From assembly GCA_937135955.1 (NCBI GenBank), contig CAKZOB010000092.1, positions 1-39,807 on the forward strand: a DNA stretch of 39,807 nt. Direction: 5' to 3'. Shown one piece after another: positions 1-39,807 of the stretch. A program made the position numbers and the translations under genes. Source of the DNA: an uncultured Anaerolineales bacterium (lineage in GTDB: Bacteria > Chloroflexota > Anaerolineae > Aggregatilineales > Aggregatilineaceae). Each line of letters begins with the position of its first letter. Within the stretch, counting starts at the first letter, position 1. Under the pieces are notes generated by a model that searched no databases, was not told where the DNA came from, and was given only the letters and a program-made list of their open reading frames with translations.

Positions 1-291
1 TACCGTCAGTGGCTGCGGATGCTGGCCTCCGTGGACCAGGGCCTGGGCGAGCTGCGCGCCCGGCTGGCCGAGCTGGGCCAGCTCTGGAACACCTACTTCG
101 CCTTCTCCTCGGACAACGGCTGGCACCACGCCTACCACAACCTCGTGCCGTGGAAGGGAACGGCCTACGAGGAGGACATCCGCATCCCGCTCGTCGTACG
201 CGGTCCCGGCGTGCCCGAGGGCGAGACCCTGCATCACATGGTGCTCAACAACGACCTCGCGCCGACCTTCGCCGACCTGAGCGCGCTCGTT
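1..291 (+). pseudogene. Sulfatase fragment fused in frame to the permease
   Basis: The first ~95 codons carry a sulfatase signature: the stretch FSSDNGWHHAYH, then KGTAYEEDIRIPLVVRGPGV, then LNNDLAPTFADL. This matches the region of formylglycine sulfatases around the conserved S-D-N-G metal/substrate motif, where type-I sulfatases read roughly TSDNG...GE/H...K...YEEDIRVPL...RGPGVP...DLAPT. The preceding residues (LRMLASVDQGLG...LAELGQLWNTY) also fit the helix before that motif. After ADLS (about base 282) the similarity ends abruptly and permease-type sequence begins. It may be a rearrangement in the genome or a misassembly near the contig end; the sequence alone cannot decide. Confidence 0.7.
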
Positions 292-1758
292 GCGCCGCTG
301 CGCGATGTGACTCTGCCTCCGCCGCCCGGCCTGGAGTTGCCCGAAGAGGCGGTGCGGCTGTCGGCTCAGGTCTATTCGCTGCCACAGTGGATCGAAGAAG
401 ACCCGCCGGTATCCGTGCAACTGATCGCCTACCTGCAAGACGCGCTGGGCATCCCCTACCGCGTACGCCTTTTGCCGCCGGGGAGCGTGCCGGTCTCTGC
501 CGCGCCCGGCGCAGAGACTGCGCAGCAGATGCCGCCCACGCCGGTTGAAGAATGGCTGACCTTCGCGGGCGAATTGCCGGAGGGTGGGCACAAGCCCTAT
601 CGGCTGATGCGCCTGGCCCTGGCGAGCGAACAGGGCAACATTGACGCCTTCCAGCACACGATCTACCTGGATCGCCTGGCCACCCTGGATGCCTTCGGCA
701 CGGCGCGCACCCTGGAAAGTTTCGAAGACGAGACCAACGTCTGGACGCAGGCGACTGTCGCCAATCCCTATGCCGCCTCGTGGACGCAGATCACGGGCGG
801 CAGCCTGGTGCAGGGCGTGACCATGCAGCGCGTGCGCGGCGAGGTCACGGAAGTGGACGGGCCAACCGCGCTGCGCCTGGACTACAGCATGGGTAAATTG
901 GGCGGACGCCGACGCGAACCGAGCATCACCGTCAACGAGCCGCGCCTCGACCGGCTGCCGGTGCTGATCAACGCCACCTTCGCCCGGCAGTTCGGCGCGC
1001 GCACCGCCGCTGACGAGCCGCTCGCCCCTGGCGACGAGCGTAACCTGATCCTCAACCTGGGCAGTGGGTCGGTGGAACTGGGCTATCGCGTAGTGGGCGT
1101 TTTCGAGGACTTCCCTTCGGTGGACGCCAAAGTGCCGGTGATGGTCACACACCGCGACCTGCTGCAGCCGGTGATCAATCAGGCGGCCTCTACGGCGTAT
1201 TTCTTCGCCGATAACGAAGCCTGGCTGGAGCTGCCCCGCCAGGCCCCGTCCGACGCGCTGCGGGCGGCCATCGCCGCGCTGGGGGGCGGAGTCACGGGGA
1301 CGCTGTGGGCCTGGGATCGCTATGGCGAGTTGCAGCGCGAGCCGCTACCCAGCGCGGTAGCGGGGATGCTCTTCGCCGGTTTCTGGATCAGCCTGGCGCT
1401 GACGCTGCTGGACTTTGCGTTCTATCTGGTGGTCACGGCCCGGCAACGGCTGTTCACTTTCGCCGTGCTGCGTTCTCTGGGGTGGGACGCGAGCCATATC
1501 TGGCGGCTGCTATTCATCGAACAGATGGCGTTGGTGTTGCCGGCCCTGTTCATCGGCAGCGCGATCGGCGCGGGGCTAGCCTATTTGCTACTGCCATTTC
1601 TGGCGCTGGTGGGCAGCGAGACCCTGCGTCTGCCGCTGGCTGACCTGGGCGTGCTGTTGCTGGCGCTGCTGGTCTCCTTCGCCGCGCTGATGGGCGTGGC
1701 CGCGGTTTTCCTGCGGCGTATGAGCGTCAACCAGGTGTTGCGGCTGGGGGAGGAATGA
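1..1758 (+). CDS. ABC transporter permease (MacB/FtsX type), chimeric and 5'-partial
   Basis: The frame is open from base 1, so the start lies outside the window. The C-terminal two thirds is an FtsX/MacB-like permease: an extracytoplasmic core (roughly bases 350-1330) followed by three hydrophobic segments near bases 1355-1435, 1510-1605 and 1640-1715, and a short cytoplasmic tail. Such permeases work with a LolD/MacB-type ATPase to move lipids, peptides or lipoproteins across the membrane. Two such ATPases follow directly, so operon membership is well supported. The N-terminal half expected of a full permease (first membrane segment and start of the core) is missing. In its place, bases 1 to about 290 encode part of a sulfatase, in frame. 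The permease call for the C-terminal part is firm; the fused protein as one functional unit is doubtful. Confidence 0.75.
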   Translation, partial: YRQWLRMLASVDQGLGELRARLAELGQLWNTYFAFSSDNGWHHAYHNLVPWKGTAYEEDIRIPLVVRGPGVPEGETLHHMVLNNDLAPTFADLSALVAPLRDVTLPPPPGLELPEEAVRLSAQVYSLPQWIEEDPPVSVQLIAYLQDALGIPYRVRLLPPGSVPVSAAPGAETAQQMPPTPVEEWLTFAGELPEGGHKPYRLMRLALASEQGNIDAFQHTIYLDRLATLDAFGTARTLESFEDETNVWTQATVANPYAASWTQITGGSLVQGVTMQRVRGEVTEVDGPTALRLDYSMGKLGGRRREPSITVNEPRLDRLPVLINATFARQFGARTAADEPLAPGDERNLILNLGSGSVELGYRVVGVFEDFPSVDAKVPVMVTHRDLLQPVINQAASTAYFFADNEAWLELPRQAPSDALRAAIAALGGGVTGTLWAWDRYGELQREPLPSAVAGMLFAGFWISLALTLLDFAFYLVVTARQRLFTFAVLRSLGWDASHIWRLLFIEQMALVLPALFIGSAIGAGLAYLLLPFLALVGSETLRLPLADLGVLLLALLVSFAALMGVAAVFLRRMSVNQVLRLGEE

Positions 1759-1839
1759 AGGGGATTGCGGATTGTGGATGGCGAAATGCTAAAGGCCGCC
1801 CCCGCACAGCCTGATGGGGAACAGACAGGGTAGAGTGAC

Positions 1840-2778
1840 ATGAACCAACTACAACCAACCTCGCAAACTGCCGCCGAGAGCGCCAATGTCGCCCGACCGG
1901 TGTTCATCGAATGCGACAACCTGGTCAAAATCTACAAGGTGGCCGATCTGGAAGTGGTGGCGCTGCAGGGGCTGGACCTGGTGGTGCGCGAAGGCGAGAT
2001 GATGGCGCTGGTGGGGCCGTCGGGGTCGGGCAAGTCCACGCTGATGAACATCCTGGGCGGGTTGGACTTCCCCACTGCCGGGCGCGTGCGCGTGGGCGAC
2101 TACAACCTGCTCGAACTGACTCGCCGCGATCAGGTGCGCTATCGGCGCTTCATGGTCGGCTTTGTGTGGCAGCAGACGGCGCGCAACCTGTTGCCCTACC
2201 TGACCGCGATGGAAAATGTCGAGCTGCCCATGGCCCTGGCGGGCTTCCCCGCTCGCGAACGGCGCGCCCGCGCCGCCGATCTGCTGGAGCGGGTGGGGCT
2301 GGCCGACCGCATGAAGCACCGCCCGGATCGCCTGTCCGGTGGCGAACAGCAGCGCGTGGCGATTGCGGTGGCGATGGCCAACCGCCCCCGCCTGTTGCTG
2401 GCCGACGAGCCGACGGGCGAAGTGGACAATCAGTCCGCCGAGCAGATATTCCACGCCCTGCGCGCGCTGAACGCCGACTTCAACGTGACGATCATCATTG
2501 TCACGCACGACATGACCGTCTCGACCAGAGTCGATCGCGTGGTGGGGATGCGCGACGGGCGTACCAGCACCGAGATTCTGCGGCGGCGCGAAGGCGACAT
2601 CGCCATTCACGAGGAAGAGTACGCCATCCTCGACCGCGCCGGTCGCCTGCAACTGCCCGAAGCGTATATCGAAGCCCTCGACCTGGAAGACCGCGTGCGC
2701 CTGCATCTGTATGAGGATCACATTGGCGTGTGGCCGGAACACGCGCACCGCAACGGGGATCACAGGGAACAGGAGTGA
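1840..2778 (+). CDS. ABC transporter ATPase (LolD/MacB-like), first of two
   Basis: 312-residue nucleotide-binding subunit that would energise the preceding FtsX-type permease at the cytoplasmic face. Walker A GPSGSGKST lies at residues 59-67, followed by a Q-loop region, the signature LSGGEQQR near residue 165, Walker B LLLADEPTGE and an H-loop THD. The E in DEPTGE is the catalytic base position. These features place it in the LolD/MacB/FtsE (3.A.1.125/122) type. It has a C-terminal tail of about 60 residues after the H-loop region, longer than classical LolD (~230 residues), ending in a charged His-rich segment. The ATG follows a weak purine-rich stretch. It lies 81 bases after the permease and 7 bases before the second ATPase, so one transcript is likely. 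Confidence 0.93.
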   Translation: MNQLQPTSQTAAESANVARPVFIECDNLVKIYKVADLEVVALQGLDLVVREGEMMALVGPSGSGKSTLMNILGGLDFPTAGRVRVGDYNLLELTRRDQVRYRRFMVGFVWQQTARNLLPYLTAMENVELPMALAGFPARERRARAADLLERVGLADRMKHRPDRLSGGEQQRVAIAVAMANRPRLLLADEPTGEVDNQSAEQIFHALRALNADFNVTIIIVTHDMTVSTRVDRVVGMRDGRTSTEILRRREGDIAIHEEEYAILDRAGRLQLPEAYIEALDLEDRVRLHLYEDHIGVWPEHAHRNGDHREQE

Positions 2779-2785
2779 GCGAGGG

Positions 2786-3529
2786 ATGATCAGCGAGACA
2801 CACAGCTACTCTAGCAGCCTGGAACCGGTGGTGCGCCTGGAGGGCGTGCACCGTGTCTATCACCTGGCCGGCGAGGACATTCACGCCATCAACGATGTGA
2901 CGCTCGACATCTGGCCGCAGCGCATGACGGCCATCGTGGGGCGCTCTGGCTCTGGCAAGACGACATTGCTCAACCTGATCGCCGGTCTGGACAGGCCCAC
3001 GCAGGGCACAGTATGGGTGCTGGGCCGCAACCTGGCGCAGCTTGACGAGCGCGAGCTGTTGGCGTTGCGCCTGCACAAGCTCGGCTTCGTTTTCCAGAGC
3101 TTCGGGCTGATGCCACTGCTGAGCGCGCGCGAAAACGTCGGCGTGCCGCTGCGGATGCGCGGTCTGCCGCCCGACGAGCGCGAAGCCCGCGTGGACGAAG
3201 CGTTGGCCTGGGTGGGGCTGAGCGACCGCGCGCATCATCGCCCCTATGAACTTTCGGGCGGCGAACAGCAGCGCGTGGCGATCGCGCGGGCGCTGGCGGA
3301 AGACCCCGAACTGGTGCTGGCCGACGAGCCGACCGGCCAACTCGACACGCGCACCGGACGGCGTATCCTGGAATTGTTGCGCCGGATGGTGGAAGAGCGC
3401 GGCGTCACGCTGGTGATCGTCACGCACGACCCGCAGGTGATGGCCGAAGCCGATATCGTGCACGAACTGCGCGACGGGCGGCTGGTGGGCACGCGCGTCA
3501 AAGAAGGGGTCGGCGTGCTGGGGCGGTGA
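2786..3529 (+). CDS. ABC transporter ATPase (LolD/MacB-like), second of two
   Basis: 247-residue ATPase with Walker A GRSGSGKTT at residues 52-60, signature LSGGEQQR, Walker B LVLADEPTGQ and H-loop THD. Q replaces E next to the DEPTG in Walker B, a variation seen in the LolD/MacB family. The start is set at 2786 because AGGAG at 2771-2775, overlapping the stop of the preceding ATPase, sits 10 bases upstream. A longer frame exists but would overlap that gene by ~70 bases. Two different ATPases behind one permease suggest either a heterodimeric exporter or that a second permease gene was lost at the chimeric 5' end. Its stop overlaps the GTG of a longer reading of the next gene. Confidence 0.93.
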   Translation: MISETHSYSSSLEPVVRLEGVHRVYHLAGEDIHAINDVTLDIWPQRMTAIVGRSGSGKTTLLNLIAGLDRPTQGTVWVLGRNLAQLDERELLALRLHKLGFVFQSFGLMPLLSARENVGVPLRMRGLPPDEREARVDEALAWVGLSDRAHHRPYELSGGEQQRVAIARALAEDPELVLADEPTGQLDTRTGRRILELLRRMVEERGVTLVIVTHDPQVMAEADIVHELRDGRLVGTRVKEGVGVLGR

Positions 3530-3564
3530 CGTCTTCGCCGCGCAGTTGGGGCAGGGAGGCAACC

Positions 3565-4821
3565 GTGAATGCCAGACGAGCGCTGCACTGGCTGGCTGTG
3601 GCGGGCAGCGTGGCCTTGTTCGGCGGAGCGGCCCTGCATATGCGACCCGCCGATACGCCTTCTGCGCCCGCCGCCCGTCTGATTCTCCCGACGCCCAGCG
3701 CTTCTACGCCGGAAGTTTCCTCCGCTCCTCTACCTGCCCTGGCGCTGATTCAGGGTCTCAAAGCGCGGCGGCTGGTCTTGTTGCCACTGAACGGCGCAGG
3801 CACGCCCCTGGAAATTGATCGCGGGGTACAGGTCTGGCCGCTGCTGCCCAGCCCGGACGGGACGCGCCTGCTCTATGGTAGCGCGGGCGCGGTGATGGTG
3901 TTCAACGCGAACGCGCAACGGGCGAACATTGTCGGCGAACTGCCCGCGGGCGGTCGTCTGCTGGGGGCGCAGTGGTCACCGGCGGGTGACGCGGTGGCCT
4001 ACGTGGTGCAGACGGAGCGTCACGCGGTCGCCAGCTACGCCCCTGCGGATGGCTCGGCCTTGCCGGTCGAGCTGCTGCGTGTGCCCGTCGGTCTCGATGT
4101 GGATGTGGGTTGGCTGCCAGATGGCCGTCCGGTGGTGCTTTATCTGGGGCTGGGGGCAGCCGGTGGCCTGGAGCCGCATTACCGTGTATACGATCCCGTC
4201 GCGCGGGAGTTCACCGCTCTGCCGCCGGACGAAGCGGAACAGGTACAACAGCCCTGGGCACCCTGGCGCTCGCCCGACGGGACGCAACAGGTCTACGCGG
4301 CGAGCACCTGGCAGAATGCGCGCTTCCGCGGGGCGTGTCGCACTGGCCCGCTGGGATTGGCCGACGATAGCTGGCTGCCCGCGTATTCCCTCTCACAGGG
4401 AGGGGGGCGTCCGCTGGCCTTTGTCGTCGAGGGGCTGTTCATGGATCGCCCTACCTGGCTGCAGGACGGACGCATCCTCTTTCGGGCCATCGCCGATTCA
4501 GCCTGCGCCAGGGGGCAGTCGGGGCTGTATATCGGCAGGCTGGGCGAGACTCCCAGTCGCCTGGTGGCCGTGGAACCCGATCCAGCCCCTGATGACACAG
4601 ACAGAGCGCCTCTGGGCGTTGCCTATGCCGTTGATCCCGCGCAGACTCGCGTAGTCTGGTCGGAAAATGACAGCGTCGCCCGGCGCAGCAGGGTGTATGT
4701 CATGTCGCTGGCGGGCGGAGAGGCGCGGGCGATCTACTACACTTCCCCTCTGCTCGACGACGCTCAACCTTTCGCTTACCGCGACCAGAAGATCATCCTG
4801 TACCTGGTGTGGTTGGGCTGA
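3565..4821 (+). CDS. Membrane-anchored or exported beta-propeller (TolB/WD40-like) protein
   Basis: 418 residues from a GTG at 3565, chosen because GGGAGG at 3554-3559 is well spaced. A GTG at 3526 overlapping the previous stop is the alternative. The N-terminus has a basic start followed by a hydrophobic segment (LHWLAVAGSVALFGGAALHM), a signal peptide or anchor. A Pro/Ala/Ser-rich linker follows, then repeated propeller blades recognisable as PSPDGTRLLYGS, WSPAGDAVAYVV, WLPDGRPVVLY, RSPDGTQQVYAA and LQDGRILFRA. These are PD40/TolB-like repeats. Position at the end of the ABC cluster suggests a role linked to the exporter, perhaps binding a ligand outside the membrane, but no substrate can be read from the sequence. 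Confidence 0.8.
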   Translation: MNARRALHWLAVAGSVALFGGAALHMRPADTPSAPAARLILPTPSASTPEVSSAPLPALALIQGLKARRLVLLPLNGAGTPLEIDRGVQVWPLLPSPDGTRLLYGSAGAVMVFNANAQRANIVGELPAGGRLLGAQWSPAGDAVAYVVQTERHAVASYAPADGSALPVELLRVPVGLDVDVGWLPDGRPVVLYLGLGAAGGLEPHYRVYDPVAREFTALPPDEAEQVQQPWAPWRSPDGTQQVYAASTWQNARFRGACRTGPLGLADDSWLPAYSLSQGGGRPLAFVVEGLFMDRPTWLQDGRILFRAIADSACARGQSGLYIGRLGETPSRLVAVEPDPAPDDTDRAPLGVAYAVDPAQTRVVWSENDSVARRSRVYVMSLAGGEARAIYYTSPLLDDAQPFAYRDQKIILYLVWLG

Positions 4822-4847
4822 GGCGTCTGCTTGCCTGAGAAGAAATT

Positions 4848-4912
4848 CACCGCAGAAACCCAGAGGACGCAGAGAAAGACGCTGATGCTCTGCGCTCTCC
4901 TGCTCAGCTTTT
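4848..4912 (+). repeat. Copy of the CCGCAGAG...GACGCAGAG dispersed repeat (family B)
   Basis: Begins CACCGCAGAAACCCAGAGG and continues GACGCAGAG, then a degenerate complementary half GCTCTGCGCTCTCCT. The same words recur at 28823-28950, 31387-31428 and 32123-32137. It lies just after the stop of the beta-propeller gene. Confidence 0.55.
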
Positions 4913-5009
4913 TGCCCTGAGCACAGACGTAGCCGCGCAACGCGGGAAAGTCCCGGCGTTCCTGCCTTCGAGTACAATAAGTTGTAGACATCGTGTGCAG
5001 GGGAACTGG

Positions 5010-5056
5010 TATAACCTGCTGACAGATTGTGCACAGGCTGTGGAAGACTGTGCACA
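5010..5056 (+). promoter_or_regulatory. Possible promoter/operator: -10-like box and two TGTGCACA palindromes
   Basis: TATAAC at 5010-5015 is a candidate -10 box without a convincing -35. Downstream, the 8-base palindrome TGTGCACA occurs twice, at 5028-5035 and 5049-5056, 21 bases apart (two helical turns on one face). A partial TGTGCAG lies at 4994-5000. The arrangement suggests a dimeric regulator controlling the gene at 5078. No regulator can be named. Confidence 0.35.
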
Positions 5057-5077
5057 AATCAGGAGGGAGAGCGCATC

Positions 5078-5713
5078 ATGATCGCGTTAGGGCGGTTGCT
5101 GGGGATATTGCTCTTTGGCGCTGGTGTGTCTGGCACCTCGCCAGAACGTCCCAAACGACGGGCTACGCTAACAGGCTATACGACTCTGCACGACAACGCG
5201 CTCCGCCTGACGGATGTCCGGCCCTGGCTGGAAGAGATGGGTGTGCCTGGCGCAGCGCCGCTACGCGGAGGTGGGGGCGGCGCGTTGCTTACTGCCGGGC
5301 GGCTGACGCTGGAAGGAAGCGGTTGTGGCAGCGGAGGCGTGCACGAAGCAGAGGGCAAAGCGGCCTCCTATGGGGTCGGTCAAGGCGCGCTCGACCTGGG
5401 GATGGTGCTGGTACAAAAGCGCTTCCTGCGCGTCTATACGCTGGCGGGGGTGGGCGGCATGGGCGGCGGAGTCTCGCTGCGCCCCGAAGGTGGCGAAGGC
5501 GCGCCAACTAACACGGGTTGGGGATCGCTCCTGTTGCGCGGGGGGATCGGGATCGATCTCGTGGTGCGCATATGGCGCGTGGGGGTGATGGTCGGGCTGC
5601 GCGCGGGCTATCAGTCCGCCGCTTTTCATGTGCAGCAGGGGGAAGGGCCAGAACTCCCCGCGCCGACGGGCTGGTTCTTCCGCGTGGTGGCCGGACCGTT
5701 GGTAAGCTGGTAG
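5078..5713 (+). CDS. Hypothetical exported Gly-rich beta-strand protein
   Basis: 211 residues; the ATG at 5078 follows an excellent AGGAGG at 5061-5066. A short hydrophobic N-terminus (IALGRLLGILLFGAGVSG) could be a signal peptide. The rest alternates hydrophobic and glycine residues (LDLGMVLVQKRFLRVYTLAGVGGMGGG, in part) and ends in short amphipathic strands (VRIWRVGVMVGLRAGY). This resembles a beta-sandwich or outer-membrane-barrel-like fold, but no family is recognised. It is monocistronic: converging on trxA, with the 3' end 70 bases from that gene's stop. Two TGTGCACA palindromes precede it. Confidence 0.6.
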   Translation: MIALGRLLGILLFGAGVSGTSPERPKRRATLTGYTTLHDNALRLTDVRPWLEEMGVPGAAPLRGGGGGALLTAGRLTLEGSGCGSGGVHEAEGKAASYGVGQGALDLGMVLVQKRFLRVYTLAGVGGMGGGVSLRPEGGEGAPTNTGWGSLLLRGGIGIDLVVRIWRVGVMVGLRAGYQSAAFHVQQGEGPELPAPTGWFFRVVAGPLVSW

Positions 5714-5720
5714 GGACGGG

Positions 5721-5756
5721 AAACAAAAACACGGTCCGTTTGGAAGACGGGCCGTG
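5721..5756 (-). terminator. Intrinsic terminator of trxA
   Basis: On the minus strand, arms CACGGCCCG (5748-5756) and CGGACCGTG (5730-5738) form a 9-bp stem with one mismatch or wobble, followed by a T-rich tract (complement of AAACAAAAA at 5721-5729). It lies 28 bases after the trxA stop. Confidence 0.8.
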
Positions 5757-5783
5757 CTTGAGCGCCGAGTACCTCCGCGATGC

Positions 5784-6113
5784 TCAGTCCAGGTGTCGGG
5801 CGATCTTCGGCTCCAGGGCGGGCAGGGGCATGAACCCGACGATCCGTTCCGCCACTTCGCCATTCTTGAAGAGCATCAGGGTCGGGATACCCATGATGCC
5901 ATATTGCATCAACAGGTTCTGGTTCTGGTCGGCGTCTACTTTACCGACGCGCAGCTTGCCTTCGTACTTCTCGGCGAGCTGATCCACCAGCGGCGCGATC
6001 ATCCGACACGGGGCGCACCATTCGGCCCAAAAGTCGAGCAGAACCGGCAGTTCAGATCTCAGCACTTCCTGCTCAAAGGTGGCCTCGGTCACTTCAAAGG
6101 TTTTCGAACCCAT
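5784..6113 (-). CDS. trxA: Thioredoxin
   Basis: 109 residues, the usual thioredoxin length. The active site WCAPC is at residues 32-36 (CGPC is the commonest form; CAPC is frequent in this phylum). Other hallmarks are FWAEW before the active site, D60-type KVDADQN, and the cis-Pro loop GIPTLMLF. It reduces disulfides of cytoplasmic proteins such as ribonucleotide reductase, with thioredoxin reductase encoded elsewhere. The ATG at 6113 has GGAAGGAG (complement of 6124-6131) ten bases upstream. It is monocistronic, with a terminator after it and a candidate promoter about 90 bases ahead. Confidence 0.97.
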   Translation of the reverse strand: MGSKTFEVTEATFEQEVLRSELPVLLDFWAEWCAPCRMIAPLVDQLAEKYEGKLRVGKVDADQNQNLLMQYGIMGIPTLMLFKNGEVAERIVGFMPLPALEPKIARHLD

Positions 6114-6199
6114 TTCTGGCTGGCTCCTTCCCCTCCAGTGGGACAACGCTGAACGCCTGCCCCCTGCGCGCAATGCCCATACAATTAGTTTGCCCCCAA

Positions 6200-6228
6200 A
6201 ATATAGCATGAATGGGGTTGATTGCCTA
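6200..6228 (-). promoter_or_regulatory. Candidate trxA promoter
   Basis: On the minus strand TAGGCA (6223-6228) and TATATT (6200-6205) are separated by 17 bases. The -10 box is preceded by TG-N, an extended -10. It is 87 bases upstream of the trxA start. Confidence 0.5.
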
Positions 6229-6237
6229 TCGTTGGGT

Positions 6238-6472
6238 CTGCTGGCTGGTTTTGATGCGATGACCCTGGAGGGCGCGCGCAAACTGTGAGGGCCGTTTGCT
6301 GCAGTCTGTTGCCCCTCACCCCTGCATCCCTCTCCCTCGTGACTGCGTCGCGGGGCGAGGGGACTTGTTGTCTCTCGCGCGAGGCTCCCCTTCGCCCGCA
6401 GCGCGGGAAAAGGGGCTGGGGGATGAGGGCCATCGGGCACAGCAAAGCCGCTGACAACCTTTGCACGCACCC
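6238..6472 (+). repeat. MITE-like repeat, family A, copy 1 (subtype 1)
   Basis: The core (about 6308-6428) reads CCCCTCACCC ... GCGAGGGGACTTGTTGTCTC ... CCCCTTCGCCCGCAGCGCGG ... GGGGCTGGGGGATGAGGG, an interrupted inverted repeat. Flanks shared with other copies are CTGCTGGCTGGTTTTGATG at the left, TGCAGTCTG before the core, and GCTGACAACCTTTGC followed by ACGCACCC at the right. The copies at 10052-10231 and 39664-39750 share these flanks. It fills most of the gap between trxA and the next gene. Confidence 0.75.
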
Positions 6473-6550
6473 TTGTCCCGTCAGGGTAGCGCCCTGCGGT
6501 CGGTGCTGTATAATCGCTGCTGAGCGACGCACACAAGGCGGGGGGAGAGT

Positions 6551-7831
6551 ATGAACGTTCGAGCGGTGCGTTGGCCGGAAGAGCAGGAAGCCATCCTGGA
6601 TCATATCCGCCTGACCTACGGCGCGGAGGAGTACGAGCAAGTTGCGACCTGGTACGGTACGCAGCCGGGGTTCGACCCGGCCAACTGCCTGGTCATTGAT
6701 GGGGATCAGGAAGGGGAAATCGCTGCGCACGCGACCCTGCTGCCGCGGCAGATACAGATTGGCGAGAGCATCTTGCCGACCGCCGAGATCAGCCTGCTGA
6801 GCGTGCTGGAGCCATACCAGGGGCGCGGCTACGAGGGGTTGTTGCTGGAGGCCCTGCATCGGCGCATGTCCGAGCGGGAATATGTGCTCGGCCTCAGCTT
6901 CGGCGACCCCTGGCTGTTCGATAGCTGGGGGTACGATTATGCTGTGGGAATGTACCTGACCAATTTCGAGTCCGAGATCAGCACCGAGGGGGCGTTGCGG
7001 GCGGGGCAGTGGAGTCAGGAGCACAGTTACGAGCGACGTATGGCCGAACGGCTGGGGGCGCGCAGCCGCGAAGTGACGGTGCGCCGCTTTTACAGTGATG
7101 ACCTGCCGGTCGTGCAGGCGCTCTATGCGCAGGAGAGCGCGCGCGGACATTACGTTTTCGCCCGCGACCAGGACACCTGGGTCTGGCAGATCGAGCATCT
7201 GCTGCGCAGCGGGCGCGGCGAGGCCGATGACTTCCTGGTGGCCGAAGTGGACGGGCGGCTGGCGGCCTATGCGCGGCTGGTCTCGCAGGGGCCGGTCAAT
7301 ACTTTCCGCGATACGCAGGCGGCCCGCTTCAGCGTGATCGAAGCGGCGGGCGATCATCCGGACGCGGTCGAAGCGCTGCTGGCGCAGATCGGGCGGATGG
7401 CGCAGAGCTTCAATGTGGATCGCATCGGGTTGTTCGTGCACCCGCAAAGCGCCTTCATGCAGCACGCGCTGGTACGTGGGGCGCGGCTGCGCTTCTTCAC
7501 CGGGGCGGGGTTGTTGCGCCTGCACAACCTGGCGCTGGCGCTGTACCTGCTGGAGCCGACGCTGGAGGCGCGCCGCCTGAACAGCCGTTTTGCCTCGCGC
7601 CCCTACCGGCTGATCATCACCACCGAGCAGGAGCAGGCCGAAGCCTTCCTGGGCATGGGCGAGCCGGAGATCGTCGAGCTGGAAGCGCCCTCGACCTCGG
7701 TCGTGCGGTTGATGACAGGCTGGTACACCATAGACAACCTGAGCATGGGGTATGCGGAACGGTATGCCGATCTGTTGCGCGTGCTGTTCCCCCGGCGCGA
7801 CCCGAAGATCGGCCTGGCCGATTTGCTCTAG
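6551..7831 (+). CDS. GNAT acetyltransferase, Eis-like, two GNAT domains
   Basis: 426 residues. The first GNAT-like domain spans about residues 1-140, with the acetyl-CoA-binding strand-loop seen in LSVLEPYQGRGYEGLLLEAL. A second GNAT-like region begins near residue 175 (VTVRRFYSDDLPVVQALY), and a further C-terminal part may resemble the SCP2-like domain of Eis proteins. Eis-type enzymes N-acetylate amino groups of aminoglycosides, polyamines or peptides; the substrate here is unknown. The ATG follows GGGGGAGAG. The next gene, also a GNAT protein, starts 37 bases after the stop, so the two are probably cotranscribed. A TATAAT at 6509-6514 is a possible -10 box without a clear -35. Confidence 0.8.
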   Translation: MNVRAVRWPEEQEAILDHIRLTYGAEEYEQVATWYGTQPGFDPANCLVIDGDQEGEIAAHATLLPRQIQIGESILPTAEISLLSVLEPYQGRGYEGLLLEALHRRMSEREYVLGLSFGDPWLFDSWGYDYAVGMYLTNFESEISTEGALRAGQWSQEHSYERRMAERLGARSREVTVRRFYSDDLPVVQALYAQESARGHYVFARDQDTWVWQIEHLLRSGRGEADDFLVAEVDGRLAAYARLVSQGPVNTFRDTQAARFSVIEAAGDHPDAVEALLAQIGRMAQSFNVDRIGLFVHPQSAFMQHALVRGARLRFFTGAGLLRLHNLALALYLLEPTLEARRLNSRFASRPYRLIITTEQEQAEAFLGMGEPEIVELEAPSTSVVRLMTGWYTIDNLSMGYAERYADLLRVLFPRRDPKIGLADLL

Positions 7832-7868
7832 CGCTGCGCCGTTTGCAGATCACAGGAGAACACATGCC

Positions 7869-8813
7869 ATGTCGCAGATCACAGTGCGCCAGGCGACCCT
7901 GGCCGATGCGGCCAGCATCTCGGCGTTACACAACGCGACGATTGACACCTGGCGGCGACGTACACCCGACGGCGAATGGGTGCCGGGGGACTATGAAGAA
8001 CTGACGCTGTTCGAGCGCTGGGTGAACGGTGGCCCCTGGGCCAGCGTCGAGATGTGCGCGGTGCATCTGGCGAACCTGCTGCGCGGCAGCGACGGCATCC
8101 CCCTGGTGGCCGAGGTAGACGGGCAGGTGGGGGCAGAGGCGGAAGTCTTCATCGGGCGTGAACCGGAACCGTTTGGCTATCACATCAACCTGTCTAAGCT
8201 CACTGTGCATCCGGACTTCGCCGAGGCTGGCCTGAGCAGCGCGCTGCTGACTTACGTCGTGCAGATCGGGCAGGCCATCCGCTGCAAACGGATCACAGTG
8301 GCCGACGGCGAACCCAACGCCGCCCTCTACGAGCATCATCAGTTCAGCCGGGCGCACACGGGTCAGCGCATTGTTTTACCGGCGCGCGAGGGGCGTGTCT
8401 TTTACCAGGCGAGTGACCTGAGGACGTTCGATCCGGCGCAGATCGAAGGCTGGCACATGCCCCTGGGCCGTTACCAGAACGCCCGCCAGGAGTGGGATCG
8501 CATGACTCCGGGCTTTTGGAACAGCGTGCCAGAGATTGTGGAGATCGAGACGGCACGGTTGCATTTCCTGGTCACCGGCCAGGAAGCCTACGCGCTGATG
8601 CAGCAGGATCGCGACGACCCGCAGCGCGTGCACGCTTTTGTTTGGGCCAAGCGCCCGATCAAAGGGTTGCTGGTGATGACGCTGTGCGACTGGGCGCTGC
8701 GGCACGATTACCGCGAGATTGTCTCGTTCGCCTGGGACTTCACGTTGCCGCTGCTGGAGATGGACTTCAAGCGCGAAGGCGCTCCCCAATATCTCTATAG
8801 CCGGACGGTGTAG
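7869..8813 (+). CDS. GNAT acetyltransferase, two-domain
   Basis: 314 residues from the ATG at 7869, which has AGGAG at 7854-7858. The N-terminal GNAT domain (about 1-170) shows ITVRQATLADAASISALH and the acetyl-CoA region LTVHPDFAEAGLSSALLTYV, then VADGEPNAALYEHHQFSR. The C-terminal half (IEIETARLHFLVTGQEAY...) has the outline of a second, diverged domain. The acceptor is not predictable. It lies directly behind another GNAT gene, which suggests a shared substrate class. The DNA after it is decayed and contains no intact gene for 730 bases. Confidence 0.78.
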   Translation: MSQITVRQATLADAASISALHNATIDTWRRRTPDGEWVPGDYEELTLFERWVNGGPWASVEMCAVHLANLLRGSDGIPLVAEVDGQVGAEAEVFIGREPEPFGYHINLSKLTVHPDFAEAGLSSALLTYVVQIGQAIRCKRITVADGEPNAALYEHHQFSRAHTGQRIVLPAREGRVFYQASDLRTFDPAQIEGWHMPLGRYQNARQEWDRMTPGFWNSVPEIVEIETARLHFLVTGQEAYALMQQDRDDPQRVHAFVWAKRPIKGLLVMTLCDWALRHDYREIVSFAWDFTLPLLEMDFKREGAPQYLYSRTV

Positions 8814-8854
8814 CAGAGCGTCAGAAGAAGGGCGAAAAACCCTGCGCGCCCGCG

Positions 8855-9080
8855 ACTCCGGAAGAACTGCGCGCGTGCCGGGAAGAGTGTGCCCTGGCTG
8901 GGCGGCACATGGTGCATTCAACGGGCGCATCGTGGGCAGCGTGGCGCGTGGGGAAGCTCAGCCGAATACGACATAGACTTGTTGGTCGAATGGAACTACT
9001 TGCATCTCATCCTGCCATGGGAGAAAGGAAAATGGGAGTCAATGGAAGTCCCGGTTGCCTGGCCGCGCTTTTCGGCGTAG
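8855..9080 (+). pseudogene. Decayed MNT-type nucleotidyltransferase (MntA-like)
   Basis: Three frames together recover a minimal nucleotidyltransferase. TPEELRACREECALAGRH is read from 8855 in one frame. GRIVGSVARGEAQPN is read at about 8923-8967 in a second. DIDLLVEW is read from 8970 in a third. The normal family order is helix, then GSVARGEA..SDIDLLVE in one frame, holding the catalytic G-S and D-x-D residues. At least two frameshifts break it here, the second a single-base loss just before DIDLLVE. Such genes usually encode the MntA antitoxin of HEPN/MNT pairs; no intact HEPN partner is visible. The part after DIDLLVE does not match the family, so the 3' limit is uncertain. Confidence 0.6.
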
Positions 9081-9105
9081 GCGGGACAAGAAAGAGCAAC
9101 TCTAA

Positions 9106-9399
9106 GCACGTGGGGGTGGTGGAGTACTGGATGGAGGAAGAATCGCCTCCTCCTATGACGTTCGCAGCCTGGAGGCAGAGCTAGCGCCCTACCTGCAGAG
9201 TGCGCAGACAACACCAGAGTCGGCCAAACGTGCTCCATCTCCAAGGGCCAGGGTATCCGTCGCCAGCGGAGTTCCGCTCTGTCCTAAGTGTGGTACTCCT
9301 ATGGTGTTGCGCGTGGCGCGGCGTGGCGCGTACCAGGGCAGGCGTTTCTATGCCTGCCCCAGCTATCCGAAGTGCAAGGGGGTGATCCCTGCTGAGTAG
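9106..9399 (+). pseudogene. Fragment with topoisomerase-type C4 zinc finger
   Basis: An open stretch without ATG until 9301 that ends in a clear zf-C4_Topoisom module: LCPKCGTPMVLRVARR followed by QGRRFYACPSYPKCKGV, i.e. C-x2-C-x21-C-x5-C. This finger is found at the C-terminus of topoisomerase I and of NERD or restriction-endonuclease-like proteins, where it binds single-stranded DNA. A stop at 9103-9105 closes the frame and no good start or ribosome site precedes it. It is therefore called a remnant of a larger gene, consistent with the decayed nucleotidyltransferase just upstream. A small intact gene with a non-ATG start cannot be excluded. Confidence 0.55.
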
Positions 9400-9548
9400 T
9401 CGGCTGTCTGGCAACACGGCACAATATAATTCGGTCGAGCACCGGTTTCCCCAGGACGCCGACGGGCATATAATGAAGAAAAGGCCCGACATGCAAGCGG
9501 TAGCGTGCCTGCCTGGCCTCTTCATCTGGTATAAAAGGAGACGTAGCA

Positions 9549-9935
9549 ATGAGTGCGGACGCAATGCAACAAATTGGCGTGCATCTGGAATTTCTGGGTT
9601 ACCAGATCAGCCAGGATGGCGACATCATGAGGGCCAGGCACCAGAGCCAACCTAATTTCCTGGTGCGGCGGCTGGCGGGCGGTATTCTGTTTGTGTCCAT
9701 CTTTGGGTGTAACGATAATGCCAAGCGGGATAGACTCGGCTATCTGGAAATGCTCAATACCCTCAACGACAAAGCCTCGGTGGCGCGTTTCTATGCGGAC
9801 AAGGACTCCGACCTGTTCATCGAAGCCTGGTATCCTGATCACTACGACCGGGCAGAGTTCGGCATCTTCATGCAGGCGTGGGATCGCGACATCATGACCC
9901 TGTTGATGGCGGGGGCCGACCGCTACCTGCGCTAA
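9549..9935 (+). CDS. YbjN-domain protein
   Basis: 128 residues from an ATG preceded by AGGAG at 9536-9540. The sequence has the YbjN / type-III-secretion-chaperone-like fold pattern: an N-terminal helix (DAMQQIGVHLEFLGYQI), short strands, a helix YLEMLNTLNDKASVARFYAD, then DSDLFIEAWYP and an aromatic C-terminal helix. YbjN proteins are small cytoplasmic proteins of unclear function. The gene stands alone, with two TATAAT boxes upstream (9425-9430 and 9469-9474, no strong -35) and a strong terminator downstream. Confidence 0.7.
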   Translation: MSADAMQQIGVHLEFLGYQISQDGDIMRARHQSQPNFLVRRLAGGILFVSIFGCNDNAKRDRLGYLEMLNTLNDKASVARFYADKDSDLFIEAWYPDHYDRAEFGIFMQAWDRDIMTLLMAGADRYLR

Positions 9936-9967
9936 CGGCACTGGCAAGCTCTAAATGAGCTTGAAAG

Positions 9968-10006
9968 TCTTCGGATGCCGCCAGGCTATCCGAAGATTTG
10001 TTTTGT
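9968..10006 (+). terminator. Intrinsic terminator after the YbjN gene
   Basis: A perfect 9-bp stem TCTTCGGAT (9968-9976) / ATCCGAAGA (9988-9996), followed by TTTGTTTTGT. Confidence 0.9.
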
Positions 10007-10051
10007 ATGGAGGTGCTTGCTGTCTCAATCCTTCAGGGGGCGTGCAAGATG

Positions 10052-10231
10052 TGACAGGCAATTTGCGGCAGTCTGCTACCCCTCATCCCTAACCCCCCTC
10101 TCCCTCGCGACTGCGTCGCGGGGCGAGGGGACTTGCTGTCTCTCGCCCAGGTGCGCCCCCTTCGCCCACAGCGCGCGAGAAGGGGCTGGGGGATGAGGGT
10201 TATCGGGCGGGACAAGGTCGCTGTCAACCTT
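10052..10231 (+). repeat. MITE-like repeat, family A, copy 2 (subtype 1)
   Basis: The core runs CCCCTCATCCC ... GCGAGGGGACTTGCTGTCTC ... AAGGGGCTGGGGGATGAGGG. Long imperfect terminal inverted repeats are visible: TGACAG at 10052-10057 and CTGTCA at 10221-10226, with matching TTG and CCCTCATCCC blocks inside them. Its flanks match copy 1 (TGCGGCAGTCTGCTACCCCT and CGCTGTCAACCTTTG). Confidence 0.78.
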
Positions 10232-10269
10232 TGTTTGATGCAATCCCCTGACTCATCCTTCAACAGTCA

Positions 10270-10298
10270 TTGACACGATCGCGTGCTTTGCCTACAAT
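10270..10298 (+). promoter_or_regulatory. Near-consensus promoter for the DUF4395-thioredoxin operon
   Basis: TTGACA (10270-10275), a 17-base spacer and TACAAT (10293-10298): a perfect -35 and 5 of 6 in the -10. Transcription would start near 10305, giving a leader of about 265 bases before the DUF4395 gene. That length is unusual and points to regulation within the leader. Confidence 0.8.
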
Positions 10299-10324
10299 CT
10301 GAGCAGATAGCATGTGAAGGGCTG

Positions 10325-10393
10325 ATGGTAACAGGAACGATTGTCACCATGCTGACTCACTTTCGCTGTATCTGTCTGAAGCGGGGGCGCTAG
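10325..10393 (+). CDS. Putative Cys-sensing leader peptide of the thioredoxin operon
   Basis: A 22-codon ORF about 20 bases downstream of the predicted transcription start, with AAGGG at 10317-10321 just ahead of the ATG. An internal ATG at 10349 is an alternative start. Near its end it encodes HFRCICLKRGR, with Cys codons at positions 15 and 17. The segment TGTATCTGTCTGAA (10367-10380) is identical to part of the Cys-rich leader ORF before cysK. The Cys codons overlap the 5' arm of a strong hairpin (10372-10412, CTGTCTGAAGC pairing with GCTTCGGACAG), so ribosome position would decide whether that hairpin forms. No T-tract follows it, so control may act on translation or Rho access and not on intrinsic termination. 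The peptide itself is probably functionless. This is inferred from arrangement. Confidence 0.55.
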   Translation: MVTGTIVTMLTHFRCICLKRGR

Positions 10394-10412
10394 CGCACAC
10401 AGCTTCGGACAG
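10372..10412 (+). promoter_or_regulatory. Leader hairpin overlapping the Cys codons
   Basis: 11-bp stem with one wobble: CTGTCTGAAGC (10372-10382) with GCTTCGGACAG (10402-10412), with an inner GCGC-TA-GCGC. A second perfect hairpin, TGGCGAA/TTCGCCA, lies at 10471-10488. Both fall in the leader between the promoter and the DUF4395 start. Confidence 0.6.
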
Positions 10413-10570
10413 AGCGGATCGCCGACTTCCCCAAGGCCAACGGCTGAGTTGCGCGGCAGCGTCCCCGATATGGCGAATATCTTCGCCAGATCGCGAACGG
10501 GACATCATGCGCGATGAGGTACGTTGGTCTTGTTCTTTGCATGAATGGCGCTCATTACAAGGAGGACACC

Positions 10571-11026
10571 ATGACTGACTCGCGCCGCGTAGATCACAAT
10601 CAGATACGCACCAACCAGGTTTTCACCATAGCTTTGCTGGTCTTGGCCTTTGTGCTGGATATACCCGCTCTGCTGGCATTCACCGCCGCGGTGATGTTGC
10701 TCTCGGCGGTGTTCCCGGCCTGGGGGCTGTTCACGCGCGTCTATCGTCACTTGCTGGTGCCGCTGGGGGTGATCCGGCCCGACCTCATCCCCGACAACCC
10801 AGAGCCGCACCGCTTCGCCCAACTGCTGGGCGGCACCTGCGTGACGCTGGCGGCGTTGGCGGTCTTCGCCGGCCTGGAGATAGGCTGGGCGCTGGCTGCC
10901 CTGGTGATCGTGTTGGCCAGTCTCAACCTGTTCGCGGGATGGTGCGCGGGCTGCACCCTGTACTACTGGCTGAATCGGATGGGCGTCCCCGGCTTCGACC
11001 GCTCGCCATTGCGGGGGGCGCGATGA
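10571..11026 (+). CDS. DUF4395 integral membrane protein
   Basis: 151 residues from the ATG at 10571, with GGAGG at 10561-10565. It has four hydrophobic segments, two before and two after the polar stretch containing LIPDNPEPHRFAQLLGG, a DUF4395 hallmark. A CxxC (WCAGC) lies near the C-terminus in the last membrane segment, a possible redox or metal site. DUF4395 genes often sit beside thioredoxins and sulfur-transfer genes, and here the stop overlaps the start of a thioredoxin (ATGA), so translational coupling is expected. A role in membrane thiol or sulfur redox chemistry is inferred from context; the biochemical function is unknown. Confidence 0.85.
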   Translation: MTDSRRVDHNQIRTNQVFTIALLVLAFVLDIPALLAFTAAVMLLSAVFPAWGLFTRVYRHLLVPLGVIRPDLIPDNPEPHRFAQLLGGTCVTLAALAVFAGLEIGWALAALVIVLASLNLFAGWCAGCTLYYWLNRMGVPGFDRSPLRGAR

Positions 11027-11421
11027 TCGAACGCCTGGGGATGTTGCTGGCTCTGGCTGTGCTGGCGGGGGTGACCTGTTGGGCTGTGCGCTGCTGGCAA
11101 CTGCGTCGGGTACGGTATATCGCCGACCGCGACCCGTTGCTGAGCGAGCTGCGGCCTGGCATACCGGCCATTCTCTACTTTAGCTCACCGGTGTGCGCGC
11201 CCTGCCACATGCAACAGCGCCCGGCGTTACAGCGCCTGTTGGACGAATTGGGCGACCGGGTGCAGGTGCTTGAAGTCAATGCGTTGGAGCAGCGCGAGGT
11301 AGCCGATCGGTGGGGCGTGCTGAGCGTCCCCACGACGGTGGTGCTCGACCGGCGGGGGCGTCCGCGCGCCGTCAATAACGGCGTGACCGGGCCGGAGACA
11401 TTGCGCAGACAGTTGTGGTAA
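11023..11421 (+). CDS. Membrane-anchored thioredoxin-like protein
   Basis: 132 residues; the ATG at 11023 overlaps the DUF4395 stop. An N-terminal hydrophobic helix (about 5-23) anchors it, and the thioredoxin domain follows. Active site CAPC at Cys58/Cys61 (FSSPVCAPCHMQQRP) and cis-Pro loop SVPTTVVLDRRG are present. It probably exchanges electrons with the DUF4395 partner, which carries its own CxxC. The signal-anchor topology does not by itself say on which side of the membrane the domain lies. The shared leader with Cys codons suggests the pair responds to cysteine or thiol status. Confidence 0.88.
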   Translation: MIERLGMLLALAVLAGVTCWAVRCWQLRRVRYIADRDPLLSELRPGIPAILYFSSPVCAPCHMQQRPALQRLLDELGDRVQVLEVNALEQREVADRWGVLSVPTTVVLDRRGRPRAVNNGVTGPETLRRQLW

Positions 11422-11470
11422 GAGGCGTAACAAGATGACGGGTGCCAGGCAGCGCCCGTCATTGATTTCA

Positions 11471-12187
11471 TCACGAGGGAGGTAGCGACAGCAAGCGCCG
11501 AGCCAGCGCGCCGAAAGCTGCCGGAGCGCGCACCTCGGCCAGGTAGAGCCGCGCCCCTGGGGCCAGGCTGGCCCGCTCGGCGCTGGCGGTATCGGCCAGG
11601 CGGTCGGCGGCGCGCCCCGATCCGCGCACGATGACGATGGCGTTGCCCTGGGCGGCCTGGGCGCGCACCTCCTGCATGACGATCTGTCCCCCATTGACGA
11701 TCAGCGCAAAGCCAGGCACGCGCGCTGCCCGCAGCAGACCGACCAACAGAGCGGATTCCACCCCAAAACCGTCGCCCTCGACCAGGATGAAATGACTATG
11801 ATGCGGGTTGAGGGGGTAGCGCTCTTTGCTGGGAGCTGGCCCGCCGGGGTAGGTGACGTAGCGCAGCGGCGCGACGCCCAGCAGCGGAAAGGTCGCCCCG
11901 GCAGCCGCCCGCGCCTCGCCCATCAGGCGGGCAACGCCGGTCTGCGTGGCCCCGTCGGCGATCAGCAGCCCATGCGCCTGGGCCAGCGGCACGACCGCAT
12001 CCGCCAGGAAAGCGCGCACAGCGGGGATCGTGCTGCGCCCCATCGCCCCGGCTCCGCCGTGAATCACGATCACGCCACGATAGGGGGGTAGTCCCAGAGC
12101 CGCCAGGACCTCGGCTGGTGTGGCTTGGGGGGTGGTCCGCACAGCTATTGCCTGCTGTTCGCCGAAGGAAATGGTGAATGATTGCAC
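11471..12187 (-). CDS. SLOG-type (LSDAT-like) nucleotide-binding domain protein
   Basis: 238 residues from a GTG start at 12187. The Rossmann-like pattern is clear: strand VIVIHGGAGAMG, a helix containing PAVRAFLADAVVPLAQAHG, strand LLIADGATQTGVARLMGEA, then FPLLGVAP. A later block reads PLNPHHSHFILVEGDGFG...ESALLVGLLR, followed by FALIVNGGQIVMQEVRAQAAQ. This combination fits the prokaryotic LSDAT branch of the SLOG superfamily, related to the N-terminal domain of TRPM channels and proposed to bind nucleotide-derived ligands. It lacks an effector domain and stands alone, convergent with the thioredoxin gene. An ATTATA at 12217-12222 (TATAAT on this strand) could be its -10 box. Confidence 0.7.
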   Translation of the reverse strand: MQSFTISFGEQQAIAVRTTPQATPAEVLAALGLPPYRGVIVIHGGAGAMGRSTIPAVRAFLADAVVPLAQAHGLLIADGATQTGVARLMGEARAAAGATFPLLGVAPLRYVTYPGGPAPSKERYPLNPHHSHFILVEGDGFGVESALLVGLLRAARVPGFALIVNGGQIVMQEVRAQAAQGNAIVIVRGSGRAADRLADTASAERASLAPGARLYLAEVRAPAAFGALARRLLSLPPS

Positions 12188-12391
12188 GCCGCCATCCCTG
12201 CACTATCTTTGCCTGCATTATACTGGGCTATGGACTCCGCGCCAGATTCAGCCGTGAGCCGCGCGTTCGGCAGGCAGGGCGCGACCCAGGCAGCACTTGA
12301 AAACCGCGTGAAAATCGGGCAACAGACTCATTGTCTGGGGGGAGGACGTGTTACAATACAGCAGGCAGATGCGACATCGGGTGAGAAGCTC

Positions 12392-12760
12392 ATGCCAATT
12401 GATCTCAAACCATTTGGACGTAAGGGTACGCTCTACTACTGCCTGTCCGGGCATATCCTGCCGGAAGACCTTGAAGCCGCTGCGCAGGCGGAAGAGGCGC
12501 TTTTCGTCAGCCTGAGCGCGGACGAATGCGTGACTGGCATTCTGGACATGTCGGAACTGGATGTGATCCGGCCCGCTCTGCTGACCCAACTGCGCACTTT
12601 GCGCCTGATGCGCGATCCGCGTGTCTGTCGGGTGATCGTGGTAGGCGCTTCGCCCTATCTGCGCGCCCTCACCCTGAGCCTGGGCGGGTTTGGCCATAAC
12701 GGGCACGAGTTCATCTTTCGGGCCACGCTGGCCGATGCCCTGCAGGCAATGGACATCTGA
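12392..12760 (+). CDS. Hypothetical STAS/SpoIIAA-like protein
   Basis: 122 residues from the ATG at 12392, after GGGTGAGAAG. The alternation of strand and helix (GTLYYCLSGHILPEDL, CVTGILDMSELDVI, VCRVIVVGASPYLR, FIFRATLADALQAM) resembles STAS or SpoIIAA-like small domains, which act in anti-sigma-factor switches or as membrane-associated adaptors. No Ser/Thr phosphorylation motif typical of anti-sigma antagonists can be pinned down, so the assignment is tentative. It is followed after 65 bases by a glycosyltransferase gene, with no obvious functional link. Confidence 0.55.
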   Translation: MPIDLKPFGRKGTLYYCLSGHILPEDLEAAAQAEEALFVSLSADECVTGILDMSELDVIRPALLTQLRTLRLMRDPRVCRVIVVGASPYLRALTLSLGGFGHNGHEFIFRATLADALQAMDI

Positions 12761-12825
12761 AGGGCGGGCAGGCGTCTGTACAGCGGACGCTGTGGTCTTC
12801 TGGGGCGCTTCGACCGGAATTTTCC

Positions 12826-13977
12826 ATGCATGTGGCGCTGAACGGCTGGTTTTGGGATCAGCCGCACACAGGCAGCGGGCAATATGTGCGGCACCTGGCG
12901 CAGGCGCTGTCGGCGTGCGCTGCTGATCTACGCCTGACGCTGGTGATCCCAGCGCACATGGCCGTGCTGGACGGGCTGCCGTCTTCGGTGGACGTGTTGC
13001 CCATGCCAGGGCGGTTTGGCGGTCATCTGGGCAAGGTGTGGTTCGAGCAACGCGCCTTTCCGCGCGCCGTGGCCCGTCTACGACCCGACGTGGCGCACGT
13101 GCCCTACTGGGGGCCGCCGTTGCAATCGCCTGCGCCATTGGTATGCACGGTGCTGGACGTGATCCCCTTGCTGGTGCGCGAGTACAACGTTGGCCTGCGC
13201 AACCGGCTCTATACCAGCCTGGTGCGGGCGGCAGCGCGCGGCGCGGATCATCTCTTGACCCTCTCGGCAGACAGTCAGCGGCAGATCGTGGCGCGCATTG
13301 GCGTTCCGGCGGAGCGGGTGACAGTGACGCCGTTGGCCGCCGATCGCGTCTTCCATCCGGAGATCGGGGCAGAGCGCGACGCGGAAGTGCGCGCGCGCTA
13401 TGGCCTGGACGATGTAGACGCCTTTGTGCTCTATCTCGGCTCGTATGCGGTGCACAAGAACGTGCGCCAACTGCTGGCCGCTTACACGTTTGTGGCGCAA
13501 GCGCTGGGGTCAGCGGTGCCGCTGGTGCTGGCTGGGCACACGCCCGCAACCTGGGGGACGCCGCGCTTCCCCGACCTGCCCGCCTACATCGCCGGACTGG
13601 GCCTGACCGACTACGTGCGCTGGATCGGGCCGGTGCCGGAGGAGGACAAGCCCGCGCTCTACCGGCTGGCGAGCGTATTCGTCTTCCCCAGCCTGTTTGA
13701 GGGCTTCGGGCTGGGGCCGCTGGAGGCCATGGCCAGCGGCACGCCGGTTGTCGCCTGTGAGACGTCATGCATCCCCGAAGTGGCCGGAGACGCTGCCTTT
13801 CTGGTCGCGCCCGGCGACACCCGCGCCATGGCCGGGGCGATTCTCTCTTTCCTCACACAACCGGAGCACGCGGCGCGGCAGCGCAACCTTGGTCTGGCGC
13901 GCGCCCGTGAATTTAGCTGGCGCAAGACGGCAGAAACCACGCTCGCGGCGTATGAGCACGTGGCGCGGCGGGGGTGA
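12826..13977 (+). CDS. Glycosyltransferase family 1 (GT-B)
   Basis: 383 residues from an ATG at 12826. The acceptor-side domain (about 1-170) begins HVALNGWFWDQPHTGSGQYV, where a Gly-rich loop binds the acceptor or phosphate. The donor-side domain contains FVLYLGSYAVHKNVRQLLAAY and the E-x7-E motif in FEGFGLGPLEAMASGTPVV, which binds the nucleotide sugar in retaining GT4-type enzymes. It likely adds a hexose to a lipid-linked or polysaccharide acceptor at the membrane. No other glycan genes are adjacent, so the substrate is open. The ribosome site is weak. A hairpin GCAAAC/GTTTGC at 14038-14055 follows but lacks a T-tract. Confidence 0.88.
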   Translation: MHVALNGWFWDQPHTGSGQYVRHLAQALSACAADLRLTLVIPAHMAVLDGLPSSVDVLPMPGRFGGHLGKVWFEQRAFPRAVARLRPDVAHVPYWGPPLQSPAPLVCTVLDVIPLLVREYNVGLRNRLYTSLVRAAARGADHLLTLSADSQRQIVARIGVPAERVTVTPLAADRVFHPEIGAERDAEVRARYGLDDVDAFVLYLGSYAVHKNVRQLLAAYTFVAQALGSAVPLVLAGHTPATWGTPRFPDLPAYIAGLGLTDYVRWIGPVPEEDKPALYRLASVFVFPSLFEGFGLGPLEAMASGTPVVACETSCIPEVAGDAAFLVAPGDTRAMAGAILSFLTQPEHAARQRNLGLARAREFSWRKTAETTLAAYEHVARRG

Positions 13978-14119
13978 AGGTCTCTTTTCCTCTCTTTTGT
14001 GGTGAGCAACTGACTCCTACGAGGAGGTCTCTCCTACGCAAACTGTGCGGTTTGCCGGGGGCGAGAGCTGGCTGCTCAGAGTCTCTTCTTCTGAAAACCG
14101 AATGATTGGCTTGTGCTCA

Positions 14120-14148
14120 TTGACAAGCGGTACGAAATGTGATTAAAT
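14120..14148 (+). promoter_or_regulatory. Promoter of the sugar-uptake operon
   Basis: A perfect -35 TTGACA (14120-14125), a 17-base spacer and TTAAAT (14143-14148). Transcription would start near 14155, placing the start inside the LacI-type operator. Confidence 0.75.
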
Positions 14149-14169
14149 CGGTTTAGTAAACCGGTTTAC
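14149..14169 (+). promoter_or_regulatory. LacI-family operator overlapping the transcription start
   Basis: Two overlapping palindromes: CGGTTTA-G-TAAACCG (14149-14163) and GTAAACCGGTTTAC (14156-14169, perfect). The latter has the central CG and A/T-rich arms typical of LacI/GalR operators. Its position right after the -10 box means a bound repressor would block initiation. The LacI-type protein encoded at the end of this operon is the obvious candidate. Confidence 0.8.
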
Positions 14170-14265
14170 TTATTTCCTGCGGTACCTCAGAGAATCCTGC
14201 TGGCGGGATTTATGCGAGGCCGCGCGCTTTCCAGTCGTGTTTTTGAGTGTTGAGGAGATAAAGGC

Positions 14266-15531
14266 ATGAAACGCACTTTCTTCCTGTTGAGCATCATCGC
14301 CCTGCTGCTTGCCATTCCAGGATTGCCGTCCGGTTTCGACGTTCGCTCTGCCCTGGCCCAGGAGCCAATCAAGCTCACTTTTTGGAACTACTGGGACGGC
14401 AAGAACGGCGAGACGATTCAGGCTTTGGTAGATCGCTACAATGCCGAACACCCTGATGTTGAAGTCGAGAATGTCTTCGTGGGTTGGGGCGAATTGCTTC
14501 CCAAGCTGCAACTGGCAGTGGTGGGGGGGGATGCTCCCGACCTGGCCGCTGCCGATATGGTCTGGATGCCCTACCTGGCCAATTCTGGGGCGCTTGTCCC
14601 TCTCAACAGTTTTATCGAGGCGGCGGGGGTGGACCTTGCCGATTTCTATCCGGCGTTGCTCGCTGTCAATACCTACGGCGACCAGATTTACGGGCTGCCT
14701 GTGAGCACGAACAACCTGGAACTGTTCATCAACCAGGACCTTTTCGAGGCCGCCGGGCTGGACCCCAACACGCCTCCGACGACCTGGGAAGAACTGGCCG
14801 ACTACGCTGCTCGCTGCGCTAATCCGGCGCAGGGCGTGGTAGGGATGGAACTGTTCACTCAGCCGGGCGAAGGTCTGACCTGGCAATTCCAGGTCTATCT
14901 GTGGCAAGCGGGAGGCGAATTCCTCACCGACGACCTCACCCAAGCCGCTTTCAATTCCGACGCCGGGCGTCGTGCCCTGCAGTTCTGGCTCGATCTGATT
15001 GACTCAGGAGCCTATACCATTTCGGACTGGGGTCTGTTCGGTCAGGGTCAGGCCTGCATGGTGATGGACGGCTCCTGGATGGTGGGTATCTGGGCCGATA
15101 CAGCGCCGTTCAAGTGGACAACGGCTAAGATGCCGTATCCCGCGGATGGTCAACCTGCCACCAACATGGGTGGTGAGCACATTTTCATCATGGCCAAGGA
15201 CGAGGCAAAGCAACAGGCCGCCTGGGACTTCATCCAGTGGTTTACCAGCACCGAGGTTCAACTGGAGTGGGATCAGGCTACCGGTTTCATGCCCGTGCGG
15301 GATTCGGTGGCTACCAACGAGGCCTATCGCGCCTGGTTGAACGAGACAGAGCCGCGGCTCTTGCCCTTTGTGGAGATGCAGCAGTATGCTCATAATCGCC
15401 CGCCTGTCGAGCAGTATGCAGAGCTATCGGATGTCTTCTCGGCGATGCTCGAGCGGGCATTGTATGGGCAGATGAGCGTCGAGGATGCATTGAGTGCGGC
15501 GGAAGCTGCTGTGAACAGCCTGCTCCGCTGA
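14266..15531 (+). CDS. Sugar ABC transporter substrate-binding protein (family 1)
   Basis: 421 residues with GAGGAG at 14252-14257. The N-terminus is a signal peptide (KRTFFLLSIIALLLAI) with a possible cut after SALAQ. There is no lipobox Cys, so anchoring is not evident. The mature protein begins IKLTFWNYWDGKNGETIQAL, the standard opening of extracellular solute-binding protein family 1 (MalE/UgpB type), with GGDAPDLAAADMVWMPYLA and YGLPVSTNNLELFINQDLF further on. Linkage to permeases, a GH13 enzyme and a LacI repressor points to maltodextrins or another alpha-glucan-derived oligosaccharide. It is the first gene after a LacI-type operator. Confidence 0.92.
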   Translation: MKRTFFLLSIIALLLAIPGLPSGFDVRSALAQEPIKLTFWNYWDGKNGETIQALVDRYNAEHPDVEVENVFVGWGELLPKLQLAVVGGDAPDLAAADMVWMPYLANSGALVPLNSFIEAAGVDLADFYPALLAVNTYGDQIYGLPVSTNNLELFINQDLFEAAGLDPNTPPTTWEELADYAARCANPAQGVVGMELFTQPGEGLTWQFQVYLWQAGGEFLTDDLTQAAFNSDAGRRALQFWLDLIDSGAYTISDWGLFGQGQACMVMDGSWMVGIWADTAPFKWTTAKMPYPADGQPATNMGGEHIFIMAKDEAKQQAAWDFIQWFTSTEVQLEWDQATGFMPVRDSVATNEAYRAWLNETEPRLLPFVEMQQYAHNRPPVEQYAELSDVFSAMLERALYGQMSVEDALSAAEAAVNSLLR

Positions 15532-15577
15532 CAATGAAGCGCCAGGGGGTAGTGCGCGCTACCCCCTGTTATTGTCA
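15529..15577 (+). promoter_or_regulatory. Strong intercistronic hairpin after the binding-protein gene
   Basis: An inner perfect 10-bp stem CAGGGGGTAG (15543-15552) / CTACCCCCTG (15559-15568) is nested in an outer 7-bp stem TGACAAT (15529-15535) / ATTGTCA (15571-15577). The outer arm includes the stop codon. T's follow only after an 18-base gap, so it may act as a partial terminator or a 3'-end stabiliser that raises binding-protein mRNA over permease mRNA, as known for malE-malF arrangements. Confidence 0.75.
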
Positions 15578-15607
15578 TCCATCCCTGTTTTTTTTTGAGG
15601 ACAAGCC

Positions 15608-16528
15608 ATGATTACAGCAGCCCATGTACGGGCGAGATGGCAGCGTGCCAACCGGCGAGGCGACCTGTCCGCGGCGATGATTGCGCTGGCCCCGGCGGTG
15701 GTGTTGTTTGCCCTCTTCAACGTCTACCCTCTGTTCTATTCCGGTTACCTCAGCCTGATGAACTGGGACGGCTTCAGCTCTCACAGAGAATACGTCGGCC
15801 TGAGCAACTACCGTGAACTTGTCGAGTCGCCGATGTTCCGCAATGCGCTGGGAGTCACGGTGAAGTACACGGCGGGGGTCACTGTCTTGGGGGTGGTGCT
15901 CAGTCTGATCATCGCTGTCCTATTGAACTCTGGTATCCGCGGCCAGAATCTGTACCGCCTGATCTACTTCCTGCCAGTAGTGACTTCCACTGTAGCCGCG
16001 GCGGTGGTGTGGCGTTACCTGATGAATCCCGGCAACGGCTATGCCGACGTGTTCCTGCGCAGCCTGGGAATTGCGCCCCCCTCCCCTTCCTGGCTGCGCA
16101 ACCCCACCTGGGCGCTGCGTGTGGTGATCCTGGTCGGCGTCTGGAAGCGGCTGGGATTCAACATCGTCATCTATCTGGCCGGCTTGCAGAACATCCCCAA
16201 AGACTACTACGAAGCGGCTACGGTGGATGGGGCGGGAGCCTGGGGACGCTTTCGCCATATCACTGTCCCGCTCATCGCGCCGATTACCTTGCTGCTGGTG
16301 ATCATGTCGGTGATTGACGCTTTTCTGATCTTTGATGTTGTCTACGTCATGACCGACGGCGGGCCGCTGGGGACGACCGAAGTGGTGGGGTTGCTGCTCT
16401 ACCGGCAGGCGTTTCGCTATTTCAACCTGGGAACGGCTTCGGCCATGGGCTGGGTGATTTTCGCCATCGTCTTCACGGCCACCCTGGTACAGTGGAAACT
16501 ATTCGGCACGCGCGAGGTGGGGGTATGA
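15608..16528 (+). CDS. Sugar ABC transporter permease, MalF/UgpA type
   Basis: 306 residues, six predicted membrane segments, with GAGG at 15597-15600 before the ATG. The cytoplasmic EAA loop, which docks to the ATPase, is clear: EAATVDGAGAWGRFRHITVP. The first segment (ALAPAVVLFALFNVYPLFYS) is the usual MalF/UgpA start. It pairs with the permease that follows, whose ATG overlaps this stop (ATGA). The ATPase subunit is not encoded in the operon, so a shared multi-sugar ATPase (MsmK/MalK type) elsewhere must be used. Confidence 0.93.
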   Translation: MITAAHVRARWQRANRRGDLSAAMIALAPAVVLFALFNVYPLFYSGYLSLMNWDGFSSHREYVGLSNYRELVESPMFRNALGVTVKYTAGVTVLGVVLSLIIAVLLNSGIRGQNLYRLIYFLPVVTSTVAAAVVWRYLMNPGNGYADVFLRSLGIAPPSPSWLRNPTWALRVVILVGVWKRLGFNIVIYLAGLQNIPKDYYEAATVDGAGAWGRFRHITVPLIAPITLLLVIMSVIDAFLIFDVVYVMTDGGPLGTTEVVGLLLYRQAFRYFNLGTASAMGWVIFAIVFTATLVQWKLFGTREVGV

Positions 16529-17391
16529 ATCTGGCAATTGCGCGCACTCGTGCGAATGTTTTATCCCTGAAAACCAGGCGCAGATGGGATAGGCTGGCGA
16601 TCCATCTCATTTTGCTGGCGGGTGCTCTGGTCATGGTGACCCCTTTTCTGTGGATGGTTACCCTTTCACTCAAGCCAGTCGAGTTGACTTACCAGCCGCC
16701 ACATCTATTACCCACGCGCTTTGAGTTTTCCAACTATACCAGGGCCTGGGAAGCCGCTCCTTTTGCCCGCTACTATCTCAACTCGATCGTCATGACCGGT
16801 GGCATCGTGGTAAGCCAAGTGTTTTTCTCGTCGCTGGCCGCTTACGCCTTTGCGCGGTTGCGGTTCCCTGGCCGCGATCTGTTGTTTCTGGTCTTTCTGG
16901 GGACGATGATGGTGCCTTTTCATGTCATCCTGATCCCCTCCTACCTGATCATCAACCGGTTAGGCTGGGTAGACTCATATGCGGCGCTGATTGTGCCGCG
17001 TATGGTCAGTGCCTTTGGCATCTTCTTGCTGCGGCAATACTACCAGGGCATTCCCCAGGAATTGGACGAAGCTGCCATGATTGATGGCCTGGGGCGGCTG
17101 GGCATTTGGTGGCGGATCATCGTTCCACTCTCCGCACCCGGTCTAGCCACACTGGGCATTTTCGCCTTCATGTTCGGCTGGAACGATTTCCTGTGGCCCC
17201 TGGTGGTGACCAACGATCCGGATATGCGCACGGTACAGCTCGGTCTGGCTATGTTCCAGGGACGCTATGGGACGCAGTGGACGGTCTTGATGGCGGGCAC
17301 TGTGACCGCCACCCTGCCTACCCTGGCGGTCTTTTTGCTGGGGCAGCGCTGGTTCATCCAGAGCATCGCTCAGACGGGAGTCAAAGGGTAA
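16525..17391 (+). CDS. Sugar ABC transporter permease, MalG/UgpE type
   Basis: 288 residues from the ATG at 16525, overlapping the previous stop. It opens with a basic N-terminus, then LILLAGALVMVTPFLWMVTL. The EAA motif reads DEAAMIDGLGRLGIWWRIIV, followed by the final transmembrane hairpin with the MalG-type FGWNDFLWPLVV. It forms the heterodimeric channel with the upstream permease. Its stop lies two bases before the next gene, so the operon is tightly packed. Confidence 0.94.
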   Translation: MNLAIARTRANVLSLKTRRRWDRLAIHLILLAGALVMVTPFLWMVTLSLKPVELTYQPPHLLPTRFEFSNYTRAWEAAPFARYYLNSIVMTGGIVVSQVFFSSLAAYAFARLRFPGRDLLFLVFLGTMMVPFHVILIPSYLIINRLGWVDSYAALIVPRMVSAFGIFLLRQYYQGIPQELDEAAMIDGLGRLGIWWRIIVPLSAPGLATLGIFAFMFGWNDFLWPLVVTNDPDMRTVQLGLAMFQGRYGTQWTVLMAGTVTATLPTLAVFLLGQRWFIQSIAQTGVKG

Positions 17392-17393
17392 CC

Positions 17394-18800
17394 ATGATGA
17401 TCGAGACCTGGGAAGCTCCCTCGTGGGTGCGTGACTGCGTTTTCTACCAGATTTTCCCAGAGCGGTTCTGTAACGGAGACCCGGCCAACGATCCGCCCGG
17501 CACGGTGCCCTGGGATAGTGTCCCCACACGCGATAATTTCTTTGGGGGTGACCTGGCCGGTATTCGGAGTAAGCTCGACTATCTGGAGCGGCTGGGTATC
17601 AGTGCGCTGTATCTGACTCCCTTCTTTAAAGCGTACACCAACCATCGCTACGACACTGCTGACTACCTGCAAGTTGACCCGGCCATGGGCACGCTAGACG
17701 ACTTTCGGGCGCTGGTGAACGCACTCCATCAGCGGGGAATACGCCTGATCCTGGATGCCGTTTTTAACCATTGTGGCGATGGCTTCTGGGCCTTTGAAGA
17801 TGTGCTGAGCAGGGGGGCTGTTTCGCCCTATGCAGACTGGTTCCTGGTCGATTCCTGGCCCCTGGTCAAGGAACCGCCTTCCTACCAGACCTGCGGTGGA
17901 GCCGCTTTCCTGCCCAAGCTGAACCATGCCAACCCGGCAGTGCGCGACTACCTGCTGAGCATCGCCCGCTACTGGCTTGCTCAGGGGGCCGATGGCTGGC
18001 GGCTTGATGTGCCCTGGAAAGTGCCCCTGGACTTCTGGCGCGCCTTCCGTCAGGAGGTGCTCAACACGAAGCCCGATGCCTACATCGTGGCCGAAGTCTG
18101 GCGGGCGGCAAGGCCCTGGCTGGCGGGAGATACAGTGCATGGCGTCATGAATTATCGCCTGCGCGACCTGATCCTGGATTTCTGCGCTTTCGACCATATG
18201 GACGCCGAGGATTTCGATTACGAACTGGCCCTGCTGCGCCAGGAGCACGGCGCGTCTGCTCCCTTTCACCTGACTTTGTTGGGCAGTCACGACACGCCGC
18301 GCATCCTGACGGTTTGCAGGGGTGAGCTGGAGCGTGTCAGGCTCGCGGTGATCTTCCAACTGACGTATATTGGAATCCCGATGGTTTATTACGGCGACGA
18401 AGTGGGCATGAGCGGGGACAATGACCCAGGGTGTCGCGGGGGCATGGTGTGGGACGAAGCCCGGTGGAACATGCCGCTGTTCGAACTATACCGGCGGCTC
18501 ATCGCGCTGCGTCGGGCGCATCCGGCCCTGACGCGCGGTGATTTTGTGCCCTTGCGGGTTTTCAACGCCGTGTACGCCTATCATCGTTCGTGGGAGGACG
18601 ATCATGTAGTCGTGGTGCTGAACCCGCGTCAGGCGCGGCGTGCTGTGCGCATTCCCTTACAGCGGGCCGTGCCGGTGGCGAGGGAGTGGCAAGACGTGCT
18701 GACCGGCTACCGTTTCGCTGTAGACTGCGGTAGCCTGGTGCTGGACTTGCCACAGTGTGGGGGATTAGTCCTGACACCTGTGCGGAACGCCGATGGCTAG
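17394..18800 (+). CDS. GH13 alpha-amylase family enzyme (cyclomaltodextrinase/neopullulanase-like)
   Basis: 468 residues from ATG 17394 (a second ATG follows directly). It has the (beta/alpha)8 GH13 fold with all four conserved regions: DAVFNH (region I), GWRLDVPWK with nucleophile Asp205 (II), IVAEVW with acid/base Glu234 (III) and GSHD with Asp300 (IV). The start (WVRDCVFYQIFPERFCNGDP) is like neopullulanase or cyclomaltodextrinase, but the N-terminal domain of those enzymes is absent, and no signal peptide is present. It probably hydrolyses imported malto-oligosaccharides in the cytoplasm. The C-terminal beta domain runs from about residue 385. The gene overlaps the repressor gene by 8 bases. 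Confidence 0.92.
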   Translation: MMIETWEAPSWVRDCVFYQIFPERFCNGDPANDPPGTVPWDSVPTRDNFFGGDLAGIRSKLDYLERLGISALYLTPFFKAYTNHRYDTADYLQVDPAMGTLDDFRALVNALHQRGIRLILDAVFNHCGDGFWAFEDVLSRGAVSPYADWFLVDSWPLVKEPPSYQTCGGAAFLPKLNHANPAVRDYLLSIARYWLAQGADGWRLDVPWKVPLDFWRAFRQEVLNTKPDAYIVAEVWRAARPWLAGDTVHGVMNYRLRDLILDFCAFDHMDAEDFDYELALLRQEHGASAPFHLTLLGSHDTPRILTVCRGELERVRLAVIFQLTYIGIPMVYYGDEVGMSGDNDPGCRGGMVWDEARWNMPLFELYRRLIALRRAHPALTRGDFVPLRVFNAVYAYHRSWEDDHVVVVLNPRQARRAVRIPLQRAVPVAREWQDVLTGYRFAVDCGSLVLDLPQCGGLVLTPVRNADG

Positions 18801-19833
18801 AGTCACCATCTCCGAAATTGCCAGGCGGGCGGGTGTCTCCAAGACGGCGGTGTCGTTTGCGTTCAACTACCCGGAGCGCCTGTCCGAAGAGACACTACAG
18901 CGCATCCTGGCCGTAGCCGAGGAGGTCGGCTATGCGCCCGATCCGGTGGCGAGCAACCTGAAAACCCGCCGTACGGGTTGCATCGGTATTCTGGTGCCAC
19001 AGCCAATCCCAATTATCACCCGCAATCCGCACACACTGGCGTTCATTGAGGGAGTAGGAGAAGTCTGTCACGAGAGCGGCCTGTCGTTGATGCTGGTGCC
19101 CCCGCTGAAAGGAAATTTGCGGCGCGCGATCTTGCGTGCTGCGGTTGACGGCTTTCTAACGCTGGGGTTGGAAACTTTCCGCGGAACAATGGTTGTGCTC
19201 CAGCAACGGGGCATTCCTTTCGTCATGGTAGACAGCGATCCCACGCCAGGCATTCCCTGCGTGAACATTGACGATGAGGCGGGCGCTTACGCGGCCATGT
19301 CCTATGTCTTGCGGGGAGGGCACAGACGGATTGCGATCTTCGGTATTCGCTCCGGGCATCATGGGGATTACCACAAGTACGCTGGTACATTACAGCGGCG
19401 CATTGCCGGCTATGCGCGTGCCCTGGCCGAATATGGCCTGTCGCTGGAGGACCCGGACGTGCGCCTGATTGAGTGCGAGTGTGATGCTGAAGGCGGCTAT
19501 AACGGCTTTCATACCATCTGGCACACCAGGTGGCAGCCGTCGGTGATTGTGACTATGGCTGATGTGATCGCGATCGGGGTGTTGCAGGCCGCGCGTGAAC
19601 TCAACCTGCGCGTCCCAGAAGAGCTCTCGTTGATCGGCTACGACGATATCGCGGTGAGCAGCCTCACCTGTCCTCCGCTCACTACTATCCGTCAACCTAC
19701 TGTAGAGAAAGGACGCACGGCAGCGCAGTTGCTGATTCGCTGGATCGAGAACGCTGACTTTGAAGCTGAGCATATCATCCTGCCGGTCGAACTGGTTGAG
19801 CGACAGTCGTTTGCCCCACCTGCTGACGGATAG
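18793..19833 (+). CDS. LacI-family transcriptional repressor
   Basis: 346 residues. The HTH occupies about residues 4-23 (VTISEIARRAGVSKTAVSFA), followed by the hinge helix (YAPDPVASNLKTRRTG) that inserts into the operator, and then the periplasmic-binding-protein-like sensor domain. The sensor shows the familiar GYDDIAVSSLTCPPLTTIRQP. It likely binds the palindrome at 14149-14169 and is released by an oligosaccharide. Being last in the operon it regulates, it would be autoregulated. The ATG overlaps the upstream stop. Confidence 0.95.
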   Translation: MARVTISEIARRAGVSKTAVSFAFNYPERLSEETLQRILAVAEEVGYAPDPVASNLKTRRTGCIGILVPQPIPIITRNPHTLAFIEGVGEVCHESGLSLMLVPPLKGNLRRAILRAAVDGFLTLGLETFRGTMVVLQQRGIPFVMVDSDPTPGIPCVNIDDEAGAYAAMSYVLRGGHRRIAIFGIRSGHHGDYHKYAGTLQRRIAGYARALAEYGLSLEDPDVRLIECECDAEGGYNGFHTIWHTRWQPSVIVTMADVIAIGVLQAARELNLRVPEELSLIGYDDIAVSSLTCPPLTTIRQPTVEKGRTAAQLLIRWIENADFEAEHIILPVELVERQSFAPPADG

Positions 19834-20095
19834 CGGCGATAGGGCGCAGGGCGCGGCCAGGGGCTGTATTCTCGTCTGTCTTTCCCTGTGGGTCTGACCT
19901 CAGAACAAATTGCCCGTTCGGGCGTAGGGGTTGGAGAGACACGATGGCTCTGATCCTCCAACTTCTTACGCACCTTTGCCAAACTTTTGACCCGATTCTT
20001 GCGTTGCGCTGATGTTGTTTTTATGTGATTGCTTGATCATAAGGGCGACACAGTTGGAAGGAAACAACTATGCTGGACGCGAGGAGGGATGAGAG

Positions 20096-20563
20096 ATGCG
20101 TAGCCTGATTCGCTGGAATCCACGTCGTGAGACTGCCCTGGCGGACCCGTTCCGCGTGATTGATGAGTGGTTCGAAGAACTGTGGCGCGGCTGGCCGTCG
20201 CTGTTCGATAGCGATACGCGCCGCCCGCTGCTGCGCCCGGCGATGGATGTGGTGGAGAACGACAAGGAAGTCGTCATCCGTATTGACCTGCCGGGCATGA
20301 AGCCGGAGGATGTCAAGATCGAGCTGGAAGACGACGTGATCACCATCAGCGGCGAGATGGGCGACACCATCGAGAAAGAGGGCGACCGCTATCACTACCG
20401 CGAGCGCAGCTATGGCGCGTTCCAGCGTAGCCTGCGTCTGCCCAACACGGTAGACAAGGAGAAGGTCGAAGCCTCCTTCGAGAATGGTGTGCTGAACATC
20501 ACGCTGCCCAAGCTGCCGCAGGCGCAGCCCAAGCAGATCACGGTCAAGGCGAGCAAGAAATAA
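20096..20563 (+). CDS. Small heat shock protein (Hsp20/alpha-crystallin)
   Basis: 155 residues, start preceded by GAGGAGG. The alpha-crystallin domain spans about residues 44-140: it opens with MDVVENDKEVVIRIDLPGMK, then DVITISGE and YGAFQRSLRLP, and ends FENGVLNITLPK. A C-terminal ITV supplies the I-x-I-type oligomerisation motif. It is an ATP-independent holdase for unfolding proteins, with DnaK/DnaJ/GrpE encoded a few kilobases away. The 262-base upstream gap shows no CIRCE and no clear sigma-32 element; a small hairpin GCCCGTTCGGGC lies at 19912-19923. Confidence 0.96.
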   Translation: MRSLIRWNPRRETALADPFRVIDEWFEELWRGWPSLFDSDTRRPLLRPAMDVVENDKEVVIRIDLPGMKPEDVKIELEDDVITISGEMGDTIEKEGDRYHYRERSYGAFQRSLRLPNTVDKEKVEASFENGVLNITLPKLPQAQPKQITVKASKK

Positions 20564-20586
20564 GCCACGCCAGGCAGAAGTTGCCA

Positions 20587-20628
20587 ACAAACCGCCAGGG
20601 ACATGCCAGGCCCTGGCGGTTTGTGTTC
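20587..20628. terminator. Bidirectional intrinsic terminator between hsp20 and cysE
   Basis: A perfect 14-bp stem: ACAAACCGCCAGGG (20587-20600) with CCCTGGCGGTTTGT (20611-20624). It has A's at the left end and T's at the right, between convergent genes. Confidence 0.88.
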
Positions 20629-20630
20629 GC

Positions 20631-21350
20631 TCAGATGGTGTAGTCCATCACATAGAGGTCGTAGGTGTCGGCCTGGATGCTCGCTGTATCGTCGTCGTCG
20701 CGGCGAGCGTGGCCGTTCTGGTGAATGGCGCGCTCTACTTCGTCCAGGCGGGCCAGGATGCGGTCGAGCCGTTCGGCGACCACATCGGGCAGCACGTCAT
20801 GGCGAAGGTCGGGCCGGTGCGCCGACGGCTCCGGCTCCTGGCGTTTGACCGGCTTGCCGGGAATGCCTACCACGACCATATCTGGCTCGACATCTTTGAC
20901 GACCACTGCGTTTGCTCCTATGCGTGAATTCCTGCCCACTGTGATAGCTCCCAACACCTTTGCTCCAGCGCCAATGACGACGCCGTCTTCGATGGTCGGA
21001 TGGCGTTTGCCTGGCTCCAGGCTGACCCCGCCCAGCGTCACGCCGTGATAGAGCGTGACGTCCGCGCCGATCTCGGCGGTCTCGCCAATGACCACGCCCA
21101 TGCCGTGATCAATGAAGCAACGCGGGCCGATGCGCGCTGCCGGGTGAATCTCGATGCCGGTGAGGAAGCGCGCGGCGTGCGAGATCAGGCGGGCCAGCAA
21201 CTTGAGGCGCATATTCCATAGACGGTGCGCGATCCGGTGCAGCCAGATGGCATGAAGCCCCGGATAGCAGACGAGTACCTCCAGCCAGTGCCGGGCAGCG
21301 GGATCGCGCTCCAGGACGCATTGAATATCCTCGCGGATGGTCTTCAACAT
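20631..21350 (-). CDS. cysE: Serine O-acetyltransferase
   Basis: 239 residues with GGGAGGAG 8 bases before the ATG. It transfers acetyl from acetyl-CoA to L-serine, making O-acetylserine for CysK. The N-terminal helical part ([22 protein letters not shown]) is followed by hexapeptide-repeat left-handed beta-helix sequence with [17 protein letters not shown], which holds the catalytic His, and TLGG...[22 protein letters not shown]-terminal extension of about 60 residues ends in DYTI. The terminal Ile is what inserts into the CysK active site in known cysteine synthase complexes, so complex formation is plausible. It lies 42 bases after cysK in the same operon. Confidence 0.96.
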
Positions 21351-21392
21351 GGTGATGCTCCTCCCACTCGCTTCCCGGCGAGGTGCAGACTG

Positions 21393-22349
21393 TCAGTCGC
21401 CCAGATCGTCGAACAGGGGGGTCGAGAGATAGCGCTCGCCCCACGAAGGGATGATCACTACGATTAGCTTGCCGGCATTTTCCGGACGGTGAGCAACCTG
21501 CAGAGCAGCCCACGTCGCCGCGCCGGACGAGATGCCCACCAGCAAGCCCTCCTCGGTGGCCATGCGCCGCGCGGTGGCGAAGGCGTCTGGCCCGGTGACA
21601 GTGATGATCTCGTCGTAAATCTTTGTGTTGAGCACGTCCGGCACGAAGCCCGCGCCGATGCCCTGGATAGGGTGGGGGCCTTTCTGCCCGCCGGAGAGCA
21701 CCGGTGAGTCGGCGGGTTCTACGGCGACGATGTGCACGTCTGGCTTGCGCGCCTTGAGCACTTCGCCCACGCCGGTGATGGTGCCGCCGGTGCCGATGCC
21801 CGCGACGAAGATATCTATCTGGCCCGCTGTGTCGCGCCAGATTTCCTCAGCGGTGGTGCGGCGGTGCACTTCGGGGTTGGCCGGGTTCATAAATTGCTGC
21901 GGGATGAAGGAGTCGGGGTTCTCGGCGGCGATGCGATTGGCCGCCTCGATCGCGCCGGCCATGCCCTTCTCGCCAGGGGTCAGCACCAGCTCTGCGCCGA
22001 AGGCGCGCAGCACCTTGCGCCGTTCTTTGCTCACCGTCTCCGGCATGGTGACGATCAGGCGGTAGCCGCGCTGCGCGCAGACCATCGCCAGGGCGATGCC
22101 GGTGTTGCCGCTGGTTGGCTCGATGATGAGGGTGTTGGGGCCAATGCGCCCGTCGCGCTCGGCGGCTTCGATCATGGCTAGGCCGATGCGGTCCTTGACG
22201 CTCTTGGCCGGGTTGTAGTATTCCAGCTTGGCGACTACGGTTGCTTTGGCGTCGCCGACGATGCGGTTGAGGCGCACCAGGGGCGTATTGCCCACCAGTT
22301 GCGTCACATCTTCCGCGATATTCATTTTCTGGTTCTGGGCGATGGTCAT
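21393..22349 (-). CDS. cysK: Cysteine synthase (O-acetylserine sulfhydrylase)
   Basis: 318 residues, a PLP fold-type II enzyme that makes cysteine from O-acetylserine and sulfide. The PLP lysine is in [11 protein letters not shown], the substrate loop is [10 protein letters not shown], and the phosphate-binding loop is [20 protein letters not shown] and [10 protein letters not shown] occur near the C-terminus. The ATG at 22349 follows AAGGAGCG. Upstream are a leader with a Cys-rich short ORF and an intrinsic terminator, then a consensus-like promoter. This predicts that transcription into cysK-cysE continues only when the leader senses limiting cysteine. Confidence 0.97.
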
Positions 22350-22393
22350 CAGCTACGCTCCTTATGATGACTGGCTACCGTGCCAAAGATGCA

Positions 22394-22427
22394 CAAAAAA
22401 ATCGGTCACGCTTGTTGCGTGACCGAT
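22394..22427 (-). terminator. Attenuator terminator in the cysK leader
   Basis: On the minus strand, a perfect 11-bp stem ATCGGTCACGC / GCGTGACCGAT with a 5-base loop is followed by seven T's (complement of 22395-22401). It lies between the promoter and cysK, ending 45 bases before the start codon, so it would stop transcription before the gene unless prevented. Its 5' arm contains GTCACGC, which could instead pair (7 bp, one wobble) with GCGTGGC in codons 23-26 of the leader ORF: a possible antiterminator. Confidence 0.85.
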
Positions 22428-22455
22428 CGCGATACCCCTGTCTGGTGGATACGAC

Positions 22456-22542
22456 TCAGGCCATAGCGCCACGCCACAAGCGTTGCCTGTGAGAGTTCAG
22501 ACAGATACAAGCGCAGGCCTGCAGACGTGCAACGGTGATCAT
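22456..22542 (-). CDS. Cys-rich leader peptide of the cysK-cysE operon
   Basis: A 28-codon ORF lying wholly within the predicted leader RNA. Codons 10, 12 and 14 are Cys (segment LQACACICLNSHRQRL), an extreme density for a random 28-codon frame. A GAGGG lies 13 bases before the ATG, slightly far. Downstream of the Cys codons come a segment able to pair with the terminator arm, and then the terminator itself. By analogy with trp, his and related attenuators, and with the polycysteine leader ORFs known from mycobacteria, stalling at Cys codons when charged Cys-tRNA is scarce would favour the antiterminator and switch on cysK-cysE. The role is inferred; the parts are visible. Confidence 0.75.
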   Translation of the reverse strand: MITVARLQACACICLNSHRQRLWRGAMA

Positions 22543-22590
22543 GGCCGGTGAAAAACCCTCAACACCCGATCTATTCGGATAACTGTCATG

Positions 22591-22619
22591 ATTATAAGAG
22601 ATATGGCGAGACTTGCCAA
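22591..22619 (-). promoter_or_regulatory. Consensus-like promoter of the cysK-cysE operon
   Basis: On the minus strand TTGGCA (22614-22619), 17-base spacer, TATAAT (22591-22596, perfect). The start would be near 22584, giving a leader of about 235 bases before cysK, of which the last third holds the attenuator. Confidence 0.85.
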
Positions 22620-22694
22620 GCGGTCTTTTGGTCAAAAACGCCCAAAGGATGCGCATAGAGGTTTGTCAGCAATTGGCTTGACGCGGGGGCATTG

Positions 22695-22754
22695 ACCTCA
22701 CCGCCGCCCGGCGCTGGCGCGCCTCGCCGAGCGAAGCGAGGCTGGGGGTGAGGT
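22695..22754. repeat. Short family-A-like palindromic repeat
   Basis: Terminal ACCTCACC (22695-22702) and GGTGAGGT (22747-22754) form perfect inverted repeats around an inner CCTCGC/GCGAGG hairpin. The start TTGACCTCACC is also found at the very end of the window. It lies between the divergent cysK and crcB promoters. Confidence 0.55.
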
Positions 22755-22805
22755 AAAGCGGCAAGCGGTTTGAAGCAATCGCCCTTTGTTCGCACCCAAC
22801 ATTGT

Positions 22806-22834
22806 TTGACAACCGCGCCGATCTCCGCTAAAAC
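22806..22834 (+). promoter_or_regulatory. Promoter of the fluoride-resistance operon
   Basis: TTGACA (22806-22811), 17-base spacer, TAAAAC (22829-22834). Transcription would begin near 22841, just ahead of the fluoride riboswitch. Confidence 0.75.
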
Positions 22835-22858
22835 TTCATCGGTCGGGCCTCGTGGCCC

Positions 22859-22958
22859 GCAGCGATGAGGCTCGCTGGGCCAGCAACCCCTGCTGGCCGA
22901 AATGTCCCTGGCTGACTGATAGCCTCTACCCGTGCGCACACGCGGTAGGGGCTTTTTG
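22859..22958 (+). ncRNA. Fluoride riboswitch (crcB motif) with terminator expression platform
   Basis: The aptamer hallmarks are present: GCGATGAGGCTCGC (22863-22876) at the 5' side and CTGATAGCCTCTAC (22916-22929) at the 3' side, as in crcB-motif RNAs. GAGGCT can pair with AGCCTC, the long-range helix of the fold. A variable hairpin GGGCCAGCA/TGCTGGCC lies between. The 3' strand AGCCTCTACC (22921-22930) is also the 5' arm of a terminator with GGTAGGGGCT (22944-22953), followed by TTTTT. Fluoride binding would hold the strand in the aptamer and allow read-through into crcB. The 3' neighbour, a CrcB exporter, confirms the call. Confidence 0.92.
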
Positions 22959-23019
22959 TGTGTGGACGGGCGACATTGGATCGCGGCATGTTCTGGCGTA
23001 TGATGAGTGAGAGAAGCGC

Positions 23020-23409
23020 GTGACGGGCAGACACTTCGAAACCCTGTTGCTCATTGGCCTGGGCGGTTTTGCGGGCGCGAACCTGCGCTATTGGGTCGGC
23101 GGCTGGGTGGCGGGGCGACTGGGGGCGCTCTTCCCATGGGGCACGCTGGTGATCAACGTCAGCGGCTCGTTGCTGCTGGCCGTGTTCCTGGGATGGTCGG
23201 CGCAGCAGATCAGCATAGACCCGCGCGTCCGTATGCTGGTCGCCGTCGGCTTTTTCGGGGCGTACACCACCTTTTCGACCTATGCCAACGAGAGCATGTT
23301 CATGCTGGAATCCGGCGACTGGCTGGGCGCGCTGAGCAACATCCTGGGCACCAACCTGTTATGCCTGGCCGGTGCGTTCATTGGCCTGGCCATAGGCCGG
23401 CAATTGTAG
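23020..23409 (+). CDS. crcB: Fluoride ion channel/exporter CrcB (Fluc)
   Basis: 129 residues from a GTG at 23020; an upstream ATG frame closes at once. Four hydrophobic segments. Family signatures: GGFAGANLRYWVG near the N-terminus, WGTLVINVSGSLLLAVFLG with the conserved Asn, and GFFGAYTTFSTYANE, which contains the Phe/Thr/Ser pore residues and central Na+-site region. Fluc proteins act as antiparallel dimers exporting fluoride. Control by the fluoride riboswitch 60 bases upstream fits. The gene for a DUF190-CBS protein follows after 15 bases and is likely cotranscribed. Confidence 0.96.
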   Translation: MTGRHFETLLLIGLGGFAGANLRYWVGGWVAGRLGALFPWGTLVINVSGSLLLAVFLGWSAQQISIDPRVRMLVAVGFFGAYTTFSTYANESMFMLESGDWLGALSNILGTNLLCLAGAFIGLAIGRQL

Positions 23410-23424
23410 ACGAGGGAGTATCTC

Positions 23425-24702
23425 ATGCACAGCGCGAGTGCGGGCAAGCGCCTGACCATCTACGTAGGCGAAAGCGACTCCTGGCGGGGGCGCTCGCTCT
23501 ACATGAGCATTCTGGAGACGTTGCGACAGAACGGCATCGCCGGGGCAACCGTGGTGCGCGGGCAGGCCGGTTTTGGTGCGCATAGCCTGATCCATACCTG
23601 GCGCATTGAGCGCCTCTCGATGGATCTGCCCATGATCATCATCGTGGTGGACACGCCCGAAAACATCGAGCGGGCGCTGGCGCTGGTGAGGCCGATGGTG
23701 CGCGAGGGGTTGATCACCCTGGAAGATATCGAGATTGTCAAGTACACGCACCGCTACCTGCACCCGCTGCCCGCTGATTTGCCGGTCAGCGCGGTCATGA
23801 CGCGACAGGTGCTCACCGTTTCGCCCGATGCCCCTGCGCTGGAGGTGATCGAACTGCTGTTGGGCAAGCTGTTCAAGGCGGTGCCGGTCGTGGACGCCCG
23901 AAATCGTGTGGTGGGCATCATCACCGAGACCGATCTGCTGGAGAAGGCCGGTATGCCTGCCCGTCTGGCCGTTGCAGGGCGGCTGGAAGAAGAAGACCTG
24001 CGCGCCTTCCTGGGGCAGATTCGCCGCGAGAAGACGGCGCAGGACATCATGACCGCGCCGGTCGTCACGGCACGCACCGACGAAGCGCTGGGGCATGTGG
24101 TGCAGCGGATGCTGGAACGCGGATTGCGCCGCCTGCCAGTGACCGACGCTAACGGTAAACTGATGGGCATGATCAGCCGGGTAGATGTGCTGCGGGCTGC
24201 CGCCGGAACTGCCGTTGCCGAGGAGGAGGAAGCCGCTCCCCGCGCTGGCAATACGCTGGGCGAGGTGATGATCCCTCAGGTGCCTACCGTGCGGACCAGC
24301 GACGACCTGGTGGATGTGCTCCAACAAATGTTGCAGGGACGCTTCACCTATGTGGTGGTGCTCGATGAGGAGGGCCACCCGGTGGGCGTCATCACCGAAG
24401 GCGACCTGGTGGCCCGCGTGGCTCCGCCGGTGCGAGGGGGTGTGTTGCAGGCACTGGCTCGCCGTATGTTGGGGCGCGAGGTGCCCCGCGGGGATGTCTT
24501 CGCCCGCGATATTATGTCCGAACGCGCGCTGACTGCTCCGCCAGAGATGAGTGTGACGGATGGCATCGCGCTGATGTTGCGCGAGGGGCGCAAGCGCATC
24601 GTGGTCACCGACGCGGACGGTCGCCCGCTGGGCCTGGTGGATCGGCAGGCGTTGCTGGCGGCGAGTTTGGGGGAGCAGGGCGCGTCGTTGACTAACCATT
24701 GA
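23425..24702 (+). CDS. DUF190 and CBS-domain protein of the fluoride operon
   Basis: 425 residues with GAGGGAG before the ATG. The N-terminal DUF190 domain (about 5-105, a PII-like ferredoxin fold) contains RLTIYVGESDSWRGRSLYMSILE, in part, and the G-H-S region AGFGAHSLIHT. Two CBS-domain pairs follow, visible as VSAVMTRQVLTVSPDAPALE, AQDIMTAPVVTARTDEALGH, LGEVMIPQVPTVRTSDDLVD and ARDIMSERALTAPPEMSVTD, each followed by an RLPVTDANGK-like strand. CBS pairs bind adenine nucleotides. DUF190 genes are frequent neighbours of crcB. A nucleotide-sensing regulatory partner for fluoride export is a reasonable inference, not a demonstrated role. Four CBS units fused to DUF190 is a larger form than stand-alone DUF190. 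Confidence 0.88.
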   Translation: MHSASAGKRLTIYVGESDSWRGRSLYMSILETLRQNGIAGATVVRGQAGFGAHSLIHTWRIERLSMDLPMIIIVVDTPENIERALALVRPMVREGLITLEDIEIVKYTHRYLHPLPADLPVSAVMTRQVLTVSPDAPALEVIELLLGKLFKAVPVVDARNRVVGIITETDLLEKAGMPARLAVAGRLEEEDLRAFLGQIRREKTAQDIMTAPVVTARTDEALGHVVQRMLERGLRRLPVTDANGKLMGMISRVDVLRAAAGTAVAEEEEAAPRAGNTLGEVMIPQVPTVRTSDDLVDVLQQMLQGRFTYVVVLDEEGHPVGVITEGDLVARVAPPVRGGVLQALARRMLGREVPRGDVFARDIMSERALTAPPEMSVTDGIALMLREGRKRIVVTDADGRPLGLVDRQALLAASLGEQGASLTNH

Positions 24703-24724
24703 CGCCCCGCACCCCTGATGTTAT

Positions 24725-24746
24725 GCTCTGACACGACGAACAGAGC
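24725..24746 (+). promoter_or_regulatory. Inverted repeat upstream of hrcA, possible divergent HrcA site
   Basis: GCTCTG (24725-24730) and CAGAGC (24741-24746), perfect 6-base arms with a 10-base spacer, 10 bases before the hrcA start. The layout recalls CIRCE (9-base arms, 9-base spacer), but the sequence is not the CIRCE consensus TTAGCACTC-N9-GAGTGCTAA. Confidence 0.35.
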
Positions 24747-24755
24747 CGTAGAGTT

Positions 24756-25856
24756 GTGGCCGTGTCACCTGATCCTATGCCGTTGCGCAGTCCATCGCTT
24801 AACCCTGTGCCACCGGACGATCTGCCTGCGCTGACCGAGCGCCAGGAGCGTATCCTGTCGTTGATCGTGCGCGAGTATATCCGCACGGGGCAGCCTGTTG
24901 GCTCCAAGACGCTGGTCGAGCGCTTCGACCTGGAGGTCAGCAGCGCTACCGTGCGCAACGAAATGGGCGTGCTGGAAGAGCACGGCCTGATCTACGCGCC
25001 GCACACCTCGGCGGGGCGCGTGCCCACCCGCCAGGGACTGCGCTACTTTGTGCACCGCCTGTTGACCGCGGCCAATCTGCCCCTGCAAGAACGGCAGCGC
25101 ATCGCCCGCGAGTTTGCCAGCGCCACGCTCAATGTAGACGAATGGCCGCGCATTGCCGCTATGGTGCTCTCGCGCACGGCGCGCACCGCCGCGCTGGTGA
25201 CGCCGCCGCGTCCGGTGGAGAATCAGTTCAAGCACCTGGAACTGATCAGCACTCAGGGGCGGCTGGTGTTGATGGTGCTGGTGTTGCAGGGCGGGGTAGT
25301 GCATCAGCAGATTCTGACGCTGGCCGAACCGGTGCCGCAGACGGTGCTTTCGCGCACAGCGCAGATTCTCACGGCCAGTTGCGCCGGTCTCACCGCCGAC
25401 CAGGTGCAGGCCAAAGCCCGTCAGCAGCCGGATGCCCTGACGCGCGAGATCGCCGAGCTGGTCGCCGAGGCCATGCGGCAAACCAACCTGCAAACGGCCC
25501 GCGACGTGGTGCGCTATGGCCTGAGCGAGAGCCTGTCGTCCTTCACCGATGACGAAGCGCAGCAGGTGTTGCGCGTGTTGGAAGAAGAAGACCTGCTGGA
25601 AGACATCCTGCGCGAAATGCTGGCTCCCGATCAGCCCGATCTGCGCATCCTGGTTGGCGGGGAGGGGCGCTGGGAGAGTCTGAGTCATCTGAGCATGGTG
25701 CTGGGCCGCTACGGGACACGCCAGGCGCATGGAGCGTTGGGCGTGCTCGGCCCCACCCGTATGCGCTATGGGCGCGCCATCAGCGCGGTGCGCTATGTGG
25801 CTGGCTTGATGTCGGGCCTGCTGGACGACGTGTATAGCGAATCGCGACCCGACTGA
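24756..25856 (+). CDS. hrcA: Heat-inducible transcription repressor HrcA
   Basis: 366 residues from a GTG (a second GTG two codons later is possible). The N-terminal winged helix reads LTERQERILSLIVREYIRTG, then PVGSKTLVERF, then VSSATVRNEMGVLEEHGLIY and PHTSAGRVPTRQGLRYFV, diagnostic for HrcA. The GAF-like dimerisation domain and the C-terminal segment (MRYGRAISAVRYVAGLMSGLL) are complete. HrcA represses dnaK and groE operons by binding CIRCE and needs GroEL for activity. It precedes grpE-dnaK-dnaJ as in many bacteria, yet no canonical CIRCE is visible anywhere in the window. Confidence 0.95.
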   Translation: MAVSPDPMPLRSPSLNPVPPDDLPALTERQERILSLIVREYIRTGQPVGSKTLVERFDLEVSSATVRNEMGVLEEHGLIYAPHTSAGRVPTRQGLRYFVHRLLTAANLPLQERQRIAREFASATLNVDEWPRIAAMVLSRTARTAALVTPPRPVENQFKHLELISTQGRLVLMVLVLQGGVVHQQILTLAEPVPQTVLSRTAQILTASCAGLTADQVQAKARQQPDALTREIAELVAEAMRQTNLQTARDVVRYGLSESLSSFTDDEAQQVLRVLEEEDLLEDILREMLAPDQPDLRILVGGEGRWESLSHLSMVLGRYGTRQAHGALGVLGPTRMRYGRAISAVRYVAGLMSGLLDDVYSESRPD

Positions 25857-25970
25857 TCTGTTGCCTTCCCCTCCTTCTGACCAACTTCACACCTTTTGAT
25901 GCGATTCCATTGTTTTGCTAATGGAAATCTATTACTGATCCGCTACACTACGGACGCTATCAATGTGAGA

Positions 25971-26116
25971 GGCCATTTGATAACCCCTCACCCCGGCGCT
26001 GTGCGCCACCCCTCTCCCTCACTGGGGCGAGGGGGGAAAACCTTGCCCACCTCCCCTTCGCCCCTTAGAGGAAGAAGGGGCCGGGGGTTGAGGGGGCTTT
26101 TCAAACGGTCTGTGAG
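25971..26116 (+). repeat. MITE-like repeat, family A, copy 3 (subtype 2)
   Basis: Core: AACCCCTCACCCCGGCGCTG ... GGGGCGAGGGGGGAAAA ... CCCCTTCGCCCC ... GAAGGGGCCGGGGGTTGAGG. Terminal inverted repeats are imperfect: AGAGGCCATTTGATAA left and TTTTCAAACGGTCT right. The copy at 39449-39600 has nearly the same ends. It occupies most of the hrcA-grpE gap, so grpE-dnaK transcripts must cross it or start after it. Confidence 0.78.
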
Positions 26117-26151
26117 CATACCTGCACTGCGAGACGTGGGAGGAGAGCGGA

Positions 26152-26775
26152 TTGACTGCCGAACAGACCCCTCGGAACGAAGAGCTACGCCCGGACGAGG
26201 AAGCGGTTGCAGCCGAAGCGACGCTGTCTGGCGAGGAGACCGTCCCGGCGGGCAAAGGCCCCGATCCGGACGGGCCTGCCGCCTCAGCGGAGCAGACAGT
26301 CACCGTGGAGGGTGATGTGGCTGAACTAACGATGCGCCTCGAAGAGGCCGAAAGCCGCGCCGGTGAATACCTGGACAGCCTGCAACGCGAGCGCGCCGCC
26401 TTTCAGAATTATCGGCGGCGCGTCGAGCGCGAGCGGGCCGAACAGGCCCAGGTGATCGCGGGCGAGTTGTTGCTCAAACTGCTGCCGACGCTCGACGACT
26501 TCTACCGCGCCATGGAAGCGGTGCCGGAAGGCGAGCGCAATCAGTGGTTCGAGGGGATCGCGCTGATCCTGCGCAAGTTCGAGCGCTTCCTGGCCGATGA
26601 GGGGGTGGAAGAAATCCCGGCCCTGGGCCAGCCCTTCGACCCGGCCCTGCACGAGGCCATCGGCGTGGATCACGACAGCGAGGCAGACAGCGGGACGATC
26701 ACGGCGGTGCTGCAGCGCGGCTATCGTCTGGGCGACCGGGTGTTGCGTCCGGCCCTGGTGCGCGTCGCAGGATGA
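26152..26775 (+). CDS. grpE: GrpE nucleotide exchange factor
   Basis: 207 residues from a TTG at 26152, chosen because AGGAG at 26141-26145 is well placed. The first ~60 residues are acidic and low-complexity; then comes the long coiled-coil helix (LTMRLEEAESRAGEYLDSLQ, then FQNYRRRVERERAEQ), the four-helix bundle and the beta-wing with GVEEIPALGQPFDPALHEAI and VLQRGYRLGDRVLRPALVRV. It dimerises and exchanges ADP for ATP on DnaK, whose gene follows by 72 bases. Confidence 0.96.
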   Translation: MTAEQTPRNEELRPDEEAVAAEATLSGEETVPAGKGPDPDGPAASAEQTVTVEGDVAELTMRLEEAESRAGEYLDSLQRERAAFQNYRRRVERERAEQAQVIAGELLLKLLPTLDDFYRAMEAVPEGERNQWFEGIALILRKFERFLADEGVEEIPALGQPFDPALHEAIGVDHDSEADSGTITAVLQRGYRLGDRVLRPALVRVAG

Positions 26776-26847
26776 GGGCGGCTAACCTGGCACGGAACGC
26801 AGAGCAGAGCAATTATCCACTGACATTTGAGAACGAGGTGAACGCAC

Positions 26848-28731
26848 ATGGGCAAAATCATCGGCATTGACCTGGGTACGACGAACTCGGTGATGGCCGT
26901 CATCGAAGGTGGCGAGCCGACCGTGATCCCGTCTTCGGAAGGGGGACGCCTGATCCCCTCGGTGGTGGCGGTTAACAAGCAGGGTGAACGGTTGGTGGGG
27001 CAGCTTGCCCGCCGTCAGGCCGTGATGAATCCGGAGAACACCATCTTCTCCATCAAGCGCTTCATGGGGCGCAAGTTCGACGACCCGGAAGTACAGAAGG
27101 CGTTGAAGGTGGTGCCCTATAAGGTGAGCGCCGCGCCCAACGGCGACGTGCGCGTACACATGGGCGGCAAGGTCTACAGCCCGCCGGAAATCTCGGCGAT
27201 GATCCTGCAGAAGATCAAGCAGGACGCCGAAGCCTACCTGGGCGAGGAAGTCACGCAGGCGGTGATCACTGTGCCGGCTTACTTCAACGACAGTCAGCGT
27301 CAGGCGACCAAGGACGCCGGGCGCATCGCCGGCCTGGAAGTGCTGCGCATCATCAACGAGCCGACGGCGTCGTCGCTGGCCTATGGCATGGATAAGAAGA
27401 ACGACGAGACGCTGGCCGTCTACGACCTGGGTGGCGGGACGTTCGATATCTCGATCCTGGATGTGAGCGAGGGCCTGATCGAGGTGCGCTCTACCAACGG
27501 CGACACCTACCTGGGTGGCGACGACTTCGATCAGCGCATCATTGACTGGATCGCCGAGGAGTTCAAGAAAGAACAGGGCATTGACCTGCGCCAGGATCGT
27601 CAGGCGTTGCAGCGCCTGAAGGAAGCCGCCGAAAACGCCAAGAAGGAACTCTCGACTACCATGCAGGCCGAGATCAACCTGCCCTTCATCACGGCGGACG
27701 CCAGCGGGCCGAAGCACCTGAACATGACCCTGACCCGCGCCAAGCTGGAAAGCCTGACGGCAGACCTGATCGAGCGCACCATCGAGCCGTGCAAGCGCGC
27801 CCTGGCCGACGCTGGCCTGAAGCCCTCGGACATTGACGAGGTGCTGTTGGTGGGCGGTATGACCCGTATGCCCGCCGTGCAGGAGGCCGTGCGCAAGTTC
27901 TTCGGCAAAGAGCCGAACAAGACCGTCAATCCGGACGAGGTGGTGGCCATCGGTGCGGCGATCCAGGCGGGCGTGCTGGGTGGCGAGGTCAAGGAAGTGT
28001 TGCTGCTCGACGTGACGCCGCTGACGCTGTCCATTGAGACACTGGGCGGGGTGGCAACGCCCATCATCGAGCGCAACACCACCATCCCCACCCGCAAGAG
28101 CCAGATTTTCAGCACGGCGTCCGACGGGCAGACGCAGGTGGAGATTCACGTCGTGCAGGGCGAGCGTCCTATGGCCGCCGACAACAAGACCCTGGGCCGC
28201 TTCATCCTGGACGGCATCCCGCCTGCGCCGCGCGGCGTGCCGCAGATCGAGGTGACGTTCGACATTGACGCCAACGGCATCCTGAACGTCAGCGCGCGCG
28301 ACAAGGCCACTGGCCGCGAGCAGAAGATCACCATCACCGCCAGCAGCGGCCTGAGCGAAGCCGAGATCGAGCGCATGATTAAAGAGGCGGAGAAGCACGC
28401 CGCCGAAGATGCCCGTCGCCGCGAACAGGTCGAGGCGCGCAACAACTGCGACGCGATGATCTTCAACGCCGAGAAGGCCCTGCGCGAGTATGGCGATAAA
28501 ATCCCTGCCAGCACGCGCGAAGATGTCGAGAAGAAGATCGAGGCGGCGCGCAAGGCGATGGAGAGCAACGACACGCAGACGATCAAGCGGGCTACCGAAG
28601 AATTGGGCCTGGCCTTCCAGCAGATCGGCGCGGCGATGTATGGGCAGGCCGGGGCGGCTGCTGGTGATGGCAGCGGCTACGGCGAGCGCACCGACGAAGA
28701 CGTGATCGAGGGCGACTACACCGAGTCGTAG
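26848..28731 (+). CDS. dnaK: Molecular chaperone DnaK (Hsp70)
   Basis: 627 residues, full length, GAGGTGA before the ATG. The nucleotide-binding domain shows [14 protein letters not shown] at the N-terminus, [30 protein letters not shown] and [12 protein letters not shown]. The linker [18 protein letters not shown] leads into the substrate-binding domain and lid. The C-terminus ends [12 protein letters not shown], the usual acidic tail. It folds and refolds proteins with DnaJ and GrpE. A terminator just after the gene suggests that dnaJ has its own promoter or depends on read-through. Confidence 0.99.
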
Positions 28732-28749
28732 CCCCAGCATAGGTACAGG

Positions 28750-28787
28750 ACAGCGTACAGGCCCTGGGGGGTCTGTGCGCTGTTTTT
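28750..28787 (+). terminator. Intrinsic terminator after dnaK
   Basis: ACAGCGTACAG (28750-28760) pairs with CTGTGCGCTGT (28773-28783), 11 bp with one wobble, followed by a run of T's. Confidence 0.82.
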
Positions 28788-28822
28788 GTGCCGCGCCACG
28801 CTCGCAGCCTGAGGACAGTTTT

Positions 28823-28950
28823 TGAACCGCGGAGACGCAGAGAACGCAGAGAGGAAGACTACGAGAATCTTCCGGCGCGGAGACTGCGGAGGAATTTGCG
28901 ATCCACTCCGATACGCTCTTCTCCGTGTCCTCTGCGCCTTGGCGGTGACT
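28823..28950. repeat. Family-B repeat, most complete copy (inverted arms)
   Basis: The left arm GAACCGCGGAGACGCAGAG, then AACGCAGAG (28824-28851), faces a right arm TCTCCGTGTCCTCTGCG, then CCTTGGCGGTGA (28920-28949), its approximate reverse complement, with about 65 bases between. It sits between the dnaK terminator and dnaJ. Partial copies are at 4848-4912, 31387-31428 and 32123-32137. Confidence 0.65.
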
Positions 28951-29020
28951 TAGCGGCCAGCCTGCCCTTTGAACTCGCGCCGCACTGGGATAGAATCTGT
29001 AGCGCTGAGGAATACCCCGA

Positions 29021-30184
29021 ATGGAACGCACCATGCCACGCGATTACTACGAAATTCTGGGCGTGCCGCGCAGCGCGTCGAAGGAAGACATCCGGCGCGC
29101 CTTTCGGCAGCTCGCCCGCCAGTATCACCCGGACGTGAGCGACGCGCCCGACGCCGAAGAGCGCTTCAAGGAGATCAACGAGGCGTATCAGGTGCTCTCC
29201 GACGACGAACGGCGTGCCGCCTACGACCGCTTCGGACATGCGGGCCTCAGTGGGATGCCCGGCGGTGGGTTCACGGGTGGCATTCCCACCATGGAGGAGA
29301 TTCTCGAAGAGTTCTTCGGTGGACTGGGGGGCTTCGGTTTCGGGGGCTTTGGCACGGGGCGACGGCGGCGCGCGCCGGTGCAGGGCCGCGACCTGCGCCA
29401 GGAGGTGCGCCTGAGCTTCGAGCAGGCGGTCTTCGGGGCGGAGATCGATCTGGACGTCAGCCGGCGCGAGACCTGCCGCGTCTGCGGCGGCAACGGGGCG
29501 GAGCCGGGCACACAGCCGCGCACCTGCCCGGAATGCAACGGCACGGGTCAGGTGCGGCGGGTGCATCAGACCTTCGGTTTCAGCATGGTCAACGTGACAG
29601 ACTGCCCGCGTTGCAAAGGGCGTGGGCAGGTGATTGACACCCCCTGTCACGAGTGCCGCGGGCAGGGCGTGGTGCAGCGCACGCGCACCCTTACCGTCAA
29701 GGTGCCGCCGGGTGTGGACGACGGGATGCAAATCCGCCTGGCCGGTGAGGGCGAACCCAGCCCCAACGGTGGGCCGCCCGGCGACCTTTACGTGGTGCTG
29801 ACCGTTGACCGCCATCAGTTCTTCGAGCGGCGCAACAACGATATCATCCTGGAAGTGTCTATCAACGTGGCCCAGGCGGCGTTGGGCGATGTCATCAAGG
29901 TGCCGACCGTAGACGGCGAGACCGAACTGACCATTCCGGCGGGCACGCAGTCCGGCGACGTGATCCGGCTGCGCGGGATGGGCGTGCCCAAGCTGCGGCG
30001 CGACGGCACAACCTCCGGGCGGGGCGATCAGTTGGTGGTGATCAACGTGGAGGTGCCAACCAAGCTCACCAAAGAGCAACGCCGCCTGTTCGAGGAACTG
30101 GGGCGGACGCTGGGGCACGAGGTGACGCCGCAGAAGGCGCGCGGTCTGCGCGACCGCCTGGCCGACTTCTTCACCGGGAATTGA
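29021..30184 (+). CDS. dnaJ: Co-chaperone DnaJ (type I Hsp40)
   Basis: 387 residues from the ATG at 29021, which has GAGGAA upstream; ATG 29033 gives the more usual DnaJ start and is an alternative. J domain at about 5-70 with HPD at 36-38, which stimulates DnaK ATPase. A Gly/Phe-rich linker follows (GGLGGFGFGGFGTG), then four zinc-binding C-x2-C-x-G-x-G repeats: CRVCGGNG, CPECNGTG, CPRCKGRG and CHECRGQG. The C-terminal substrate-binding and dimerisation domains are complete. It is separated from dnaK by 289 bases holding a terminator and a repeat, so cotranscription with dnaK is uncertain. Confidence 0.98.
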   Translation: MERTMPRDYYEILGVPRSASKEDIRRAFRQLARQYHPDVSDAPDAEERFKEINEAYQVLSDDERRAAYDRFGHAGLSGMPGGGFTGGIPTMEEILEEFFGGLGGFGFGGFGTGRRRRAPVQGRDLRQEVRLSFEQAVFGAEIDLDVSRRETCRVCGGNGAEPGTQPRTCPECNGTGQVRRVHQTFGFSMVNVTDCPRCKGRGQVIDTPCHECRGQGVVQRTRTLTVKVPPGVDDGMQIRLAGEGEPSPNGGPPGDLYVVLTVDRHQFFERRNNDIILEVSINVAQAALGDVIKVPTVDGETELTIPAGTQSGDVIRLRGMGVPKLRRDGTTSGRGDQLVVINVEVPTKLTKEQRRLFEELGRTLGHEVTPQKARGLRDRLADFFTGN

Positions 30185-30212
30185 GGGCTGGGCAGTGCCC
30201 AGACAATAGACA

Positions 30213-30250
30213 GAGAAACGGGCCTCCGGCTGGAAGCCCGTTTCTCTTGC
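30213..30250 (+). terminator. Terminator after dnaJ
   Basis: A perfect 11-bp stem GAGAAACGGGC (30213-30223) / GCCCGTTTCTC (30236-30246). The T's are mostly inside the stem, so strength is uncertain. The following 200 bases up to prmA are AT-rich, with a TATAAT at 30376-30381 and a small AAAAAAC-AGA-GTTTTTT hairpin (30385-30401), but no clear -35. Confidence 0.65.
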
Positions 30251-30464
30251 GCGTATCACTTTGAGGAGGAGGACGGGGCCTGTTAGGTCACGATGGGGCT
30301 ACGATTTGGGTTCAGCACGCTTCGATGGTGACCCCGTCATCTACATCATAGCACAGTTTTCGTTACAAGCAACATTATAATCATAAAAAACAGAGTTTTT
30401 TACTAAATATTTACAACTTCGCCTGCGCCGGGGCTGGGTCCCCGTTTTGCCCTGCGAGGAAACC

Positions 30465-31385
30465 GTGGACTGGATCGAAGTCTCTCTGGAAGTGGACGGC
30501 GAAGCAGCGGAGGCGGTGGCCGACCTGCTGGCCCGTTACGGGCATCAGGGCGTGGCCATCGAGCAGGCGGGCTTCCCCGTCGAGGTGTGGCCGGACGAAA
30601 TCCCGCCCGCCGATCGCCTGATTGTGCGCGCCTATTTTCCCGCTGACGAACGCGCCGAAGCTGCCCAACAGCAGTTGCGCGAGGCATTGTGGCACATGGG
30701 GCAACTTTACCCCATGCCGGAGCCGGTCTTCCGGGTGGTCAAGGAAGAAGACTGGGCCGAAGCCTGGAAACAACACTATCATCCGTTGCGCCTGGGGCGG
30801 CGGCTGTACATCCGTCCACAGTGGGTGACTCCCGCCGACGAACGCCCCGACGATGTGGTGCTGGTGCTCGACCCTGGCATGGCCTTCGGCACGGGCACGC
30901 ATCCCACCACACAGCTTTGCCTGATCGCGCTGGAAGAGTTGCTGGCCGAGCGCCCCGCTCTGGATGTGCTCGACCTGGGCTGCGGGTCGGGCATTCTGGG
31001 CATTGCGGCGCTCAAGCTCGGCGCGGCGCACGTGCTGGCCTTGGACACCGATCCGCTGGCCGTCGAGGCCACGTTGCAGAACGCCGCCTACAATCAGGTG
31101 GGTGACCGACTCACCGTGCAGCAGGGCAGCCTGGACGTGCTGCGCCACTCACCGCACCATTTCGACCTGCTGCTTGCCAATATCCTGGCCAAAGTCATCA
31201 TCGCCCTGTGCGCCGAGGGACTGGGCGACGTGCTGCGGGCTGGCGGAGTCGGCATCTTCAGCGGGATCATCCAGGAGCAGGCGGACGAAGTCGAAGCGGC
31301 CTTGCGGGAAGTTGGGTTGCAACCGTATCGGCGGCGCGCGCTGGGCGACTGGGTGGCCATTGAGGCGCGCAAGCCAAGCCGATGA
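30465..31385 (+). CDS. prmA: Ribosomal protein L11 methyltransferase
   Basis: 306 residues from a GTG at 30465 with GAGGA at 30456-30460. A TTG at 30447 would add six residues but lacks a ribosome site, and homologues usually begin near M-D-W-I-E-V-S. The N-terminal substrate-recognition domain (about 1-120) precedes the Rossmann-type methyltransferase domain, with KEEDWAEAWKQHYHPLRLG, PGMAFGTGTHPTT (substrate-side loop), LDLGCGSGILGIAALKLGA (SAM binding) and LLANILAKVIIAL. It trimethylates L11. Position after dnaJ is common in several phyla. Confidence 0.95.
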   Translation: MDWIEVSLEVDGEAAEAVADLLARYGHQGVAIEQAGFPVEVWPDEIPPADRLIVRAYFPADERAEAAQQQLREALWHMGQLYPMPEPVFRVVKEEDWAEAWKQHYHPLRLGRRLYIRPQWVTPADERPDDVVLVLDPGMAFGTGTHPTTQLCLIALEELLAERPALDVLDLGCGSGILGIAALKLGAAHVLALDTDPLAVEATLQNAAYNQVGDRLTVQQGSLDVLRHSPHHFDLLLANILAKVIIALCAEGLGDVLRAGGVGIFSGIIQEQADEVEAALREVGLQPYRRRALGDWVAIEARKPSR

Positions 31386-31386
31386 G

Positions 31387-31428
31387 GCAGAGAGTTGCCC
31401 TGTTTTTCTCTGCGTCTCCGCGGTGAAC
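31387..31428 (+). repeat. Family-B repeat, partial copy
   Basis: CAGAGAGTTGCCCTG, then TTTTTCTCTGCGTCTCCGCG and GTGAACT: the right arm of the family-B repeat in the gap between convergent prmA and lepB. Another short piece, TCCTCTGCGGTGAAC, lies at 32123-32137. Confidence 0.5.
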
Positions 31429-31430
31429 TG

Positions 31431-32015
31431 TCAATAATGTGGGGCGGTAAACAGTGATACGTCGTCCGGCGGCCAGTAGCGCAGGCGGGCAATGCCTTTG
31501 ATGGCGCTGCGGGGCACCGGCCCGAAGGTGTGACTATCCAGGCTGTGACTGCGGTTGTCGCCCAGGACGAAATACTCGTCTGGCCCCAGTTCCCAGGTGC
31601 CGTCGCACGAAGGGTAAGTGCAGAACTCCAGCACGTAGGGTTCTTCGAGCAGTTCGCCGTTGATATACACGCGCCCGGCCCGCACGGTGACCGTCTCGCC
31701 GGGCAGGCCGATGACGCGCTTGATCAGCAATTCGTCCTGGCGCGGGGAGTCCAGCACCACCACGTCGCCGCGAGCCGGGCCGCCCAGCAACATGCTCACA
31801 CGATCCACAATCACGCGCTCGTTGGTAGAGAGAGTCGGCTCCATGCTCGCGCCGTCCACCACATAACGCGGGAGCAGGGTGTCCATGGCCAGGCGCACGA
31901 GCAGCACAACCAGCACGAGCTGAATGATTTCGCGCGCAGCAATCTTCAAACGCGACGGTTCGCGCGTCACTGGCGCTTGTGAGAATGGCGGTTCGACCGG
32001 CGGCCAGGTATTCAC
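31431..32015 (-). CDS. lepB: Signal peptidase I
   Basis: 194 residues from a GTG at 32015, chosen because AGGGAG lies nine bases upstream; a TTG two codons earlier sits too close to that site. One membrane segment near residues 29-45 (EIIQLVLVVLLVRLAMDTLL). The catalytic Ser57 is in VDGASMEPTL and Lys99 in LIKRVIGLPGE. Conserved boxes RGDVVVLDSP and YFVLGDNRSHSLDSHTFGPV complete the S26 family signature. It cleaves signal peptides on the outer face of the membrane. It is a short, Gram-positive-like form. The gene is monocistronic and convergent with prmA. Confidence 0.96.
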   Translation of the reverse strand: MNTWPPVEPPFSQAPVTREPSRLKIAAREIIQLVLVVLLVRLAMDTLLPRYVVDGASMEPTLSTNERVIVDRVSMLLGGPARGDVVVLDSPRQDELLIKRVIGLPGETVTVRAGRVYINGELLEEPYVLEFCTYPSCDGTWELGPDEYFVLGDNRSHSLDSHTFGPVPRSAIKGIARLRYWPPDDVSLFTAPHY

Positions 32016-32152
32016 GGACAATCACTCCCTGGGTGGGTAAGTCGCATCACGCCCCCCATTGTACAGCGCAATGGCGTTTTGCGGATCGCTTTTCAGGGAA
32101 TTCTAATGTGAGACAACGGTAGTCCTCTGCGGTGAACTCTGTTCCAGCTATG

Positions 32153-32301
32153 CATTACCCACAAGTCTCCACCCCTAAATCCCCTCGCCCACAGCGTTGG
32201 GCGAGGGGACTTACTTTCTCTCGGCCAGGCACTCCCCTTCGCCCGCAGCGCGGGAGAAGGGGCCGGGGGTTGAGGGCCATCGGCTCAAGATGTGGGTAAT
32301 G
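32153..32301. repeat. MITE-like repeat, family A, copy 4 (subtype 3), with perfect terminal inverted repeats
   Basis: Ends in perfect 11-base inverted repeats CATTACCCACA (32153-32163) and TGTGGGTAATG (32291-32301). The core GCGAGGGGACTTACTTTCTC ... CCCCTTCGCCCGCAGCGCGG ... AAGGGGCCGGGGGTTGAGGG matches copies 1 and 2, but the ends do not. Total length about 149 bases. Confidence 0.82.
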
Positions 32302-32436
32302 ATAAGCCGTCCCAGAGAGGGAGGGCGCTTGCCGGGGACTGTTGGCTGCTCCGCTTCGGGTGGCGCAAGCTCTGGCCGGGGAATGCGTTATAATCGGCAG
32401 GGTGCTTCGGCTGTCGCGTGTACAGGGGATGTAACT

Positions 32437-33417
32437 TTGCCAGGACTTGTCGCCACTGTCCGGCAGCGCCGCGCCGACTTTTTGCTGTCGGTGATGGTGC
32501 TGATCTGGGGCTTTCACTTCATCGTTGTCAAGAATGCCATTGCGGCCATCGAGCCACTGACTTACAACGCGCTGCGCTTTCTGGTGGGGCTGCCCGCGGT
32601 GCTGATCTTCGCCACCCGCCAGAGGGGCGCGTTGCGCCTGTCGCGGCGCGACCTGGCCCTGGTAACCGTCCTGACGCTTACTGGCCCGGTGCTCTATCAG
32701 ATCGGCTTTGTGCTGGGGCTGCAGCGCACGACATCTACCAATACCGCGCTGCTGCTCGCCACCCTGCCCACCTGGACGGCGCTGTTCAGCATTGCGCTGG
32801 GCATGGTGGAGGTTCGCTGGCGGCTACTGACCGGCGTGGCGCTGACGCTGGTCGGTGTAGCGCTGGTGGTGCTCAGTCGGGCGGAAAACGGCCTGGCGCT
32901 TTCGCACGATGATCTGGTGGGCAGCGGGCTGGTGTTGGGGGCGGCGGTCGCCGATGGGCTGGCCAACGTGCTGGCCAAGCCGGCGGTGGATCGCATGGGC
33001 GGTCTACCGGTGGGCATCTGGAAGTACTTTCTCACAACGTTGACGCTATCGCTGCTGGCCGGGCCGAGGCTGCTCACGCTTTCTGCTGAGCAAGTTCCTC
33101 CTGCCAACATTCCCAATATCCTTTACAGCGGGATGCTGGCCGGAGCAGGGGGCTTCCTGGTCACGCACCTGGCCATTCGCGAGATCGGCCCGACGCGCAG
33201 CAGTAGCTACTTCAACTTCAACCCGATCGTGGCGGCGCTGGCCGGTGTGCTCATCCTGCACGAGCCGTTCTCCGGCTGGTTGTTGCTGGGGGGCGCGCTG
33301 ACAGTGCTGGGAGTGATAATGGTCAATCACAACACCTATCTGCGTCGTCGCGCGCCCGCTGCTGAAGCGCTCCTACACGCGCCGGTCGTGTCACCGGTCA
33401 GAGAGAGCACGCGCTGA
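32437..33417 (+). CDS. EamA/DMT-superfamily metabolite transporter
   Basis: 326 residues from a TTG at 32437 with AGGGGA at 32424-32429. A longer open frame exists but would run back through the repeat at 32153-32301, so it is rejected. Ten hydrophobic segments form two EamA repeats: the first opens LLSVMVLIWGFHFIVVKNAI, with PLTYNALRFLVGLP and QIGFVLGLQRTTSTNTALL; the second includes GSGLVLGAAVADGLANVLAK and ends FNFNPIVAALAGVLILHEPF. Members export or import amino acids and related metabolites by exchange or proton coupling; the substrate is unknown. A TATAAT at 32389-32394 is a possible -10 box. Confidence 0.9.
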   Translation: MPGLVATVRQRRADFLLSVMVLIWGFHFIVVKNAIAAIEPLTYNALRFLVGLPAVLIFATRQRGALRLSRRDLALVTVLTLTGPVLYQIGFVLGLQRTTSTNTALLLATLPTWTALFSIALGMVEVRWRLLTGVALTLVGVALVVLSRAENGLALSHDDLVGSGLVLGAAVADGLANVLAKPAVDRMGGLPVGIWKYFLTTLTLSLLAGPRLLTLSAEQVPPANIPNILYSGMLAGAGGFLVTHLAIREIGPTRSSSYFNFNPIVAALAGVLILHEPFSGWLLLGGALTVLGVIMVNHNTYLRRRAPAAEALLHAPVVSPVRESTR

Positions 33418-33585
33418 CCGTCCGCGGCAAGGGGATGAATCGCGAAGACGCCGAGGGCAGGAGAAGCGGGATTCTCTGAGGGTGATTTCGCCACAAGGGT
33501 AAGACGAACTTGGCGTGAGAATCTCCACGAAGGTTGAGTTCCTGTTAGAAATTCATGATGATTCAGTCTCAATGACAGCGCCCCG

Positions 33586-33615
33586 TTGACAGGGCGACCC
33601 GCCTTCCGCTATACT
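33586..33615 (+). promoter_or_regulatory. Strong promoter of the LexA-like regulator gene
   Basis: TTGACA (33586-33591), 18-base spacer, TATACT (33610-33615). The predicted start near 33622 lies just before the SOS-box-like site. The 160 bases before it (33418-33585) show no gene or recognisable element. Confidence 0.78.
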
Positions 33616-33627
33616 AATCTCGCAAAC

Positions 33628-33639
33628 GAACAAATGTTC
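33628..33639 (+). promoter_or_regulatory. SOS-box-like operator, site 1
   Basis: A perfect GAAC-N4-GTTC (GAACAAATGTTC) preceded by C: a close match to the Bacillus-type LexA (DinR) box CGAAC-N4-GTTCG. It lies about 12 bases after the -10 box, where binding would block transcription of the regulator gene. A nearly identical site precedes the TcmP gene. Confidence 0.7.
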
Positions 33640-33671
33640 TACGCTGTGACTGCACAATCAGGGGTGGTGCC

Positions 33672-33746
33672 ATGAGCGACACAGGAGAACAGTCCCGGCT
33701 ATTGCGGAGCAGCAGCGTGCCGATCGCGGCGAAGAGGTGCCTATGA
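33672..33746 (+). CDS. Small upstream ORF coupled to the LexA-like gene
   Basis: 24 codons, its stop overlapping the next start (ATGA), preceded by a G-rich GGGGTGGTG. No family is recognised. The overlap suggests translational coupling with the following gene; it may simply be a leader ORF or chance. Confidence 0.35.
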   Translation: MSDTGEQSRLLRSSSVPIAAKRCL

Positions 33747-33994
33747 GCCGAGACAATCCGACCACGCGCGAGCAGGTTTTCCGCTTCATCGTGGAGTACA
33801 AGCGCCGTCATGATGGCCTGTCGCCGTCGGTGGGGGACATTGCGACTGGCTGTGTGCTGCATCCGTCCACGGTCAAGTATCATCTGCTGCGGCTGGAGAA
33901 CATGGGCCGTATTCGCATTGTGGGGCGGCGCGCTATCGAAGTCACCGGCGGCTCCTGGGACTTGCCCGCCGACGACGACGCGCCCGCGCCTTGA
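33743..33994 (+). CDS. LexA-type winged-helix DNA-binding protein without peptidase domain
   Basis: 83 residues from the ATG at 33743 with GAAGAGG upstream. The whole protein is a LexA N-terminal-like winged helix: TREQVFRFIVEYKRRHDG, then LSPSVGDIATGCVLHPSTVK, then YHLLRLENMGRIRIVGRRAI. It aligns with the LexA pattern PPSxxEIAxxxG..SPSTVxxHLxxLExKGxI. The S24 autoprotease and dimerisation domain of LexA is absent; only a short acidic tail follows, so it is a stand-alone DNA-binding domain. Its own promoter carries a LexA-type box, suggesting autoregulation or control by genuine LexA. A long hairpin CGCCAGCG/CGCTGGCG (34008-34051) follows. Confidence 0.75.
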   Translation: MSRDNPTTREQVFRFIVEYKRRHDGLSPSVGDIATGCVLHPSTVKYHLLRLENMGRIRIVGRRAIEVTGGSWDLPADDDAPAP

Positions 33995-34120
33995 AGCAGG
34001 TGTCGGTCGCCAGCGTGCAGCACCTTGCCAGCGGGTCACTGTGCGCTGGCGGCCCTTTGCTTCCGGTTCGATTCTGTGTTTAGATCGGCGCGGTGTCGTT
34101 CACTGCGAAGGTGGTGTGCC

Positions 34121-34609
34121 ATGACCCATCAGATCAGTCTCATGCCCGCCCGCAAACGCATCGCGCTGATCGCTCACGACGACCGCAAACAGGATTTGTT
34201 GGAGTGGGCACGTTTCAACAAGGGCAAGCTCAGTCGTCACGACCTGTATGCCACAGGCACGACAGGCACATTGCTCCGGCAGGAACTGGGGTTGCCGGTG
34301 CACGCCTTTCTGAGCGGGCCACTGGGCGGCGATCAGCAGGTGGGCGCGAAGATCGCCGAGAACGCCATTGATGTGCTGATCTTCTTCTGGGATCCGCTGG
34401 AAACGCACCCGCACGACCCCGATGTGCGGGCGTTGCTGCGCCTGGCGGTGTTGCAAAATATCCCTGTTGCCATGAATCGCTCGTCGGCGGATTTCATCTT
34501 CTCGTCCTCGTTAATGGATACGGAGTACGAGCGGCAACTATACGACTTCGCCGGGCGGCTGGAACGTCGCCGCGCCATTGATGCGCTGCGGGCAGCAGGT
34601 GGACAGTAG
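34121..34609 (+). CDS. mgsA: Methylglyoxal synthase
   Basis: 162 residues from ATG 34121. It converts dihydroxyacetone phosphate to methylglyoxal and phosphate, a bypass that relieves sugar-phosphate stress. All family hallmarks are present: [19 protein letters not shown], phosphate loop [23 protein letters not shown], and [20 protein letters not shown]. The catalytic residues His19, Asp71, His98 and Asp101 fall at the same numbers as in the E. coli enzyme. C-terminus complete. It lies between the LexA-like gene and the TcmP gene, with no obvious connection to either; the 126 bases before it lack a clear promoter, so cotranscription with the regulator is possible. Confidence 0.96.
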
Positions 34610-34661
34610 TCTTTCTATCCCGAAGCCGAAAGAATGGCGCCCAAGTCGTTAATTGTTGTTG

Positions 34662-34685
34662 TACAATTGAAAAGAACAAATGTTT
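34662..34685 (+). promoter_or_regulatory. Promoter -10 box and SOS-box-like operator, site 2, before the TcmP gene
   Basis: TACAAT (34662-34667) is a 5-of-6 -10 box with no good -35. GAACAAATGTTT (34674-34685) differs from the site at 33628 by only its last base. The placement right after the -10 box mirrors site 1. Confidence 0.6.
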
Positions 34686-34716
34686 TACATCGTTTTTTCT
34701 TTAATGGAGGTTCCTT

Positions 34717-35598
34717 ATGTCTGGAACACCGCACAGCTTTGGCGGAGACTGGACCGCTGATAAGTTAGAACGAGTGGCGAACTACCTGAGAGCTTATGCC
34801 ACGATCATGAAAAAGCAACAATTTCGTTATGCCTATATAGACGCTTTTGCAGGCACAGGATACCGGACATTGAGGCGAGATGATGAGCCAGGACAGCTCA
34901 TGTTTCCAGAACTTGTGGAGGCTGAATCGCAGCGGTTTCTGGAAGGCTCTGCTCGCCAAGCTCTACAGGTTCAGCCGCGTTTCCATAAGTATATTTTCAT
35001 TGAGAAGGACGAGAACAGATTCAAGGAATTGCGAGAATTGCGAACCGCGTTTCCTGAGGTTGCCCGAGACATTGTCCTGGTCAATGACGAGGCAAACTCT
35101 TATCTGCAAGACATGTGCGATAACAAAAACTGGGAGCGACACCGTGCTGTGTTGTTCCTCGATCCCTATGGCATGGAAGTTGAATGGCAGACGATTGAAG
35201 CGATCGCGCGGACACAAGCAATTGACCTATGGCTCTTATTCCCACTAGGCATTGCGGTGAATCGTTTGCTAAGGCGAGATGGTAACATTGATCCAGCCGT
35301 CAGAAACGCCTTGAACCGCTTCTTTGGAGCCGAAGATTGGTACGAGACTTTCTACCAGACTACGACCAGGATAGGCCTATTTGGACCAGAGACTCAACGA
35401 CATAAGGTAGGCGACTTTGACACAATAGCCGACTATATGATAAGACGGCTGCGAACTGTGTTTGCAGGCGTGGCCGAGAATCCTCTGCCTCTGTTCAATT
35501 CGCGCAATAATCCGCTCTATCTTCTGTGTTTTGCCGTTGGCAACCCTCGCGGAGCAAAAGTTGCGGTCAAGATCGCTCAGGATATTCTCAAGAGGTGA
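34717..35598 (+). CDS. tcmP: Three-Cys-motif partner protein TcmP
   Basis: 293 residues with GGAGG at 34706-34710. Family features: [20 protein letters not shown], then [13 protein letters not shown] (a methyltransferase-like glycine loop), [17 protein letters not shown] (acidic end of strand 2), [20 protein letters not shown] (DPPY-like motif) and [15 protein letters not shown]. This is a Rossmann-type, probably SAM-binding, family of unknown biochemical role, defined by being encoded next to Gp37/Gp68-type three-Cys proteins, exactly as here (4-base gap). The DNA is visibly AT-richer than its surroundings and uses codons such as AGA, TTA and ATA that neighbours avoid, suggesting horizontal acquisition. 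Confidence 0.9.
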
Positions 35599-35602
35599 CA
35601 TC

Positions 35603-36328
35603 ATGGCTGACCGCTCGGCAATTGAATGGACAGAGTCAACGTGGAATCCTATCACTGGTTGCACCAAAGTTAGCCCTGGCTGCAAGCATTGCTACGCTGA
35701 ACGCATGGCTTTGCGCTTGCAGGCGATGGGACACCCCAATTACGCAAACGGTTTCGCGCTGACTCTGCACGAACATGTGCTTGAGCTGCCGTTACGGTGG
35801 AAGACTCCTAGAACCATTTTCGTTAATTCCATGAGTGATCTGTTTCACGAAGATGTTCCATTGACTTTCATTCTCAGGGTCTTTGAGGTGATGCGTAAGG
35901 CTTGTTGGCATCAGTTCCAGGTACTTACCAAAAGAGCAGAGCGCCTGTCTGAATTGAATGACGAGTTGCCCTGGGCACCGAATATATGGATGGGCGTCAG
36001 TGTGGAGAGTCAGCGTTATACTTACCGCATTGAGCATCTGCGACAGACTGGAGCAGCCATCAAGTTCCTTTCCCTTGAACCTTTGCTTGGCCCCCTGCCT
36101 AATCTGGACTTGACGGGCATTCATTGGGTTATTGTAGGCGGCGAGTCGGGGCCAAAGGCACGACCTATGCAGGAAGCCTGGGTCACAGAAATCCGCGATC
36201 AATGCATTGCCGCTAAGGTGCCTTTCTTCTTCAAACAGTGGGGGGGCGTGCGCAAAGATAAGACGGGACGCTTGTTGGAAGGCCGTACCTGGGATGAGAT
36301 GCCAACAGGGGTGGAGGGCGTGCTGTAA
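35603..36328 (+). CDS. Phage Gp37/Gp68-family (DUF5131) three-Cys-motif protein
   Basis: 241 residues from the ATG at 35603, with AGAGGTGA overlapping the TcmP stop. N-terminal [20 protein letters not shown] continues to Cys27 and Cys30 ([12 protein letters not shown]). The C-x6-C-x2-C spacing at Cys20, 27 and 30 is radical-SAM-like and may hold a [4Fe-4S] cluster. Further conserved blocks are [61 protein letters not shown] and PFFFKQWGG. Such proteins occur in phages and mobile DNA; the reaction is unknown. It pairs with TcmP and probably acts with it on a nucleic acid or modified base; this is inference. Confidence 0.93.
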
Positions 36329-36399
36329 CGGTAAGGTGTCTTGAGGCACACCTGGCATATAATGAGCGCGACAGGTCCGAGTCACCAGGAGAGATGTTC

Positions 36400-37167
36400 A
36401 TGTGTCACCGGCTGATGGTGCTGTTGGGGGTAGTGCTGATACTGGTTGCCTGCCAGGGTGAAGACAGGCCCGCCCCTACCGAAACACCTTCCAACACTCC
36501 CGTTCCTACCGAAGAGGAAGCGGCCAGCGTCGAACTGGTGCCACTGACCCCCGGCCTCAAGCAGCGCGATGGGCTGACGGTCCTGGCGCATAGTGAAGGG
36601 GTGAGCGGAGGCACTGTCTATTTCTTCGCCGAAGTGCGCAACGACAGCGGGCAATATCTAAGCCAGATTGATGCGCTCATCTATCCCCTGGATGCGGATA
36701 ACCTCAAGCTGGGGCAGGTGTCGGCGGCCCCGCTGATGACGGACATCCCGCCGAGCCAGGTTTTCTATGTGGGGGCGGCATTCGCAGCGCCAGAAGGCTA
36801 TGCCGATACGCAGCGCTGGCTGTGGTATACCCCCGCCGAACAACCGACCTTGCGGGGACATTTCGGATTGCCCGTCATCATCGAGACGCGCGGGGTGGAT
36901 GAGAACGGCCTGTATGTGGTCAGCGGCACGGCGCAGAACGACAGCGGCGTTGATCTCTACTACCCGCTGGTAGATGTGGCGTTGATCGGCCCCGACGACG
37001 ACCTGGTGGGCGTGACTCACGCTGCTGTGAGCACTGAGCGCGAGGGGGTCTGGCCGGCGGGCACGACCGCGCACTTCACGGCGCTGTTCCGTTTCCTGGT
37101 GGGGTCACCGGAGCAGGTCACGGATGCGCGCGCCCTGGCCGCTGGCTACGAAGCGCCCGGCGGGTAA
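36400..37167 (+). CDS. Lipoprotein with FxLYD-like domains
   Basis: 255 residues from ATG 36400, favoured over ATG 36394 because AGGAGAG at 36387-36393 needs spacing. Signal peptide with lipobox LVAC, Cys18 being the lipidated residue. A Thr/Pro-rich linker (PTETPSNTPVPTEEE) follows, common in this group. Two related beta-sandwich units follow: one has VYFFAEVRNDSGQYLSQIDA, the other LYVVSGTAQNDSGVDLYYPL, in the style of FxLYD domains found in cell-surface proteins. Function unknown. A TATAAT lies at 36358-36363. Confidence 0.8.
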   Translation: MCHRLMVLLGVVLILVACQGEDRPAPTETPSNTPVPTEEEAASVELVPLTPGLKQRDGLTVLAHSEGVSGGTVYFFAEVRNDSGQYLSQIDALIYPLDADNLKLGQVSAAPLMTDIPPSQVFYVGAAFAAPEGYADTQRWLWYTPAEQPTLRGHFGLPVIIETRGVDENGLYVVSGTAQNDSGVDLYYPLVDVALIGPDDDLVGVTHAAVSTEREGVWPAGTTAHFTALFRFLVGSPEQVTDARALAAGYEAPGG

Positions 37168-37169
37168 GA

Positions 37170-37196
37170 AGAAAAACGCCGCCTGAGTCGGGCGGC
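37170..37196 (-). terminator. Minus-strand terminator
   Basis: Stem GCCGCC (37178-37183) / GGCGGC (37191-37196), preceded on the plus strand by GAAAAAC, i.e. a T-tract when read on the minus strand. It would end transcripts from the minus-strand genes that begin at 39430, and may also stop the lipoprotein transcript. Confidence 0.65.
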
Positions 37197-37220
37197 ATCT
37201 TGAGAAGGACCATCTGAAAA

Positions 37221-37270
37221 CCTCATCCCGTGACCCTTTCTCCTTGCGCGGAGGGAGATTCGGGGATGAG
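37221..37270. repeat. Short family-A repeat fragment
   Basis: CTCATCCC (37222-37229) and GGGATGAG (37263-37270) perfect inverted ends around CCTTTCTCC and GGAGGGAG, a miniature of the family-A core. Confidence 0.55.
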
Positions 37271-37325
37271 ATAAACTGCGGATCGGGACTCCTCAACTGC
37301 TCTCTGATCTGCTCTCGCTACGAGT

Positions 37326-37676
37326 TCACTGCAGTTCGAGTTGAGAGCCGGCGTTGTCCTGGGCCGGATCAATGACGGTTTCGTGCGGGATGTTTTCTAC
37401 GCTGGTATCGCGCAGGCGCTCGATAGCGCCCATCCCCACAGGAGCGATTGTAAACGATTGGCTATCGTGACTGCCGCGCCGCAACTGCGCCAGCATATCG
37501 CGTTCGATAGCCTCCGTCCTGTCCAGCATCTGGTGCGTCAGTTCCACCCTTATTGACATACCACCACCCTGGCCTGGCATTGCCCCTGCGGGGGACGGAG
37601 TGTGCATGGCTTCCGCCTGCATATTGGCGGGGTCTCCGTCTTCGCCTGGGCCTGGTACTTCAGGAAGCCGTTTCAT
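37326..37676 (-). CDS. Hypothetical small protein
   Basis: 116 residues with AGGAGG ahead of the ATG, the main support for a real gene. The first 40 residues are Pro/Gly/Met-rich and probably disordered; the next part is helical (VELTHQMLDRTEAIERDMLAQL), then a short strand-rich segment with FTIAPVGMGAIERLRD, and a polar end. No family is recognised. It lies downstream of the two paralogous minus-strand genes, with a 107-base gap. Confidence 0.55.
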   Translation of the reverse strand: MKRLPEVPGPGEDGDPANMQAEAMHTPSPAGAMPGQGGGMSIRVELTHQMLDRTEAIERDMLAQLRRGSHDSQSFTIAPVGMGAIERLRDTSVENIPHETVIDPAQDNAGSQLELQ

Positions 37677-37783
37677 AATCCCCCTCCTCGCTGGTTCGGC
37701 CCCTGCTTACACCCGCTGTTAGCCCCATTGTGCCGCGTTCGGCAAAAGTCTGCAATAGGGTTGTCACCTTTTTTAGACATTTT

Positions 37784-38650
37784 TTATCTATCAGCCTCGA
37801 CGCCGCGCCATTCGGCCAGCACGGGGGCGCGCGTTTCCAGCACGCCCGCCCAATCGCCCGCGTTGGCGATCAGGTAACCGACTATTCGTCCTTCCCCGCC
37901 TGCTCCCTCGTGCTCAATGCGCAGTAGGGGAACTGGAAAAGGATTGCCCGCGTGGGTCGCCCCTGGCAGCAGCACTGTCAGGCGATGAATGCGGGCCAGA
38001 GGAATCGCGTATGCCCGCTCGAAGAGCAGCCGGTCGGGGGCCAGGTAGAGCAGCCCGGCGGACTGTTGCCAGTCTGGCGGCAGGGCGTGCGGATCGGGCT
38101 GGTCAGGGGGGGCGATACGCCAGACGGTCGCGGCGTCCGGCTCGACACGCACAGCGGGGGCCGGGCCGAAGTCTTCGCGCACCTCGTCCATCTGCTGAAG
38201 GGGTAACCCTGCCAGCGCTGCGAGTTGAGTGGCGAACGCCTCCAGTGCCCCTTCCAGGAAACGATAGACATGCCAGCCTAGGTCGGTCTCGGCGTGCAAC
38301 GTCAGTTCGGGCGTCTCCACACGGCGATTCCAGGTGCTCTTGACGCGCGCCCGCAGCCCCATCCAACGTAACGCGGTCAGCGGGAAAGCCGCGTCGAGCG
38401 CCGCCGTCCGATGTCCAGCGAAGCGCACTTGCCCGTTCACTACGGCCAGCGCTCCAAATGCGCGGCGTAGGGGTAGGCCCTCTAGCAGGTCACCTTCCGC
38501 GATGGTGCCAATCGGCCCGACCTGCACCGTGTTTCCCGCCCGTTCCCAACGGGCGAGGGCGCGTTTCACGTGACGGCGCTGTGTGCCCTGATCCCACAGC
38601 AGCGCGCCGCCTATAGCTGCCAGCGCTGCCGCCAACCCGACGATCTCCAT
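37784..38650 (-). CDS. Hypothetical membrane-anchored protein, paralogue of the gene upstream
   Basis: 288 residues from the second ATG (38650), as AAAGG is correctly spaced for it; the ATG at 38659 is an alternative. N-terminal membrane anchor (EIVGLAAALAAIGGALLW). The soluble part contains LAALAGLPLQQMDEVREDFG and LLYLAPDRLLFERAYAIPLA, both with counterparts in the adjacent upstream gene (DLPLHDAGDGRDDFG and LYLAPDRLLFDWRAVAPLA). The strand-rich layout with L-x-APDRLLF resembles PH/GRAM-like folds, but no family is recognised. It starts a few bases after its paralogue stops, in one operon. Confidence 0.7.
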   Translation of the reverse strand: MEIVGLAAALAAIGGALLWDQGTQRRHVKRALARWERAGNTVQVGPIGTIAEGDLLEGLPLRRAFGALAVVNGQVRFAGHRTAALDAAFPLTALRWMGLRARVKSTWNRRVETPELTLHAETDLGWHVYRFLEGALEAFATQLAALAGLPLQQMDEVREDFGPAPAVRVEPDAATVWRIAPPDQPDPHALPPDWQQSAGLLYLAPDRLLFERAYAIPLARIHRLTVLLPGATHAGNPFPVPLLRIEHEGAGGEGRIVGYLIANAGDWAGVLETRAPVLAEWRGVEADR

Positions 38651-38662
38651 TGTGGACATCCT

Positions 38663-39430
38663 TTAATAGTCCGACAAATCCGGTTTGCGTTTGCGGCCCC
38701 GGTGCACTTCCAGCGGAACATCCCTCTGACGTACCAGCGCTTCGGCCCAGCGCCTGGCTCCGCGCACCTCGAATCCTTCGACCTGCAGCGCGCCGTCCGG
38801 CCCGGCATAGGTGACGCGCAACAGTGCCCTGTCCCGTCCCATCTGATGCACATCCAGCCGTTGCAGCGCCGCCAGGGGGGCGACCGCCCGCCAGTCGAAC
38901 AGCAGACGGTCAGGGGCCAGGTACAGGTCGGCGGTGCGGTCGGCGTGCCACTCACCGTAGATATCCTGCCATAGCCGCAGAGCGCGGTCGGGGCCGAAGT
39001 CGTCGCGTCCGTCACCGGCGTCGTGCAGGGGCAGATCGCAGGCTTCCGCCAGCGCCGCGCCCAGGTCGGCCAGGGCGGGGCCGATCAGCGTCGTCACGCG
39101 CCAGCCGTCGGGAGTGTCGCCGTGCACGGTCAACGCGCGCACCCGTCGTCTCAGGCGCAACCGCACCGTGACCAGGCTCACCCGTCGCACTGCGTCCAGG
39201 GGAAGGCGTACATCCCAGGCGCTGTTGCGCCATCCTCTGAACAGCAGTGCGTCGCCCACGAGGCCGGCAGCTCCCGTCACGCCCCGCCCATAAGTCTGGC
39301 GCGGGCGCAGGCCTAGGCAGGTGGCCGCGACTGGCCCATAGCGCACCCAGGCTCCGGCGCGCACCCACTCTGTGCGTATCCGGTTGACGTGTGCTTCGCG
39401 TCCGCCCGTGCCTATGCGCCGCCAGGCCAT
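38663..39430 (-). CDS. Hypothetical protein, paralogue of the gene downstream
   Basis: 255 residues, GGGAG just before the ATG. No membrane anchor. It is rich in Arg and strand-forming residues, with WDVRLPLDAVRRVSLVTVRL, then LAEACDLPLHDAGDGRDDFG and LYLAPDRLLFDWRAVAPLA. The latter two blocks are shared with the anchored protein encoded next. It ends in a basic tail (RGRKRKPDLSDY). Function unknown. Tandem duplication followed by gain or loss of the anchor is the simplest history. Confidence 0.7.
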   Translation of the reverse strand: MAWRRIGTGGREAHVNRIRTEWVRAGAWVRYGPVAATCLGLRPRQTYGRGVTGAAGLVGDALLFRGWRNSAWDVRLPLDAVRRVSLVTVRLRLRRRVRALTVHGDTPDGWRVTTLIGPALADLGAALAEACDLPLHDAGDGRDDFGPDRALRLWQDIYGEWHADRTADLYLAPDRLLFDWRAVAPLAALQRLDVHQMGRDRALLRVTYAGPDGALQVEGFEVRGARRWAEALVRQRDVPLEVHRGRKRKPDLSDY

Positions 39431-39448
39431 ACCGCTCCCGCCGAGTCA

Positions 39449-39600
39449 CTGAGAGACCATTTGGTAACCCCTCACCCCGGCGCTGTGCGCCACCCCGCGC
39501 CCTCAATGGGGCGAGGGGAAAAAATCTGGCCTGTCTCCCCTTCGCCCCTCAGAGGGGGGTTGAGGGGGCTTTTCAAACGGTCTCTTCAAACGGTCTCTCA
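39449..39600. repeat. MITE-like repeat, family A, copy 5 (subtype 2)
   Basis: Ends AGAGACCATTTGGTAA and TTTTCAAACGGTCTCT are good inverted repeats, and the right end is followed by a duplicate CTTCAAACGGTCTCT. The core ACCCCTCACCCCGGCGCTGT ... GGGGCGAGGGG ... CCCCTTCGCCCCTC ... GGGGTTGAGGGGGC closely matches copy 3 at 25971-26116. Confidence 0.82.
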
Positions 39601-39663
39601 TCAGTGCTACGCTCAGAGCGATCTTAGCGCCTTCTGACGAGTACGCTAGATGTGGCCTGGCCT

Positions 39664-39750
39664 GGGTGCGAGCAAAGGTTGACAGCGACTTTGCTGTGGG
39701 CGATAGCCCTCATCCCCCAGGGTAATCGCGTCAAAACCAGCCAGCAGAAC
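39664..39750 (-). repeat. Deletion derivative of the family-A subtype-1 repeat
   Basis: On the minus strand it starts CTGCTGGCTGGTTTTGACG and ends GCTGTCAACCTTTGCTCGCA, the outer parts of copy 1 at 6238-6472. The whole left part of the core is missing: CCCTGG joins directly to GGGATGAGGG. Confidence 0.7.
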
Positions 39751-39784
39751 CATGGGCAGAAGTAAGCTCAGGTGTGATCTGCTG

Positions 39785-39807
39785 GTTGACCTCACCCCCG
39801 CTCGGCG
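39785..39807 (+). repeat. Start of another palindromic repeat, cut by the window end
   Basis: TTGACCTCACCCCCGCTCGG matches the beginning of the element at 22693-22754 (TTGACCTCACCGCCGCC). Between 39601 and 39663 nothing is recognised. Confidence 0.4.

Follow-up and report, generated by a model that had tools for sequence, protein, structure and literature searches.

The cysK-cysE operon in the window (the whole stretch of DNA that was analysed, 39,807 nucleotides) is preceded by a short ORF with clustered cysteine codons and by a hairpin. This arrangement raises the question of whether these parts constitute a cysteine-sensing attenuator, as a first-pass annotation of the sequence had proposed. 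On the minus strand the order is promoter, Cys-codon leader ORF, intrinsic terminator, cysK and cysE (Table 1). The two genes are separated by 42 nt and a Shine-Dalgarno (SD) sequence, AAGGAG, stands upstream of cysK. The annotated promoter is present at 22619-22591 and is the sole sigma-70-like site found by a scan of the minus strand between 22000 and 25000. The leader ATG lies 48 nt after the -10 element, and the annotated distance of about 42 bases to the ORF holds with the start site assumed at 22584. The 28-codon ORF with Cys at codons 10, 12 and 14 was likewise borne out (22542-22456), and its stop codon is at 22458-22456.

Two of the annotated parts had to be corrected in size. The seven T's after the hairpin stood, but the stem described as 11 bp consists of 12 pairs, one of them G-U; this hairpin (22428-22400) folds with -20.5 kcal/mol, whereas shuffled sequences average -4.7. 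The pairing of GTCACGC with GCGTGGC also exists, but it extends by eight further pairs (ACGCUUGU:ACAAGCGU), giving 15 pairs around one mismatch, and the duplex beats shuffles (p 0.002). It therefore takes in most of the terminator 5' arm, the loop and the start of the 3' arm. Its first paired base is 17 nt past the last Cys codon.

Table 1. Features of the cysK-cysE leader and its surroundings in the window
Feature	Position	Strand	Evidence or remark
cysE, serine O-acetyltransferase, 239 aa	20631..21350	-	NCBIfam TIGR01172, 254.7 bits (cut-off 210.65)
cysK, cysteine synthase A, 318 aa	21393..22349	-	NCBIfam TIGR01139, 472.5 bits (cut-off 350.95)
Intrinsic terminator, loop AACAA, T run 22401-22395	22395..22428	-	stem 22428-22417 / 22411-22400
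Antiterminator 3' arm (GUCACGC A ACAAGCGU)	22408..22423	-	pairs with the leader ORF arm
Leader ORF MITVARLQACACICLNSHRQRLWRGAMA, 28 codons + TGA	22456..22542	-	Cys-cluster leader in 31/36 cysK upstream regions
Antiterminator 5' arm, inside the leader ORF (ACGCUUGU G GCGUGGC)	22468..22483	-	duplex -25.5 kcal/mol
Sensing codons TGC GCT TGT ATC TGT, codons 10-14, Cys at 10, 12 and 14	22501..22515	-	ORF translation
Promoter TTGGCA-17-TATAAT	22591..22619	-	11/12 consensus bases
115-codon open frame, mechanical call	22592..22939	-	ORF list only
Putative divergent fluoride riboswitch	22852..22935	+	sub-threshold covariance match directly 5' of crcB
crcB, fluoride exporter gene, divergent upstream neighbour	23020..23409	+	passes NCBIfam cut-off

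We compared the cysK upstream regions of relatives. Among 154 genomes of the same order, 35 had a close CysK ortholog (E <= 1e-140), and the start of a fragmented cysK in G017 provided the 36th upstream region. We left out G004 and G009, where the CysK match runs into the contig end, as well as a fragment of 51 residues in G015 and the second match in G063, a partial one. The Cys-cluster ORF and the terminator were both present in 31 of the 36 regions and both absent in the remaining five (G055, G078, G101, G144 and G151), so none kept the terminator without the ORF or its Cys codons. The region of G151 has one C.C ORF of the chance-expected sort, without a terminator. In three of these five (G055, G144 and G151) the cysK match begins 20-59 nt after the end of a long same-strand open frame, and thus cysK is probably not the first gene of its operon there. 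Both parts also occur in the genomes G510 and G463, which belong to another family of the class; with the 31 of the order they make up the 33 leaders analysed below.

Short ORFs with three or more clustered Cys were found in 28 of the 36 upstream regions, as opposed to one of 36 reverse complements and 1.1 expected by dinucleotide shuffles. The corresponding numbers for C.C short ORFs were 32, 6 and 6.1. Of the 33 leaders, 30 have clusters with at least three Cys. Their Cys codons comprise 98 TGT and 28 TGC, and by frame the leader ORFs contain 126 Cys in the leader frame, against 62 and 24 in the other two. The last clustered Cys is 9-18 codons away from the stop codon. The peptide outside the Cys cluster is not kept across families, and the N-termini differ freely. 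Between G000 and its closest relative, G002, 114 of 116 columns are identical from codon 10 to the end of the terminator. The flanks of this block agree in 35/51 (5' UTR), 20/27 (codons 1-9), 30/52 (terminator to cysK) and 59/108 positions (about 100 nt upstream of the promoter).

With the best 150 candidates scored in each of 21 genomes, an RNA model made from 11 leaders gave 41 matches to E 1. Twelve of these were cysK leaders (E <= 1.2e-4), ten being members of the model by construction and two, G002 and G024, not. The other 29 matches, from the same best 150 candidates per genome, were weak (E 0.0017-0.76); the seven that we inspected were not in a Cys-leader setting and look like chance hairpins. 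Among the best 150 of 1936 candidates in the window's genome there was no second credible copy. One other match there (E 0.12) was rejected, as it covers only the hairpin end of the model.

A CysK tree of 50 rows placed all 22 leader-bearing rows that it contained in one group with the leader-less G055, G078, G101 and G144 (95/87, from a bootstrap that had not settled). The Chloroflexota record L037 stood beside this group, with other Chloroflexota near it, and G151 fell elsewhere. By this tree the host is probably a member of the Chloroflexota, and within them probably of the Anaerolineae. Such a distribution of sequences would fit, short of proof, one early origin of the attenuator and several losses. 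As a separate observation, L144 (G151) and L034, in both of which the leader is missing, have a similar open frame ending EVFDEALIGGAGI directly before cysK, which may resemble an Rrf2-type regulator.

Within the window's family each of the 12 leaders is preceded by a promoter with 11 of 12 matches, which ends 43-60 nt short of the leader start. The single leader of family f5 also has an 11-of-12 promoter, and with it the range becomes 34-60 nt. Promoters outside the window's family, taken as the best site within about 110 nt, are less certain (7-11 of 12 matches). The leader starts, 28 ATG, 4 GTG and 1 TTG, were chosen by hand among candidate ORFs, and their Shine-Dalgarno sites were mostly weak, distant or not found. 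In G049 (L132), G051 (L133) and G063 (L134) the -10 element ends just 6 nt before the leader ATG, so these ORFs look leaderless; in the window, where this distance is 48 nt, the leader is not. Some lineages seem to have made the leader of the CxCxC attenuator leaderless, as in mycobacteria.

Next, we consider the pairing. The first-pass annotation had proposed compensatory changes as a check, and such changes are present in both helices. Across 11 aligned leaders from families f1 and f5, 100% of the terminator cells and 95.8% of the antiterminator cells are paired, and 6 of the 11 inner terminator pairs and 3 of the 15 antiterminator pairs are changed on both sides. Sliding either helix by 1-3 columns lowered the paired fraction to 23-40% for the terminator and 21-60% for the antiterminator. 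We also observed that, over all 33 leaders, the cognate ORF:terminator duplexes have a mean of -21.0 kcal/mol against -16.7 for permuted partners, and 0 of 20,000 permutations were as good. When each genus was represented by a single leader (19), none of the 500 permutations in each of 300 draws matched the cognate set; with one leader per family (7), a mean fraction of 0.004 did.

Taken one by one against shuffles of the ORF segment, the duplex was significant (p < 0.05) in 19 of the 33 leaders and not in 14. The latter include four of the five leaders of family f8, G011 and G013 of the window's family, and G033, G038, G049, G051, G077, G146, G148 and G463. The core of the arm, (T/C)TGTGG, is in frame 0 in family f1, where G003 and G013 have one-base variants of it, in frame 2 in G021, G053, G063 and G102, and in frame 1 in G033, G146 and G463; in G003 a stop codon falls inside the arm. 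As the core is read in different frames across families, it is the RNA and not the peptide that is kept there. The 33 leaders are thus natural variants in which the sensing codons are kept while the RNA arms drift and change reading frame.

The spacing of the parts also fits an attenuator. The last clustered Cys codon is followed 11-21 nt later by the start of antiterminator pairing in 29 of the 33 leaders, the exceptions being 24, 26, 4 and 4 nt; in both of the 4-nt cases a two-pair stub precedes the main helix. The distance from the stop codon to the terminator is 27-32 nt in 26 leaders and 38-46 nt in seven. If the ribosome footprint is assumed to reach about 12 nt past the A site, these spacings imply that a stalled ribosome leaves the arm free and that a terminating ribosome covers it.

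We examined the balance of the two structures by folding. With the ribosome placed at the last Cys codon, the equilibrium probability of the terminator fell below 0.5 in only five of the 33 leaders, and with the ribosome at the first Cys codon it did so in none (0/33). An equilibrium thermodynamic switch was therefore rejected, the terminator having a probability of at least 0.5 in 28 of the 33 even with the ribosome at the last Cys codon. Since the terminator is the more favourable structure at equilibrium, the switch has to be a kinetic one, with the antiterminator forming first. In 26 of the 33 leaders, the main partner of the terminator 5' arm and loop in partial transcripts is the ORF. 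A protector (1:2) hairpin was not supported as a general feature, being better than shuffles in only four of the 33; in a permutation over all 33, 22 of 5000 were as good.

The co-occurrence of ORF and terminator, the compensatory pairing and this geometry support the annotated reading. We consider it very probable that the leader controls cysK-cysE by ribosome-mediated transcription attenuation, with charged tRNA-Cys as the signal sensed. RNA polymerase would start at about 22584 and a ribosome would begin the leader ORF, which we infer to be translated. With ample Cys-tRNA, the ribosome would run to the stop codon and cover the antiterminator arm, so that the terminator could form and transcription would end before cysK. 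With scarce Cys-tRNA, the ribosome is expected to stall at codons 10-14, leaving the arm about 17 nt further on free to pair with the emerging terminator 5' arm, the loop and the start of the 3' arm. The terminator would then not be formed in time, and cysK-cysE would be transcribed, so that the response would run from cysteine shortage to induction. Such an attenuator would imply that transcription and translation are coupled in the host and its lineage. It would represent a specific and testable regulator of cysteine synthesis in a large lineage, probably Chloroflexota.

Other readings of the same parts have to be weighed against this one. Riboswitches and T-boxes control many sulfur genes, and a riboswitch or a tRNA-binding T-box could govern the terminator, with the ORF being incidental; the related locus L017 does have a SAM-I/IV match. 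In the window no Rfam family reached its gathering score, and in 22200-23000 no T-box or SAM match appeared to E 10. Across 13 related loci Rfam gave just two matches at gathering score, both in L017: a tRNA and the SAM-I/IV one, outside the leader. With the Cys codons kept in frame and only 27-46 nt between stop codon and terminator, this reading is extremely improbable. The ORF might instead encode a trans-acting cysteine-rich peptide that binds metal or sulfur, the terminator being separate and unregulated, and clusters like CCCPCC or CACIC do call to mind metal-binding motifs. Only the Cys cluster is kept across families, however, and the motif downstream of it is read in varying frames. 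The cognate pairing tests and the joint presence or absence of ORF and terminator also make such a peptide very improbable.

Intrinsic terminators often lie between genes, and the hairpin could thus belong to an upstream transcription unit, for which the 115-codon frame on the same strand would be a candidate, with cysK having its own promoter further down. Against this, the identified upstream neighbour, crcB, is divergent, the only promoter-like site found on the minus strand between 22000 and 25000 is upstream of the leader, and the leader ORF and the hairpin are lost together; we regard this origin of the hairpin as highly improbable. The remaining reading accepts that the leader senses cysteine and places the output at translation, through access to the ribosome-binding site of cysK. 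Cysteine genes of M. smegmatis are regulated by translation attenuation according to PMC13236596, and the SD of cysK is partly paired (0.38-0.60) when the whole window leader is folded at equilibrium. However, every one of the 33 leaders in the pairing analysis has a T-run terminator after its ORF, and it is with this terminator, not with the SD, that the conserved alternative pairing is made. The window leader has no CUCC able to mask the SD, and the stretch from terminator to cysK is the poorly kept one in the comparison of G000 with G002. Translation attenuation is therefore very improbable here, and transcription attenuation remains the preferred reading.

In the classical trp, his and ilv attenuators, sensing codons are combined with an antiterminator that competes with an intrinsic terminator, and a ribosome at the stop codon masks the antiterminator arm. 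The leader studied here has the same sensing codons, competing antiterminator and arm that can be masked at the stop codon, but it differs in the amino acid and in the protector hairpin, which is not generally conserved among the leaders. M. tuberculosis ilvB1 is given as an example of the classical type in PMC13236596.

For cysteine, the closest counterpart is uORFC-8-2 before cysS in Rhodobacterales, which PMC8632094 describes as a predicted transcription attenuator with an intrinsic terminator; this kind of attenuator is thus not new. In both cases a short uORF has conserved Cys codons; in uORFC-8-2 a terminal U run is read as the intrinsic terminator, and the proposal is that readthrough becomes possible when ribosomes stall at the Cys codons (PMC8632094). 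That element controls a cysteinyl-tRNA synthetase in alphaproteobacteria, whereas the present one precedes a biosynthetic operon. Its two Cys codons are tandem, usually codons 14/15, and lie inside the first of two stems (PMC8632094). In the window, by contrast, the Cys are spaced as CxCxC, and the antiterminator arm comes after them, inside the ORF.

Short polycysteine ORFs, leaderless, also occur upstream of mycobacterial sulfur genes, where the speed of translation depends on cysteine (PMC9031893, PMC13236596 and PMC9094748). The Cys-codon ORF before sulfur genes is common to both systems, as is the leaderless appearance of G049, G051 and G063. Unlike the mycobacterial ORFs, which are described there as acting by translation attenuation, the present leaders have a conserved intrinsic terminator and antiterminator, and in the window the 5' UTR measures about 42 nt if the assumed start site holds. 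In the actinobacterial genera Mycobacterium, Propionibacterium and Bifidobacterium, candidate leader peptides were described before cys/cbs operons (PMC1262725). These are likewise short Cys-codon-rich ORFs before cysteine genes, with runs of Cys codons. In that study the runs are near the stop codon and no obvious terminator is reported, whereas the present leaders have a terminator after the ORF, and their stop codon comes 9-18 codons after the last clustered Cys. The first-pass annotation knew of no described case in this kind of organism, and among the matches listed we also found no Chloroflexota cysteine attenuator in the open-licence literature; passages of PMC4833913, PMC2965389 and PMC8079986 contain nothing on one.

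The wider class points to a second cysteine-leader architecture. A class-wide CysK search matched 171 of 396 genomes, order members included. Outside the order we took 100 cysK upstream regions from 97 genomes, among them those of G510 and G463; these were hand-picked from the better-scoring places, some places being skipped, and the counts that follow are to be read for this selection. C.C short ORFs were found in 56 of the 100 regions (10 on the reverse strand, 14.1 in shuffles) and clusters of at least three Cys in 17 (0 and 1.9). A C.C motif followed by a stretch rich in R/G was found in 26 (1 and 0.7). In this second kind of leader, an ORF with CxC and then an R/G-rich stretch covers a GCGGGG whose pairing partner is a CCCCGC further downstream. 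We observed it in the named Chloroflexota records L033, L036, L037 and L040; it is absent from L034. Within the order, the more distant CysK homologues have a similar leader in five of nine cases (L027-L031, not L023-L026).

In eight of nine aligned second-kind leaders the GCGGGG just past the Cys codons pairs with CCCCGC. A single consensus structure was rejected, as little beyond this pairing emerged and there was almost no covariation signal. As the pairing strand starts only a few nucleotides past the last Cys, a stalled ribosome would block this pairing rather than free it. We see about an even chance that cysteine-codon leaders are the common controller of cysteine synthase across the class, in at least two unrelated RNA architectures, namely the CxCxC attenuator and the second kind.

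Two further RNA elements were noted beside these leaders. In the related locus L017, the SAM-I/IV riboswitch match lies at 3172-3293, downstream of cysK, with 42.8 bits (gathering score 41.1). In the window, the element upstream of crcB is possibly a divergent fluoride riboswitch, judging from a covariance match that scores 18 bits where the gathering score is 34 (E 0.006 in a 191-base stretch). On its 3' side there are an extra hairpin and a terminator-like hairpin with a T run.
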